Origin: Owenia fusiformis
Lineage: Eukaryota; Annelida; Polychaeta; Sabellida; Oweniidae
Reading direction: 5' to 3'
NCBI GenBank assembly: GCA_903813345.2
Contig: CAIIXF020000009.1
Location: forward strand, 23,027,759 to 23,091,758
Length of the DNA stretch: 64,000 bases
Numbering within the stretch: the stretch's first letter is position 1; each line of letters opens with the position of its first letter. The position numbers and the translations under genes were made by a program. Below, piece after piece: positions 1 to 64,000 of the stretch. The notes beneath the pieces were generated by a model. That model saw nothing but the letters and a program-made list of their open reading frames with translations. It made no database searches and was not told the DNA's origin.

Positions 1-219
1 AGTATCCAAATGCCATGCAAGCCCTCTGTCCATCCATCAGTCCGTCCAACAGTCAGCCAGTACGACCATCCAGAACATATCTCAAATATCTAACTAGTAA
101 GAGGAGAGGGAGTAATTCAGTCCATACATTTTAGATAGTTGAAAACATATATTTTTTAGGTTTAGTTGTTAGAAGAAATTTGGATGAGCGGATTAAATTT
201 TTTTCAAATATATTTTCAG

Positions 220-3200
220 AATTGGGAGTTCCAGGTTTACACACCAGAGGAGCGAAATGTTAATGTCACTGAAAATAAGTTATACATACGTCCGGTAAGT
301 ATGCAATATTGTTTCAGCTTTGATTCTATTTAAGTATATATTTTTAGCAAAAGCCACCTGTATCTAGTACATTCAAATACCACTGAAAGTGACACACTAC
401 AAATATAGGTTTTACCATATACACCCTATGCAGACAGAGCCTGTGGGAAATATTGGGTGGGGAGCAAATGAGCGGAGGGTGCGGAGCTAACGGTCATTTT
501 TGAATTTAAATTTGGGATATTTCTGGAACTAAGCCGTTTTGGGACTTCAAATATACCAAGATATGTGTATTTGACACCAAATATCAATACAATTGTGAAA
601 ATAGTAGCGCAATTCATTCTATAGCGACGCAGTGTGCCTTAAACCTTTCCCAGACCTATATATTTTGAAATTATCCTTTTAATACTGAGTCCCCAGCATT
701 CATAAAAAATGGTGTACAAGGTACACGATCTATACAAATTATTTTTGCATCTTGGAAGCCAGGCAGTATCAGTGTGATTTTATAAAAATTCGGAAATGTT
801 TTTCAGATATGAGCCCCCTCTAAATATTGGGTGCGGAGCAGCTCCATAAACGTAGCTCCGCACCCAATATTTAGAGGGGGCTCATATCTGAAGAACATTT
901 CCGAATTTTTATAAAATCACACAGATACTGCCTGGCTTCCAAGATGCAAAAATAATTTGCATGGGTAGTGTATCTTGAACATCATTTTTTATGAATGCTG
1001 GGGACGCAGTATTAAAAGGATAGTCTCAAAATATATAGGTCTGGGAAATGTTTAAGGCATACTGCGTCGCTATAAAATGAATTGCACTACTATTTTCACA
1101 ATTTTATTGATATTTGGTGTCAAATACACATATCTTGGTATATTTGAAGTCCCAAAACGGCTTAGTTTCAGAAATACCCCAATTCTAAATTCAAAAATGA
1201 CCGTTAGCTCCGCACCCTCCGCTCTTTTGCGCCGCACCCAATATTTCCCACAGGCTCTGTCTGCATAGGGTGATATATCAAGAATTCAGATTCATAGCCT
1301 AAAGTTCGACACATGAACCTGATACACTATTAACTACATAACTTATGGGATCCATTGATATTGAGAACCAGCTGTTGTAATGAATGTATGAAAAAAAACT
1401 GGGCATGTAAGTCATGGCTGTGATGTCATATATGCAATGTTGATGTGAGAGAGTCAGTCCGCTCCGTAGCTCAAGTGGTACAGCACTTGACATGTAACTT
1501 ATGGGATCCATTGATATTACAGCTGTTGTAATGAATGTTTTAAAAAAAACAAAATAATCTGGTTTCAGACCCTAACTGATGATCGTTTTGGTGAAAACTT
1601 TGTGAAAACTGGTACATTAGATGTTACACGTAAGACATAATAATTAATATTACTTAACTAAGTAAAAGGTCACATTGACTTGGTCACTGAGTCATAAGCA
1701 TTTATGTTTCAATAACTTTGAAATGAGGAAGCAAATATATCGAATGTGAATGTTTGCACGATTCTATGAATTGCATCTTATACTAAATGAGGTATTTCCA
1801 AGTCAGTTTCATTCTAAATATATTACAGACTACAGAAAAGTGCAGAAAAATTAGATAAAAATGTCAATGTAATCTTCGAAACGAGGTAAATAAACAGGTG
1901 AACCTTGGGCTGTTCATTAAACTGAGTTTCAGATACTAGTACATATATTCTTCTTTTTGAGAGAGATCAAGATGAGAGAGATTAACAGCCAGATCAGTTC
2001 GCAACTACATGTATACACAGAGAAAAGACTCTGAAGTGCATAAAACCTATAAATCACATCAAACGACAAAATCAACATTAAAATATTTTATGTAATTCCA
2101 GAAACATGGGGAGAATGCACGGAAGTAAGGCATTATGGTTGTCTTAGGGCAACTGGACCTGGCATCATCGTCAACCCAGTTATGTCTGGCAAAATACACA
2201 CAAAGGAATCATTTAGATATGGTCGTGTTGAGGTATTTCATAAAGTTGATTAAATCTTGCCAATTGTAGTTGGAGAACTTTAAAACTAATTAAATATCAA
2301 CTATTATATTAATATGTCTGGCATTAGCGTAAATTATCAATAATGGCTCTTTAGAAAAACACATATTCAATCCCTCCCTTTATACTTATCTTACTTTATT
2401 TATCCAAGGTTATTGCCAAGATGCCCCAAGGAGACTGGCTTTGGCCTGGAATCTCACTATTACCCAAATCAAATGTATATGGTAGATGGCCAAGGTCAGG
2501 ACAGATGACCTTGGTTGAAAGCAGAGGTAACAATACAGAATTTATCAATAAAACTGAATTGGAATGACTGTTTCTTTGGGTAAAATTAAAGGGCATTGTG
2601 GAAAAAAAGACAACAATAAATAAATAAATAAAAATAAATTGGCACAGTGGACAACCAAAAATAAAATAACATAGTGAACAATAAACAATACACTGACACA
2701 TTGAAAAACAAAAATTCAAAATCAACACATTGATAATTTTTTTTGTTTTGTAGGGAACAGAAATTATGGGGAGCTTGGAGTACAAAGAGCCAGGACAGGT
2801 TTACATTGGGGAGATAACAGAATTCATTTTCATTTGCCACAAGGCATAAAGTAAGACATTTCAGTCATTCTATGCCATTCTACTCGTATAACACTCTCGT
2901 ATTGTAATACTTTTGTCTCTCTAGATAGTAAATAAAGTGCATTTTACTGCATTTCAGTATAATTAAGATTGTTTATTACAAGTAAGTTGTTGTATTCCTA
3001 AGCTTGTTAATTTTAATTATTCCACTCCTAATTAACACTTGACTTCTCAGGGCCGTAGCCATGGGGTTTAGGGGCCCCGAGCAAACACCCCTATGGCCAA
3101 AACTTCTTTCGAAATATGCATTTTTTTAAACCATTCTGAGCACTTTTCAAGTGATTTTGGGCCACACTTTACAAATGTGAACCCCTTGGAATTTTCCCCA

Positions 3201-6200
3201 TGACAAAAGGTGGCTATGGGCCTGTAGCTTCTCACAGATATCAACCTTATTGTAAACGCATGTTTCATTTACATGTAACAAATAAAAAACAATGTTGCTC
3301 TTGTTTTCAGAGACCTTCCTATGGGAGAGGCAAACTTTGGAGAAAAGTTCATAAACTACACTCTCATTTGGAAATCTTCTGGGATCCAGGTATATTATGA
3401 TGAAGAGTTGATCCTTGATGCCCCAACACCAGCGGATGGTTATGCTGCTAAGGGGCTGCTATCAGAAAACCCTTGGGAGAAAGGTGGAAAAGATGCTCCA
3501 TTTGATACAGAGGTGACTAGATTATGATTTATTACTCAAAACATTGGTCGTTTTTAGTAGTGACATTCAATATACAAACAAATTATAAAAGATCAATATA
3601 TACAGAGTGGGCCAATAAAAATTGGAACATTTTTCTTTTTATTCAATTCTCTTTATTATTGCAGTTCAGTTCACAAAAATTCAGATAAAGGTAAAATGAT
3701 TATTTGTGAAAATGTTAAAGATACAAATATGTGTGTATGATTATTTTTGGCTTGTCATGGCCATGATCTGTATACTGTGTGCGTCATGAAAAAATTCCAA
3801 ATTTTTCTCTGCTTGAGACATCATTGCTCAAAATACAGTATCTCATACCATACAATATATTCCCTTCAAATGGTCTCAACACAATTTTTATCAATTAAAA
3901 CATATGTAGTTATCTCTAGAAGCTAGACATGTTTCCCTTGGATAATATAGCTTGACTGACCTCAGCTTTTTTTCAAAACTGGCACAATATGTCTCAAACC
4001 TATCATTTAAGCCATGCATGACTGTCAAATACAGCTCAGACTGATTGTTCAGGTGGGTGGAGGACATGGTCGGTAATTAAATGTTGAGCTTGTACATTCA
4101 TATTTGTACAAGCTGTTGACAATGAATTGTTTTTCAATTTTCTAAAGTATTGAAGATAATACATGACTAACAAAAAAGTTACAGTTGATGAAAAATGTTC
4201 CAATTTTTTTTACTCAATGCAAGATTTTCCTGAACATGTCCTTCGTCCACTTGAACAATCAGTCTTAGCTGTATTTGACAGTCATACATGGCTTAAATCA
4301 CAGGTTTTGAGACATTATTGTGCCAATTTTGAAAAAAGCTGAGGTCAGTTAAGCTATATTATCCAAGGGAGACATGTCTTGCTTCTCCTAGAGATAACTA
4401 CATATGTTTTAATTGATAAAAATTGTGTTGAGACCATCTGAAGGGTGCATATTGTAATGTATGAAAGATACCATATTTTCAGAAGTGATGTCTCAAGCAG
4501 AGAAAATTTGGAAATTTTTCATGACAGAAGCAGAATACAGATCATGACCATGACAAGCCAAAAACCAGAACAACGGCAACGCCAAAGCGTAGCGAATCCC
4601 ATCGAACACCCATGGATGGCATTTTTACAAACAAAGTATATAGCAAAAATGGCAGGCATTTTTCAAAATGGCCGCCTTCTACCAAAAGTGTCATTAGACC
4701 ATTTGCCATACTTATAGTATTCACATACCAAATATGAACAAAATCGCTCCACTACTTTTCGAGTTATAGTAAAATACGTTAAAATGGCGGCCATTTTTCA
4801 AAATGGCCGCCTTCTACCAAAAGTGTCATTAGACAGTGTGCCATGCTTACAGTATTCACATACCAAATATGAACAAAATCGCTTCACTACTTTTCGAATT
4901 ATTATAAAATACATGTACATTAAAATGGCGGCCATTTTTCAAAATTTTTTTCAAAATGGCCACCTTCTACTAAAAGTGTCATAGGATAGTGTGTCATGCT
5001 TTTAGCATTCACATACCAAATGTGAACAAAATCGCTCCACTACTTTTCGAGTTATAGTAAAATACGTTAAAATGGTGGCCATTTTGAAAAATGGCCGCCT
5101 TCTACCAAAAGTGTCATTAGACAGTGTGCCATCCTTATAGTATTCACATACCAAATATGAACAAAATCGCTTCACTACTTTTCAAGTTATAGTAAAATAG
5201 GTTAAAATGGCAGCCATTTTTCAAAATGGCGGCCATTTTTTAAAATGGCCACCTTCTACCAAAAGTGTCTTTAGACAGTGTGCAATGTTTATAGTATTCA
5301 CATACCAAATATGAAGACTACTTTTCGAGTTACAGCAAAAATTGTAAAATAACGAGTAAAGGCCGCCATTTTTCAAGATGGCTGCCATGTGCTTCTTTAA
5401 TATCTACATTTCTAGCTTTATTTATGTCCTATATAATTTTTTTACATCTAAAACATATTGCTATTACAGTTTTACATATTGCACCTAAATTACTGTAAAT
5501 TCGGCACTAAAATGGCCGCCATTTTGAAATGAGGGGCCATTTTGAAAATCGACTTTCGAGCAGAACTTCTACCCCCATAGGGTATATGTATACAAAAAAT
5601 GAACAAAATCGGGCCAACGGTATTTGAGTTATTGCTTGGACGGATGGACGTATGGACGTACGTACGGACGGACGGACAGACGGACGGAGGCGTTCCCTAT
5701 ATCCCTACGAACTTCGTTCTATGGGATAATAATCATACATACAAATTTTTATCTTTAACATTTTCACAAATAATCATTTTATGGCCTAGTCACATAGCCT
5801 GGCCGATGTCCGGCATCGGTAGAGCTCAGTGGATTTTTTTGGTGCCACCGAGCTCTCCTCATCGGAAGCAGAGCTCGGTGACGTGAACGGACTCCGTCCG
5901 GACATCTTCAGGCGACCGACCGAACACCGGCCGGTGACCGTACGGAGTCTGTCTCAAAATGGTAGTTTTTTCTGCCGATGTGGCAGCAACTACCGGCCGG
6001 AGGTCGGCCGGACATCGGAAGGAATACGGCCGGTACCCGAGCAGGTAACAGGACACCGTGCGATCGCCGGCCGGGTTGTTAACGGGCTTTGAACAGTGAC
6101 CGGCCGATGCTTTGTCCCACATCGGCCGGAGCTCGGCCGCTGTCCGTTAAAAAACCTCGTCCTCTGGTTGTCTCAGATGCACGGGACACCAGCCGATACT

Positions 6201-6825
6201 CGGCCGTGCACCGGCCGACGTGTTTTCCGATGTGGTTACGATGGGGCTGCGATGACATGATGAGGAAGCTCGGTGAGAGCCCGGTGAAATTTAACTCCGA
6301 AGTTAAAATTTCACCGAGCTACCACCGATGCGGTTTTAAGCAACAAACGCCACGGATGTCCGGCCAGTGTCCGGCCGGTGTTCGGCCGAGTTCGGTGAAA
6401 ATTGCATCGCTGGCTCATCGTAACCTCATCGGCCGGGCTATGTGACTAGGCCATTACCATAATTTGAATTCTCATAGATTGAACTGCAAAAATAAAGACA
6501 ATAGAATAAACAGAAAAATGTTCCAATTTTTATTGGCCCACCCTGTAAGCCCCATCAAACTGATAACATATCCTCTCATTTGCAGTTCTATCTATCTTTA
6601 AAACTAGCAGTTGGTGGAACAAATGGCTACTTTCCAGATGATGTACACAACACACCGAAACCTAAACCTTGGAGCAATACATATTCTCATAATTCTTTTC
6701 CGCAAACTGATTTCTGGGATAAGAAAGGAGATTGGCTTCCAACGTGGGTGGGAGACAATGCTGCATTACAGATTAAGTCTGTGAAAATATGGAAGGAAAT
6801 CAATGGAGATATGGGAGATGCATAA
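220..6825 (+). CDS. Beta-1,3-glucan-binding protein (GNBP/LGBP, GH16 fold), 3' part, 7 exons
   Basis: Exons 220-294, 1569-1629, 2102-2232, 2409-2526, 2754-2850, 3311-3512 and 6586-6825 (stop TAA) join in frame with GT/AG borders. In order they give a start of the GH16 fold (NWEFQVYTPEERN), TLTDDRFGENF, a Cys-bearing loop, YGRVEV, AKMPQGDWLWPGISLLPK, YGRWPRSGQMTLVESRG, LHWGDNRIHFHLP, the FGEKFINYTLIW block and a C-terminal block FYLSLKLAVGGTNGYFPDD followed by FWDKKGDWLPTW. These are the landmark blocks of invertebrate glucan-binding proteins (beta-glucan recognition, upstream of prophenoloxidase or Toll-type immunity in arthropods). The GH16 catalytic signature normally reads E-I-D-x-x-E; here it reads Q-M-T-L-V-E, so two of three acids are gone and hydrolysis is unlikely. 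The N-terminus, including any signal peptide and CBM39 domain, is left of the window. A secreted pattern-recognition role is inferred from the family. Confidence 0.93.
422..1272. mobile_element. 851-bp palindromic foldback element in a GNBP intron
   Basis: The sequence reads CACCCTATGCAGACAGAGCC at the left end and its inverse at the right end. The two arms stay complementary up to a centre near 847, where GGTGCGGAGC faces GCTCCGCACC. Both sides are flanked by ATATA, a possible target duplication, although the site is too simple to be sure. The arms are about 85-90 percent alike by eye. There is no transposase-like reading frame; the short frames in each arm mirror each other and are not genes. 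Confidence 0.8.
1273..1568. repeat. Intron stretch with a local direct repeat and a tRNA-like fragment
   Basis: The block around ACTTATGGGATCCATTGATA followed by AGCTGTTGTAATGAATGT occurs at about 1342-1386 and again at about 1497-1537. Between them, GCTCCGTAGCTCAAGTGGTA (1461-1480) resembles the 5' half of a tRNA with its A box. No matching 3' half or T-arm can be folded, so this looks like a relic of a tRNA-derived SINE and not a tRNA gene. Confidence 0.4.
3048..3224. mobile_element. hAT-like MITE in a GNBP intron
   Basis: The terminal inverted repeat is CAGGGCCGTAGCC at the left and GGCTATGGGCCTG at the right (two mismatches). The flanks TGACTTCT and TAGCTTCT match at 6 of 8 bases, as expected for an old 8-bp target duplication. 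Termini starting CAG with 8-bp duplications are typical of hAT elements. The 177-bp body codes for nothing. Confidence 0.6.
4565..5724. mobile_element. Repeat element with internal GGCGGCCATTTT tandem units
   Basis: One end is CCAGAACAACGGCAACGCCA; the other is GAACTTCGTTCTATGGGAT, preceded by a CGGACGGA-type simple repeat. Between them is a unit of about 150 bp (ACCAAATATGAACAAAATCG, then TTTTCGAGTTATAGTAAAAT, then AAAATGGCGGCCATTTTTCA) repeated about five times with drift. A second, inverted copy with about three units lies at 63000-63885, which fixes both ends. The family is unknown to me. Confidence 0.65.
5782..6453. mobile_element. GC-rich PIF/Harbinger-like MITE nested in the foldback element
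   Basis: The terminal inverted repeat is TGGCCTAGTCACATAGCC with its inverse at the right end, flanked on both sides by TTA. The 3-bp TTA duplication is confirmed by the matching uninterrupted arm at 3685-3715. The body is very rich in CGGCCG and CpG, in strong contrast to the AT-rich surroundings, and has many internal palindromes. The reading frames inside are a product of composition and not genes. Confidence 0.7.
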
Positions 6826-7038
6826 ACAAAATCCTCACCCTGTATGTTGTACATTCTTTGGATGAATGATTCTCAACTGATTTTCGAACTGTGGACTCTC
6901 CCTGTATATTTAAGTTCATTGGATAAATCATCCAGGAGTGATTTTGGAACCAAGTACTTGTGACTGAAATGTAAAGACTGAGTCACTCAAACTATTACTC
7001 CAAGGTTGATACATTTAAAATTGAATGTAATGACATAC
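6826..7038. other. Short gap between convergent GNBP and HELZ exons
   Basis: About 210 bases separate the GNBP stop codon from the lowest HELZ exon on the other strand. The stretch should hold the GNBP 3' UTR. I see no AATAAA close behind the stop, so the transcript end is not placed. Confidence 0.5.
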
Positions 7039-7586
7039 CTGTTTGAGTGTGTACATATAAGAACTCTTGAGCCACTCTGGTTGAGAATCTGTAAGGCTGC
7101 CTGTGCCAATGTAAATGTCTTGCCTGGAATACAAACAGTAGCACATGACAAAACTAGTTAAATGGGAATGGATAATACTTGATAAAACACCCATCTCTAG
7201 CAAGGTCCAAATATATTTTGACTTTCAATGATTTTAGGCAACTATTGTTCATGTCAACAGGTCAGAATGTTGTAGTGTCAAAAATTGTAAAGTTCACTTA
7301 CATATAAAAGGGGGTGCAGTATTCAAAAAGTACTGATAAAATGCAGTCAATCTAATTGCTCTATTTAGTTTTGAGATGTGTGCAAAATCAGGTATCCTTG
7401 TCCACCCTCAAAAATGTTACAATAAATTCTATAAGATTGCATTTTAGAAGAGAGATGTTCTTACCAGTGCCATAGGGGCCCACAATCAGAACAGGGGGTA
7501 GTTTAGAACTCAGTTTTGTTGTTATAGCGACAATCGCTTCCTTCTGCTTTGCATTCAGTCGACTGTCCAATGTATCATCCCACTGC
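7039..7586 (-). CDS. HELZ: HELZ exons 15-16: start of SF1 helicase core (Q-motif region, Walker A, motif Ia)
   Basis: Exon 7586-7465 reads [20 protein letters not shown] then [12 protein letters not shown]. The intron cuts the Gly codon of Walker A after its first base, and exon 7123-7039 continues [13 protein letters not shown] and RVLICTHSN (motif Ia). The joined P-loop GPYGTGKT is intact, so ATP binding is expected. The exon ends with two bases of a split Ser codon; the next exon is not in the window. Confidence 0.95.
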
Positions 7587-10500
7587 CTACAAGACATGAA
7601 TCAATACTATTTCTTTATTTGGACACTTTACTTCTACAACAGTGGCACATCCATTTAAGATAGCATTATTTAGAATATTACATTTATAACACATACATGT
7701 ACATGCAGCTCATATCAGTATTTACTGTCTAATACAAGAAAATATGTTTCAATTTCAGGATTTTTACATTGGCTCCATGGGAATTTGAAATGGAAACTCT
7801 ACCTGTTTCATGTTTACCTTGCATATTAAAGAAAATGAACTGCATGACTGAATATTTCCATTTTGGTAGAAATATGTGTCTTACTGTACATATGGGTTAA
7901 GGAATTAGGATAAAAGAAAAATAAATGCCATTAACATTCCCTCAACAGATACAAAAATATGCTAAACATAGAGTTTAAATACCTCTGCCTTATTTCACTG
8001 CTCTTTATTTCATTTTTTCATATAGCTTCATCAAGAGAGTTCAGAGAGAAAAAAACATTTTGAAGTCACAATATAAAAAGTTATTCAAAATTTGAAAACA
8101 CAAATATAATAGAAAATGTGTGCCCCTCATATAGGCAAGTAGAGTAAATTGTCAAGATTTTAAAAGTCTAAATACAAAACAAACATTTATTTGCAGATGA
8201 ACTTGGGTTAGAATAGACAACCAAGTATCCATCACTCAAAACACACTATATACACCCCTCAAACTTAGAAATAAAAGTGAAACAAACAATATGAAGTGAA
8301 TTCTAGTGAACATCGTTCACAAAGTATAAATCATAGCGGTGGGTTGGTGTACAGGAGGCAGTGTCATAATCAGATTCTTCATTTCAATCTCAAAACTCAA
8401 GTTTTAACCCACCAAGTGGTACTTTAAGTAATTGGAATTTACTGTCAATGAGCCAAGACTGGTTCCCATCTATGATTGAGCCCATTGAGCTTGTCAGGAC
8501 TCAAATCTGCTGGATTATGTATTGAGCTGAGAAGGTAACAACTGAGTGTTTTTGTAACACCTACCCACCTCCAATTAATAATAATTATAATGCTACAAGA
8601 CCATATTAGGCAGTGGTAACAAGGTAACAACTGAGCGTTTTTGTAACACCTACCCACCTCCAATTAATAATAATAATAATGCTACAAGACCATATTAGGC
8701 AGTGGTTGGTGTGACATTTCTGCCTTTGAGTTGTGTACGTGTACAACAATTAAGTAAACCATACCAAAAAGTAAACAAAAATAACTTCTATTATTCAACT
8801 TTACCCATTCTGACTATTGTCTCTATAACAAAATAAAACTTTCTGTTAAATCATTCGCAGACTGGATTTATTAAGAAATAGAGAACAAAAAAGTTCACAT
8901 TTTCATAGTAAAATTGATAGACATCGGAGATAATGGAAAAGCAGATAAAGGAAACAAATAGATAACTTCCACAACTCAATGTCACTTTCGAAAGAGATTA
9001 TTTCCTAGAATAGCTGGTTTTGAGCCCAATGTCAATCCAAATCCAAAAAGAGAAATAACTTTAACATGCAATACAGAGCAACTTAAATTACAGTTTTTTA
9101 ACTTATTCAAACTCAATTCTCTTTTTTGCACATAGAAAATTAAAGTGTGTAGTATCTAACACTGTAACATGGGCTTAAACAGGACACATTACGAGAAAGT
9201 ATTACAAGTTTGAGTGTATGACTCATACCTATTTGGAGTCCATGGTATTTTTGGTATGACTTGAACATCAGGGAACACATAGGTTGAATCAGGTAGACGC
9301 CCTATAGCATAATGCATCTCACATATTGGCATCCGGTTCAGTTGAAACTGCACCTAAAAGACATCACAAAAATCCTAGCTACATATGTAATACGGATCTA
9401 TAACAGATTTTACCAGTCAGTCTGTATTCAAGTTATGTTGCAATTTGACAATTTTAATTAGTCAGTGTCTTGGTTTCAGCAACAAAACTTCACATAAAAT
9501 AACTCTTCAAATTATGCACCTTGAGATAAATCTATAACAGTTGCATATGTTGTATTTATGCAATACCTGTGTAGTGAATTCTGTATCTGTCTGCAGTTTC
9601 AGTTCTTCAACAGTTTTTGCGGAAAGTCTGATGAATATAAAGTTTTTCCCTTTCTCTTCCACCATAGCTTCATACACCTAAATAAATACATTTTTTATTA
9701 GTGTGATGCTTCTAGCAAATAACAGAAACTGCTACATAAACCTGATGTTGGATTGATGGGTAAACTTTCCATAAAATCAATAGGAAACATTGAATGGGTG
9801 ACTTATAATATACTAATTATAAGTGGTATTTGATCCGAGTGATTAATTTTCTAAATGGTCAAATTTTATCATTTTCCTCATTTTTATTTTCCTAATGTCA
9901 TGAAACTTTCCATTGGATAACACTATGAAGATAATATTTCTTACATTGAATTTTCCATTTAGGCAAAATTACCACTTATACAGTATAATGTATAGAGTGA
10001 TACCTTGAACTAAGTTTTTATACCGATTTAATACAATCATGTTACTCATAATGTTAATAATAACAAGACAATGGCAATATAGCACTTTTTCAAAGTGCGA
10101 TAAAAAGTCAAATAATAACTCACTTTTTGCCTTGATTTGCCAGCATTTGATTGGTTAACAGGAGCAAGGAGGACAGTGTTGACATTCTGGAGGATCAACC
10201 TTCCGTGAGATGTATCCTCTGAGACATCAGAAACAAGTTTCATGCGGGCAAATAGTTCTCCACCCTGTGCATACTTGGCTGTGCTAACGTTACTTGGAGC
10301 CAGCATAAATCTGTCTACAAGCTGGATGGTGGTTTTGACATTGAATCTGAAACATATTAAAAATGGAGTAGCACATTAGGAGCCTTTCATATGTTACATA
10401 TTCTAAACCTAAACATTTAGTAGGTGGGATATGAATATGGTAAAAGTCAATTTTTATTAACTAAAATGTACATTTTTCATTATCATAAAATTGGCACCAT

Positions 10501-13500
10501 TTATTGGACTCTTATGGCGATTCCTATTATACTATAATTATACAAATATACTAATTCCTTTAGTAACAAGTTAGCACAAGTTTATAAATGTGATATTCAG
10601 GATTGATTACTGACATTAAAAAGCAGGTTCTTCCGGTCAGAAAGAAAAAGAGGTAGAAACCAGGATGAAATTGAAATGAGCTAGAGATGGAAGTACATTA
10701 ACAGTTTGCAGCAATACAAATGAAGCATTCAACTGACCCTGCCTGGCTGAATTACAATGAATATAGTTTTGGATGTGGTATAGTTTGCAAAAACGAAACA
10801 TTCAATTATTTATAAGCAATAGACCTTAATCTAATGTATGAGAAAATACTGTTCAAGACAGTATGTCAAAACATCACTACCTGCCATTTGTAACAGACAC
10901 CATGTCATATGTTACAGATGCCAACCAATGAACTCTGACCACTATACACAAACTGCCGAACACCAACTGCCATCTACTAAAAAGTTGGAGACTGACAATA
11001 TGTCACAAATTGTCCAAATTGACTAACCTAGCTATACTTGAGAACTGAGCCATTTCTTCAATAGAGAGTAAGTCATGCATCCTACTCCTGTAGTTCTCTT
11101 TCCTCAGTTGACCATCTGTAAGGGCCTCAGACATAATGAACTTAGCTGCCATGGGTGGGGGATAGAGATCCAAAATGTTACGCTCTTGGTCAGAATATCC
11201 ATGCCTACAAATATGAAATGTTTTGAATAACCTTTGAACTATACATGGTATCAATTACAGTTTTTCATGTGAAGCTGCATCTCCAATCTGCATGAAAAAT
11301 AATAATAATTCTGCATATATTACACAGGCATATCCATAAGCTAACAAGGGGGGCCCACATTTCAAATCAGAAAAAAAACTTTAGCGATTGTAATAACAAA
11401 ATTTTTTAGGGCCCTAAATCTAAAAATTGGGCCCAAATTTTGAAAATTTAAGGCAAATTTTTTGACAATTTGGCCTAAAAAGCCCAAGTAATGCCCAAAA
11501 AGGTCCACTTATTGAGGCCCTACAAAATTGTTGGGCCCAAATATTTTTCTTGGCCCACCCAAGGCAGACCCTCTGGATCCGCCAGTTTGTTATAAGAGTA
11601 TTTGGATACTAGACTTATATTGTGATTTTTGTAATTTCATCATTTTGATTGACTAGATATACATGTATACTCACCAGGGTTCAAACTGTACTATGTGAGA
11701 GTTATGAGTGTCCCAGCGTGCCGCCTGATTTATTATGAGATCATCGTGTAGTTTGTCAAGGTCTGTGACAGGCGTAGAGTCCACACAGATGTGGTTCACC
11801 AGGACTGGCTCACTGCCAAAGTCCAACACAACAGTCTGACGAAATGTGCCATAGATAATTGTCTTGAACATGATCTGAAATTTGCAATATTATCTCTTAA
11901 CTAATGGACTGACTAATTACTCAGATATGACAAATGTTACTCTATGCTATTTTCTGTAAATTTATTAGACGGATGATGTGCCACACAACACACCATGTCG
12001 AAATTTAAATTTCACTGAGTTGGAAATCCATCTGATCTTATTAATATACAAGACATTTTCTGTACATGTTGATTCAAAAAATGTGACCTTCTTATTTTGG
12101 AATGATTCAATTTTGTTGGGATCATCTTGGATTTTTTGTGTAGTAGCCCCAGCATTCAAAATATCCATGCTCTCACATTAGACCAAAAAATGTTGAAAAA
12201 ATTGAGGTCATTCACTGTTTTGCTAGTTTGATCATTTTTTAGTTACAAATAGGTCAACACATAATTTTGCACTAGTCATTTGAAAAAATATTCATAAGGT
12301 AAAACTGCATCAAACTGTACCTTTATCCTGAACACCTGCTCATTGTTGTTCTTGCCAGGGGAAAAAGTGTGATTGGTCCATTCTTGGCAGTTTTCGCTGA
12401 CTTTCTGTGCCCGCTGACTCTTCTTTGGCCCAACTGTCACTGACGCAATGGAGAAGTAAGATCTATTCGTGTCATCCAATAGCGCCACCTTGTGAACACT
12501 TTGCTGGAAAAGTATCAACTCTTTATTTGATTTTAATAGCCATTTTCTCTAATTTAGTACACATACTAAGGAACAGTATTTTGAAGGTATTCTAATTGAG
12601 AAGATACTACAAACAAAAAAGAAAGTACAATATGTAGACCCCCTACATGTATGTCTGTCCGAGTGTACTTACCCTGCTTGTGACTGTAAAAGTCCATGAA
12701 TTGTTAAAACGTTTACTAGATGTTGTAACCACTAGGTCTGTATTTACATGAACATGTACACCCTCCAAAGCATCGGTCATCTAAAAATAACAAGAGTATG
12801 GTGTCACAATGTAAACAAGGCGTTAACATGCAAAATGTCACCACTTGCCATTTGTTACAGATGCTGACCAGTGTATTATATCAAAAGTATTAACAATGAC
12901 ATGATATTTCAATTTTCTACACTTTTTAAGTAGTCGACTTTTGGTTACATTTCATAAGTTTAATTCCTCTATGATATTTCATTTTCAGTGAGTATATTGG
13001 ATCACTTACTACTTCAGTAGGGTTGGGAGATTCCAGCCATTTATTGTACAATTTTTCCACATAAGACGCCTCACCAAATTCCAGTTGCTTAGCTGCCTCC
13101 ATTTTCTCTTTACGATATTCAAAGCGTTCTTTCCATTCCTTGAGTTCTGAATCAGAATGGGCTTGTGAACACTTCTCACCCAATTTGCACATCTTGGTAC
13201 TGTAGAAACTGAAAACAAGATAACAGTGTTAAATATTAGACCAAAGAGCCTCAATTTATTGCATTTGTGTTTGTATGAAGGCAAAACGTCATTAATGAGC
13301 TAACTATGAATTGTTGCAAGATATTACCAGTATGGATCTTCATAGAATCGATATGAGATTTTAGGCATTTTTCTTTGTAAAAAAATTGCTGATGGATGGA
13401 CAGACGGAATGCATGGATAGACCTATGACAGACCGATTGTAACATATTCACATAGACCCAATACCTGATGCATGTCATGTATTCATCAGATGTGACACCT

Positions 13501-16500
13501 CTGGGTGGGGGTCTATATTTCCAGACTCTATCATCATCACACGAGACTTTCTTCTTATGTTCCTCAGTGGATACATGTTCACGTAACTTAGCTTGGCTGT
13601 CACAGGAAACTTTACAGTATTTACAGTCATATCTTCCAGTGTCAAGGTTTCCTGGTGCTTTGCATTGTGTTGTGTCTGTTAAACCTGTTAAATACAGTTA
13701 AATCTGTTTTAGTGAACACCTCTCCCTTTACCTAGAGAGAACATCCCTTCTCAGCACATACTCCACTGACTTTTGCATATAATTGCCCCTCTGTAATGTG
13801 AACACCGACCTAAGTGAACATATTTTTTTGGTTCCATAAGAGTTCACTGAACACAGGTTTTACTGTAATTATAGCAATACGATAAATTAGATCAAGCAAC
13901 TCCTAACGAGATATGAGTTTTATTCTGTTCGTTCAGCAATATCAAAGTTTGGTAACTGTCATGATATCAGTGCTTTTTGCAGCATTTACAAAATTGTAAC
14001 TGTAACAATTTTTCACTACTTGTGGTGACATAAAAATTGACAAGATCCTGACTTTCTTTCAAAAATGCTTCATGATGCTTGTTTAAAAAAGTGAAAAAGT
14101 GATTCAATATGACAATGAAACCATTAAATTAGTACATGAAAATATTGAGTTACAACAATGTGTCAGATCATGTTGTCCCAGGTATCAATTGTGTTATTTG
14201 AGTGACAGGTTGGACTCAATTGATTTTATAAATACAACCAATGATTGATTCCCTCTCACCTTTGTTCCCAATCTTCAGCATACTTTTTAGGTTATTTGTG
14301 GCCTCAACATGTGGACTTAGGTTCTTCGAGATTATTGTTCTCATCTTGTTATCTTTCAGATTCAAATTATTAGCAACTGATGTTGTATTTAGCTTACTGC
14401 TCCCAGGGGTCGCAGATTTAAGGGGGCTATTTGTATTAAGGGTGTTTTGTGTCCCTGGAGATTGCGTGTTAGCGTCATCTTCCTTTCCCTCTGGTGGGAC
14501 TCTGCCTTCCAACTCAGGTCCTCCAACTAACACATCATCATTATCATCATCACATTCCTGAAACAATGCCCCATTACTGTTATCATCAATTCTGTCAACA
14601 TTATTATTTCAGTGTAAATATTTTAATTTGAAGAAATAAGAGGCATTTAGGTATCATGATCACACTACAAATAGATTTCAAAAGAACCAGGTATGGTATT
14701 GCAAATGATTTTAGACGGTGATGTGTTGAACTAGGGTCCTAATCTAGGTCTAATTTTGGTCTAACAGTCGAATTAATAATTTTATTATCCTGGGGACCTC
14801 AATTACAGGAAAACATATAATATTTGGGATCAATGATATGATTGTCTAAGATATTTGCAATCATGCATGGTCCTTTGAAAGAGATAAATTACATATGTAT
14901 AGTCTAAAGCATTGATGATAATTACATGGTATTCACCAGGCTTATCTAAAGCAATGATGATAATTATTACAATAAATACATGGTTTTCACTAAGCTTATG
15001 TATTTGATGATAACAACAGAGGTGTTTTCCAGGCTTATCTTGAGAGCAATGATGACAATCAGATATATGTTCTTGAGGCTTTTCTAAAGCAATGATGATA
15101 ACCTAACCTGATCATCCAAAGCATTGATGACAATCCCCAAACGCTCGAACTCTCTCTTTGCTCTTGCATTCTAAAATGAAAATAAAAAATGAAAAACTTT
15201 CAAACAAAGAATGTACCAACCAACTTCCAGGTCTAAGAAATAGAATTGAATCATGCACATTATCATGTACATAGCACAGACTAATGGCTCCTTTCAATTG
15301 AAATAAATAGAAGTTATTCAACTTTCAACAAAAATAACAAAATCTTGGTCAGAGTGACTTCAACGTATTTGTATCTTCGTCAGAGTGACTTGACTTCAAT
15401 GTATTTGTATCTTGGTCGAAGTGACTTCTATGTATTTGTGGAATCATTCAAAAGGAATGAAAGGATCTAGCTTCAATAAAAATCATCAAGTAATCATTGT
15501 AATATTAATTGACTACATGAGGATCAATAATTGATCATTTGTTTTTTATAGAACTGCTGTTCAAATAATTAATAAAGAGACAACTATAATGTTAAAACCG
15601 AATGATGCAGAAACTTGTTGATTTAGTGAAATGTGGTACGAATGAAACATTTATTATACATGGAAGAAGTTTTGATAAGTTTGAACATATGGATCTTATA
15701 TACACTGTAATTTCATATAAATTAGTTTTTCTATTTATATTACGCACAACTTTTATAGTGATTTCAAAATTAACATGCAATTCTTATGATTTAAAAATCC
15801 ATGTAAGGTCATTGACACATACAACTACATAATAGAATAGAACTTTATGCATATTATTTTTACTATACATATGGTGGGTTTTAGGACATATATGGTGTGT
15901 ACCTGTGGGTCATACTGCAACCAGGTGGTTGTTGTCTTGTAAGCCCCTACAAAGTCTTTGATGTTGCACAATGCCTTCACCTGTCTGCTATATGCCTTCT
16001 CATTATGACAGTCTATCGACAAAACTGAAACATACATGTAGATGTAGTATCAATCATGATGTCTTGTGGAAAACACCTATATTAACACTGATTTATGTTT
16101 TAGAGGCACTTTCTCTATTATTTCATCTTAATTCAATACATGCCATTAACATGTGAAATGTCACCACCTGCCATTTGTTAAGGATGACAATTGTCAAAGG
16201 CAGACCACCAAACATCAACTGCCAAACACCATCCACAAAAAGTAAAAGGCTGTAACAATTTGTCACCAGTTATGGTGGTGACATGAAAATTGTAAATACC
16301 AGTAATTGTACCCTCACAGAGTGAATAGACTTACTTCTTTCTAAAAATGAAGTAATCTTGAACTATGTAAAGTATCTAGAGATCTAAAAGCTTTAGAAAT
16401 TATTTGTTCAAACAGACCGAAGTCAACAATCACTCTTCCAAAAAATGTCTGTTTTATTAGCATAGGAGGGTGCAGAGGGATAAGCAGTTCTAAATGGTTT

Positions 16501-19500
16501 ATGTGCAATATTTAGTTTAAAACGTAGGAGGCAACCATAACAATGAAAGAAATGATAATACTAGTATATTGACATTTGGATAGATGTGACATTTACACAT
16601 GGTGGAATGCAAAATATTTGTCCTCACTTCAAAAACATTGAGTCTTCAATTGTTGATTGATGGCATTTTAATTAATGTGGCTTACTAAACTGTCAGCCTT
16701 GAGATCTTATAAAAAAGTATAGGCAAGCAATGAAAATTAACTAAATATAATAATTGGTTAATATTAATCACAAATATTAACAAGGCATTAACATGACAAA
16801 ATGTCACCACCTAAAACAATTTGGTCAATTTAAAGCAAGTTGGAAAATACCTTTTGACCTTGAGAAGGTCATTGAAGGTCAAAGGTCAAATCTAAAGTCA
16901 GATTTGAACTTCTGAGAACGTGTAAAGTCAAATTTGAACTTTTGAAAAGATGTAGATGATTTTGAAAAAAAAATTTGGTCAATTTGAAGCAAGTTGAAAA
17001 CAGACCTTTTTGACCTTTTTTGACCTTGAGAAGGTCATTAAAGGTCAAATGTCAAATCTAAAGACAGATTTGAATTTCTGAGAACATGTAGATGATTTTG
17101 AAAAAAAAATTAGTCAATTTGAAGCAAGTTGAAAACAGACCTTTTTGACCTTTTTTGACCTTGAGAAGGTCATTGAAGGTCAAATGTCAAATCTAAAGTC
17201 ATATTTGAATTTCTGAGAACATGTAGATGATTCTGAAAAAAAAATTTAGTCAATTTGAAGCAAGATGAAAAAATACCTTTTTGACCCTTTTTGACATTGA
17301 GAAGGTCATTGAAGGTCAAATGTCAAATCTAAAGTCAGATTTGAATTTCTGAGAACATGTAGATGATTTTGAAAAAAGAATTTAGTCAACTTGAAGCAAG
17401 TTGAAAAAAGACCTTTTTGACCTTTTTTGACTTTGAGAAGGTCATTGAAGGTCAAATGTCAAATCTAAAGTCAGATTTGAATTTCTGAGAACATGTAGGT
17501 GATTTTGAAAAAAAATTTAGTCAATTTGAAGCAAGTTGAAAAAAGACCTTTTTGACCTTTTTTGACTTTGAGAAGGTCATTGAAGGTCAAATGTCAAATC
17601 TTAAGTCAAATCTAAAGTCAGATTTGAATTTCTGAGAACACGTAGATGATTTTGAAAATTTCTTTTAGTCAATTTGAAGCAAGTTGAAAACAGACCTTTT
17701 TGACCTTTTTTGACCTTGAGAAGGTCAAATGTCAAATCTTAAGTCAGATTTGAATTTCTGAGAACACGTAGATGATTTTGAAAAAAAAATTTAGTCAATT
17801 TGAAGCAAGTTGAAAACAGACCTTTTTGACATTGAGAAGGTCATTGAAGGTCAAATGTCAAATCTAAAGTCAGATTTGAAGGTCAAATGTCAAATCTAAA
17901 GTCAAATCTAAAGTCAGATTTGAATTTCTGAGAACATGTAGATGATTTTGAAAAAAAATTTAGTCAATGTGAAGCAAGTTGAAAAAAGACCTTTTTGACC
18001 TTGAGAAGGTCATTGAAGGTCAAATGTCAAATCTAAAGTCAGATTTGAACTTCTGAGAACATGTAGATGATTTAGAAAAAAATTGAAGTCAGTCTAAACA
18101 GTATTTGTTAAGTTATAGGAAGTTGTAAGAAATTGTTACAGACGCCGGACGCCAACCTCCAACCGCCAACCGCCAACCACCAACCGCCGTCGCAAAAAAA
18201 CGGAGACCACCACAGTCTTTCTAATGCCATCGCTAATTGCACCCTGGTTGAATCAAAAATTCAAGTGATTCTAACTTTTACCCCAATTTTTTATTTTTTA
18301 TAAAAATTGGCGCATGCATGGGGAGTGGTCTAGGGAATCTTTTGTAAAAAAAATAGCATTTTTCAATCACAATAAACTGAGTTATGCATGATTGAATTTC
18401 TAAATGTGGTTAATTGCACCCCGAGTGGTGTTTTTACAATATTGTCTGAATAATTAAAAAAAGTGAAATAAATAAATCAACCAATGGTTGATTAATGTTT
18501 TTAATGTTTTTTATTTATCAAGTACCCTTTTAAAAACTTATATTGCCAAGATAACTCCACTGCAAAAAATTGTCTGACATGATAAGCATTATACCTGCTA
18601 GGTACGAAATTAGCATCCATAAGTTAATAATATTCACGGGTTCCAAGATTTTTTAATCTAGAACTTCGTTATTTTTAAATCTGAGGGCATAGGCATGGAG
18701 TACCGTCCCAATAGCATATGTAGGCAAAGTTTTGGCTTTGTATGTGTTTATTTGGCTGCACAATCGATGAAAAACCTTGAAAATGCGTTTAATTGCACCT
18801 TGATGTGGTGATGAGGATATCTGTTCGTTGAACGATATTTGCGTTTCGTACAGTGTAGTCTTACATCCGGGTTGTTTCAAAATGGATTCTATTGAAGGTT
18901 TGGATCTTACAAATATTAGTTCACAATGTGCGAATAAGATGGTTTGATCTGTACATGATGATATAAATAACATCTAAAATTAAAAAACTATCACAAGAAG
19001 TTTATTGAGTATGGTTTTTATGTCGTCAAAGTTAATGTTTCATGAAAATTCTGAACTTTTCTTAAAATATTTTTCAAAAATTCAGCCCCTGCCTAAGCTG
19101 AGTCTACTGCCTAAGCCCCGGGGCCGTGAATTCGTACGATCCCCAATCCAATCGGGATAAATTTTATCTTTTGGGATAAATTTTGGATTACTAATCCGAT
19201 AAATATTTGGTGAATTCGTATGATCCGAGGATAATGATGGGGAATCCCCAAGATTTATCCAATTTGTATTGGAATTTCGGATAAAATTTATCCAAAAAGT
19301 TATCCACCTCAAGAGGTGGATTGAGATTTATCCTGAGATGATTAATCTCAGGATCGTACAAATTCACAGATTTTTGGATTATACTTGGATCAATCCCACA
19401 ATGCATCATTACCATGACAAAATATATCCGGATTGGATCGCAGATCGTACGAATTTACCGCCCCAGGGGGATATTTCCCTAAGATCACCTTTCATATTAG

Positions 19501-22500
19501 CATGTTCCATAACCCAATTTTATAAACAGGCCTCATTTGCCATTGGAATGGATCTCTCAATGTTCGCTTGTGTTTTATGAGTATTCTCTGAAAGTTTGGA
19601 TCGAGTAACTTCAATGATATTACCGTAGTTTTGAAATGATGATGTTGAACTTATGTTTAATTGAAAAAACACCATTTTGACGATTTCAAATTTTACTTCG
19701 CGAATGTGCGGCACTAAGAAAGCATGTGCTCATGATTGTTCACGTGATCACATCCTGCAATTTGATTGGAGATTATATAATGGGGAATCCCTGAATACTA
19801 TATAATATGAAAGAATTATAGGAGCTACTCACTTCTTCTGGCCTAAGCCTAAAGTCCATTGGCCCCAGGAACGTGTACAAAAAGATTGAGTCGAATACCA
19901 AGTAAAGAGTTACTTTGAAGGAATGTCAATGTAACAAAATGGATGAACTTCCTGGATAAAAGTTTTTTGTTTTCTTGAATTAAACATACGTATTAGTCAT
20001 GTTACGGATTATTATCTGGCGCAAAGTTAGACAATATAGTCTAGCTTCTAGAAATGCTCTCGGTTTGGAATTTGATTCGTAAATGAAGTTGCAATTCATA
20101 TATTTAGCCCTTCTCTTTTGTTACATTGACGAAAATCCGTTATATTACCGATGTATGTTACTTTGACGACTTACGTCACTGTAACAAAATGTCATTTGTT
20201 TATCTTGGATTGCTTCTAGTTTGGCTAATAAAGTGTGTGGCCTCTTATATTTTGATGCTTCTCTGCCATAGTATTTTCAAAAAGATAAACATGACTGAAA
20301 TTCTTTAAATTACAAGAGGGCACAGGCTTATTGCACAAAAAACTAAACCATCTATAATACAAATGTCATTCATGTACAATACAGCAATATGAATATACTT
20401 TTCCATATATTATTGCACAATGGTCTCCTGATTTCTTATTTTTGGGGTTCTACTAACGCAATAAAGCAGTGAAATGGGCTATAGTCTGTTGAGTCAACCT
20501 CAGTGAATTCTATTGTATTTGGCCTAATGAAATATGTGGCCTCTTATATTTTGATGAAATTAACATGGCCAAAACTCCTCAAATTACAAGTGTATTACAA
20601 GTGTATTACAAATGTATAACTGTCATTAATGTACTATCTTAATATAATTTTCCTTATATTTTTGGACAGTAGTCTTTTGATAACTTATTTTTTAGGTTTT
20701 ACTGAGGTCAATAGAATAGTGAAATGAACTGTAAGCCCAGGCCTAGTGTATCTACAGTATCGAAAAACCATGAAATGTTGCACTTTAGAATTAAAATATC
20801 CTGAAATTTCACTAAAAAGAAAAATCCTGGGCATAGCATTGGGTAATGTCCAAATGAGAAAAATAGGGCAACTTCATGTAGCAGGGGGGTTATTCCGAAC
20901 ACCTAAATCAATCATCTATTGATACTTCATTCTTTTATTTGTTAGATTGATGGTATATATCATTTTATGGTGTCTTGAACTATCCTCTACTGCCATTGCT
21001 ATGTAGAGGTACTATTATTTAACTCAATGATTTGCTTTCCATTGTTTGTTACCTGTTCAAAATTATTTTCCCCCTGTTTGGATGCTCAAGACCAATTGAC
21101 TTATAATGTAAATAAACCTCTAAATGGGTCGCTGTTACAGATTGTCCTAAAGTCCTAAATATAAACCTAGTATTGCATTTTTATATTGGAATTTGTTCGC
21201 TAGTAGTAGGCCAAATGTTGTAATTGAAGTTTAACTTTGGTCAATATATTTTTGTCTGCTCTTGGGGTGTGATTGCCAAAGTACATTTTATATAATAGTT
21301 AAATGTTTAATGAATTCAGAAATCTCTACACATTAGGTATACATGTTGGAACAGCCTACTAAAGTAACAATAATTCTATGTGTTGTCTGTATTTTTTATA
21401 GCTCATCACACACGTGTTTTGGTTTGCGGCCAACTAGGCATGTATAAAGGAAAACTTATAGAGGTGTCCAGGGTTCTCAAATGTAAGTAGACTTTTTTTA
21501 ACACTAAATCATAAGAATGATGTACCTGTTATGACTTCTTGGATTCTTGAATTTTCAATGTTCACAGAATATTTGATGGATCTTTATCATAATTTGACAT
21601 CTTGCTTGTAATAGACTGAGGCTACCTTATGACAATTTTTAATGCATTTGAGCAAACTATTGCTGAGATAATATGTGTAAAAAAGTGTGACCTTTTTTGA
21701 GAAACCCGATATTTATCTTTTTTGTGATGATTTCATTTTCTCCTTTCAGCCAAAAAGAAGTATGATGTGTTTTATGAAAATGGATTTCGGAGCTTCTTAG
21801 TGCCATTTAAATCAGTGGTAAGTACTTTTTACCAGTCAGGCAAACATCAAATGTTAAATATGGCCTATAATTATCCCAACGAACGAAGTTTGGCAAGGAT
21901 ATAGTGAAGCAGTCTATCTTTCAGTCCATCCATCCGGAAGATAACTGAAATACTAGTAGACAGATTTTCTTCATATTTGGTCGAAAGATGTATTTCTTTC
22001 AAGATGACCGCCACTTTAAAATGGGGGAAATTTTTGCAAAAATCACAAGATTTTCACTTTAAACCAAAGTAAGAAATATATCACATTTTTAAGTATATTC
22101 ACATCTATACTTTCACATATATTCCATGTTTTTCACCCTGACCCTTGGAGGGTCAGAAGAACAGGAATTTGCATTTAACTTGCGATCTTTCTGATCTATA
22201 GCTTTATCATACTCAAATGAAAGGAATTTAGAGTAAATTTCAAATGTTTTAACGTTTTTCTGATTCAGGCATCAGAAAATTCAAAAGGCTGCCAAATGTG
22301 GGATTTCGCAAAATATTCCCAATCTCTTTAAAGTATGGCTATAGTATACTCAAATTGAAGATATTTTAGAGTAGACCACAATTATGGTATTGATTTTCTG
22401 ATTCATGCCACAGAAAAATCAAAATGCCTGCCTTTAGTGGGAATTAGCTATAATTTAGAGATCTCTTCAAAGTATGGTTACATTTAGTTACATGTCTGTG

Positions 22501-25500
22501 TTATTATCTGCAAATCTAGGGTAGAGTAGATGGTTAATATGATATCAGACATTATATAGATTAATGGATATTTTTACGTGGGGATTTTTGACTCCATGGA
22601 GTTGCCATTTTCTAGTTATGATAAGTGAAATCCAATATTTTATATGTCCAAAGTATGTGTCCAAGCATAACTTAAGTTAGAGGTCATAAAGGCTGTAAAT
22701 GATATACGGTACTTCCCATATTTGGCAATTCAAGTCAGTTGAACTAGGAAAAATGATGCCCCAGAATCCCCAGTTTCTCTGTCTATTTTATTTTAGGTGT
22801 CTTATTTCAATTTGAACTTTCAAAAAAATATGAAAAATATGTTATTGTTAGCACTGGACAGGTTTTTGTACCCCGCTTTAAGGAGCTACAATAAAGCGCT
22901 GTGAAGTTGCCCAAATTAAATCTCAAACTTTCAAAAATCCTGAAAATATTAAATAGTACCAGTATAAGTACAGTAAATAATAGATGTCAAGACACACAAG
23001 GCCTGTTTGATGAAACTAAACTAACAGATGAATTTCAAATCATTTTGTAAACCTGTCAAAGTATGACCTACATGTTTAAGCCTTAAATCACTTAAATTGA
23101 AGGTTGTTTAGAGTAAATCACAATTATTGTATCATTTTTCTGATTCAGACTTTTGAAAATTCAAACGAATCCCTAAGGTGTAGGAATTTACTTAAATTTA
23201 AAGATGTCTTCACACTATGATTTAAATTGTCCTTCATTCATGTCATTAGATCACAACTATTGTATTGCCTGTATGATTTGTGATTTCATAGTCTATTTAT
23301 TTATTGTAGACGCCATATAGAAACATAGCTTCTGAAGAAGTAGATGTACTAGATGAAAGAGGTATGTTTGTATGAATGAATTATAAAATGATTGCTATTT
23401 CTGTTAATATTTGATTCTACCAGTTTATCTCACCCTATTATTTGACCCAAACTAACCACCTGGAGTCCATTATTGTACCGTTAGTAGTAACAAACCTTCG
23501 CAATTCGTAAATATTTAAAAAGTTACGAATGAGTTATACGAATTTGTAAAGTTACGAATGGACCATTTTTATAATGCTTTCGTAAATCATTCGTAATTTT
23601 TCAATTGTTTGGAACTAGATTTATGAATGGGTTGACGTCATATTTTATCATTGTCAGATAGTACATCAAAGATGGTTTATCAAAGCAATAAAACCAAAGT
23701 CATACAATAAGAACTTTTTAAAAATTAACATTCCATGAAAATACTAATTTACAGATATAGAAATAGGTTGATAATAAGTTGATTGCAATGTTGCCCTTTG
23801 TGTTCTCTGATTTCAAATGACAAAACGTCACAAATCACAATATAAATGACTAAATAAGAAGCCCTTCACAAATTTACATAATGTTCGGAAGTACTATTAA
23901 ATCTACGAATGAAAGCAAACATGACATCATTATTTTCGTAACTTTAAGAATCTTACAAAAATACAACTTTGTGAAATTTGCAAATTCAACAATAAACTTA
24001 CAAACGTTTGTTACTATGAAAAGTACAAAAACGTGTCCCTGGTGGTTAAACTGAGAACTAACTACCAGCATCTAGGTAATTTTCTTAATTCTAAATATAC
24101 TGAATGTTAAAGTTGTTAAAGTGATTGCTATTTCTATAAAAATGCATATGCTTCTTTCCTTTTAAGATACTGGTTCTGAAGAAGGTTCTGAAGAAGAAGG
24201 TTCTGAAGGTTTTGAAGACAGAGACAAAGTTGAAAAGAAAGATGAAAGAGGTACATTTTTATGAAATGAATTTTATTATGATTTCCATTTCTGTTAAACT
24301 GAGAACTTACTAATAGCATCTAGGTAATTTTCTTAATTCTAAATATACTGAATGTTAAACTGTTAAAGTGATTGCTATTTCTATAAAAATGCATATGCTT
24401 CTTTCCTTTTAAGATACTGGTTCTGAAGAAGGTTCTGAAGAAGAAGGTTCTGAAGGTTTTGAAGACAGAGACAAAGTTGAAAAGAAAGATGAAAGAGGTA
24501 CATTTTTATGAAATGAATTTTATTATGATTTCCATTTCTGTTAAACTGAGAACTTACTAATAGCATCTAGGTAATTTTCTTAATTCTAAATATACTGAAT
24601 GTTAAACTGTTAAAGTGATTGCTATTTCTATAAAAATGCATATGCTTCTTTCCTTTTAAGATACTGGTTCTGAAGAAGGTTCTGAAGAAGAAGGTTCTGA
24701 AGGTTTTGAAGACAGAGACAAAGTTGAAAAGAAAGATGAAAGAGGTACATTTTTATGAAATGAATTTTATTATGATTTCCATTTCTGTTAAACTGAGAAC
24801 TTACTAATAGCATCTAGGTAATTTTCTTAATTCTAAATATACTGAATGTTAAACTGTTAAAGCGATTGCTATTTCTATAAAAATGCATATGCTTCTTTCC
24901 TTTTAAGATACTGGTTCTGAAGAAGGTTCTGAAGAAGAAGGTTCTGAAGGTTTTGAAGAAGTGTGGGCTGTGAGGCTACTTGGCACTCTAGAAGTGAAAG
25001 GTATGTTATAATGGATGAATTATTATCCCATTAACTGTAATATTCCTATGACTCCTAGGTCTAAAGCTTGCTAATTTTTTTATTTTATTAAATGGCAGCC
25101 TTTCTCACCGGCATGTAGCAATTATAGTGATCCTGATATACTTTATTGAATTATTTCGAAGTTAGACGTGTGTTCCAGATTTTATTATACAGCTGACCAT
25201 CATTTCAATGTTATATTGTACAGTATGCAGACAAATTGAGATTAAGCCATCGGAGTATTTGTTTCACGCATACATGAAGCATTACGCATTCAAGCGTCAC
25301 ATTTATCATTAAACCAATAACTCAATATATGCCCTTGTACACCTACCACCTACCATTCTTTTGTATTCTGTACAAATAAGCTATGACTGCAGTCTATTCA
25401 GTGTTGCATTTTGATTGTTCCTACCTCTCTAGACGCAGTGGAAAGTGACGATGTACTTACAACTCAAATCATATATAAACTGTGTACATGTAGTCACAGA

Positions 25501-28500
25501 GAATATTTAGTGTGTAATATATTCAACAAGATCGAAGATTAGTTCATTTATTGGATATCAGGATCGCTACATGCCAGTGTTTCTTGTTGCGGAAGATTCG
25601 CATTTTCACTACTCCATGTGAACACAGTACCTGCATGGTACTATTTATTTAAATTGGAAGCTTTGTATTGCACATTCTGTATTTAAAAAGGGTACATTTG
25701 ATTGGTAAAGTTTCAAAGTATTTCCAAATTTAAAATCCTCTTATTAAAATAATTTAACCTTTCAGACAACAAAAACATCCAGAGGGATATTGATATCATG
25801 CTAAAAACTCGAGCCAATGGAGATATCTTCATGGCCACACCTTATTATCTGAAATATGAGAGGAAGGGAAAAACTGTAGAACTCCTGGATGGAGAAGTTG
25901 TCGTAGAGCAGCACCGGGTGCCTGAGATAGAGCTGAAACCTCATGCTACCAAAAAGAAGTAAGTTTGTTTCTCGTGATTAAAAATCCACAGTGTTGATTT
26001 TCAGAGTTATCAACATGGACGTAATACAGTGTTGATAGGGAATTTTTAAATAAAATTTGCAAATAAACTAGATGCCCGTAGAAATAATATTGATTTTTGT
26101 CATTAAATATTCATAATTCGCCAAAAGTAACACCAGATTTTAAATGTTCATGTACTGTACTCATTAAATATCACTTAGAAATGAGTGGGATAAATAGTGT
26201 AAATAAAGTAAAAGCTGTTTTTTAACAAATTATGAAAATTCCCTCAAATGTTCACTGAATGCTGCTCTTCGAATGAAATAATTGTGCGGAAAAATTGGTC
26301 CATAGGAGATTATAACAAAATCTAATGTTTCACATGAGTGCTATTCCTCACCTTTTTCATTCTTAAAGGCTTGTTCTGTATTATAATGAGTTTCTTGAGT
26401 TTCACTTTCCACACATTTTAAAAATCAGTTTGGAATTTTCGTCTAGTGCACTTTCTTGTCAACATGTCATCAATTCTACAGTATCTACAGTATATTTTAA
26501 ATATATTTTTATTGTATATTCTAATGTTTCTAATTGTTTGACTTCATTTTCTCAGGCTGCTTGCTGTATGTCAACAATACAATAAAAAAGACCCTAGAAT
26601 ACACTACAAAATCACACTTTATGACTGTGATGCACAATCAGCAGAGGTAATGAATATAACCTTTTCTTAATGCTAGAGTGAGAACCAATAGGATACATCT
26701 CATACCGAGTGACCCTAGAAGAAGCTAGATAATATTTGATGAAATTTTTCTGAAAATAATGTACTAAAATGTCAATTTTTGAAAATATTATTATACACTG
26801 TATTTATTTCTTCAGACTGCATCCAAATTTTTTCACTATTGTATTCCTCTTTAATTTAATTAACATTTTAACTAGTAGCGAGATAAATAGTGACAAAATA
26901 ATAAAGCTATAATAGTATATGTCTCACAATTATAACATACATATGATGATGTGTGGTGTAAACTGGTCACAAAACAGCGGGCCGATATAAGTTTTGAAAA
27001 GCCCACACCCGCTCACTTTCTGATTGGTCAAGGTGCTGGGACTACTAGGCGCGTACTAACCAATTGACTGAAGATAAAAATATGTTGGTAATTTTCCTCA
27101 ACACACATCACCATTTATTTCATGTAAGAACACTTTAATTCCAAATAATTTGATGTAAATTTATTTATTAATGCTACTTATTTATAAATTTGTGTCCCTA
27201 AAGTGCTTAAGTTGTAGGTTTAGTAAAATCGCTTGCATAGTTTTATCTTCAGTTGATCTATAAATGCGTGTGCAGTTATACATGAGGTCAAAATGACTAG
27301 GACTATTAGATAAGAAAACGGTACTCTCTCACCAATCTACATCATCATAGGTGTGTTATAAATTGTTATAAATGCCTACTGGGCCTTGGTGAGATTGCTT
27401 GCAATCTTGATGTCTAGTTTTTTTATGTTTTTACTATCAATGTTTTATTTATTGTGTATCTGATCCTCTTAACTTCATTTTTATTAATACAGATATGCAA
27501 AGTCATAAATACTGATGCTGACAGGAATGCTGATACTGATGATGTAAGTTGATAAACTGGTAATATATAGCATATTAATAATGGTAAAGTTGGTTTTGTC
27601 TTATATCCTAGAATCATCAGATATTTTTATATTTAATTGATATTTTCTCTTATGTTCATCATACAACATATCAAGGAGCTACATGTATCTTAAACTGTCT
27701 TTCAACAGACCATGAATGTTTTATTACTCTTTAGAATGAACATTTTGCTGCCCATCGTGAGTAAACTATTAATAAATACTGGTTGTTTATACGACAATGG
27801 GACTAGGTCATCTTCTCGAAAAAGAACACAATGTTACATAATGGCAGTTATATGTCAAATAAGGATACCTAGTCTTATTTCCAAGTGAATGCCCTATTAG
27901 TCCACATTTGTCTAGTCACCATGTAGAAGGCTGGCGTATATTAGTTTCTCTTCTTTTTTTCTTTTTCAATTAAGATCTCGCCCATTAGAGATTTTGATTT
28001 ATTTTTAAAATTTTCAAAAAACAAATATTTTTTATAAATAATATATTCTGCATAGAAAATATCAAATGTAAAGAGATTTCTCTTGATAGTAGTCTTAAAA
28101 CTTCGAGGTTGGAAAGTGAAAAAATGTTATTCCTCCAAATCCACTGGAATTCGAGATAGAGTTCTCAAAAATCTTCACAGTCTTAACTCAATCAGTTTTT
28201 GACAAAAACCATTTGCATCCCTTAGTTTCTCTTGTTGATATTGATATGAATAATGAACCTGTCTGCAAATCAATTGTACACCCCATACAATGTGAAAATG
28301 TAAGAGGTGGGTTTTGACAAGGAACAAACAACAAAAATGCATAGCAGGTACTTTTTTAATAATGATGACATTGTAAAATTGATGTAAATTGGTCGAAATG
28401 TTTGTTATTGTTGTTTGTGCTTTTAAAAAACGTTTCCCTGTCACTTTGCATAGGGAGAGTTTATTCATAAATGCCATTTGCAGATTGTTGTCCTATTTTA

Positions 28501-31500
28501 TTACTTTGCTTTTGTTAGTACCATAGACCCAAGGTTCTGTTTGGACAGAAAGTAGTCTAGCTACAAACCTCTGTGACCCCCTCCCATCTACTTGACTTAA
28601 TACCTCTAATAATGAGTGCCTAGGCACATGTGCACGGAAGTGTAAGTAGTTTGAAAGAGCCTATCAGATATTTTTTTCTGTTCTTAGCTAGTGTATACTC
28701 TAAGTAGACAAGTGCATGTTGAGGAAATTAGCTGTGAGAAGAATGCTACCATGAGTTAGATAAGTATAATTTATACGATATTTATTGTTGAATATACTAT
28801 TTTAAATGCATTATTGAAAACAAATATGAATAAATATTAAATCTATATTTGTTAATAGTTTAGAAATTGTAAATGTAGATTAACAATATGCATTTTGTAG
28901 CTTGTGGTACAATTATACAGTAGATATAAAATGTCAGGTATCAGAACGGGGTGGGCGGGGGTGGGCAGATTTTCTGGATTTTTTAAGGTCACATGACCAT
29001 GACATCATCCGGGGGATGATGTCATGATGTCATGATGTCATGGATGTGTATGAATATGAATCATAACGAAATAACAAGTTGAAACATGTTCCACAATGGA
29101 ATTTTAGATGGTATAGCCCACTAATGAGATATAATCAGCGCCCTTATAAGGTGGAATTACAAGATGGCGGGCCCGGGGCTTTCAAAATCTCTGTTTTTAT
29201 ATTTCTCATGAGAGATAAAGATGAGCAGGAGATAGGATGGGGATTAGGAGATAAATTAATTGGATGGGGCTTTCATCTTAAATGTGTAAAAATGTTAGAT
29301 AAGATGCGCATATCATCATTGTTATCTTAAATGGGTGAGAAATGTATTTCTTGGACTGAATGTCTTTAGTAAAGTTCAAAATAATTCCCTTTCATATTAT
29401 TTTAAATTTGGTATAATCCATTAACAGTGTTTACAATTCTACTTTCAATATTAACCCAAAGAATCAATAATCCTATTGAGCTGGTCAAACAAATACTGTT
29501 CGCATAAAAGGAAAGAGAACTGGATTTTGGATTAAATATGTGTACAGATGAAAAGGTTTATTTATTTAAGTCCTATATTGAATTGACCGTTGAAAAGGTT
29601 TATTTATTAAAGTCCTATATTGATCATACTACTCTACTTGATTTCAACAATAATGGTCTTTTAATGTAATAATTGAATGTTGACATTTAATTATGTCATC
29701 ACAATGTTAATCCTTCATATTCTAGAACATCTTTTGTTTAATGCGTTAATCTTTTTTTCTGGAATAATCTAGAGTTTATGACATCATCATTTCATGACTT
29801 AAGTTTCTTAAAAAATACATGACATCATGCCCTAAAATATAATTTGACATCATTTTTACCATATAAAAATCTCCAAAAAGTGTGTGGACCATTTATGAAC
29901 ATGGTAGTAAACAACTGGTGATTTAGACATATCTGTATGCTTGTTAAGGTAAGTCCTAAATATTTGTATCATATTCTGTACATGATATTCAATAACACAA
30001 CATCTAAATGCAGTAGGATCATATATGTTCCAATTTCTTTGATAAGTTGTTATATATGAATTGTATTTTATGTAAATAATTTCATAGAAATTGAGGGAAT
30101 TGTATTTTATGTAAATAATTTCATAGAAATTGAGGGTAAATAATTTAGAAGAAATTGAGAGAATTTAGCATTGTGACATGGTCGAATACTTTAATTATCA
30201 TGTACAAATATTCACTGATTTACAAGTATTGTTCAAAAATGGGATGGGCTTTCATGTTAGATGTGTAAAAAATTATTAGATATGATGCGCATGACATCAT
30301 AATTTGAGACGTGGGGCTTTCATTGTTTACTTTATTAACATTTATTTCATTAGTTAGCATTATTATTAGCATATGTTAGCATCTGTTAGCATTATCATTA
30401 ACATATGTTAGCATTATTTAGCATTAGTTTTACAAATGTTCACTGATGTTCACAAATGTTCACTGATGTTCACAAATGTTCACTGATGTTCACAAATGTT
30501 CACTGATGTTCACAAATCCCCCTCCTCCTCCTCCTCCTCCTCCTCCTCCTCCTCCTCCTCCTCCTCCTCCTCCTCCTCCTCCTCATCCTCCTCCTCCTCC
30601 TCCTCATTCCATCCTCATCCCTATTTTCTCCTCATCCTCATCATTCCATCCTTATTTAGCATTAGTTTTACAAATGTTCACAAATGTTCACTAGTATTGT
30701 TCACAAATGTTCACTGATGTTCACAAATGTTCACAAATGTTCACTGATGTTCACAAATCCCCCTCCTCCTCCTCCTCCTCCTCATCCTCCTCCTCATTCC
30801 ATCCTCATCCCTATTTTCTCCTCATCCTCATCATTCCATCCTTATTTAGCATTAGTTTTACAAATGTTCACAAATGTTCACTAGTATTGTTCACAAATGT
30901 TCACTGATGTTCACAAATGTTCACAAATGTTCACTGATGTTCACAAATCCCCCTCCTCCTCCTCCTCCTCTTCCTCCTCCTCCTCATCCTCCTCCTCATT
31001 CCATCCTCATCCCTATTTTCTCCTCATCCTCATCATTCCATCCTTATTTAGCATTAGTTTTACAAATGTTCACAAATGTTCACTAGTATTGTTCACAAAT
31101 GTTCACTGATGTTCACAAATGTTCACTGATGTTCACAAATGTTCACAGGGAATGAGGAAGAGGAGGGAATGAGGAAGATGGAATTAGGAGGGGGATGGGG
31201 GATGAGGATTGGAGAATGGGGAGGAGGATGGAATGATGAGGATGAGGAGAAAATAGGGATGAGGATGGAATGAGGAGGAGGATGAGGAGGAGGAGGAGGA
31301 GGAGGGGGATTTGTGAACATCAGTGAACATTTGTGAACATTTGTGAACATCAGTGAACATTTGTGAACAATACTAGTGAACATTTGTGAACATTTGTAAA
31401 ACTAATGCTAAATAAGGATGGAATGATGAGGATGAGGAGAAAATAGGGATGAGGATGGAATGAGGAGGAGGAGGAGGAGGATGAGGAGGAGGAGGAGGAG

Positions 31501-34500
31501 GAGGAGGAGGAGGAGGAGGAGGAGGAGGAGGAGGAGGAGGAGGAGGAGGAGGAGGAGGAGGAGGAGGGGGATTTGTGAACATCAGTGAACATTTGTGAAC
31601 ATCAGTGAACATTTGTGAACATCAGTGAACATTTGTGAACATCAGTGAACATTTGTAAAACTAATGCTAAATAATGCTAACATATGTTAATGATAATGCT
31701 AACAGATGCTAACATATGCTAATAATAATGCTAACTAATGAAATAAATGTTAATAAAGTAAACAATGAAAGCCCCACGTCTCAAATTATGATGTCATGCG
31801 CATCATATCTAATAATTTTTTACACATCTAACATGAAAGCCCATCCCATTTTTGAACAATACTTGTAAATCAGTGAATATTTGTACATGATAATTAAAGT
31901 ATTCGACCATGTCACAATGCTAAATTCTCTCAATTTCTTCTAAATTATTTACCCTCAATTTCTATGAAATTATTTACATAAAATACAATTCCCTCAATTT
32001 CTATGAAATTATTTACATAAAATACAATTCATATATAACAACTTATCAAAGAAATTGGAACATATATGATCCTACTGCATTTAGATGTTGTGTTATTGAA
32101 TATCATGTACAGAATATGATACAAATATTTAGGACTTACCTTAACAAGCATACAGATATGTCTAAATCACCAGTTGTTTACTACCATGTTCATAAATGGT
32201 CCACACACTTTTTGGAGATTTTTATATGGTAAAAATGATGTCAAATTATATTTTAGGGCATGATGTCATGTATTTTTTAAGAAACTTAAGTCATGAAATG
32301 ATGATGTCATAAACTCTAGATTATTCCAGAAAAAAAGATTAACGCATTAAACAAAAGATGTTCTAGAATATGAAGGATTAACATTGTGATGACATAATTA
32401 AATGTCAACATTCAATTATTACATTAAAAGACCATTATTGTTGAAATCAAGTAGAGTAGTATGATCAATATAGGACTTTAATAAATAAACCTTTTCAACG
32501 GTCAATTCAATATAGGACTTAAATAAATAAACCTTTTCATCTGTACACATATTTAATCCAAAATCCAGTTCTCTTTCCTTTTATGCGAACAGTATTTGTT
32601 TGACCAGCTCAATAGGATTATTGATTCTTTGGGTTAATATTGAAAGTAGAATTGTAAACACTGTTAATGGATTATACCAAATTTAAAATAATATGAAAGG
32701 GAATTATTTTGAACTTTACTAAAGACATTCAGTCCAAGAAATACATTTCTCACCCATTTAAGATAACAATGATGATATGCGCATCTTATCTAACATTTTT
32801 ACACATTTAAGATGAAAGCCCCATCCAATTAATTTATCTCCTAATCCCCATCCTATCTCCTGCTCATCTTTATCTCTCATGAGAAATATAAAAACAGAGA
32901 TTTTGAAAGCCCCGGGCCCGCCATCTTGTAATTCCACCTTATAAGGGCGCTGATTATATCTCATTAGTGGGCTATACCATCTAAAATTCCATTGTGGAAC
33001 ATGTTTCAACTTGTTATTTCGTTATGATTCATATTCATACACATCCATGACATCATGACATCATGACATCATCCCCCGGATGATGTCATGGTCATGTGAC
33101 CTTAAAAAATCCAGAAAATCTGCCCACCCCCGCCCACCCCGTTCTGATACCTGACATTTTATATCTACTTTATACTTTCAGATCCACAAAATTTCTTATT
33201 TTTATACCAAACACGTGAAATGTTTTTAACAGTTTTTAGCATGTGCACGGAAGTGGAAGTAGTTTGAAAGAGCCTATCATATTTTTTTCTGTTCTTAGCT
33301 AGTGTATACTCTAAGTAGACAAGTGCATGTTGAGGAAAATAGCTGTGAGAAGAATGCTACAATGAGTTAGATAAGTATAATTTATATGATATTTATTGTT
33401 GAATATACTTTTTTAAATGCATTATTGAAAACAAATATGAATATTAAATCTATATTTGTTAATAGTTTAGAAATTGTAAATGTAGATTAACAATATGCAT
33501 TTTGTCGCTTGTGGTACAATTATACTTTCAGATCCACAACATTTTTTATTTTTAAACCAAACATGTGAAATGTTTTTAACAGTTTTTAGCTTGTGGTACA
33601 ATTTTACTTTCAGGTGCCCCCAAACTCAATTTCCACCAAAGTTCAGAGAGAAGGATCCATACTGCAAAATCTGGAAGGCGCAAGCACACATGTCCTACTT
33701 GTTTTGGCAGTTTCATATCATTGCCAAAACACCTCAGAAATACACACCAAAAAGACAAAAACTATAAATTGCCAGCCAACTGGAAAGAAGATTTCAAACA
33801 CGAATATACAAGAACAAAGAGAGTGGAAAATCCAAGAATGTATAAATATAAGATGTGTCAGAAATGTAGCAAAAGCTCCCTGAGGATGGATAAGCACAAG
33901 TGTGCCACAGATAAAACAAAAGTGTCAAATAACAAACTCGAACCAGCATATTTGGATAAAATTGCTGACTTTGAAGCCTGGATAGTTTCACCCTCGGGTG
34001 GTTCTAAAACCAATGGACTTGCAAAAAGATCCTCACATAACATTAAATTCATCTTAAAATGTGTGTGTGATGGAATAACCAATCAGTATGATGCGGGCAA
34101 CCAAAAGCTCGTTGAGGAGAAGTTTGTCACACCAGCTATGAACCATAAATTTCATAACATAAAAGAAACTTCAACCATAAAATCATATCTTGAGCATTTG
34201 CAGTTGTACCATCGCTTTTTATATGTTGAGAAACGCTCAATAAGCCAAGAAATGTGGGACTTATTTCAAATTCAAAACAGACTTTGGTGTAACACCATGC
34301 GAGCTGCAGGAAGGAAAAGGAATATTGCCAAAAAAGCAGCTGACCAGGAGAATCTGCCCACACCAGAGGAATTAAGGGCATACTGCAATTCACCCTTTGT
34401 TTTAAATATTAAATCAACTTTCACATCGGCTAACATAACAATTAAAATGTTAAGCCAAATAAGGAACTTCCTTATAACTACCATTGCCATATCAAATGCA

Positions 34501-37500
34501 TGCCGAGCCGGGCCACTCATAAATTTAGAAACTTTGCATGTTCAGCATGCTAGACACCACGATGGACACTATGTGTATCATGTAAGTCTGTATTCTTTAG
34601 TATTTTATTCTAAGGGTTATTTTGCTATTACTAAAACGATGTTGCTATATATTGGATCGTTTGATGCAATGCATGATGTTTGATGCTGTTAACTACCAAA
34701 TCTTTTCCTTGATAAGCCTATGGGTGTTTATTTGAAAGGGGGTGTGTGAAAAAAATTTTCCCCTCTATATAAAGGCCCATGATCATTCTTCTGGAGGACT
34801 TCTTAATAATTGCTCATTGGGCGAAAACATGTCATGCTCATGCCTCATGTTGCGCTTCTTAAATGTTCTCTGTGCACACCAATCATCCTTTAAATTATAA
34901 ACTGAAGCAAGGTAATTTTACTGTATCCTTATTGTTATGCAAACTTGACATGATGCAGCAAAGGCATGACCTAAAATGGTCACATATTGGTCAACGCACA
35001 TGATACTTTTGCGTGAGTATGAACGCAATTTGTCAACTTTATGATCGATAATATCACTCGTAATGAACTCAACAAACACTCAACTCTCTTAATAAAGGCC
35101 CATGGGCTTTTATTAAATCTTATTTCAAATAAACTCCCTGTGCAAAATAAATGCCAGCTCATAAGCGAGAAAATGTCGTAATTGTCTTAGAAAATGTAAT
35201 GTTTTAAAAATATTTTGTAGGTTATAGAAGGCCAAAAAACGTTCACTAGTAAAGGGGCAGCACAGTTGACCGTAGATGCTGATACACACGAAATGGTCAA
35301 ATCATTTCTCCGGTTAAAGCACAAGAAGTTTGAGGGGGAGTCAACATTTGTCTTTTCTGCTATTAATGCTGAAATGACTCAGCTTGGGACGAGTTCCATC
35401 TCGCAGGCTATAAGCAATCAGCTAAAGGATGCCCAGATTGGCTATGAGAAGAGTGCAAACTGCACATTATTAAGAAAGTTAACAGTGTCTGTGGTATGTC
35501 ATGCCTGGTCATCACGAACATGGGATGAAGTGTGGGGGGGGTGTCAGTGCAAAATCATGTTTCTGGTTTAAGCAGTTAGTGGAAATTAAGTATAAACTTG
35601 AAGGGTTGTTGTTAAATCAACCTAAAGGCCAATGTAATCACCAACATTTGAATGCGTGTCAGATTCTAACAGCTTCTCAGTCACAATAGCCCCCAGATGG
35701 TATACTCCCCTCCATAAGTTTGGCAACCTTAGCTCCCCCATTGAACTACGTGTTAAAGCCTCTTTACGTATGAATTTTTATTTACTTATCCGGCGATGAA
35801 ATAACTTATAATATTGATGGATATGTTACTTGACTTTATTTCCAATACCTCCAAATTTTCTCAATTTTTTCCACATTACAATAGGTCAAAAATTGATGAT
35901 AAATTTGATGAATTTTTGAAAATCGTCATTCTCATGACACCTTGCTAAACACTTTACAATTAAACAGTCCCATTTCCTTCCCATTGACTCCCATGTTAAA
36001 GAAAGGTCTAACTTGAACTTGAAACCTGATGACCACTGTTAGTTATCATTTTGTTTTTTAGATGTGTAACACCTTCCCTGAGGAATTGAATAGGCAAAAA
36101 CTCGCCGACCACATGAAACATACAGTTAAAATACAAAAAGATGTATACGAACTGACGGACCAAACCAAAAATGCGGTGCATGTGTCAAAACTAATAGGAA
36201 ACACAATTCTTGGAAAGGTTCACAAAGGTAAAAACCTGTGTTACAATAATACGTGGTGTATAAATTTAACATCCCGAGGATTTAACGGGTGTAGTAAGTG
36301 CAATAAGTCTGAATATATCATTGGTCAGAAAGCAATAAAACATGCTTGAAACTGTAATAGTTTGTACCCCCATTCCAAGCAAAATAGACTGATTATTTAA
36401 TGAATGAATAGCTGTGAGATTGACCAATGCATATAATATGTGTACTTTTAAATGCCTGCTTGTAAGACATGTTGCAATAGTCAAGTTATATGACTATAAG
36501 GCATGTACTTTGAAAGACTGACAAGCTATATGCCTATTTCAAAAGGCAATGGGGAAGAAATGGCTCAAAGGTATCCCAAGGGGATGGGCGTTTAGTACCG
36601 GAGTTTCTGGCAAATAGGCTCATTGGGGTTCATTTTGCACAGGACCTTATTTGAAAGAGTTTTTGATAAATGCCCATGGGGGTATTTTGCAAAGGGCTTT
36701 TGTTTGAAAGAGTTTGGGTGTTTATTGCCAGTACCCCCATGACTGTGAGGTTACTTTGAGAAAAAAAATTCAAAAATAATAAAAAAAACTCAAAATTACC
36801 TCACATTTATCGGGGTAATTGCCTGCATTTTTATTATTATTATTTTTGATGTTATGAGTATTGGCTACCAATTTTTTCAATTTTTCTTCTCAACATGTAT
36901 TGTAATGACTTCAGTATGAATGAAATGTCCCTTGGTGTTCTGGTCCTGGATTGTGATATTGGTTCTCGATTGGAGGGGGGAGGGGGATGTTAGAAATTGT
37001 TTCTTTTAACGTTAGATTATGGTTTTGGGATATATAGGGTCTACTTTTCTTATTCCAGATTTACACTTACAGTTTGCTTTTCTTGTTGGGTTTCTTTAAA
37101 GTTTTTAGTCACCCTTCCCTTTGGCAGTTGTGCTTATATATTCTGGCGAAGAGGCAAGTGGGCATTTATTCGAAAGAGGGGTGTATGAAAAAGTGAGAGT
37201 ATTGTAAACAAACCTATTAGCCTGACCATTCAGTATTTGTATAATATTTTTAAGACCCAGATGATGTGATGAGCGAAGTAGACGAAGAAGACCAAGAATG
37301 TCATGATGTGATGGGCACAGTAGATGAAGACCCAGAATGTGATGATGAGGATACAGTAATTGAACCTAAGATAAAACTAAAAAAAATTTAACAAGGGCTT
37401 TCATATCATTATTGATGCTGACAGGATATATTTAATCATTTCAACTCTTCAAAGGCAACCTCTAAATATCACTATTATTTTTAGGCAATCAAATAAAAAC

Positions 37501-40500
37501 ACAATGCCCCTCCCCTAATGCCACTTATATGGAGCAAAATTCAATAAATTCTCAAGTATCTCAGACTGTTTCATGCAATCATGCAAATAATAAATGGGTG
37601 ATAATGGTCTACAGAATTGTGCTACAGAGTCAAAAAAGCACACAAGTTTTGGTATCCTAATTGACTTAATATTAAATGAACCTCTTCAAGTAGACAATAA
37701 TGGAGAGATAGATATAGAGTGTAAAAATTAATGGAACATCTCTTTAGGAAGAAAAATAACCAATAATTTATTGTTTCAGACAATGGTTCAGAAGAGCAAA
37801 GAAGATGTAAAAACCTTAAGCTCTAGAATTGAACCAAAGGTAAAAGTAAAAAAGATTTAAATGGATCTTCCATATCATTCGGACTGACCATTCAAATGAT
37901 ACTACATTGATAAAGGTTTACATGTTTGGCCTACCCTGTACACTGTAGTTATTATGACATCATTTATCATATTAGAATTTATCATGATATGAACATTATT
38001 GATTTTATCCATTAAACATGTTTAAGTCAGGTTGTATGAGTATTAACTTTAACTCTTAATGATACATTTTTGTAATATAATGTAAAATATTTTCAGGAGA
38101 ATGCATACTCAACACTCATAGCACATAATAAAGATGAAAATAAAAGATTTTTGGAGACACTCTTTGGTGAAAAAAAACAGGTATTACATTTGAAAATCAA
38201 TTGTTGAAATATAAGGTTTAAATCAAAGCCCCTTTTGTTTTTATGAGTAATATATGTGTAAATAGTACTATGCCCAATATATACAAGTATAAAGTTCTCC
38301 CCATTTAAATATTTTAGCAAAAATAACCAATTTATTGTTTCAGACAGTGGAACAGAGGATGGTAAAAAGACCAGTAGTAGATGAACCATCTCCTAGGCAG
38401 AGGGAGAGAAAACAGGTAAACAAGTAAATGCACACTGACTGTGAACAAATTATGCAAGAAAAGAGATGAATGATCTATTTCAAGAATAACAGGGTGTTCA
38501 GTAAATAAGGTGAATGGGTATGGTATTTCGTTAGTATTGTTCCAAACATCATTATATTTGGTAAGCATATACCATAGACATTTCTAAATTGTTGCATTAA
38601 AAATATTAGTTCTAGCATTTGATTGGTTGAAAATATGGTCACCATAGCAATTGAAAAGTGTGGGTACAGACCTGGAGCACTTGTGCTAAAAATATTATCC
38701 CTGTACTTTATGTGGAGGAATTTTAACTGTATACTTAATGTATGATATACAATGTATTAACAAACAAATATGAGTGGAATATAAGGGGTATTGACCCATT
38801 CACCTTATTTACGAACACCCTGTACATGTAGGGGCATGAGTTGATCACGATTTTCATAATTTGTATTCTATTTGAATTCATTGTTGAAACTAGAGCTTTA
38901 AATCAAAGCCCCTTTTGTTTTTATCTATTTAATGAGTATAATATAAATTAACTGTAAATATTTGTAGCATACACACTTTACAAATATGTCCAATATATAA
39001 AAAGTTCTCCCCATTTATTAACTTCTACATCAACTACTATTTTTAGAAAAATAACCAATAATTTATTAAATAACTTAAGTTCATTAACATCAGAAAAATA
39101 TGTTTTATTTTCGACGTTTCACTATTCATCCAAATAGCTTTATCAAGATTTAAAATTCAAAATAGAAGTATACAGTTACATTATGGCTAATAATTGATCA
39201 ATACAATACCCCAGTAACAATGAACTAAACAATGACAATAAACTACGAACTTTAGTTATTTAATATATTACCAGAGTGATGAATCAACACAGAAAAAATT
39301 TATTGTTTCAGAGAATGTGCAAAAGAAAAAGAGAAGAAAATGAAGAAAATGATTGGGAGCCAGGAGATGATGATGAAGATGATGATAATGATGAAGATGA
39401 TGATAATGATGAAGATGATGATAATGATGATTGTGTTGAAGATTATAAAGATCAAAAGAAAACAAAAACTGGTAACCAAAGAATTAATATTTCTACATTA
39501 TAAGTTTCAAAAGCATATTTATTTATAATATTTATCCAATCACCAATGAGGTTTTAGGTACAATTATCAGCAAAATAAGGAAATAGTAGCTTGGACTAAG
39601 TAAACATAAAAATAATAATCTAGGTAATGGACTCACATAATTATCTATGTTTCTGAACAAGAACTTTATACATTTGGACCAAGTTAAATTTCCTATTCCA
39701 TCTAATTATTGTATGCATAATTTTCTATTTCAGAACCCAAATTAAAATGTATGGAATGTGGGAAAACATTTAATGTAAAATGGCTCCTTGACCGCCATGT
39801 ACGAACACACAGAGCGCCAACCTTCAAGTGTGAGATCTGCACCAAATGCTTTGGAAGGGCTGACATTCTGAAGAGGCATATCAAAAATGTTCACGCCAAA
39901 GGAAGAGTATTTCATTGGTAGAAACGTGAGTCTGGATCTTCCCAACAAATGTATTGATTTGTCACATCTGTTTCTCATTAGATTTAGTTAAACTCGCAAT
40001 ACATTTCTGCTTATTTACAATTAGCAAACACATAAAAAGTGAAAGAAAGGCTAATATTGTCAGAATCATTTGCTTAAATGAAATATCATTTGATAGACAC
40101 TCCCTTGGAGTTTTTAAAATTCTGTTTCATCTACCTCACCTGGGTGAGTTGTTTTTGTTTTATTTGATTATTGTCATCTCTTATTATTTCAGGTTGTTCA
40201 GAACCAAGTCGTACGAAAGACTACTAGAAGACAGATAGATAGTCCTGACAGATGCTTCCTAGTCAAGTCATACCCAAGACAAGTTGTACCCAAGACAACT
40301 CATACCCAAGTTTATTTTCAGTATTATGGGTGCATATTAGGAAAACAAATTGAGTCTGTGTAATAATGTTTTTTAATGTTATGATGTGAATCAAATAAGC
40401 CTCAATATTTTTGGAATTTAGCAAATATTTTTTCTCAAAGGATTAAGCAAAGCAGTGACTCTTCTACAAATGAATCAAACAATTAACTTAGCTAGGTGCA

Positions 40501-43500
40501 TTTAGAGAAAAATTGTTTACTCATTTCGACATTAATCTTATTAGTATTTGCATCGCATAGATAAAGTAATAAGGGAAGTTTAATCTGTTAATTTCTTTTC
40601 CAACTAGGAACTAAATTGGATTATGTTTGAGCACATGTGTAAAAAGTGTATTATATCATGTATGAATAAGTACCAAAATAATATTTGTTGTATACTAGTA
40701 TATTATTTTAAATATATTATTGCTAAATTTTATGAATGTGACTTCTGAGAATTAACATTTAAACTAATATTAAATCGTAGACAAATCTGTTTGATAAGAA
40801 ATAAGGATATAAATCTTTATATTTATCAGTTTATAATAATACCATTTTTCCAAGATGAATTACATCTGACACTTGTTCCAAACGCTCATAAACATACAAA
40901 AATACCACTAATGTTTTGAAAATTGATTGAGGTATATAAAACAGAATTTGTAAAAAGTTGTATTTTCAACAGAGGGCAGGATACAGAGGTTATTTAATGG
41001 GAGGTTTTTGACACAAGATATATATGAGAGAAATACAATATACCAACCCGAGGGACAGAGGGTTCATTTATTGTGTGTAGTGAGGGATATATCATGCATC
41101 AAAAATCGAGCATTTAATAACTGATTTATTCTATACTTAGTAAAATAACTATAGCCAAATACCCTGCAGGCACAATGTCCACTCTCTGAATTTGTTGAAT
41201 ATAAATATGATTAGCAGGTGATATACATATCACCCACTCACTTTAGATATCATTCCTGCATGTTATTTACCTACAATACTACTATGAGGGTTATTTTATG
41301 GGAGGTTTTGGATATGGGGTATATCCTGGGGGAAATATATATATTTTACAGAGGGCCTTGAAGGTCCTTGGTAAAATATCATATTTCCAGAATGATATAT
41401 AGCATATCCAAAACCAAGCATCACATAACTGATTTATCCTATGACAAGAACTACTAGTATTTGTATATTAATATATATGTTACATGGTCAATTTCACTCT
41501 GTATATTTCATACCACTTATGGTAACCAATTCACATTCACCTTATAATTGCCAGTTCAACATGTTACTTCATTATGTTCAATCCAATTGGTAGTTTTGTA
41601 TTCACATTCACTTATTTGTCTATTTTTACATGTTTTTGACAGAGTTTGTTGTGTAGTTTCTATGTTCCAAATACACTCACTAATCATCTGAGTTTGGATG
41701 TTGACAGTAGAGACTCTGTACATGTAATGATTTTTATATTTAGAATTAATGAAATTCTTTTTGTTTATGCTGTACTCAGCCCATGTTACATATTATTTGC
41801 AATGAACATGTGAGCTCTGTAGTATTCAAGTAGTATAAGCACTGCAATAAATCAAACCATTTAGTTACATTATTGTTCTCTATTGTTTATCACCTGTATG
41901 TACTGGGTAGATTGATACATAAATATTTTTGAATAAATTGCTATACCAGCACATGTATTTTTATACACTCTAAAGTATATAAATATGTAAATTCAAACCA
42001 TATATAGTACGATGAGTACAGAAATTTATTCAAAAATGTTTTCGCATTGATCAATATCTACCTTAATTATTTTTTTAAAATATAAAACCCATATTAATAC
42101 ATACAAAATACTAGCAGTGTAATGAATATTCTAGCTAATATTAAAATGGGTGCAGAAAATTTTAGTTGCATTTTTTCCAGATTATAGTCAATATAATAAT
42201 AATGATATAAAGTCAATACTCTTTTTATTCTCTTGAAAAAGTAGTAAACCCATCAAGAACTTCTCAAATTATCTAATAGTCATAACCAGGTTAAGTGCAG
42301 ATGTATAATAAAGTATCTAATACACCTCGGAATAGCCTGACGACGGTAAAGTCAGATACCGTTGTCACAAATGGCGAACATAACCGTTGCTTCAATTAGA
42401 TTTTCATGAACTGTATGTTTAATAGAACACCTAAATTCAGATTCCGTTGCCATTGACGTTATTGAAGATGCTATATTGTGGCGATTCACGATTCGATTTG
42501 ATCAAGAAGAGGATTTCATATGACACATTATCACAAGAGCTTAATGCATGCACAGAATTGACGATGATAAAATCCCATGAAATGAGGACCAAGTGATTAA
42601 ACAGTTGAAGCGACGGTTATGTCCCCCATTTGTGACAACAGTATCTGACTTTACCGTAGTCCGGCTATTCCGGTGTGTAATAGTTATGAGACAGGATGGA
42701 CAGAAATTATGATTTTACAATTTGCATACATAGTAGGAATACTATACTATACTAGGAATGAGAATAGAATAGAATGGTAGAATATACACACATGGTTCAA
42801 AGATTACATACTAGTTGATATTATGGTAGAATCCACATTATGCACATTTAGTCTCAATGAAGATGTATACAACATTCCGCATACATGTCATATACAATCC
42901 TATTTTCTTTACTTTATTGCTATAGTTACTGTTATTGAAAATTGTATATTGGATGTACGTTTGGCCCTAAAAGGGCATCAGTACTAATAAAATCCTATTA
43001 TTATTATAAGCCATGTTAGGGTTCTCATTGATGATGAATAATACATGTCACAAATAATTGCTGGAAGACGGCACTATTTTTAATTAATATAAGCATATAG
43101 TAAAATAATCTTTATTTTTGCATTAATAAGAAGATTTGATGGAACAAAATGACTGTTACCATGGCAACGGCTTATGATTTGCTACCATGATCAGATGATA
43201 ATAATGTCTACAATCAATTCCTTTCTTCTAGGGCGTTGAATAACAAGTTTTATACCTCTAATGATGTGAAGTTTCCAAAATAGTACTGTCCTTGACAATA
43301 GTTGAAATATTAAAAATATATCTGAGCCGGACATAATATCATATAACTAAAGACTACCAGGAAAAGACTATCATAGGAGACCAACTTATAATAGTCATAC
43401 AATAGATCTAGAAAAAACATATCACCATTGACAAAAAAATGATACATCACTTTCAAAATAATCAACTCTTTGGAGGGAGATTGGTTGCAAATAACAGTCC

Positions 43501-45004
43501 ACATTGTCATAGATTGTAAGGTTGGCGTCCATCTTTGTGCATCAGTATAAATGTTTAAGTCCAAAAGTTTATTAAAAATAAGTATTTGAAAATTAAGGCC
43601 CACTTTTATACTGAATAAGGCCTAAAATGGCCCTTTAATGTCCCAAAAAGGCCTTTTAATCTCTAAAAAAGTTCACTTATTGTCGCCTTTTGTGACTAAC
43701 TTTTTTTGGCACACATTAGACCCATGCCTCTTTCCCAGATCCGCCGGTGCACAGAAGGATATTGAATACAGTATTAATATATACAAATATATTACACAAT
43801 AATATAGGGTGCAATTAACCACAATTGCCATTTAGCATGATTTTCACAACCAGGGTGCAATAAACCTCACCCAGGACCCAATTAACCACATGTGGTTAAT
43901 TGGGCCCTGGTGGGGTGCAGATAACCGCTTTAAGATAACCATAACAATATGTCACCACTTTTGGTGGTGACATAATTACAAAGCTTGGAAAAGTTTAGGG
44001 GAAAATTGTTAATTTTGAAAATAATTTTTACACACTAAATATCATCAAGACATCACAAAAATTTTAAAATTTAATATATGCATAAAAATCTATTCTAATT
44101 GATGCAATTAAGTAAGTTTTACTTCATCTATCCAATGAGTCTCAAAGATTATGTGTTTTATAGTGTAGTGTTATATTTATGATCAATAAATCTAAACGTT
44201 TTCTGCTAAAGTGGCAGGAAATTCAAATCCACATATTCGAAAATTAAAATAGAATGTGGGGAAGATAGATTCACACATAGACAAAGTTGAGCATTTGTAA
44301 AAAATATGAATTGTCACTTACTTTGTGAGCAATCTTCTACCACTTTCTCAAACTGCTTCTGTAAAAGACATTGTATTAAACCATAAAGAACTCTTATAAG
44401 CAATATAATACTGCATTTGATACAAAATATTATGCACCAATCACCATGGTGTTCTTCATTCAATAACACATTTATTTATATGCACATGTGGTTTCATGAT
44501 ATAGTGCTAGAGCTATCGGATTTAATTAGTAATCTGAGATAATAAGGACAGTATATATAATGGATATTATATTACAGAACATTATATATAACACATTCAG
44601 TGAAGAAATGATGAACAAATAATATGAAATAAGTAAGTCAGGGGTTTCACTAGAATTTCTCACAACAGGCTAAATAAATGAAAACAATAGGCAAAATTAA
44701 TGGAAATCACAAATTTAACATGGAAATGTTGAAAAGTCCCTAAAAACAACAGGCGATATTGTGAAAACTGGTGAAAATCGCATGTTGCTTGCTGCTCATT
44801 AAACCCCTACAGGTGAACAAAGAAATGAATAGGCCTTACCAGTTTCATGAAACAAGCTGATCTATTGAAGAGTAGGTTGACTCTACATTCCTCTTGGCCT
44901 ACTGGAGATAAAGCAGCAAGACATGAGGAATAGCATCTCTGAGCTTCTTTAAAGTCATTGGCACGAAATAAACTTGCAGCTCTTCCCTCTACTGACTTAT
45001 CCAT
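7039..45004 (-). CDS. HELZ: HELZ, helicase with zinc finger: 5' 16 coding exons (3' end missing)
   Basis: Exons from 5' to 3' on the minus strand: 45004-44840, 44358-44322, 16024-15903, 15170-15108, 14557-14260, 13684-13465, 13208-13010, 12780-12673, 12503-12321, 11874-11675, 11204-11028, 10346-10124, 9677-9567, 9353-9229, 7586-7465 and 7123-7039. All borders are GT/AG and all phases agree, giving about 812 codons. The product runs from a TPR-like helix pair through zinc fingers and the HELZ-specific middle region into an SF1 (UPF1-like) helicase. HELZ proteins are cytoplasmic RNA helicase-like factors linked to mRNA decay and translation. The product breaks off just after helicase motif Ia; motifs II-VI and the C-terminus are not found in the remaining 7 kb, where the GNBP gene lies on the other strand. 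The start ATG at 45004 is the first Met that keeps the TPR-like helix; a Met at 45031 is possible. Confidence 0.94.
8526..8705. repeat. Tandem duplication of about 95 bp in a HELZ intron
   Basis: The segment GGTAACAACTGAG, TTTTTGTAACACCTACCCAC, CTCCAATTAATAATAAT and CATATTAGGCAGTGG occurs twice in a row, at about 8533-8615 and 8626-8705, nearly identical. The rest of the 7587-9228 intron shows nothing I can identify. Confidence 0.75.
9229..12780 (-). CDS. HELZ: HELZ exons 8-14: family-specific middle region before the helicase
   Basis: Seven exons (12780-12673, 12503-12321, 11874-11675, 11204-11028, 10346-10124, 9677-9567, 9353-9229) give blocks known from [101 protein letters not shown] and [11 protein letters not shown] followed by [10 protein letters not shown]. 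The last block leads straight into the helicase core. Confidence 0.94.
10850..11027. repeat. Dispersed GTCACCAC/GTGGTGACA repeat family member
   Basis: This piece has the sequence TGCCATTTGTAACAGACACC, then CAAACTGCCGAACACCAACT and AAAAAGTTGGAGACTGACA. The same family is seen at about 12818-12870, 13975-14042, 16140-16295, 16785-16815, 43935-43975, 45087-45215 and 45838-45876. Full copies start GGCATTAACATG(A)CAAAATGTCACCAC and end near GTGGTGACAT, so the ends are inverted repeats. It is a small non-coding element of unknown class. Confidence 0.6.
11330..11590. repeat. Old repeat with GGATCCGCC end
   Basis: A run of GGGCCCAAATTTT-type motifs ends with CCTCTGGATCCGCCAGT. A related relic is at 43610-43750, ending CCCAGATCCGCCGGTGC. 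No coding content. Confidence 0.45.
13010..13684 (-). CDS. HELZ: HELZ exons 6-7: C2H2 finger and CCCH finger
   Basis: Exon 13684-13465 carries [17 protein letters not shown] with a second His five residues on, a C2H2 finger, then [16 protein letters not shown], the HELZ hallmark before the CCCH finger. The CCCH finger is split by the intron: its first Cys is in exon 6 (MTCI) and the rest in exon 13208-13010. Joined, the spacing is exactly C-x8-C-x5-C-x3-H (ISFYSTKM, KLGEK, SQA). The finger is followed by [16 protein letters not shown]. The perfect spacing after splicing proves the exon junction. As I recall, vertebrate HELZ lacks the C2H2 finger here while HELZ2 has extra fingers. Confidence 0.92.
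14260..16024 (-). CDS. HELZ: HELZ exons 3-5: end of TPR region and low-complexity linker
   Basis: Exon 16024-15903 gives [17 protein letters not shown] followed by a Thr run and WLQYDPQ. Exon 15170-15108 gives [19 protein letters not shown]. Exon 14557-14260 is a 99-codon hydrophilic linker that starts with an Asp-rich run (ECDDDNDDV) and is rich in Asn, Ser, Thr and Lys. The linker probably is unstructured; its length differs from what I recall of vertebrate HELZ, so little conservation is expected there. Confidence 0.85.
14905..15140. repeat. Local repeats related to the edge of a HELZ exon
   Basis: The motif TCTAAAGC(A/T)(A)TGATGATAATTA recurs at about 14905, 14947, 15043 and 15084. The HELZ exon 15170-15108 itself starts (on the + strand) with TCCAAAGCATTGATGACAAT at 15115. 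The intronic repeats therefore look like decayed copies of the exon's 3' end. A second small triplication, GTGACTTCAACGTATTTGTA-like, is at 15350-15440. Confidence 0.55.
16840..18130. repeat. Tandem array of 135-150-bp units inside the big HELZ intron
   Basis: About nine units share GAGAAGGTCATTGAAGGTCA, AATGTCAAATCTAAAGTCAG, TTTGAATTTCTGAGAACATG, TAGATGATTTTGAAAAAAAA and AGTCAATTTGAAGCAAGTTG. The AGAAGGTCA marker is at about 16862, 17031, 17165, 17300, 17437, 17572, 17718, 17834 and 18005. The array begins next to a GGCATTAACATGACAAAATG half-element (16785) and ends with GTTACAGACGCCGGACGCCA (18140), so it seems to sit within a copy of the dispersed repeat family. No open frame. Confidence 0.85.
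18131..19116. other. Intron stretch with an old ATTGCACCC repeat
   Basis: CTAATTGCACCCTGGTT (18234) and GTTAATTGCACCCCGAG (18410) are related to a piece at 43808-43925. No exon or clear element ends could be recognised. Confidence 0.35.
19117..19470. mobile_element. Palindromic MITE, GTGAATTCGTACGATC family, copy 1
   Basis: The ends are GGGGCCGTGAATTCGTACGA and GATCGTACGAATTTACCGCCCC, inverted. The interior has imperfect mirror-image GGATAAATTTTATC and CCACCTCAAGAGGTGG (19305-19320, a perfect small palindrome). A second copy is at 47481-47815. Confidence 0.75.
19471..21401. other. HELZ intron / upstream of nested gene, nothing coding recognised
   Basis: This stretch should contain the promoter and first exon(s) of the nested + strand gene. 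Two similar pieces, GTGTGGCCTCTTATATTTTG at 20235 and TATGTGGCCTCTTATATTTT at 20532, show a local duplication. I could not assign a first exon. Confidence 0.3.
21402..21817 (+). CDS. Nested gene: Tudor-like exons
   Basis: Exon 21402-21482 reads (after two bases) [20 protein letters not shown] and VSRVLK; exon 21750-21817 continues [20 protein letters not shown] and KSV. The pattern of a Gly-Lys turn, a strand, a basic turn KKKY, then an acidic strand F(Y)ENG and a closing strand is that of Tudor or Agenet domains, which bind methylated histone or protein tails. The call is from pattern only. Confidence 0.5.
21402..39921 (+). CDS. Nested gene: Tudor-like, zinc-finger, tyrosine-recombinase-like, C2H2 protein
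   Basis: Exons 21402-21482, 21750-21817, 23310-23361, 24167-24250, 24414-24497, 24661-24744, 24908-25000, 25766-25958, 26556-26646, 27493-27543, 27735-27756, 33614-34581, 35221-35493, 36062-36227, 37255-37355, 37780-37839, 38097-38180, 38344-38415, 39312-39471 and 39734-39921 (stop TAG). Every border is GT/AG and every phase fits, giving about 990 codons; the first exon is missing. The whole gene lies in one HELZ intron on the opposite strand. The product combines a Tudor-like module, an acidic linker, two N-terminal fingers of the type that precede captured recombinases, a core-binding-like region, a catalytic-type domain with Arg, Lys, Arg, His and Tyr in order, acidic stretches and two C-terminal C2H2 fingers. 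A DNA-binding chromatin or recombination role is inferred. The link across 27756 to 33614 rests on phase agreement only; the two halves could be separate genes. Confidence 0.72.
23485..24016. mobile_element. MITE with TAGTAACAAAC ends in a nested-gene intron
   Basis: The left end TAGTAACAAAC pairs with GTTTGTTACTA at the right. The 530-bp interior has further inverted motifs (TTCGTAA with TTACGAA) and no coding frame. Confidence 0.55.
24047..25010 (+). repeat. 247-bp exon-plus-intron tandem array in the nested gene
   Basis: Three copies of a 247-bp unit repeat almost base for base, with exons at 24167-24250, 24414-24497 and 24661-24744. A fourth unit has an exon at 24908-25000 that shares the first 16 codons and then diverges. 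Each repeated exon is 84 bases with phase 1 on both sides, so each adds 28 residues in frame ([20 protein letters not shown] then EKKDER). The earlier exon 23310-23361, ending DVLDER, looks like an older relative. The near-identity includes the introns; only a T to C change near 24862 was noticed. Confidence 0.92.
25766..27756 (+). CDS. Nested gene: exons of unknown domain between linker and fingers
   Basis: Exons 25766-25958, 26556-26646, 27493-27543 and 27735-27756. The product has [56 protein letters not shown], then [20 protein letters not shown] and an Asp-rich end ([10 protein letters not shown]). The first part alternates strands and turns and could be a second small beta-barrel, but I do not recognise the family. 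The last exon is only 22 bases (NEHFAAH plus one base). It is included because its phase carries on exactly into the zinc-finger exon at 33614. Confidence 0.6.
27757..28626. other. Intron of nested gene, nothing recognised
   Basis: AT-rich sequence with no element ends or exon signals that I can support. Confidence 0.4.
28919..33169. mobile_element. 4.25-kb palindromic element with 6-bp target duplication
   Basis: The ends are AGTAGATATAAAATGTCAGG and its exact inverse. The two arms are complementary and nearly identical for about 2 kb each, with ends of matching features at equal distances (for example the CTC array begins 1.60 kb from each end). TTATAC flanks both sides (28913-28918 and 33170-33175). 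The arms converge on CTC/GAG and TTCACAAATG repeats, and a unique spacer of about 90 bases lies at 31148-31240. A short open frame in each arm (29079-29330 and 33009-32758) is mirrored and unlike any protein I know. AG/CT ends, long inverted repeats and 6-bp duplication resemble Polinton/Maverick ends, but no such genes are present. Confidence 0.88.
30430..31650. repeat. CTC/GAG triplet arrays and TTCACAAATG decamer repeats at the palindrome centre
   Basis: On the left, three units each carry alternating TTCACTGATG and TTCACAAATG decamers, a pure CTC run (longest about 30518-30605), then CCATCCTCATCCCTATTTTC and TTTAGCATTAGTTTTACAAA. On the right are two inverted units, with a GAG run at about 31454-31570. 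Pure purine/pyrimidine strands with mirror symmetry can form triplexes. All reading frames here are simple-repeat artefacts. Confidence 0.9.
33614..36227 (+). CDS. Nested gene: zinc fingers plus tyrosine-recombinase-like domain
   Basis: Exon 33614-34581 (322 codons) begins with [20 protein letters not shown] and a following N-T-H (C2H2), then [19 protein letters not shown] (C2HC). A helical region follows, with [12 protein letters not shown] and [18 protein letters not shown], as in core-binding domains of tyrosine recombinases. The exon then gives [17 protein letters not shown], whose Arg (34504-34506) sits where catalytic Arg I sits. Exon 35221-35493 has [11 protein letters not shown] (Lys at 35236) and NCTLLRK (Arg at 35473; the usual His is Thr). 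Exon 36062-36227 has [18 protein letters not shown], where His at 36119 is followed nine residues later by Tyr at 36146, the family's His/Tyr spacing. Arg, Lys, Arg, His and Tyr are all in order, so it may bind and possibly cut DNA. Crypton-type origin is inferred. Confidence 0.78.
34582..36061. other. Introns flanking the middle recombinase exon
   Basis: The introns at 34582-35220 and 35494-36061 show no repeat ends. The nearby 36228-37254 intron has short repeats of the kind GGGCATTTATT(C)GAAAG (about 34735, 36655, 36700, 37150). Confidence 0.4.
37255..38415 (+). CDS. Nested gene: small acidic and basic tail exons
   Basis: Exon 37255-37355 is acidic ([15 protein letters not shown]). Exon 37780-37839 gives [20 protein letters not shown], exon 38097-38180 gives [28 protein letters not shown], and exon 38344-38415 gives a basic [20 protein letters not shown]. 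Reading on past the donor of the first exon gives [11 protein letters not shown] and a stop; past the second it gives VKVKKI and a stop. The two exon ends are related by duplication, and either could serve as an alternative 3' end. Confidence 0.6.
38490..38822. mobile_element. Mariner-like MITE
   Basis: The inverted ends are CAGGGTGTTCAGTAAATAAG and its partner CTTATTTACGAACACCCTG. TA follows the right end; the left side has only AA, perhaps a mutated TA. No coding content. Confidence 0.7.
39068..39261. mobile_element. Small MITE splitting a duplicated intron
   Basis: The ends AAATAACTTAAGTTC and GAACTTTAGTTATTT form a 15-bp inverted repeat with one mismatch. The insertion point can be read from the uninterrupted sister copies at 37760 and 38325, where AATAACCAAT(AAT)TTATTGTTTCAG is continuous. 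Confidence 0.65.
39312..39921 (+). CDS. Nested gene: acidic exon and C-terminal C2H2 fingers
   Basis: Exon 39312-39471 gives [20 protein letters not shown] and a three-fold DDDNDE repeat. Exon 39734-39921 holds two classical fingers: [20 protein letters not shown] with a following His, and [20 protein letters not shown] with a following V-H. The linker HRAPTFK is close to the TGEKPF type. The exon ends in TAG at 39919-39921. This tail would give sequence-specific DNA binding. Confidence 0.85.
39922..42322. other. 3' flank of the nested gene within the HELZ intron
   Basis: The 3' UTR should start here; AATAAA occurs at 41846-41851 among others, none clearly the main site. CATACCCAAGACAA-type 17-bp units repeat three times at 40268-40310. 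Two diverged copies of a TTTAATGGGAGGTTTTTGA...ACTGATTTATCCTA segment lie at 40990-41140 and 41290-41440. Confidence 0.4.
42323..42677. mobile_element. MITE with long perfect-looking inverted repeat
   Basis: The left arm CGGAATAGCC, GACGGTAAAGTCAGATACCG and TTGTCACAAATGG pairs with the right arm, which ends GGCTATTCCGGTGTG. TAATA flanks both sides (42318-42322 and 42678-42682), a possible 5-bp target duplication. The interior is non-coding. Confidence 0.75.
42678..44321. other. HELZ intron, old repeats only
   Basis: GGCCCTAAAAGGGCATCAGTAC followed by a TTATTATTA tail (42952-43010) resembles the 3' end of a SINE or LINE. The relics at 43610-43750 and 43808-43975 belong to families seen near 11400, 16200 and 18240. 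No exon was recognised. Confidence 0.4.
44322..45004 (-). CDS. HELZ: HELZ exons 1-2: TPR-like N-terminus
   Basis: Exon 45004-44840 codes for 55 residues starting [20 protein letters not shown] and ending RSACFMKL. Exon 44358-44322 (37 bases) continues [12 protein letters not shown]. This is one helix-turn-helix TPR-type unit plus the start of a second, matching the N-terminal TPR-like segment of HELZ. A 28.3-kb intron follows, which carries another gene on the opposite strand. Confidence 0.85.
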
Positions 45005-45252
45005 GCTCCAGTGATACACCCCAGTGCACACTTGGCTTCATACTAATAATGGATGTCTTCACATTCTAACATTCCTGCAACATAACAACAAGGCATTAAC
45101 ATGGAAAATGACACCACCTGCTATTTGTTACAGACCATCAAACTCCAAACACCAACTAACAAACATCGTCCATAAAAAGTTAGAGTTCAATAAATCATCA
45201 ATTCTCGTGATGACATAATAATCAAATCTTTGACATGAAGGAATACTCTTCT

Positions 45253-45680
45253 TTATTATATCACTATCTAGCTAGCGACAGTATGATTGGTCAAAACCGG
45301 GTCACATGTCATGGGATATCTGGCGATATTCAATGGCAATGCTAATCAGATAAGACAACCGTGAGATATCTGGCGATATCCCACGCTCCCGGGAATTTTC
45401 AAAGAATTTGTTTTCGTTCAGTGTAAATAATTTAGTTCAGTGTAAGTCAAAATGGCAGACGAACCGAGTAGATTCAATGTATTTCAATGTTAACCTATGA
45501 CTTAATAATATTAGGGATGTTTAGCTAGACAGTGATATAATAAAACAAATATTTCACTCTATTTTTGGTGAATACCTGTAGCACTTTCACAAGGTGATAT
45601 TCCACTTGCCCTTCGGGCTTCGTGGAATATCACTTGTGAAAGATGTACAGGTATTCACCTCAATAGAGTGAAATATTTGT
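45253..45680. mobile_element. Two adjacent foldback elements upstream of HELZ
   Basis: TTATTATATCACTATCTAGCTA (45253) pairs with TTAGCTAGACAGTGATATAATAA ending at 45544. Next to it, ACAAATATTTCACTCTATTT at 45545 pairs with AATAGAGTGAAATATTTGT ending at 45680 around a GCACTTTCACAAG hairpin. Inner TGGGATATCTGGCGATAT motifs are also inverted. They lie 250-680 bases upstream of the HELZ start codon, where its promoter could be. Confidence 0.7.
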
Positions 45681-46526
45681 TCAATATTATCAACCATTAA
45701 AGGGTTTGTTTGTCTCGAAATTCAAGTTTAAATTGATATTTTTGTTCATACATGTATCCATCACTTAGTCGTGTTGTACCATGAGCATTCAATAGAATGA
45801 AGCCCATGGATTACACAAAACAGTATCAAATAAATTTTAACGAGGCATTAACATGACAAAATGTCACCACAATATTATTAGTTCAATGTTAAGTCAGATT
45901 TGAATTTCTGAGAACTCTGTCTGATTACAGAACGGTATGGTCGCCATCTAATTTTGAATCAATTCAAAATTCTAAAATCACATTCCCGTCTGAGAACGTT
46001 CATAAAGTTCGTAAATAGACCTTAGAAAGTTGCAGCTACGTTCATTCCGTTCGCACACAGTTTAAAACCAGTTTTGAAGAATGCAGTGGCAACTCTAGTT
46101 CTACCTCGTTCTCAACACGTCCTCAGACAGTTCAACTCGCTGTGAAAACGTCCCTAGTAGGATTGAAGTATGACGGTTCCGTTCGTAGTACGTCCAGTTT
46201 GTCGTTAGTACGTTGTCACTCGTTCTAATTGTAGAACGTGACGACCACGAGAACATTTTGAGCATTGTCTAAGTTCTAGAGGACCTATCCGTTCGAGTAC
46301 GTTCGATGAAGTTTGTAAATAGATCCCAAACGGTTCTTAGTAGGTCCAGTCCGTTCGTACACAGTTGAAGCCCGTTTTCGAGAACATAGTGAGAACTAGT
46401 TTGGTGTGATAGTAGGGTTATATTCGGTCTGTTGGATACATACTACCCCATCCCCACAAAAAAGAAAAAAAGAATTTTGTAAAATTTATCTTAAGGTCAG
46501 AGTGCATGATGGGAAATTTTCTGCAT
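45681..46526. other. HELZ upstream flank, CpG-containing
   Basis: The segment 45930-46400 has many ACGTTC, GTTCGTA and ACGTCC motifs and is richer in CpG than its surroundings. It could be a decayed repeat or part of a promoter region; no element ends or exons were recognised. Confidence 0.35.
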
Positions 46527-46931
46527 TCCTCAATTGAGTCACATGTTATTTTTCAAACAATAATTACTCCTACCCTACATTGTCTACATCTTACTTAGTT
46601 TGCACAAAGAATGAACTTATGTGCCTAGAAAAGACTTGTGAGAAGAATGTTTTGATTAAGTGTATAAAAAACAAGAAAATTCAGCGAAAAAATTCAGAAA
46701 ATTTTCAGTTTCACTGAATTTTCTTGTTTTTTATACATTTTACAAAACAAATCTTCTCACAAGTCTTTTCTAGGCACATAAGTGCACTCTTTGTGCAAAC
46801 CTGGAAGACTGGGAATATCAACATATGCAAAGCTATCTCTCAGGAGATAGCTTTGTGCAAACTAAGTAAGATGTAGACAATGTAGGGTAGGAGTAATTCT
46901 TGTTTGAAAAATAACATGTGACTCAATTGAC
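46527..46931. mobile_element. Palindromic element, family shared with 57129-57477
   Basis: The left arm CTCAATTGAGTCACATGTTA, ACTCCTACCCTACATTGTCT and CTAGAAAAGACTTGTGAGAA pairs with the right arm. The centre is AAAAACAAGAAAATTCAG facing CTGAATTTTCTTGTTTTT. No coding content. Confidence 0.8.
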
Positions 46932-46989
46932 CTTTTGCGGTCAGAATTCAGGAATTTTGTTTGTGGATACTGTTGTCACGTATTTCGCC

Positions 46990-47415
46990 TTATTGGTGTG
47001 ACGTCATAAAGAAATGATATTAGACATGATGGAATCACGAAATGGCGGACACGTGTCAGTTTTGAGCTAAAAATATTGTCGTTTCTTTTATGAAAACCAT
47101 GAGTCGGATATTTACCAGGTATGCCGATTTGACTAGATCATGAGTATATCTATATATGTGCGAAGTTTGGGTGAAATTCGTACTAAACATCGATGCCTAT
47201 AAGCGCCCCCCGTTTTTGTCAAAATCGGGGGGCGCTTAACCGCTATCTAAATCATGTCAGTAAGATCTTAGACTTAGTATGTGCTTAGCATGAATGTTGA
47301 TCTAGTCAAATCGAATGCTTTCTTGAAAAATAAATCAATAAAGCACGAAATATAGAAGATAATCTCTCAAAATCAAGCATCTAAAGCTGGGTGGCCTAAT
47401 TGTGACGTCACTAAA
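46990..47415. mobile_element. Diverged foldback with a G/C-tract hairpin at its centre
   Basis: GTGTGACGTCA faces TGACGTCACTA at the outside, and GATTTGACTAGATCA faces TGATCTAGTCAAATC inside. The centre is AAGCGCCCCCCG (47201-47212) facing CGGGGGGCGCTT (47226-47237), a 12-bp perfect stem. Confidence 0.6.
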
Positions 47416-47480
47416 AGATAGAATCCATTCGGTGATCGCAAATCATCAATTGAGAAAAGCAGAAAATTTCCCAACATACA

Positions 47481-47815
47481 CCCTGGGGCAGTGAATTCGT
47501 ATGATCCGCGATCCAATCCGGATAAATTTTGTCATGGTAATGATGCATTGTGGGATTGATCCAAGAATTAATCCAAAAATCTGTGAATTCGTACAATCCT
47601 GAGATTTATCTCAGGATAAATCTCAATCCACCTCTTGAGGTGGATTACTTTTTGGATAAATTTTATCTGAGTTCCAATGCAAATTGGATAAATCTTGGGG
47701 ATTCCCTCTCATAATCCTTGGATCAAATATTTATCGGATTAGTAATCCAAGATTTATCCAAAAAGATAAAATTTATCCGGATTGGATTGGGGATCGTACG
47801 AATTCACGGCCCTGG
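47481..47815. mobile_element. Palindromic MITE, GTGAATTCGTACGATC family, copy 2
   Basis: Ends CCCTGGGGCAGTGAATTCGT and ACGAATTCACGGCCCTGG. The interior matches 19117-19470, including CCACCTCTTGAGGTGG. Confidence 0.78.
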
Positions 47816-48043
47816 CCTTAATAAACAAATCATAGTTTGAAATGCTTTGTATCCCCCCTTATTGGGGCTTCCTTCACTCGCAATGATACAACCCAAAAAA
47901 TCACTCCTCACCCTTGACAATTGCTTGCAACGCCTCTGTTTCCCATCTACTTCATAACAACTTACTTTTACTTACAGTTTACTAAGCTCAGGACTGAAGA
48001 TGAATATTAGGTATATGAATTTTGATCTCCTAATCCCTTCAGC

Positions 48044-48589
48044 TTATCCCGTTCCCGGACTATGGTCCTGTGAACATCTCAATCTTTTGCCTGTGCGATT
48101 ACAACATGGGAGAATTTTTTACTGATCTTACACTTCAGATACCTACTTCAATAGATTCCTTGGTAATTTAGCATTCTTTTCGTGTAGTTGAATCCACAAT
48201 TGTCTGGGTTTATCGGCAGAACGAAGACATTTTCGTTTTTGATCGCAATATTTGCGTGTAACATTTAACCTTTTTCAACCGTCAAATTCCTCCATATTGG
48301 TACTTCCGGGCTACATCCGGGACAGCCAAACGGGGGATTCCCCGTTTAAATCCAACCGCCATTTTGAAAAGTGATGGAATCTCTCTCGATGAAAAAGAGA
48401 AAATGTTCTCGTTCTGCCGATATACCCAGACAATCGGCGGTTCCAATATATTAGAAGTTACATCTTGAGTTCTATAATGCATTGAGGTAGGTATCTTAAG
48501 TGTAAGGGGCGTAGATAATTCTCCCAAGTTGTAATCGTACAGGCAAATGAATGCGATCAGTGCAGGACTATAGTCCGGGAACGGGATAA
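48044..48589. mobile_element. 546-bp MITE with exact 8-bp target duplication
   Basis: The ends are TTATCCCGTTCCCGGACTAT and ATAGTCCGGGAACGGGATAA. CCTTCAGC flanks both sides (48036-48043 and 48590-48597). An inner pair, CGTTTTTGATCGCAA-side versus TCTCGTTCTGCCGATA-side motifs, adds further symmetry. The superfamily is not clear from the termini. Confidence 0.85.
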
Positions 48590-48597
48590 CCTTCAGC

Positions 48598-50186
48598 CCT
48601 TATACACCCCCTCCCCCCAGTCGATACACCCATGGTGTCAGAAACTGCGATAGAGCTGGGTGATAGATTGCAAGATCAAGATGAGATATGATTGAAGAGG
48701 AACATATCTGAAAAACCTAATCATAATGAACATAAATTAATGATAAAGGACTTTCAGATATATTTCATTGAAACTTCAATGGAATTTGATGATGATTGAA
48801 ATTGTGAAATTGAAAAATGACAGTAAACAAACATTTGAAATTGAAATATCTCTGTAATGCATTCATCGATGTACTGTAACCTTCGAATAGCAATCATTCA
48901 ATATACTATCTTTCTATCTGTATCACTTGGATACTTGTAGGATTAACACTTTCTTCGTGAATTAAATTTGAAATGAAACTTACCAGATTTCCGCCAGTGA
49001 TTTTGAATGATGATGTCATCCGGTTGTTTTGCGAGATTTAGCGAGATTTAGCGAGAGAGTCCATGAATCACAAGTGTAAACCCCACAGATAGAACAAATA
49101 ATTGACGGAGTTTGATAAAATTTGGCAACAAACTCTCAACGCTTACAAGATATAGTCGAAAATGAAGCCAGCCCATCGATAAACCATGACTTCAAGGTTC
49201 AGATGAGCGCCAAAATAGGGAAAAGGAATTTATTCTTCTCTGTGTAATCAGTGGTAAGTTCACAACATATTTTTGATTTTCGTCATTTTTTATGATTTTT
49301 TTGAAAAAATAACAGTTTTGGGGTAACATTCAATTTTAAATGTCTCTGAAAAGTGTCCTCTTCTACTCTTCAGTTAGGAATCATTTGCAACTATATTTTT
49401 TGTCAAACGTCCATTTGGATGAGGGCCATATGTTGAAGTTACAAAGGAAGTCAACCTTTATCAAATTTCTCATGTCCTGGACTCGCTTCTTTCAAAGCCT
49501 TTGTGCCTGGTGTATAGGCCTAGAGGAGATGCATCAAATTTCGATGTATATGAGGTTATTTCATCATGGAGCCATTTTTACATTGGCTCCAATTTCCGAT
49601 TCACAAAGTCCACCATGTTTTTCTGAAAAATTCTAAAAATAATTTGAAATATCCAACGGGTGAGATTTTAATCCAAGATGGCTGACCCCTGAAATATGAA
49701 TTATCAGCCATTTTTGAAATAACCCCATGGTAGAAGTGGACCAATGTCCCATGTAGCCCCTTACACTGCAGTTCGACGCATGTCTCCCCATAATATTGTT
49801 TGGGTCTAGGGCGAAGAGGTATAATGTCGGCACCAATTTGGGATAACCTCAACACCTAGTAGTTTATTTGCTCTAATTTTTAATCAAGGGGAAGCCAAGT
49901 TTTTTTTCTCGCATGGATCGAGATCTCACAAGATTTTTTCAGAAATAAAACATGACAGAAAACTGAATTCTAAATTTTTATAAGTGACGACTGATTTCTT
50001 ATGTCGACATTACCCGACATGTCTACGTTACACCCCTTTGCCCTAAATTACTAATATATCCCCAAATGTTTCCTATGTCATTGGCCTTTCTCTGTCCAAG
50101 CACTTAATTTTAATGCCCAAATGGAGGGTTGTAATACATCCAGTTTGAAAATATAGGCGAGAATGAGGAAAGAACTGATGAGATGA
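48598..50186. other. Intergenic, nothing recognised
   Basis: A good donor-like GTAAGTTC at 49253 follows a stretch with stops in all frames, so it could end a 5' UTR exon. No coding exon could be supported. Confidence 0.3.
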
Positions 50187-53100
50187 CTACACTCTGTTAA
50201 GCATGATAAAAGGCAAGAAGTTTAGTTAGAAATAAAAGAGTTGTCTAATGAATGGGACCCTTACATGGCTCCTAAAAGGTAGAAGACACTAAATGGTGTA
50301 ACACTATAAGCTGAATTTTGTCCACATAGAGCATGTGCACAATACTAAAGACATGTAAAATTGAACTGTCAAAATAATAGAAATTACTCACCAGCTCGCC
50401 TCTACCGGAAGTTATGATACATTTATGGTGTAACTACGGTAATTAATTTTAAAATATTGAAAAAATCAACAACATTCAATTTCTAGGGTGTACAACCATT
50501 TTCGAGCGAATTTGCCGATATAATAACAATATTTTTGAGTTCCCCTAGGCTATATAAACTTCATAAATACACAGTATATTCAACATAGGTTTTGCTTCTC
50601 GATTTTTAAATATCACTATGCAAAGACAGGGACTCATTTTAGGTAAAATCATTGCTTCACCAATAAAAATTAAAGGGAACGTTAGCTCACAAAATAAATA
50701 AATCCATTACAATGTTAAGTATATGATTTGAAAGATTGTCTGGATTATATGTGTGATAGATTGATGCATAAACAAACACATTCATTTCAACTTGCAGACC
50801 TCCATTCTGGCTCATGTATAGGCCTAAGACGCCATATTGCCTTATGTATTGTACTGCCCATGCGTGCATACTTAATGCGTGACGTCACATCGACAGAGAT
50901 CAGCGATCAAGTTTAACTAAAAAATTAAAAGATCCACACTTAACAGCACAAAAATGATATCAATGATCGCCTATTTCATATCAAATAAGTGTAGGATGTA
51001 AGGTTTAACATTTTTCATGTTATTTAGTATTTACAGAAGCAGAGCTTGTAAAGAAACCAAGTTTAAATTCCGATTTTGACTGTTGACAAAAATAAAGAAA
51101 AGAGAGAAAGAGGCGACTTGTTAGAAACAATGACATGAAATTGTGAATAAAAAATATATTATTGTGGGTTTTATTTTTTGAGAGTTCATCAAATACACTC
51201 ATGTGTATTAATTTAAATATGTATTGCAATACCTCTCAGTTCTACCAAAGATTATAAAAACTGATCGAAATGGCTTCGTTTTTAAAGTATAAAAAACACT
51301 ACCCTACCCGGAAGTAGTATAACATGTATATTGAAACCATGTGTAAACTGTAAATCACGTGAATTGGCTGATGCAATCAGGATGTGACTAGTACAAAGTA
51401 ACTATGATGCAATCAGGATATGACTTGTGCAAAATAATTGGCTTCACCTAGAATTCGCGATCTTTGCTCTTTAGCATAACACGAAGACATGTTTTGTGTT
51501 TAAGTAGCTAGATTCAAATACAAACTAAATGAATAAAACATAAACCAACCATCATTTGTTCCAATCATGGCGAATTTTAAAGGAAATACGTGTAACTGAA
51601 TGTAAATCAACAGCGGAGCTCTTCAATTATGAGGTGAGAAAAATGTAAAAATAAAAACAAAAATAAATCTCACAGAATAGAGCTATTTATACGATTCTAA
51701 GTACATTTTAAGTGCTCCATACATTAATGTAAGTATAAAAGCCATTAACCTCAACTGCAGTGCGTGAAATAAGGATTTTTTTAACCTAGACATTTTGGCA
51801 GGCCAGCCAGATTTTAACCAGCCATATCATTTTTTCTCAGGCCAATTTTTTGCAGCCTGTTTCTTACTTCTCTGGCCAAAAATTTCATTTTCCATATTTC
51901 TCCACAACCACTCTAAAATGAGATTTAGTTTAGTACAATATTAACAAAGTAAAACTAATTCCATTGCATGTCATGTATCATTCACTATACTGTACTTGAT
52001 GACTTAACCAACAGCCTGGGTGTGTTGATTCCCCCCTAGATTCACCTTACAAAAACATGAGGAACATGTACATATTGATCAAACTAAATTGTACTGATTT
52101 TGGTCGGTTTAGAATTGCTCTCAGAAGCTTCAAGGTATTCAAAAACACATACTATGTACACAGACTCCACTAACAGACTAAATTTCAAGGTATATATTGG
52201 AGGTGTCACGGTCCAAATAAATTTCGGTACGGTACGGAACGGTACAAATGGTCTCGGGACACGATACTTTCGAGACAGGACGGGACAGAACATTAAAAAT
52301 GATACAATGTCTGATGATGACAGTTTCACTTTCAGTTTCACTTTTCAAAATCATATTCAGAAATACGTCAATTAAAATCGAATATAAAGGATCTGCCGTG
52401 AATGTGATCGGCATTTCACATTGTCTGCATGGTGAACTATCACCAATTCGTTTACCTTGTGATATCGGAGTCCCAAAATACTTCCAAACTGCCGACTTTT
52501 TGGACTTAGATGCCGGCTCGATTTTTCAATTTCTTTTCTACATCCGGCATACTGATAATGCACTCGATTTGCGAACGACGATGAAGAAATGAGTCATCCA
52601 TAGCCAATCAAAATCACCGTAATTTCAACAAACAACAACAGCCAATCAAAAGTCACGTTATATCTTGGGCTTCAGTATGAAAACAAAAATAATTGAAATT
52701 TTTTTAAATCTTCAACAAAAGTCATGGAATAAGCCGAAATCGCGGGGAATTCGGAGGATTTCCGGACTGAAATGTGGGTTCTATTCATGGGCAATCTAAC
52801 GAATGCCACAAATGTCTGGCAGGCCAAAATGTCTGGGTGTTTTTATCAAAACAAGCCATCTATAATTTTGTCAGGCCAATGGCCGATGTCGGACGTCTAT
52901 TTCGCGCACTGCAACTGGCACTTATCTCAAAAAATGGAAATTTGAAAGAAGCTCAATTTATTGTGAAGATGAAGTTTATATATATCTGTATATGGGGGTG
53001 CGAATATATAGTCATAGTATGGGCTAATTCGCTTAAGAATGGCGATATATACCTCAGAACTTGTATTTTGTGATTTTTTCAATATTTTAAAATTAATTAC

Positions 53101-53352
53101 CGTAGTTACACCATAACGTATCATAACTTCCGGAAGAGGCGAGCTGGTAAGTATATTTCAGTTCTTTTGACAGTTCAATTTTACATGTCTTTAGTATTGT
53201 GCACATGCTCTATGTGGACAAAATTCAGCTTATGATGTTACACCATTTAGTGTCTTCTACCTTTTAGGAGCTATGTAAGGGTCCCATTCATGAGATAACT
53301 CTTTTATTTCTAACTAAACTTCTTGCCTTTTATCATGCTTAACAGAGTGTAG
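50187..53352. mobile_element. 3.2-kb element with terminal inverted repeats of over 330 bp
   Basis: The left end CTACACTCTGTTAAGCATGA and its inverse TCATGCTTAACAGAGTGTAG start arms that stay paired through AGTTTAGTTAGAAATAAAAG, ACACTAAATGGTGTAACA, CATAGAGCATGTGCACAATA, CAGCTCGCCTCTACCGGAAG and GTAACTACGGTAATTAATTT. Further in they drift apart. No transposase-like frame was seen. An inner element (51758-52911) is nested. Confidence 0.82.
51758..52911. mobile_element. Nested hAT-like element with CAGTGCG ends
   Basis: CAGTGCGTGAAATA at the left faces TATTTCGCGCACTG at the right. CAACTG flanks both sides (51752-51757 and 52912-52917). The interior holds CTCTGGCCAAAA- and GGCAGGCCA-type motifs near both ends and, in the middle (52200-52280), a TTCGGTACGGTACGGAACGG block that belongs to another old element. 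Confidence 0.65.
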
Positions 53353-54159
53353 ACTTTGAAATCCATTTGAAATCCATGGAAATTTACGTGTTCTCACTGC
53401 TGAAGATCCAAACGCTGCTAAAATGAGAGACTGTATACTAAAAAAGCAATACACTGACAGAAAGACTATTTTGCTTTAATAGAAATAAATAGCATTGCAA
53501 GAGTCACAATTCTTGATTTTGAAATAGGCTTCCTCTATCGGTGGAATGATTATTTTCTTCCAAGAATTAAAAATAGTAGAACAGGATTTCAGAAACTGCT
53601 TCTAAAACTCTCCAGAGATTTCTAAATGAACGTTAACAAAAAGCCGTACCTTTAGATATTTTGAATCATACTTCATGAATTTCATCTAAACCACCATTTT
53701 GGTTTCTTGGTGCAAAATATCCACTCAACCAATAAAAGAAGATAACTTAGACTTTCCCAAATGGTGGACAGTTATGTAGGTAACATTTAGAGATCTAGAG
53801 TAAGCAGCCATTTTCAGTTTTTCACTTTCAGTCGCCATGATTATGAAGCAGGTGATAGGGGTAGGGGATAACTTCTTTCTTTAGATTCAAAGAACATGCA
53901 ATCAAAGCTATACAACTGTCATGTGTGTATAATATGAATGTATTTTTCCATTTATTACAACATTGTTGTTTTTTAGGTTTTATTGATGAAAATAAAACAT
54001 TAGAATGGACTTTACATGGATGACATTACCTTCTCGTCCTCTTTGAGTTCATAAATTTTAGCCTCTATTTCAAAAATTTCCTCTTATGTCTGCCTATCAT
54101 TATAAATATAAGACCTTCATTAAATACTTAGAGTATAGAATTGTTCCTTTTACTTTCAG

Positions 54160-54234
54160 GAGCACAAGAGATGGCCTGCTGAGCCTGAACCAACACTCAA
54201 CCCACCATCAGACGTGCTACCTACTCTATATTAA
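54160..54234 (+). CDS. Orphan 3'-terminal exon of an unknown gene (tentative)
   Basis: A strong acceptor (TTTTACTTTCAG) opens a frame of 24 codons, EHKRWPAEPEPTLNPPSDVL, then PTLY and a TAA stop. The Pro/Glu-rich sequence is unlike the AT-rich surroundings. No upstream exon was recognised and I do not know the protein. It could also be non-coding. Confidence 0.35.
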   Translation, partial: EHKRWPAEPEPTLNPPSDVLPTLY

Positions 54235-54452
54235 TATCAGACAGTAACATTGACATTGCCTGAATCGGGAATACTAAAGGAACTATAAACATTATTACTT
54301 TTGGGAGATTCTAGAGCTGCAACATTAGAATAACAATGGAAGTTTGAGGCTGAAAATAAGAGACATACTCTTTCATTATTTTTTTTTATATATGTTTCCT
54401 TAGCTTGCTCTTACATAACACTTCACATTTAGGGTTTAGTAAATCTTAAAAG

Positions 54453-55901
54453 ATGAGTTGTGTACATTATAAGTTCAAGAGCAGTACAGATTATGATACT
54501 GTGACGTTTGATGGCCTGCATATATCTTTGGGTGACTTAAAGAAGGCCATATGTCAGCAGAAGAACTTTGCGAAGAGTTCAGAGTTTGACTTGGAGGTGA
54601 TCAATGCCCAGACGAAACAAGGTGAGTGCATATGCCTATAGAAAGAAGTTTTGATGTTCAAGACTGGCATGTTATCAGTTGAACATTGTCCCCATAATAG
54701 TAGTTATCTTGTCAAGTTTATGAAAAGGGAACATTGATTGGTAGACCCAATCTTTAAAATACAGGGTGTCAAATCGTATGTGTCTCCCTTATCATAACAT
54801 TAAATGGCAAGGATATCAATACATGTCATATACATTTAGAAATAGCAATATGGATTGTAGTTTGGATGAAAATAGTATTAAAGATTATAGGACCATAGTT
54901 TATGCTTATCATTTATAGTTTGTATGACAACAAATAGTTGTTAGTTTATGCTTCATAGGGGGAGGGGGGGAAATGCCATTTGACAGTTGACACTTGTATA
55001 TTATTTATCTTGTATATTATATATTTATATTAATATTTTCTAATGTTCCAGTGTTTAAGGAGGACTCAGTGCTGCTCCCCAAGAATATGTCGGTGATTGT
55101 TTCAAGAGTTCCAGTTGGAGGCAGTGCCTTAAATTCTATAACAGGATGGTAAGTTATTTACATATACATTTTAGTTATCTTCCCAGAACTTAAGCAGGTG
55201 GGTGCTGCACCATCTCAAGATTTAGAAAATAGGCACTCACTTAAAAACTGAACCCATATTGTACATGAACATTGAAAAATTGGCATATTTTGGGAAATTT
55301 GTCAGCATTTTGTAACTGTGTTTTCAACAAATTTTGGGGAGAATGCTTATTAAATCATCAACTACATGTTAAAGATCAAAGTTAATGAGCTGGAAAACCC
55401 TACCTGTTTTGCCTTATTATGTACTGCTTGTAGAAACAGCTTGAATTTGAAATTGATTACTAATTAGTATAAACAGATGTGAAAAAGGCAATCAGAATAT
55501 AGCATCGTTGTTTAGCTACAATTAACTGTTGATCATAGGCTCATAATTGAGCTAATCTGTTGCACATAGTCTAGCTTTTTATTAAGTAATTGGAACTGAA
55601 TGTAACATTTGATTTGTTAAAATGTCACCTTGAACTCTATTTTTATGAAAGTCACTTATTTACTTAAACCTCAATAAGCAAAAAATGATGGTTAGTGACA
55701 ATAAAAACAGCACATTAACATGTTGACTGTCTCAATGATGCAGCACATAGTAAACTTGCTGTTTCTGTTTTCAGGGAATCGCCGATTCAAGGTTCACCAG
55801 GCCAAGCAAAGGGAGTATGTAACATCATTTCTCTAGTCAAATCTATCAGTGTGCTATCTTATGTCAAATTAATATGTTACCATTGCTGTCGTGTCGATTG
55901 A
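54453..55901 (+). CDS. RBBP6: RBBP6 N-terminus (DWNN domain), exons 1-3, with read-through short form
   Basis: Exon 54453-54621 starts MSCVHYKFKSSTDYDTVTFD and continues LHISLGDLKKAICQQK to INAQTKQ. Exon 55052-55148 gives VFKEDSVLLPKNMSVIVSRV and PVGGSALNS. Exon 55775-55814 gives WESPIQGSPGQAKG and ends in a GTATGT donor. This is the ubiquitin-like DWNN domain that opens RBBP6 proteins (E3 ligase with zinc knuckle and RING, tied to mRNA 3'-end processing). The zinc knuckle and RING exons are not found up to 64000. If the third donor is not used, the frame runs on for 28 codons to TGA at 55899-55901, giving about 130 residues. Confidence 0.93.
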
Positions 55902-56167
55902 CAGTGTAAACTTTAAGCCAATTGTTTCAAAACAAGCTGTTCGTGACCATATCTGTGATACATCTTTTTACTCCATATACATTTTGGCTTTTCAACAACA
56001 AAATTGATTTTTGGATTTTACGCATCATTGGCTTAAGGTTTCTATCATACAGTGGTTGAGGAAGATTATATCTGACTCCCCTGCATCTCACTGCTATAAT
56101 ATAAATAGTATATTTTTTATTTAAAATAAGAATTATTATATATTTTGTATGTTATTTATAGATTTCT

Positions 56168-56212
56168 AATAAAAGATTGTTATTATATTTTTCTATTGAT
56201 ATATGAAATAAA
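56168..56212 (+). promoter_or_regulatory. Two polyadenylation signals in RBBP6 intron 3
   Basis: AATAAA occurs at 56168-56173 and 56207-56212, about 270 and 310 bases past the read-through TGA. A GT/T-rich stretch follows. These would end a DWNN-only transcript. Confidence 0.6.
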
Positions 56213-57128
56213 TGCTACTTTGTAGCAATACACATTTGTTCTTCACTTTACACCATTTCCTCAAATGCATTCTGGGAAATAAAGAATTACGTGCCATGTA
56301 AAAATGACTGCTGTTTGTGGACAAAAATGTCAAATCTCGACTAAATATTTGGGTTACCTTGGGGACATTAGGGTCACACAAAATAAGAAAAATAAGAATG
56401 ATTTAAAGATAATAAGCAAGGTAAAACTTATTTGGATCTGTCCACATCTCCACTGGTTTTGTCTGTATGCATGATTCAGTTTTCTTGTCCCTCAATACAC
56501 TTAATCATACATGTTCCATGTGAAACGAGTATTCCAATAAATCTCTAAGCTGGTGCTGACAGCACCCTATCTGACAGAATTAAAGGTGATTGTATGTGAT
56601 ATATTTCCCCATATACCCTGGTAATGCACATATTATGTGAAATACTGTCTAGATAATTGGAATCTGTCATACATAGAAGTCATCACAATTCAGTGAATCA
56701 CCATACATGTGTTAGAGAAAACTACTGGATAGACATTTCTTGGATAAAACATCAATTTCAACATTTTTGACAATAAAGGATAACTATGGACTGCACCATA
56801 AAATGTCATGTCACCACTATGATAAGGAAAATACTGAACTATAAATGTCTTATGACATATGGATTATGCAAGCAAAGTGATCTATTAAGATGATATGAAC
56901 TGACATTATTAGAAAAAGTGAAGGCAATGTATAAAACATTGACATTTGGATTATATCATTCCATATTTTGGAACTTTTTGACATTGTATAGTGGAACCAG
57001 TGACAGTTGGAACAAATGGATATAGACATTTAGAAATATGCACCAGACAATTCCCTGTGCTGTAGACTGTAGTGTAAGTATTAACTAAAACATTTGTAGC
57101 ACCTTTAAAGATGCAGACCTTCGTTAAG
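56213..57128. other. RBBP6 intron or flank, nothing recognised
   Basis: No RBBP6 exon coding for the zinc knuckle or RING was found. AAAGATGCAGACCTT at 57108 pairs with AGGTCTGCATCTT at 58226, so a larger old element may span 57108-58240. Confidence 0.35.
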
Positions 57129-57477
57129 GTCAGGTGCATGTTCGGAACTTTGCTGCAACTTTCAATAGGGTCACCTGTTGTTTTTCAAATTTGAATCACT
57201 TCTTCCCCACAATGTCTACATCTCTCACTTTTGCACAATGAGTGCACTAATGTACCTAGAAAAGAATGTAGAGAAGACTGAGATAAAATGTATAAAAAAC
57301 AAGAAAATTCCGTGAAAATTCAGAAAAACAAATCTTCTCGCCAGTCTTTTCTAGGCACATAAGTGCACTCTTTGTACAAAACTGGAAGATATAGACAATG
57401 TGGGGAAGGAGTGATTCCTGTTTGAAAATAACATGTGACTCAATTGATGAATGCAGCGAAATTCTGAACATGCATCC
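57129..57477. mobile_element. Palindromic element, second copy of the 46527-46931 family
   Basis: GGTCACCTGTTGTTTTTCAA, CCCCACAATGTCTACATCTC and CCTAGAAAAGAATGT match the left arm of the copy at 46.5 kb. The right arm runs through AGTCTTTTCTAGGCACATAA to ACATGTGACTCAATTGATG. Confidence 0.75.
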
Positions 57478-58763
57478 TGGCAAATGGTTGAAGTATCCAG
57501 TCTGGTATTAATATGCAGTTTATATTGGCTTTGGCCACACAGTGAGCCATTGGGATTGGGTATTCTTCAAAATTACATTTCATTGAATATATGGAAAAGT
57601 ATGCTTTCAGAACTCGCTATGAGCACAGGGTCCACAAGTAGTTCATTTTTGTGTTACTATTTAATTACTAAGGTGTTAGTAGTTGGTTACCAGTTTCACC
57701 ACCAAGTGGCTAATTTGGGTCAAATAACGTTGTAGAGCAAAGTTTGTTTCAACTTCAATATCCATTAATAGAGTAATTAGGGAAAGATCAATTTTCATTA
57801 AACCTCTCTGAATTTTGATAATTTACAATCGAATATATGTTCAGTAAAAGAAAATATTATCTCTGTCCAATACAAGAAAATGTATTTCCCTATTCATGAT
57901 TTTTAACATAGTCTCTATTAGCTATAAGGGGAATCTACCCAACTTTTCAAAGAAAACTAAAATTTCAAATTTGATCAACAATTTTTAAAACTACATTTTT
58001 AGATTTCAAATATTTCACTAAATTTTGAATATTTAATGATGAAAATCGGAATCATTTCTGCTTGCATAGTAATACCCTCATAAATGATTTTTTAAATCGC
58101 CCCCACAACTACTTGAGAATTGAAATCTTGCAGTTGAAAAAAGCTGAATTTCATCTAAAAACCACTAGTCCAGCTTATTTTCAACTGTAAGATTTCAACC
58201 AATAGTAGTAATTGGTAATCGGAAGTAGGTCTGCATCTTAAGAGGCAACTCAGAAATAATTTTCCCATTAAAGGGAAATTATTATTCAATACTAGAAATA
58301 CTGCTATACTGGCCCAAATTTAACAGAATGTTGCCAGTCATCATGTTTCTCAAGAGACAAAAGGAACCTTTGTCACAGCATCCATGTTTGAGGTTCTTTA
58401 CTGTGAGGACCTGTAACCAACTTGGTTGATAATAGCCATTGAGTTTTCCACCATATACAAGGCTATAGAGGCTCAAACAAATAACTTTGTAAATTGAATG
58501 AATCGTGCATGTGGATATTAGAATATTAGGTGTAACGTTGAATGGCCTTTTTAATAACCAATATGGAATGATGAGTGGTAAGCTCATATGTTATTTGGTT
58601 GAAAGAACAATGATCTCTCCATTGTGAGTTCTGCCAATCATCCACTAAGTGTTCATGAAGAGCCGAGCCTCACTTGAAAAATAAAGAGTCTAGTCTACTT
58701 CATACAAAACGAATTATAGACATGATTGAACAGCTTTCATAACTTTGTAATTCTTATAGTTAA

Positions 58764-59332
58764 CCCTTTCCTGCCTAGAGCCTATCTAAGCAAAATTCTG
58801 GTTGTTTCAAACAATTTCAATGTCTTTTAGCAACTACTGTAGATTGGATTAATTTGACGAAATAGAAAAAAACGCCAATTTACATCTTCGCCAAAATTTA
58901 GAAGGATCCCCGGGAATTTTGTCTGGTGTGTTTAACAGTTTTAACAAATCTGAAAAGGATAAGAAGAGTGATAATCAGAACATGTTCCGATTGGCTCAGG
59001 GGAATTGTTTTAAAAATAAATTACAAGATAGTAGTTCAATTGAAGGAATGAGTGTTACAATTTTAGTTTTAGTGTATATAGAAGTTGTGGTGCCAGAGCA
59101 ATGTCCAAGCCCTAGTGTCCGCCAAATTAAATAACCCTCAAAAATGGCAAAATTGCCAAATTCGAGAAGCGCCAAATTAACCCAATCTATTCTACGGTAT
59201 ATGATTTAAAGAGAAGAATGTTGCACGATAAAAGAATTAGTATTGTGTTATGCTGTTTGATTTACTCTACCAACTTCAAGGTCATTTTTGGTCATATGTT
59301 CATGCCTATTGGCGTGATTTGGCAGGAAAGGG
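58764..59332. mobile_element. piggyBac-like MITE with TTAA target duplication
   Basis: CCCTTTCCTGCC at the left faces GGCAGGAAAGGG at the right, with TTAA on both sides (58760-58763 and 59333-59336). Ends beginning CCC next to TTAA are typical of piggyBac-derived elements. The 569-bp interior has a short chance frame only. Confidence 0.75.
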
Positions 59333-59336
59333 TTAA

Positions 59337-61019
59337 GAGGTAATAATAAAGAATTCAATACTGTAGCACTACCATCTTCTGATGGTAGAAAGATAACATT
59401 TACGTTTGCTAAGTTTATATTTGCAGAATCTGGATGAAAAATGTAATGTCACATGTGAATATGTTTAACAAAAATAAGATAGAAGGCAGATTAATATGTA
59501 CTTGTAAGCATTGAAGGAATTCGATTGATCACAAGTTTTTCAGTGTATTAGTACTCTGCACTCTGCAGTCTGTACATGTCTTTGGAAATCTATGTACTGC
59601 ACAGCGCAGAAGTCATTTGATAAATACTTGATTATAAGAGTATACTAGTATGTACATGAATTTCTCAGTGAAGAAAGGTTAAGTACTAGTGCAGTGTATA
59701 CATTTTTATACATGCCCAATCAAATTCCCTCAATGTAGATAAAATTACTACAAGAAATTATGTATATTGACGAGTAACAGTGTGCTAAATAAAGACAGGG
59801 GTGCAGCCCCTAAGTCTAAGATAGTCAGACACTCCCTTCAGATGGGTCAAACTCTTCTCTCACTTAGAAACACCATGTAATGATAATATAGTAAAATCTA
59901 TGTAATTAGAACACCTTAATTATCTCAAAATTGTCATTGTTTACTTAAAAGACAATTGTTTGCTATGTTATGTATAAACATAAGATCCATGATAGTGTTC
60001 ATGCATGTAAATTATTGATGAAGGAAATATTAACTTGTAGAATTTCATTTCCCAAGAATGGCCAATATAATTCACTATATTTCTGAGAAGATCTCATTAA
60101 ACACCTGTAACACAGTAATACCTGTAATTAGTGAATGAAACCCCTCTATTAGTGTAACAAGATCCTGTTACCAATTCACTTACTGTGAATGGAACCTCTT
60201 ATTGTTTCATTTAATGCGTAATAGCATGTTATCTGGGAAGTCATAGATAATGTTAATACATGATACATGTCATAATCATAAATTTATTTCAGGTATTCAA
60301 AAAAAGAATAAAAATAAATGCAATCTAATTGCACAGCACTGAATTGTTCCACATTTGATTGTGTGAATGTGTGCCAGAATAAATTATATAAATACCAATA
60401 TTCATAGTATTTCCTCAAGTTTACAATGTGTGCATGGATATTCGTTGTGTTGGCTCTTGGTGTTTGACTTCCTTACAGTCCATATCCTATTTGTAAAACA
60501 GTTGTTAATGTATAGTGGTGATGGTTCGGCTCCCAAAAATCATTTTTGATCATCTGTAAAATTCAGTCATCCTTCAAAAAATCTTAAGTTGTTTGTAGGT
60601 TTACATTTTAATGGAATTTCATTCAATTATTTTGAGAAATATTGCAGAATTAGCCATCTCAGGCCTCTCGTACTATTTGTTTCATAATAATTTTCCACAT
60701 TCATGAATCTGTTTATGCCATTTAAATTGCATAATAATCAACTACACTAAAATATGAGACATACAATGTGTATTGACAGAAAGTCAAGAATTGAACAAAA
60801 GTTGAGGATTTTTTTCCTTAAATTACTCGAGAACGCAAATCTGAGAAACACTATGCACTAGCAAAGTTTAAATAAATGATTAAACGAGGAATATGAGGAA
60901 CAGCTATGCAGAAAAGCAGAAGTTAAAAGTACTTTTGAGACAAAACTGCAGTGTGGGGTCATCAACAGTCACAAGACAGAAGACAGATTTTCACTTAAAA
61001 TAAAATGGTTTTACTAGAT
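59337..61019. other. Non-coding stretch before the minisatellite
   Basis: No exon, element end or RNA gene was recognised. Confidence 0.35.
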
Positions 61020-62080
61020 AATGTGACCCCATGATAAAATAATAAAGATAGATAGAGATGATTGAAACTCGAGTGGAATCGGCTGACACTTGAATTTGAG
61101 TTGACTATTACTTGAATAAGAGATGACTGATGTTTGAATGAGAGATGAATGATACTTGGATCAGAGGTGACGGACACCTGAATGAGAGATGACTGACACT
61201 TGAATGAGTAATGTCTGACATTTAAATGTGAGATACTGACACTTAAATTCCAGTAATAACTGACATTTAAATGAGTGGTACTGACACTTGAATGAGAGAT
61301 GGCTTACCCTCAAATGAGGGATCAATAACATTTGAATGAGAGATTGCTGTGACTTGAATTAAAAATGAGAGGTGCCTGGTTGAGAGATTACTGACATTTG
61401 AATGAGAGATTGCTGTGACTTGAATTATAAATGACAAGTGCTTGATTGAGAGATGACTAACATTTGAATGAGAGATTGCTGTGACTTGAATTAAAAATGA
61501 CAGGTGCCTGGTTGAGAGATTACTGACATTTGAATGAGAGATTGCTGTGACTTGAATTATAAATGACAGGTGCTTGATTAAAAAATGACTGACATTTGAA
61601 TGAGATATGGCTGTGACTTGAATTATAAATGACAGGTGCTTGATTGAGAGATGACTAACATTTGAATGAGAGATGGCTGTGACTTGAATTATAAATGACA
61701 AGTGCTTGATTGAGAGATGACTAACATTTGAATGAGAGATTGCTGTGACTTAAATTAAAAATGACAGGTGCCTGGTTGAGAGATTACTGACATTTGAATG
61801 AGAGATGGCGGTGACTTGAATTAAAAATGACAGATGCTTGATTGAGAGATCACTAACCTTTGAATGAGAGATGAAGAAATCTAGGACTTGAATAAGGTAT
61901 AATTGACAATCGAATGAAAGATAAAAGAGGGAAGATGCTTGGAAAAAATGATTGATATTCCAACAAAAGATGACTTACACTTGAATGAAAAAGACTGATA
62001 CATAAATGAGAGATTGCTTAAATTTAAAGGAGGAATAACACTTGAATAAGAGATGATTTCTGAATCAAATCCGAGATGAG
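61020..62080. repeat. Minisatellite of TTGAATGAGAGATGACTGAC units with 65-66-bp higher order
   Basis: The basic motif (CTTGAATGAGAGATGACTGA and variants) recurs about every 20-22 bases. From 61330 to 61850 a higher-order unit of about 65-66 bases (GACATTTGAATGAGAGATTG, CTGTGACTTGAATTAAAAAT, GACAGGTGCCTGGTTGAGAG) repeats about eight times. On the minus strand the repeat length keeps a frame open for 144 codons. That frame is a by-product of the unit length; a coding role is unlikely. Confidence 0.88.
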
Positions 62081-62999
62081 CAACACTTCAATGGTAAATG
62101 ACTGGCAGGATAATTGATAAATGACAGAGAAAGATGATTTAATGGCTGACACCGGATAAGAGGTGGCAGATTTAGGTTGGAGGTTATCAACATTTGATTG
62201 ATAGAGGACTAATACAAAGTGAAGCTTAGCTAACAGTCATGTGAGAGATGACAACATTGCAGTTATAAACATATTAATTGGTATTTCATGGACATTGTAC
62301 AAGCATGAGTGATTCAAGGAAGGTGATGGAAGTGAAATGAATAAAGACCAACAAACACTTAATAGAAGCCAAAGTTGCTGATGAATTATCCAAACTCAAA
62401 TGCCAAGAATGTTTTACTGTCATCATACATTGTCATACCAATACAGATCAATTTTACGCTCTTTGGCTCTTACAAGTTGACATCTTCCAAAACTATGGAG
62501 TGTGTCTACAAATGCAGAAATAACAACTGGAAAATAAGATGAGAGCCTGACTTCCAACTGGAGTACAAAGACTAAAATGAACAAGAGTTCATGCTTAAAA
62601 CCAGTGTGAACTAAGGAGGATTTTACATCCAATTTACATAATTAATGATTAAACACATGTAATTAAGCAATACCATCTTCAGAGGTACATATAACCTCAA
62701 TTAATCGGAACTCAAATCCAATCACCCTAATGATTTCATCTTTAAACTATTGTAATATCAATGACCACACAGGGAATTCATCAATTTCTTGACATTGATA
62801 CTAAATGTTTTTACCCTGGAATTTTTGCAATAAAGTTTCAATTATTGATGCAGGGGTCCAGTCAGCTGAACTTAAATTATTTACAAGCCTTGATTCTGGT
62901 TCAATAGATTGACATGACAGCTCATGTCAAATAGGCTGCCTTATATCAATCCTCATGTATTGGAATCAGATAGTGTGTACTCTACTTCTACATTATTAT
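62081..62999. other. Non-coding flank of the minisatellite
   Basis: No exon or element boundary could be supported here. Confidence 0.35.
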
Positions 63000-63885
63000 C
63001 CCATCGAACGAAGTTCGGAGGGATATAGGGAACGCCTCCGTCCGTCCGTACGTACGTCCGTCCGGACGTACGTCCGTCCGTCAGTCCGTCCGTCCGGGCA
63101 ATAACTCAAATACCGTTGGCCCGATTTTGTTCATATTTTGTACACATATACCCTTTGGAGGTAGAAGTTCTGCTTGAAAGCCAATTTTCAAAATGGCCGC
63201 TCATTTCAAAATGGCGGCCATTTTAGTGACGATTTTACAGTTATTTAGGTGCAATATGTAAAACTGTAATAGCAATATGTTTTAAATGTAAAAAAATTAT
63301 AAAGGACATTAATAATGCTACAAATGTAGATATTAAAGAAGCACATGGCAGCCATCTTGAAAAATGGCGGCCTTTACTCGTCATTTTACGATTTTTGCTG
63401 TAACTCAAAAAGTAGTGGAGCGATTTTGTTCATATTTGGTATGTGAATACTATAAGCATTGCACACTGTCTGAAGGCACTTTTGGTAGAAGGCGGCCATT
63501 TTTCAAAATGGCCGCCATTTTAACGTATTTTACTATAACTCGAAAAGTAGTGGAGCGATTTTGTTCATATTTGATATGTGAATACTTTAAGCATGGCACA
63601 TTGTCTAATAAAACTTTAGGGAGTAGTCGGCCATTTTGAAAAATGGCCACCATTTTTATGTGTGTTATTTTTTTATGTGTGCGATTTTTCAAAAATTTTA
63701 GAGGTTGCTACTTAAAAGCATATTATTTCTTCTGATGACAACTTGGCTAGTGAGGAACCATTTTGAAAATGGTGGCCTTTCTGGTGTGTTGTTTTATGAT
63801 ATTTGCGCTTCGTTTGTAAAAATGCCAGCCATTTCTGTTCGATGGGATTCGCTACGCTTTGGCGTTGCCGTTGTTCTGGTTTGGC
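63000..63885. mobile_element. Second, inverted copy of the 4565-5724 element
   Basis: It starts CCCATCGAACGAAGTTCGGA with a CCGT/ACGT simple repeat (63038-63105) and ends GGCGTTGCCGTTGTTCTGG. Between lie about three units with TTTTGTTCATATTTGGTATG and AAAATGGCGGCCATTTT, against about five in the first copy. A worn relative (ATTATCCCAACGAACGAAGT) is at 21870. Confidence 0.7.
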
Positions 63886-64000
63886 ATCTATTTAGATTAA
63901 GCGTGAAATTATATTATGCCTTATGCCAATTAAAAAAAATTAAATCAATTTTATCCTACAGATTGTAGTATTTGCTAAAATCCCCAGGGACATGTTTCAT

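Follow-up and report, generated by a model that had tools for sequence, protein, structure and literature searches.

The window analysed here, a stretch of 64,000 nt from Owenia fusiformis (GCA_903813345.2, contig CAIIXF020000009.1, 23,027,759–23,091,758, forward strand), contains a plus-strand chain of 20 exons (21402–39921). Our rebuilt gene model links them in phase, giving 990 codons and a stop codon (Table 1). All 19 introns are GT–AG with compatible phases, and the chain is free of stops and frameshifts. It is directly supported and real beyond chance. The chain lies on the strand opposite a gene that we take to be HELZ, whose exons at 16024 and 44322 presumably bound the intron in which it resides. 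Among seven stretches of this minus-strand gene scanned against Pfam, three had no match; TPR, CCCH and helicase-ATPase matches, all under the Pfam cut-offs, appear compatible with HELZ. The initial annotation had described 20 exons and about 990 codons forming a single in-phase gene, antisense within an intron and carrying a tyrosine-recombinase-type domain and C2H2 fingers, and both the rebuilt chain and the domain comparisons bear this out. It had also called the gene complete, which the 5′ end does not bear out: exon 1 opens mid-codon, and upstream its reading frame stays open as far as 21374 only, the first in-frame ATG lying inside the exon.

Table 1. Exons of the plus-strand chain, their putative content and the evidence for each
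Exon	Content	Position	Strand	Evidence
1	Possible Tudor-like module, N-terminal half	21402..21482	+	Entry phase 1; in-frame ATG 21440; codon score P 0.03
2	Possible Tudor-like module, C-terminal half	21750..21817	+	Phase, splice sites; codon score alone not significant
3	Short linker	23310..23361	+	Chain; codon score alone not significant, reverse frames higher
4	Acidic Ser/Glu, first of three 247-bp tandem copies	24167..24250	+	Codon score P 0.007; a second forward frame nearly as high
5	Tandem copy of exon 4	24414..24497	+	Chain
6	Tandem copy of exon 4	24661..24744	+	Chain
7	Acidic repeat and first strand of PTB-like domain	24908..25000	+	C319 counterpart with equal exit phase; APPL1 PTB match
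8	PTB-like domain core	25766..25958	+	APPL1 PTB match; two exons here in C319; partial decayed copy on C206
9	Late strands of PTB-like domain	26556..26646	+	Entry and exit phases equal those of C319 counterpart; codon score P 0.052
10	C-terminal part of PTB-like domain	27493..27543	+	Comparison with relatives; codon score P 0.02
11	22-nt microexon between PTB-like and recombinase parts	27735..27756	+	Length, phase and donor equal those of 22-nt C319 exon
12	Cys/His motifs resembling fingers (by eye); N-terminal, helical part of recombinase; box-I Arg	33614..34581	+	61 other genome matches; C319, C1:24.41 Mb
13	Strand with recombinase Lys (EGQKT); TLLR at the HxxR position	35221..35493	+	6 other matches
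14	His of the recombinase (MKH); Tyr as candidate nucleophile (DVYEL)	36062..36227	+	Homologous exons: C319, C1:24.41 Mb, C4:30.03 Mb
15	Acidic linker	37255..37355	+	Codon score P 0.02
16	Linker	37780..37839	+	Chain; codon score alone not significant
17	Linker	38097..38180	+	Chain; codon score alone not significant
18	Basic/Pro linker	38344..38415	+	Codon score P 0.017
19	Lys/Arg-rich, then acidic	39312..39471	+	Codon score P 0.0025; a second forward frame nearly as high
20	Pair of C2H2 zinc fingers, then stop	39734..39921	+	Pfam zf-C2H2 E 3.3e-11; C319 homologous exon ends in stop

Codon-usage scores were positive in frame for all 17 retained exons of the 18 scored, a set that included one rejected alternative and left exon 11 outside; for exons 12 and 13 there was no null distribution, and the training set included relatives of exons 12–14. 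On this score alone, exons 2, 3, 9, 16 and 17 fail P<0.05, and exons 3 and 7 each have a reverse frame that outscores the coding one. Comparison within the same genome adds a second line of evidence. Contig C319 carries homologous exons for 12, 13, 14 and 20 in the same order, the splice borders of exons 12–14 agree, and the two genes are 46% identical over those three exons. The C319 relative also has a 22-nt microexon and a terminal exon with two C2H2 fingers. A further set of exons 12–14 lies at C1:24.41 Mb, with exon 12 split into two pieces there. In the interval from exon 10 to exon 12, three candidates passed the splice filter, exon 11 among them; its local DNA match scores 24 and shuffles reach 29, so the match alone is no better than shuffles. 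A 145-nt exon (28162–28306), considered as the bridge from exon 10 to exon 12, had a negative coding score and a weak acceptor, and the 22-nt exon was used instead.

The 5.9-kb intron between exons 11 and 12 holds a 4.3-kb palindromic insertion (28911–33177). We judge an assembly artefact unlikely, because TTATAC is found on the flanks of the palindrome, an insertion-free copy of the site lies nearby, and relatives occur in inverted pairs. So large an insertion, together with a decayed partial copy elsewhere in the genome, could be expected of an ancient gene that died recently and kept its frames by luck. However, the insertion is intronic, the 990 codons are unbroken and every intron has kept its GT–AG borders, which makes a dead gene extremely unlikely.

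By profile comparison, exons 7–10 encode an APPL-like PTB domain, which the initial annotation had overlooked. A profile of the module (A2) matches the solved PTB domains of APPL1 over most of their length (2ej8, E 8.5e-4; 2ela, E 1.1e-3; profile positions 3–104 of 115). In hhalign the profile scores 39.4 against APPL1 PTB (at most 15.05 in 40 column shuffles) and the window sequence alone 25.5 (at most 20.9 in 40 shuffles). Two designed TIM barrels equal APPL1 as matches to the profile, over a short repeated piece, and Pfam alone gave no PTB match. The likeness to APPL1 is one of a nearly whole domain; unlike APPL1, the chain has no recognised BAR or PH domain and joins its PTB-like domain to a recombinase. 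Exons 7–10 are also akin to the module found upstream of the recombinase in the relatives (hhalign 27.9; at most 17.05 in 60 shuffles). For the Tudor-like module that had been proposed for exons 1–2, the signal is weak: local similarity to the SETDB1 triple Tudor (E 0.045–0.08; six of the seven PDB sequences listed), in none of which a stretch is significant by itself. The chain, unlike SETDB1, has no recognised SET domain. Pfam gave no Tudor match for the window protein, none of nine comparisons of exons 1–3 with three relatives rose above 20 shuffles, and a whole-genome search with these exons found no convincing second copy.

The Tudor-like exons, for which no convincing second copy was found, together with the long intron and its palindrome between exons 11 and 12, raise the possibility that the model artificially unites two adjoining genes, one with the Tudor and PTB parts on the 5′ side and one with the recombinase on the 3′ side. 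Yet when the genome was searched with the PTB-like module of C319, in six of the seven places found an exon-12-type match followed on the same strand, no more than ~3 kb downstream; these six include C319 and the near-identical contig C431. Moreover, the 22-nt microexon, which shifts the phase, is common to the window and C319. We consider two separate genes very unlikely.

The domain encoded by exons 12–14 is, on alignment evidence, a divergent tyrosine-recombinase-type domain. Aligned by hhalign with nine sequences from this genome that are Phage_integrase-positive, it scores 32.8 (P 4e-4; at most 20.7 in 30 shuffles), and its box-I Arg and Lys align with theirs. One of six family sequences reached PF00589 (E 0.0099), and in the same Pfam search two unrelated Pfam families were matched equally well or better, each by one of the sequences (E 0.0031 and 0.0093). 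The window protein had no convincing recombinase match in Pfam, PHROGs or PDB, and the exon-12 product found no relative in a viral collection. The C-terminal half, aligned alone, was not significant; its TxxR in place of HxxR, its His and its Tyr, with H-x8-Y spacing, were placed by eye. With the aligned Arg and Lys included, five positions (Arg, Lys, second Arg, His and Tyr) look retained. In all five sequences in which the motif was read (window, C319, C1:24.41, C4:27.81 and C4:30.03), Thr replaces the first His of HxxR, so any covalent chemistry would be modified. An AlphaFold model of exon 12 alone was unusable (pLDDT 33). The terminal fingers are clear (zf-C2H2, 43.4 bits; cut-off 25.2), and both they and the recombinase-type domain stand as originally described.

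The initial annotation had also missed the gene's many relatives in the same genome. Direct comparison establishes family kinship for the recombinase, PTB-like and terminal-finger parts. A search of the 498-Mb genome with exon 12 gave 61 further matches, complete or in part. They occur on four other chromosome-size contigs (C1–C4) and on small contigs, and many are broken and stop-bearing. Some relatives on different chromosome-size contigs have introns in common: C319 shares long blocks at ~74–92% identity with C1:26.16 Mb and C4:27.79 Mb, and C431 is ~99% identical to it. Scattered and broken copies with shared introns and nearly complete-looking catalytic positions could denote an intron-bearing mobile element moved by its own recombinase, with the PTB-like and finger modules as cargo. 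However, 54 of the 62 exon-12 matches (window included) fall within C1:24.3–26.2, C3:0.9–1.8 and C4:27.7–30.0 Mb, while the 144 Phage_integrase matches of the same genome are spread over many contigs. The window copy is, in addition, solitary and old, as its divergence from C319 indicates, and no cut-and-paste element carrying some 20 introns is known to us. The box-I Arg and Lys region of the gene aligns with the Phage_integrase-positive sequences, which may be DIRS-, Ngaro- or Crypton-type elements; its introns, its TxxR and its extra PTB-like and finger modules set it apart from such elements. A mobile element is the main rival explanation, but we regard it as unlikely.

Over 444 codons compared with C319, identity at first, second and third codon positions is 0.60, 0.67 and 0.31 (pN 0.36, pS 0.91). 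Silent sites are saturated while amino acids are held; therefore, the recombinase part is under purifying selection. This selection has lasted long, which suggests a mobile-element enzyme turned host protein, and a host gene with a captured, domesticated tyrosine recombinase is in our view the probable, if by no means assured, explanation of the locus. The product of such a host gene would be modular and probably nuclear, comprising a possible Tudor module, acidic repeats, an APPL-like PTB domain, finger-like motifs, the recombinase core, an acidic/basic linker and two C2H2 fingers. The core and fingers may recognise particular DNA sites and the PTB-like (and possible Tudor) modules may grip partner proteins or modified tails, the whole acting as a sequence-directed chromatin factor. 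A bolder version, in which the family retains a catalytically competent recombinase whose cutting or rearrangement of DNA is steered to chosen chromosomal sites by the PTB domain and a possible chromatin reader, would amount to programmed recombination of host origin; we consider it distinctly improbable.

The closest precedents are the Crypton-derived DUF3504 host genes (ZMYM2/3/4, QRICH1, KCTD1, KIAA1958 and WOC), as presented by Kojima and Jurka (2011; PMC3212892). Like them, the window gene would encode a host-type multi-domain protein with a tyrosine-recombinase core; unlike them, it has a PTB-like domain and belongs to a many-copy family. DUF3504 was absent among the Pfam matches of the window protein and its family (E up to 1 and up to 10). 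According to that source, vertebrate DUF3504 genes have lost the Tyr and the second Arg, both of which the window family appears to keep, and captured recombinases in vertebrate genes serve as modules without catalysis. A recombinase family in which selection seems to have preserved most catalytic positions, and to which a PTB-like adaptor domain is attached, would represent a separate domestication route. It would also be a direct test case for the use of tyrosine recombinases by animals on chromosomes of their own. The initial annotation knew of no described gene with this order of parts, and the literature searched, namely titles and abstract openings besides PMC3212892, contained no description of the combination. 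An animal Crypton, as described in PMC3212892, has nothing C-terminal beyond the recombinase domain, whereas the window gene continues with linkers and two C2H2 fingers. In the C319 relative, an acidic stretch lies between the counterparts of exons 14 and 20, which lends some support to exon 19.

Reading the + strand of the host intron one exon at a time (window G000:C9:23027759-23091758 of the 498-Mb assembly) yielded a chain of 20 exons, in which all 19 introns are of the GT-AG type and phases are consistent throughout. Joined, they give 990 codons plus a stop codon, in agreement with the 20 exons and about 990 in-phase codons of the initial annotation. That annotation had also called the gene complete, which was not borne out at the 5′ end: this end is not fixed, because exon 1 begins in phase 1, with a frame that stays open upstream no further than 21374.

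Features of the window gene, its surroundings and stretches fetched from other contigs of the same genome
Feature	Location	Remarks
Exon chain	21402-39921	+ strand
Possible start codon	21440	ATG
Tandem repeat	24167-24744	Acidic exon with its intron, period 247 bp; adds in-phase protein repeats
Candidate exon 11	27735-27756	22 nt
Rejected alternative to exon 11	28162-28306	145 nt
Direct duplication	28627-28918 / 33240-33525	Near-identical; flanks the palindrome
Palindrome	28911-33177	4.3 kb; in the intron preceding exon 12
Acceptor region before exon 12	33178-33613	Three similar copies
L018, L024	C1:24.33-24.34 Mb	Recurrent partial copies both of the exon-12 region, where there are stops, and of the stretch containing the exon-14 counterpart
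L039+L040, joined	10877-11290 (C319)	Short stretch resembling a tandem repeat, within the intron that separates the counterparts of exons 12 and 13; many matches in relatives
L055	C206:8500-18499	Copies part of the exon 7-8 region, with 27 and 24 bases deleted and a one-base gap

The chain is a real gene and not a chance assembly of exons. The exon-12 product has at least 62 matches (E ≤0.01) in its own genome, counting itself, many of them pieces and many carrying stops; exon 13 has seven, likewise counting itself. Apart from the window, contigs C319 and C431 give the best exon-12 matches, at 47% identity across query residues 21-322. C319 carries counterparts of exons 12, 13 and 14 with matching borders, followed by acidic stretches and, after these, by a stop-containing exon that encodes two C2H2 fingers. 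Over 444 codons aligned between the window and C319, identity is 60%, 67% and 31% at first, second and third positions, with pN of 0.36 and pS of 0.91. Since the protein is conserved although silent sites have reached saturation, the comparison indicates long-lasting purifying selection, acting at least through much of the divergence. The main rival reading, that the gene is an intron-bearing mobile element, is considered less likely than a host gene that captured a recombinase: relatives at C1:26.16 and C4:27.79 Mb do have introns in common with C319, in long blocks of about 74-92% identity, and many relatives are broken, yet three stretches contain 54 of the 62 exon-12 matches, and the copy in the window is old and stands alone.

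Codon usage was scored for 18 exons, with exon 4 representing exons 4-6, exon 11 left out and the rejected alternative included; 17 were positive in frame, the rejected alternative being the sole negative. Singly, exons 2, 3, 9, 16 and 17 were not significant, the scores of exons 12 and 13 carry no null, and a reverse frame outscores the coding frame in exons 3 and 7. ORFs of the flanking gene were part of the training set, as were relatives of exons 12-14.

At the junction of the PTB-like and recombinase halves, the phase has to change from 0 at the end of exon 10 to 1 at the start of exon 12; in C319 the corresponding position is occupied by a 22-nt exon. Between exons 10 and 12 of the window, a splice filter left three candidate exons, one of them also of 22 nt, whose donor is the best local match to the C319 exon; taken alone, this match (24) lies within the range of 20 shuffles (up to 29). 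Used as a genome query, the C319 module corresponding to exons 7-10 gave 18 matches at seven places. At six of these, counting C319 and the near-identical C431, an exon-12-type match lies within about 3 kb downstream on the same strand (distances worked out by hand); around the seventh, C3:1.08 Mb, 100 kb contain no such match. The query did not recover the window's own exons 7-10; hhalign of the window against three family modules scored 27.9 over 104 columns (maximum of 60 shuffles, 17.05). Among 24 single-exon comparisons (eight queries by three relatives, 20 shuffles each), only exon 9 and exons 9-10, both against C1:24.41 Mb, exceeded the shuffles; two more tied with the maximum, which exons 1-3 never reached against these relatives. 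With window exons 8-9 as query, the sole matches were the exons themselves, one decayed C206 copy and one hit at chance level. Tandem acidic exons were not seen in the fetched C206 stretch.

For the proposed recombinase-type domain in exons 12-14, searches of Pfam, PHROGs and PDB with the window protein matched no recombinase. Against nine sequences from this genome that are positive for Phage_integrase, hhalign scored 32.8 (P 4e-4; maximum of 30 shuffles, 20.7); in that alignment the box-I Arg corresponds to the Arg in NACRAGP, and the catalytic Lys to the Lys in EGQKT. The C-terminal half aligned alone was not significant. PF00589 was reached by one of six family sequences (E 0.0099), as were the unrelated NT-C2 (0.0031) and LCD1 (0.0093), by one member of six each. 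By eye, TLLR falls at the HxxR site, and the His/Trp and Tyr motifs are taken by MKH-x8-Y; Thr takes the place of the HxxR His in the window, in three relatives whose compared sequence covers the motif (C319, C1:24.41 Mb and C4:30.03 Mb) and at C4:27.81 Mb. Genome-wide, many contigs carry Phage_integrase matches, 144 in all; among the matches listed, none lies at the window gene.

A profile of exons 7-10, built from five members of the family of which two contributed short pieces, matched the PTB domain of APPL1 with 3-104 of its 115 positions (2ej8, E 8.5e-4; 2ela, 1.1e-3). The other three of its five listed PDB matches are a hydrolase (E 0.088) and two designed TIM barrels, which match a short repeated piece of the profile at E values (6.4e-4 and 9.6e-4) similar to those of APPL1. 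With hhalign, the family scored 39.4 against APPL1 (maximum of 40 column shuffles, 15.05), 28.5 against Numb and 15.2 against tensin; against APPL1, the family minus the window scored 27.9, a value without a shuffle null of its own, and the window alone 25.5 (maximum of 40 shuffles, 20.9). A Pfam search gave no PTB match. For the proposed Tudor-like module in exons 1-2, six of the seven sequences that phmmer matched in PDB are SETDB1 Tudor (E 0.045-0.08), but no single stretch passes, and the genome holds no convincing second copy; Tudor may serve as a lead only.

The nearest published kind is the Crypton-derived DUF3504 genes (PMC3212892). We do not file the window gene as a Crypton because it has no DUF3504 match in Pfam searches, appears to retain both the Tyr and the second Arg, which the vertebrate Crypton-derived genes have lost, and bears a C-terminal finger pair, whereas animal Cryptons are described there as without a C-terminal domain (PMC3212892). 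It would most likely work like a domesticated recombinase gene. In line with the initial claim, no such combination of parts was found in literature searches, one of them covering the best 20 of 74 papers, with most subscription papers outside their scope. The product would most likely work as a nuclear protein, its recombinase core and fingers choosing DNA and its PTB-like and possible Tudor parts choosing partners; DNA cutting is a candidate activity.

The palindrome before exon 12 has two 1.7-kb arms, reported as 100% complementary, ends in AG...CT and is bordered by TTATAC (6 bp) on either side. It looks like a recent long-inverted-repeat mobile element, and its ends and 6-bp duplications may recall Polintons. 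Its first 384 bases have 55 genome matches, many as inverted pairs about 3-15 kb apart.
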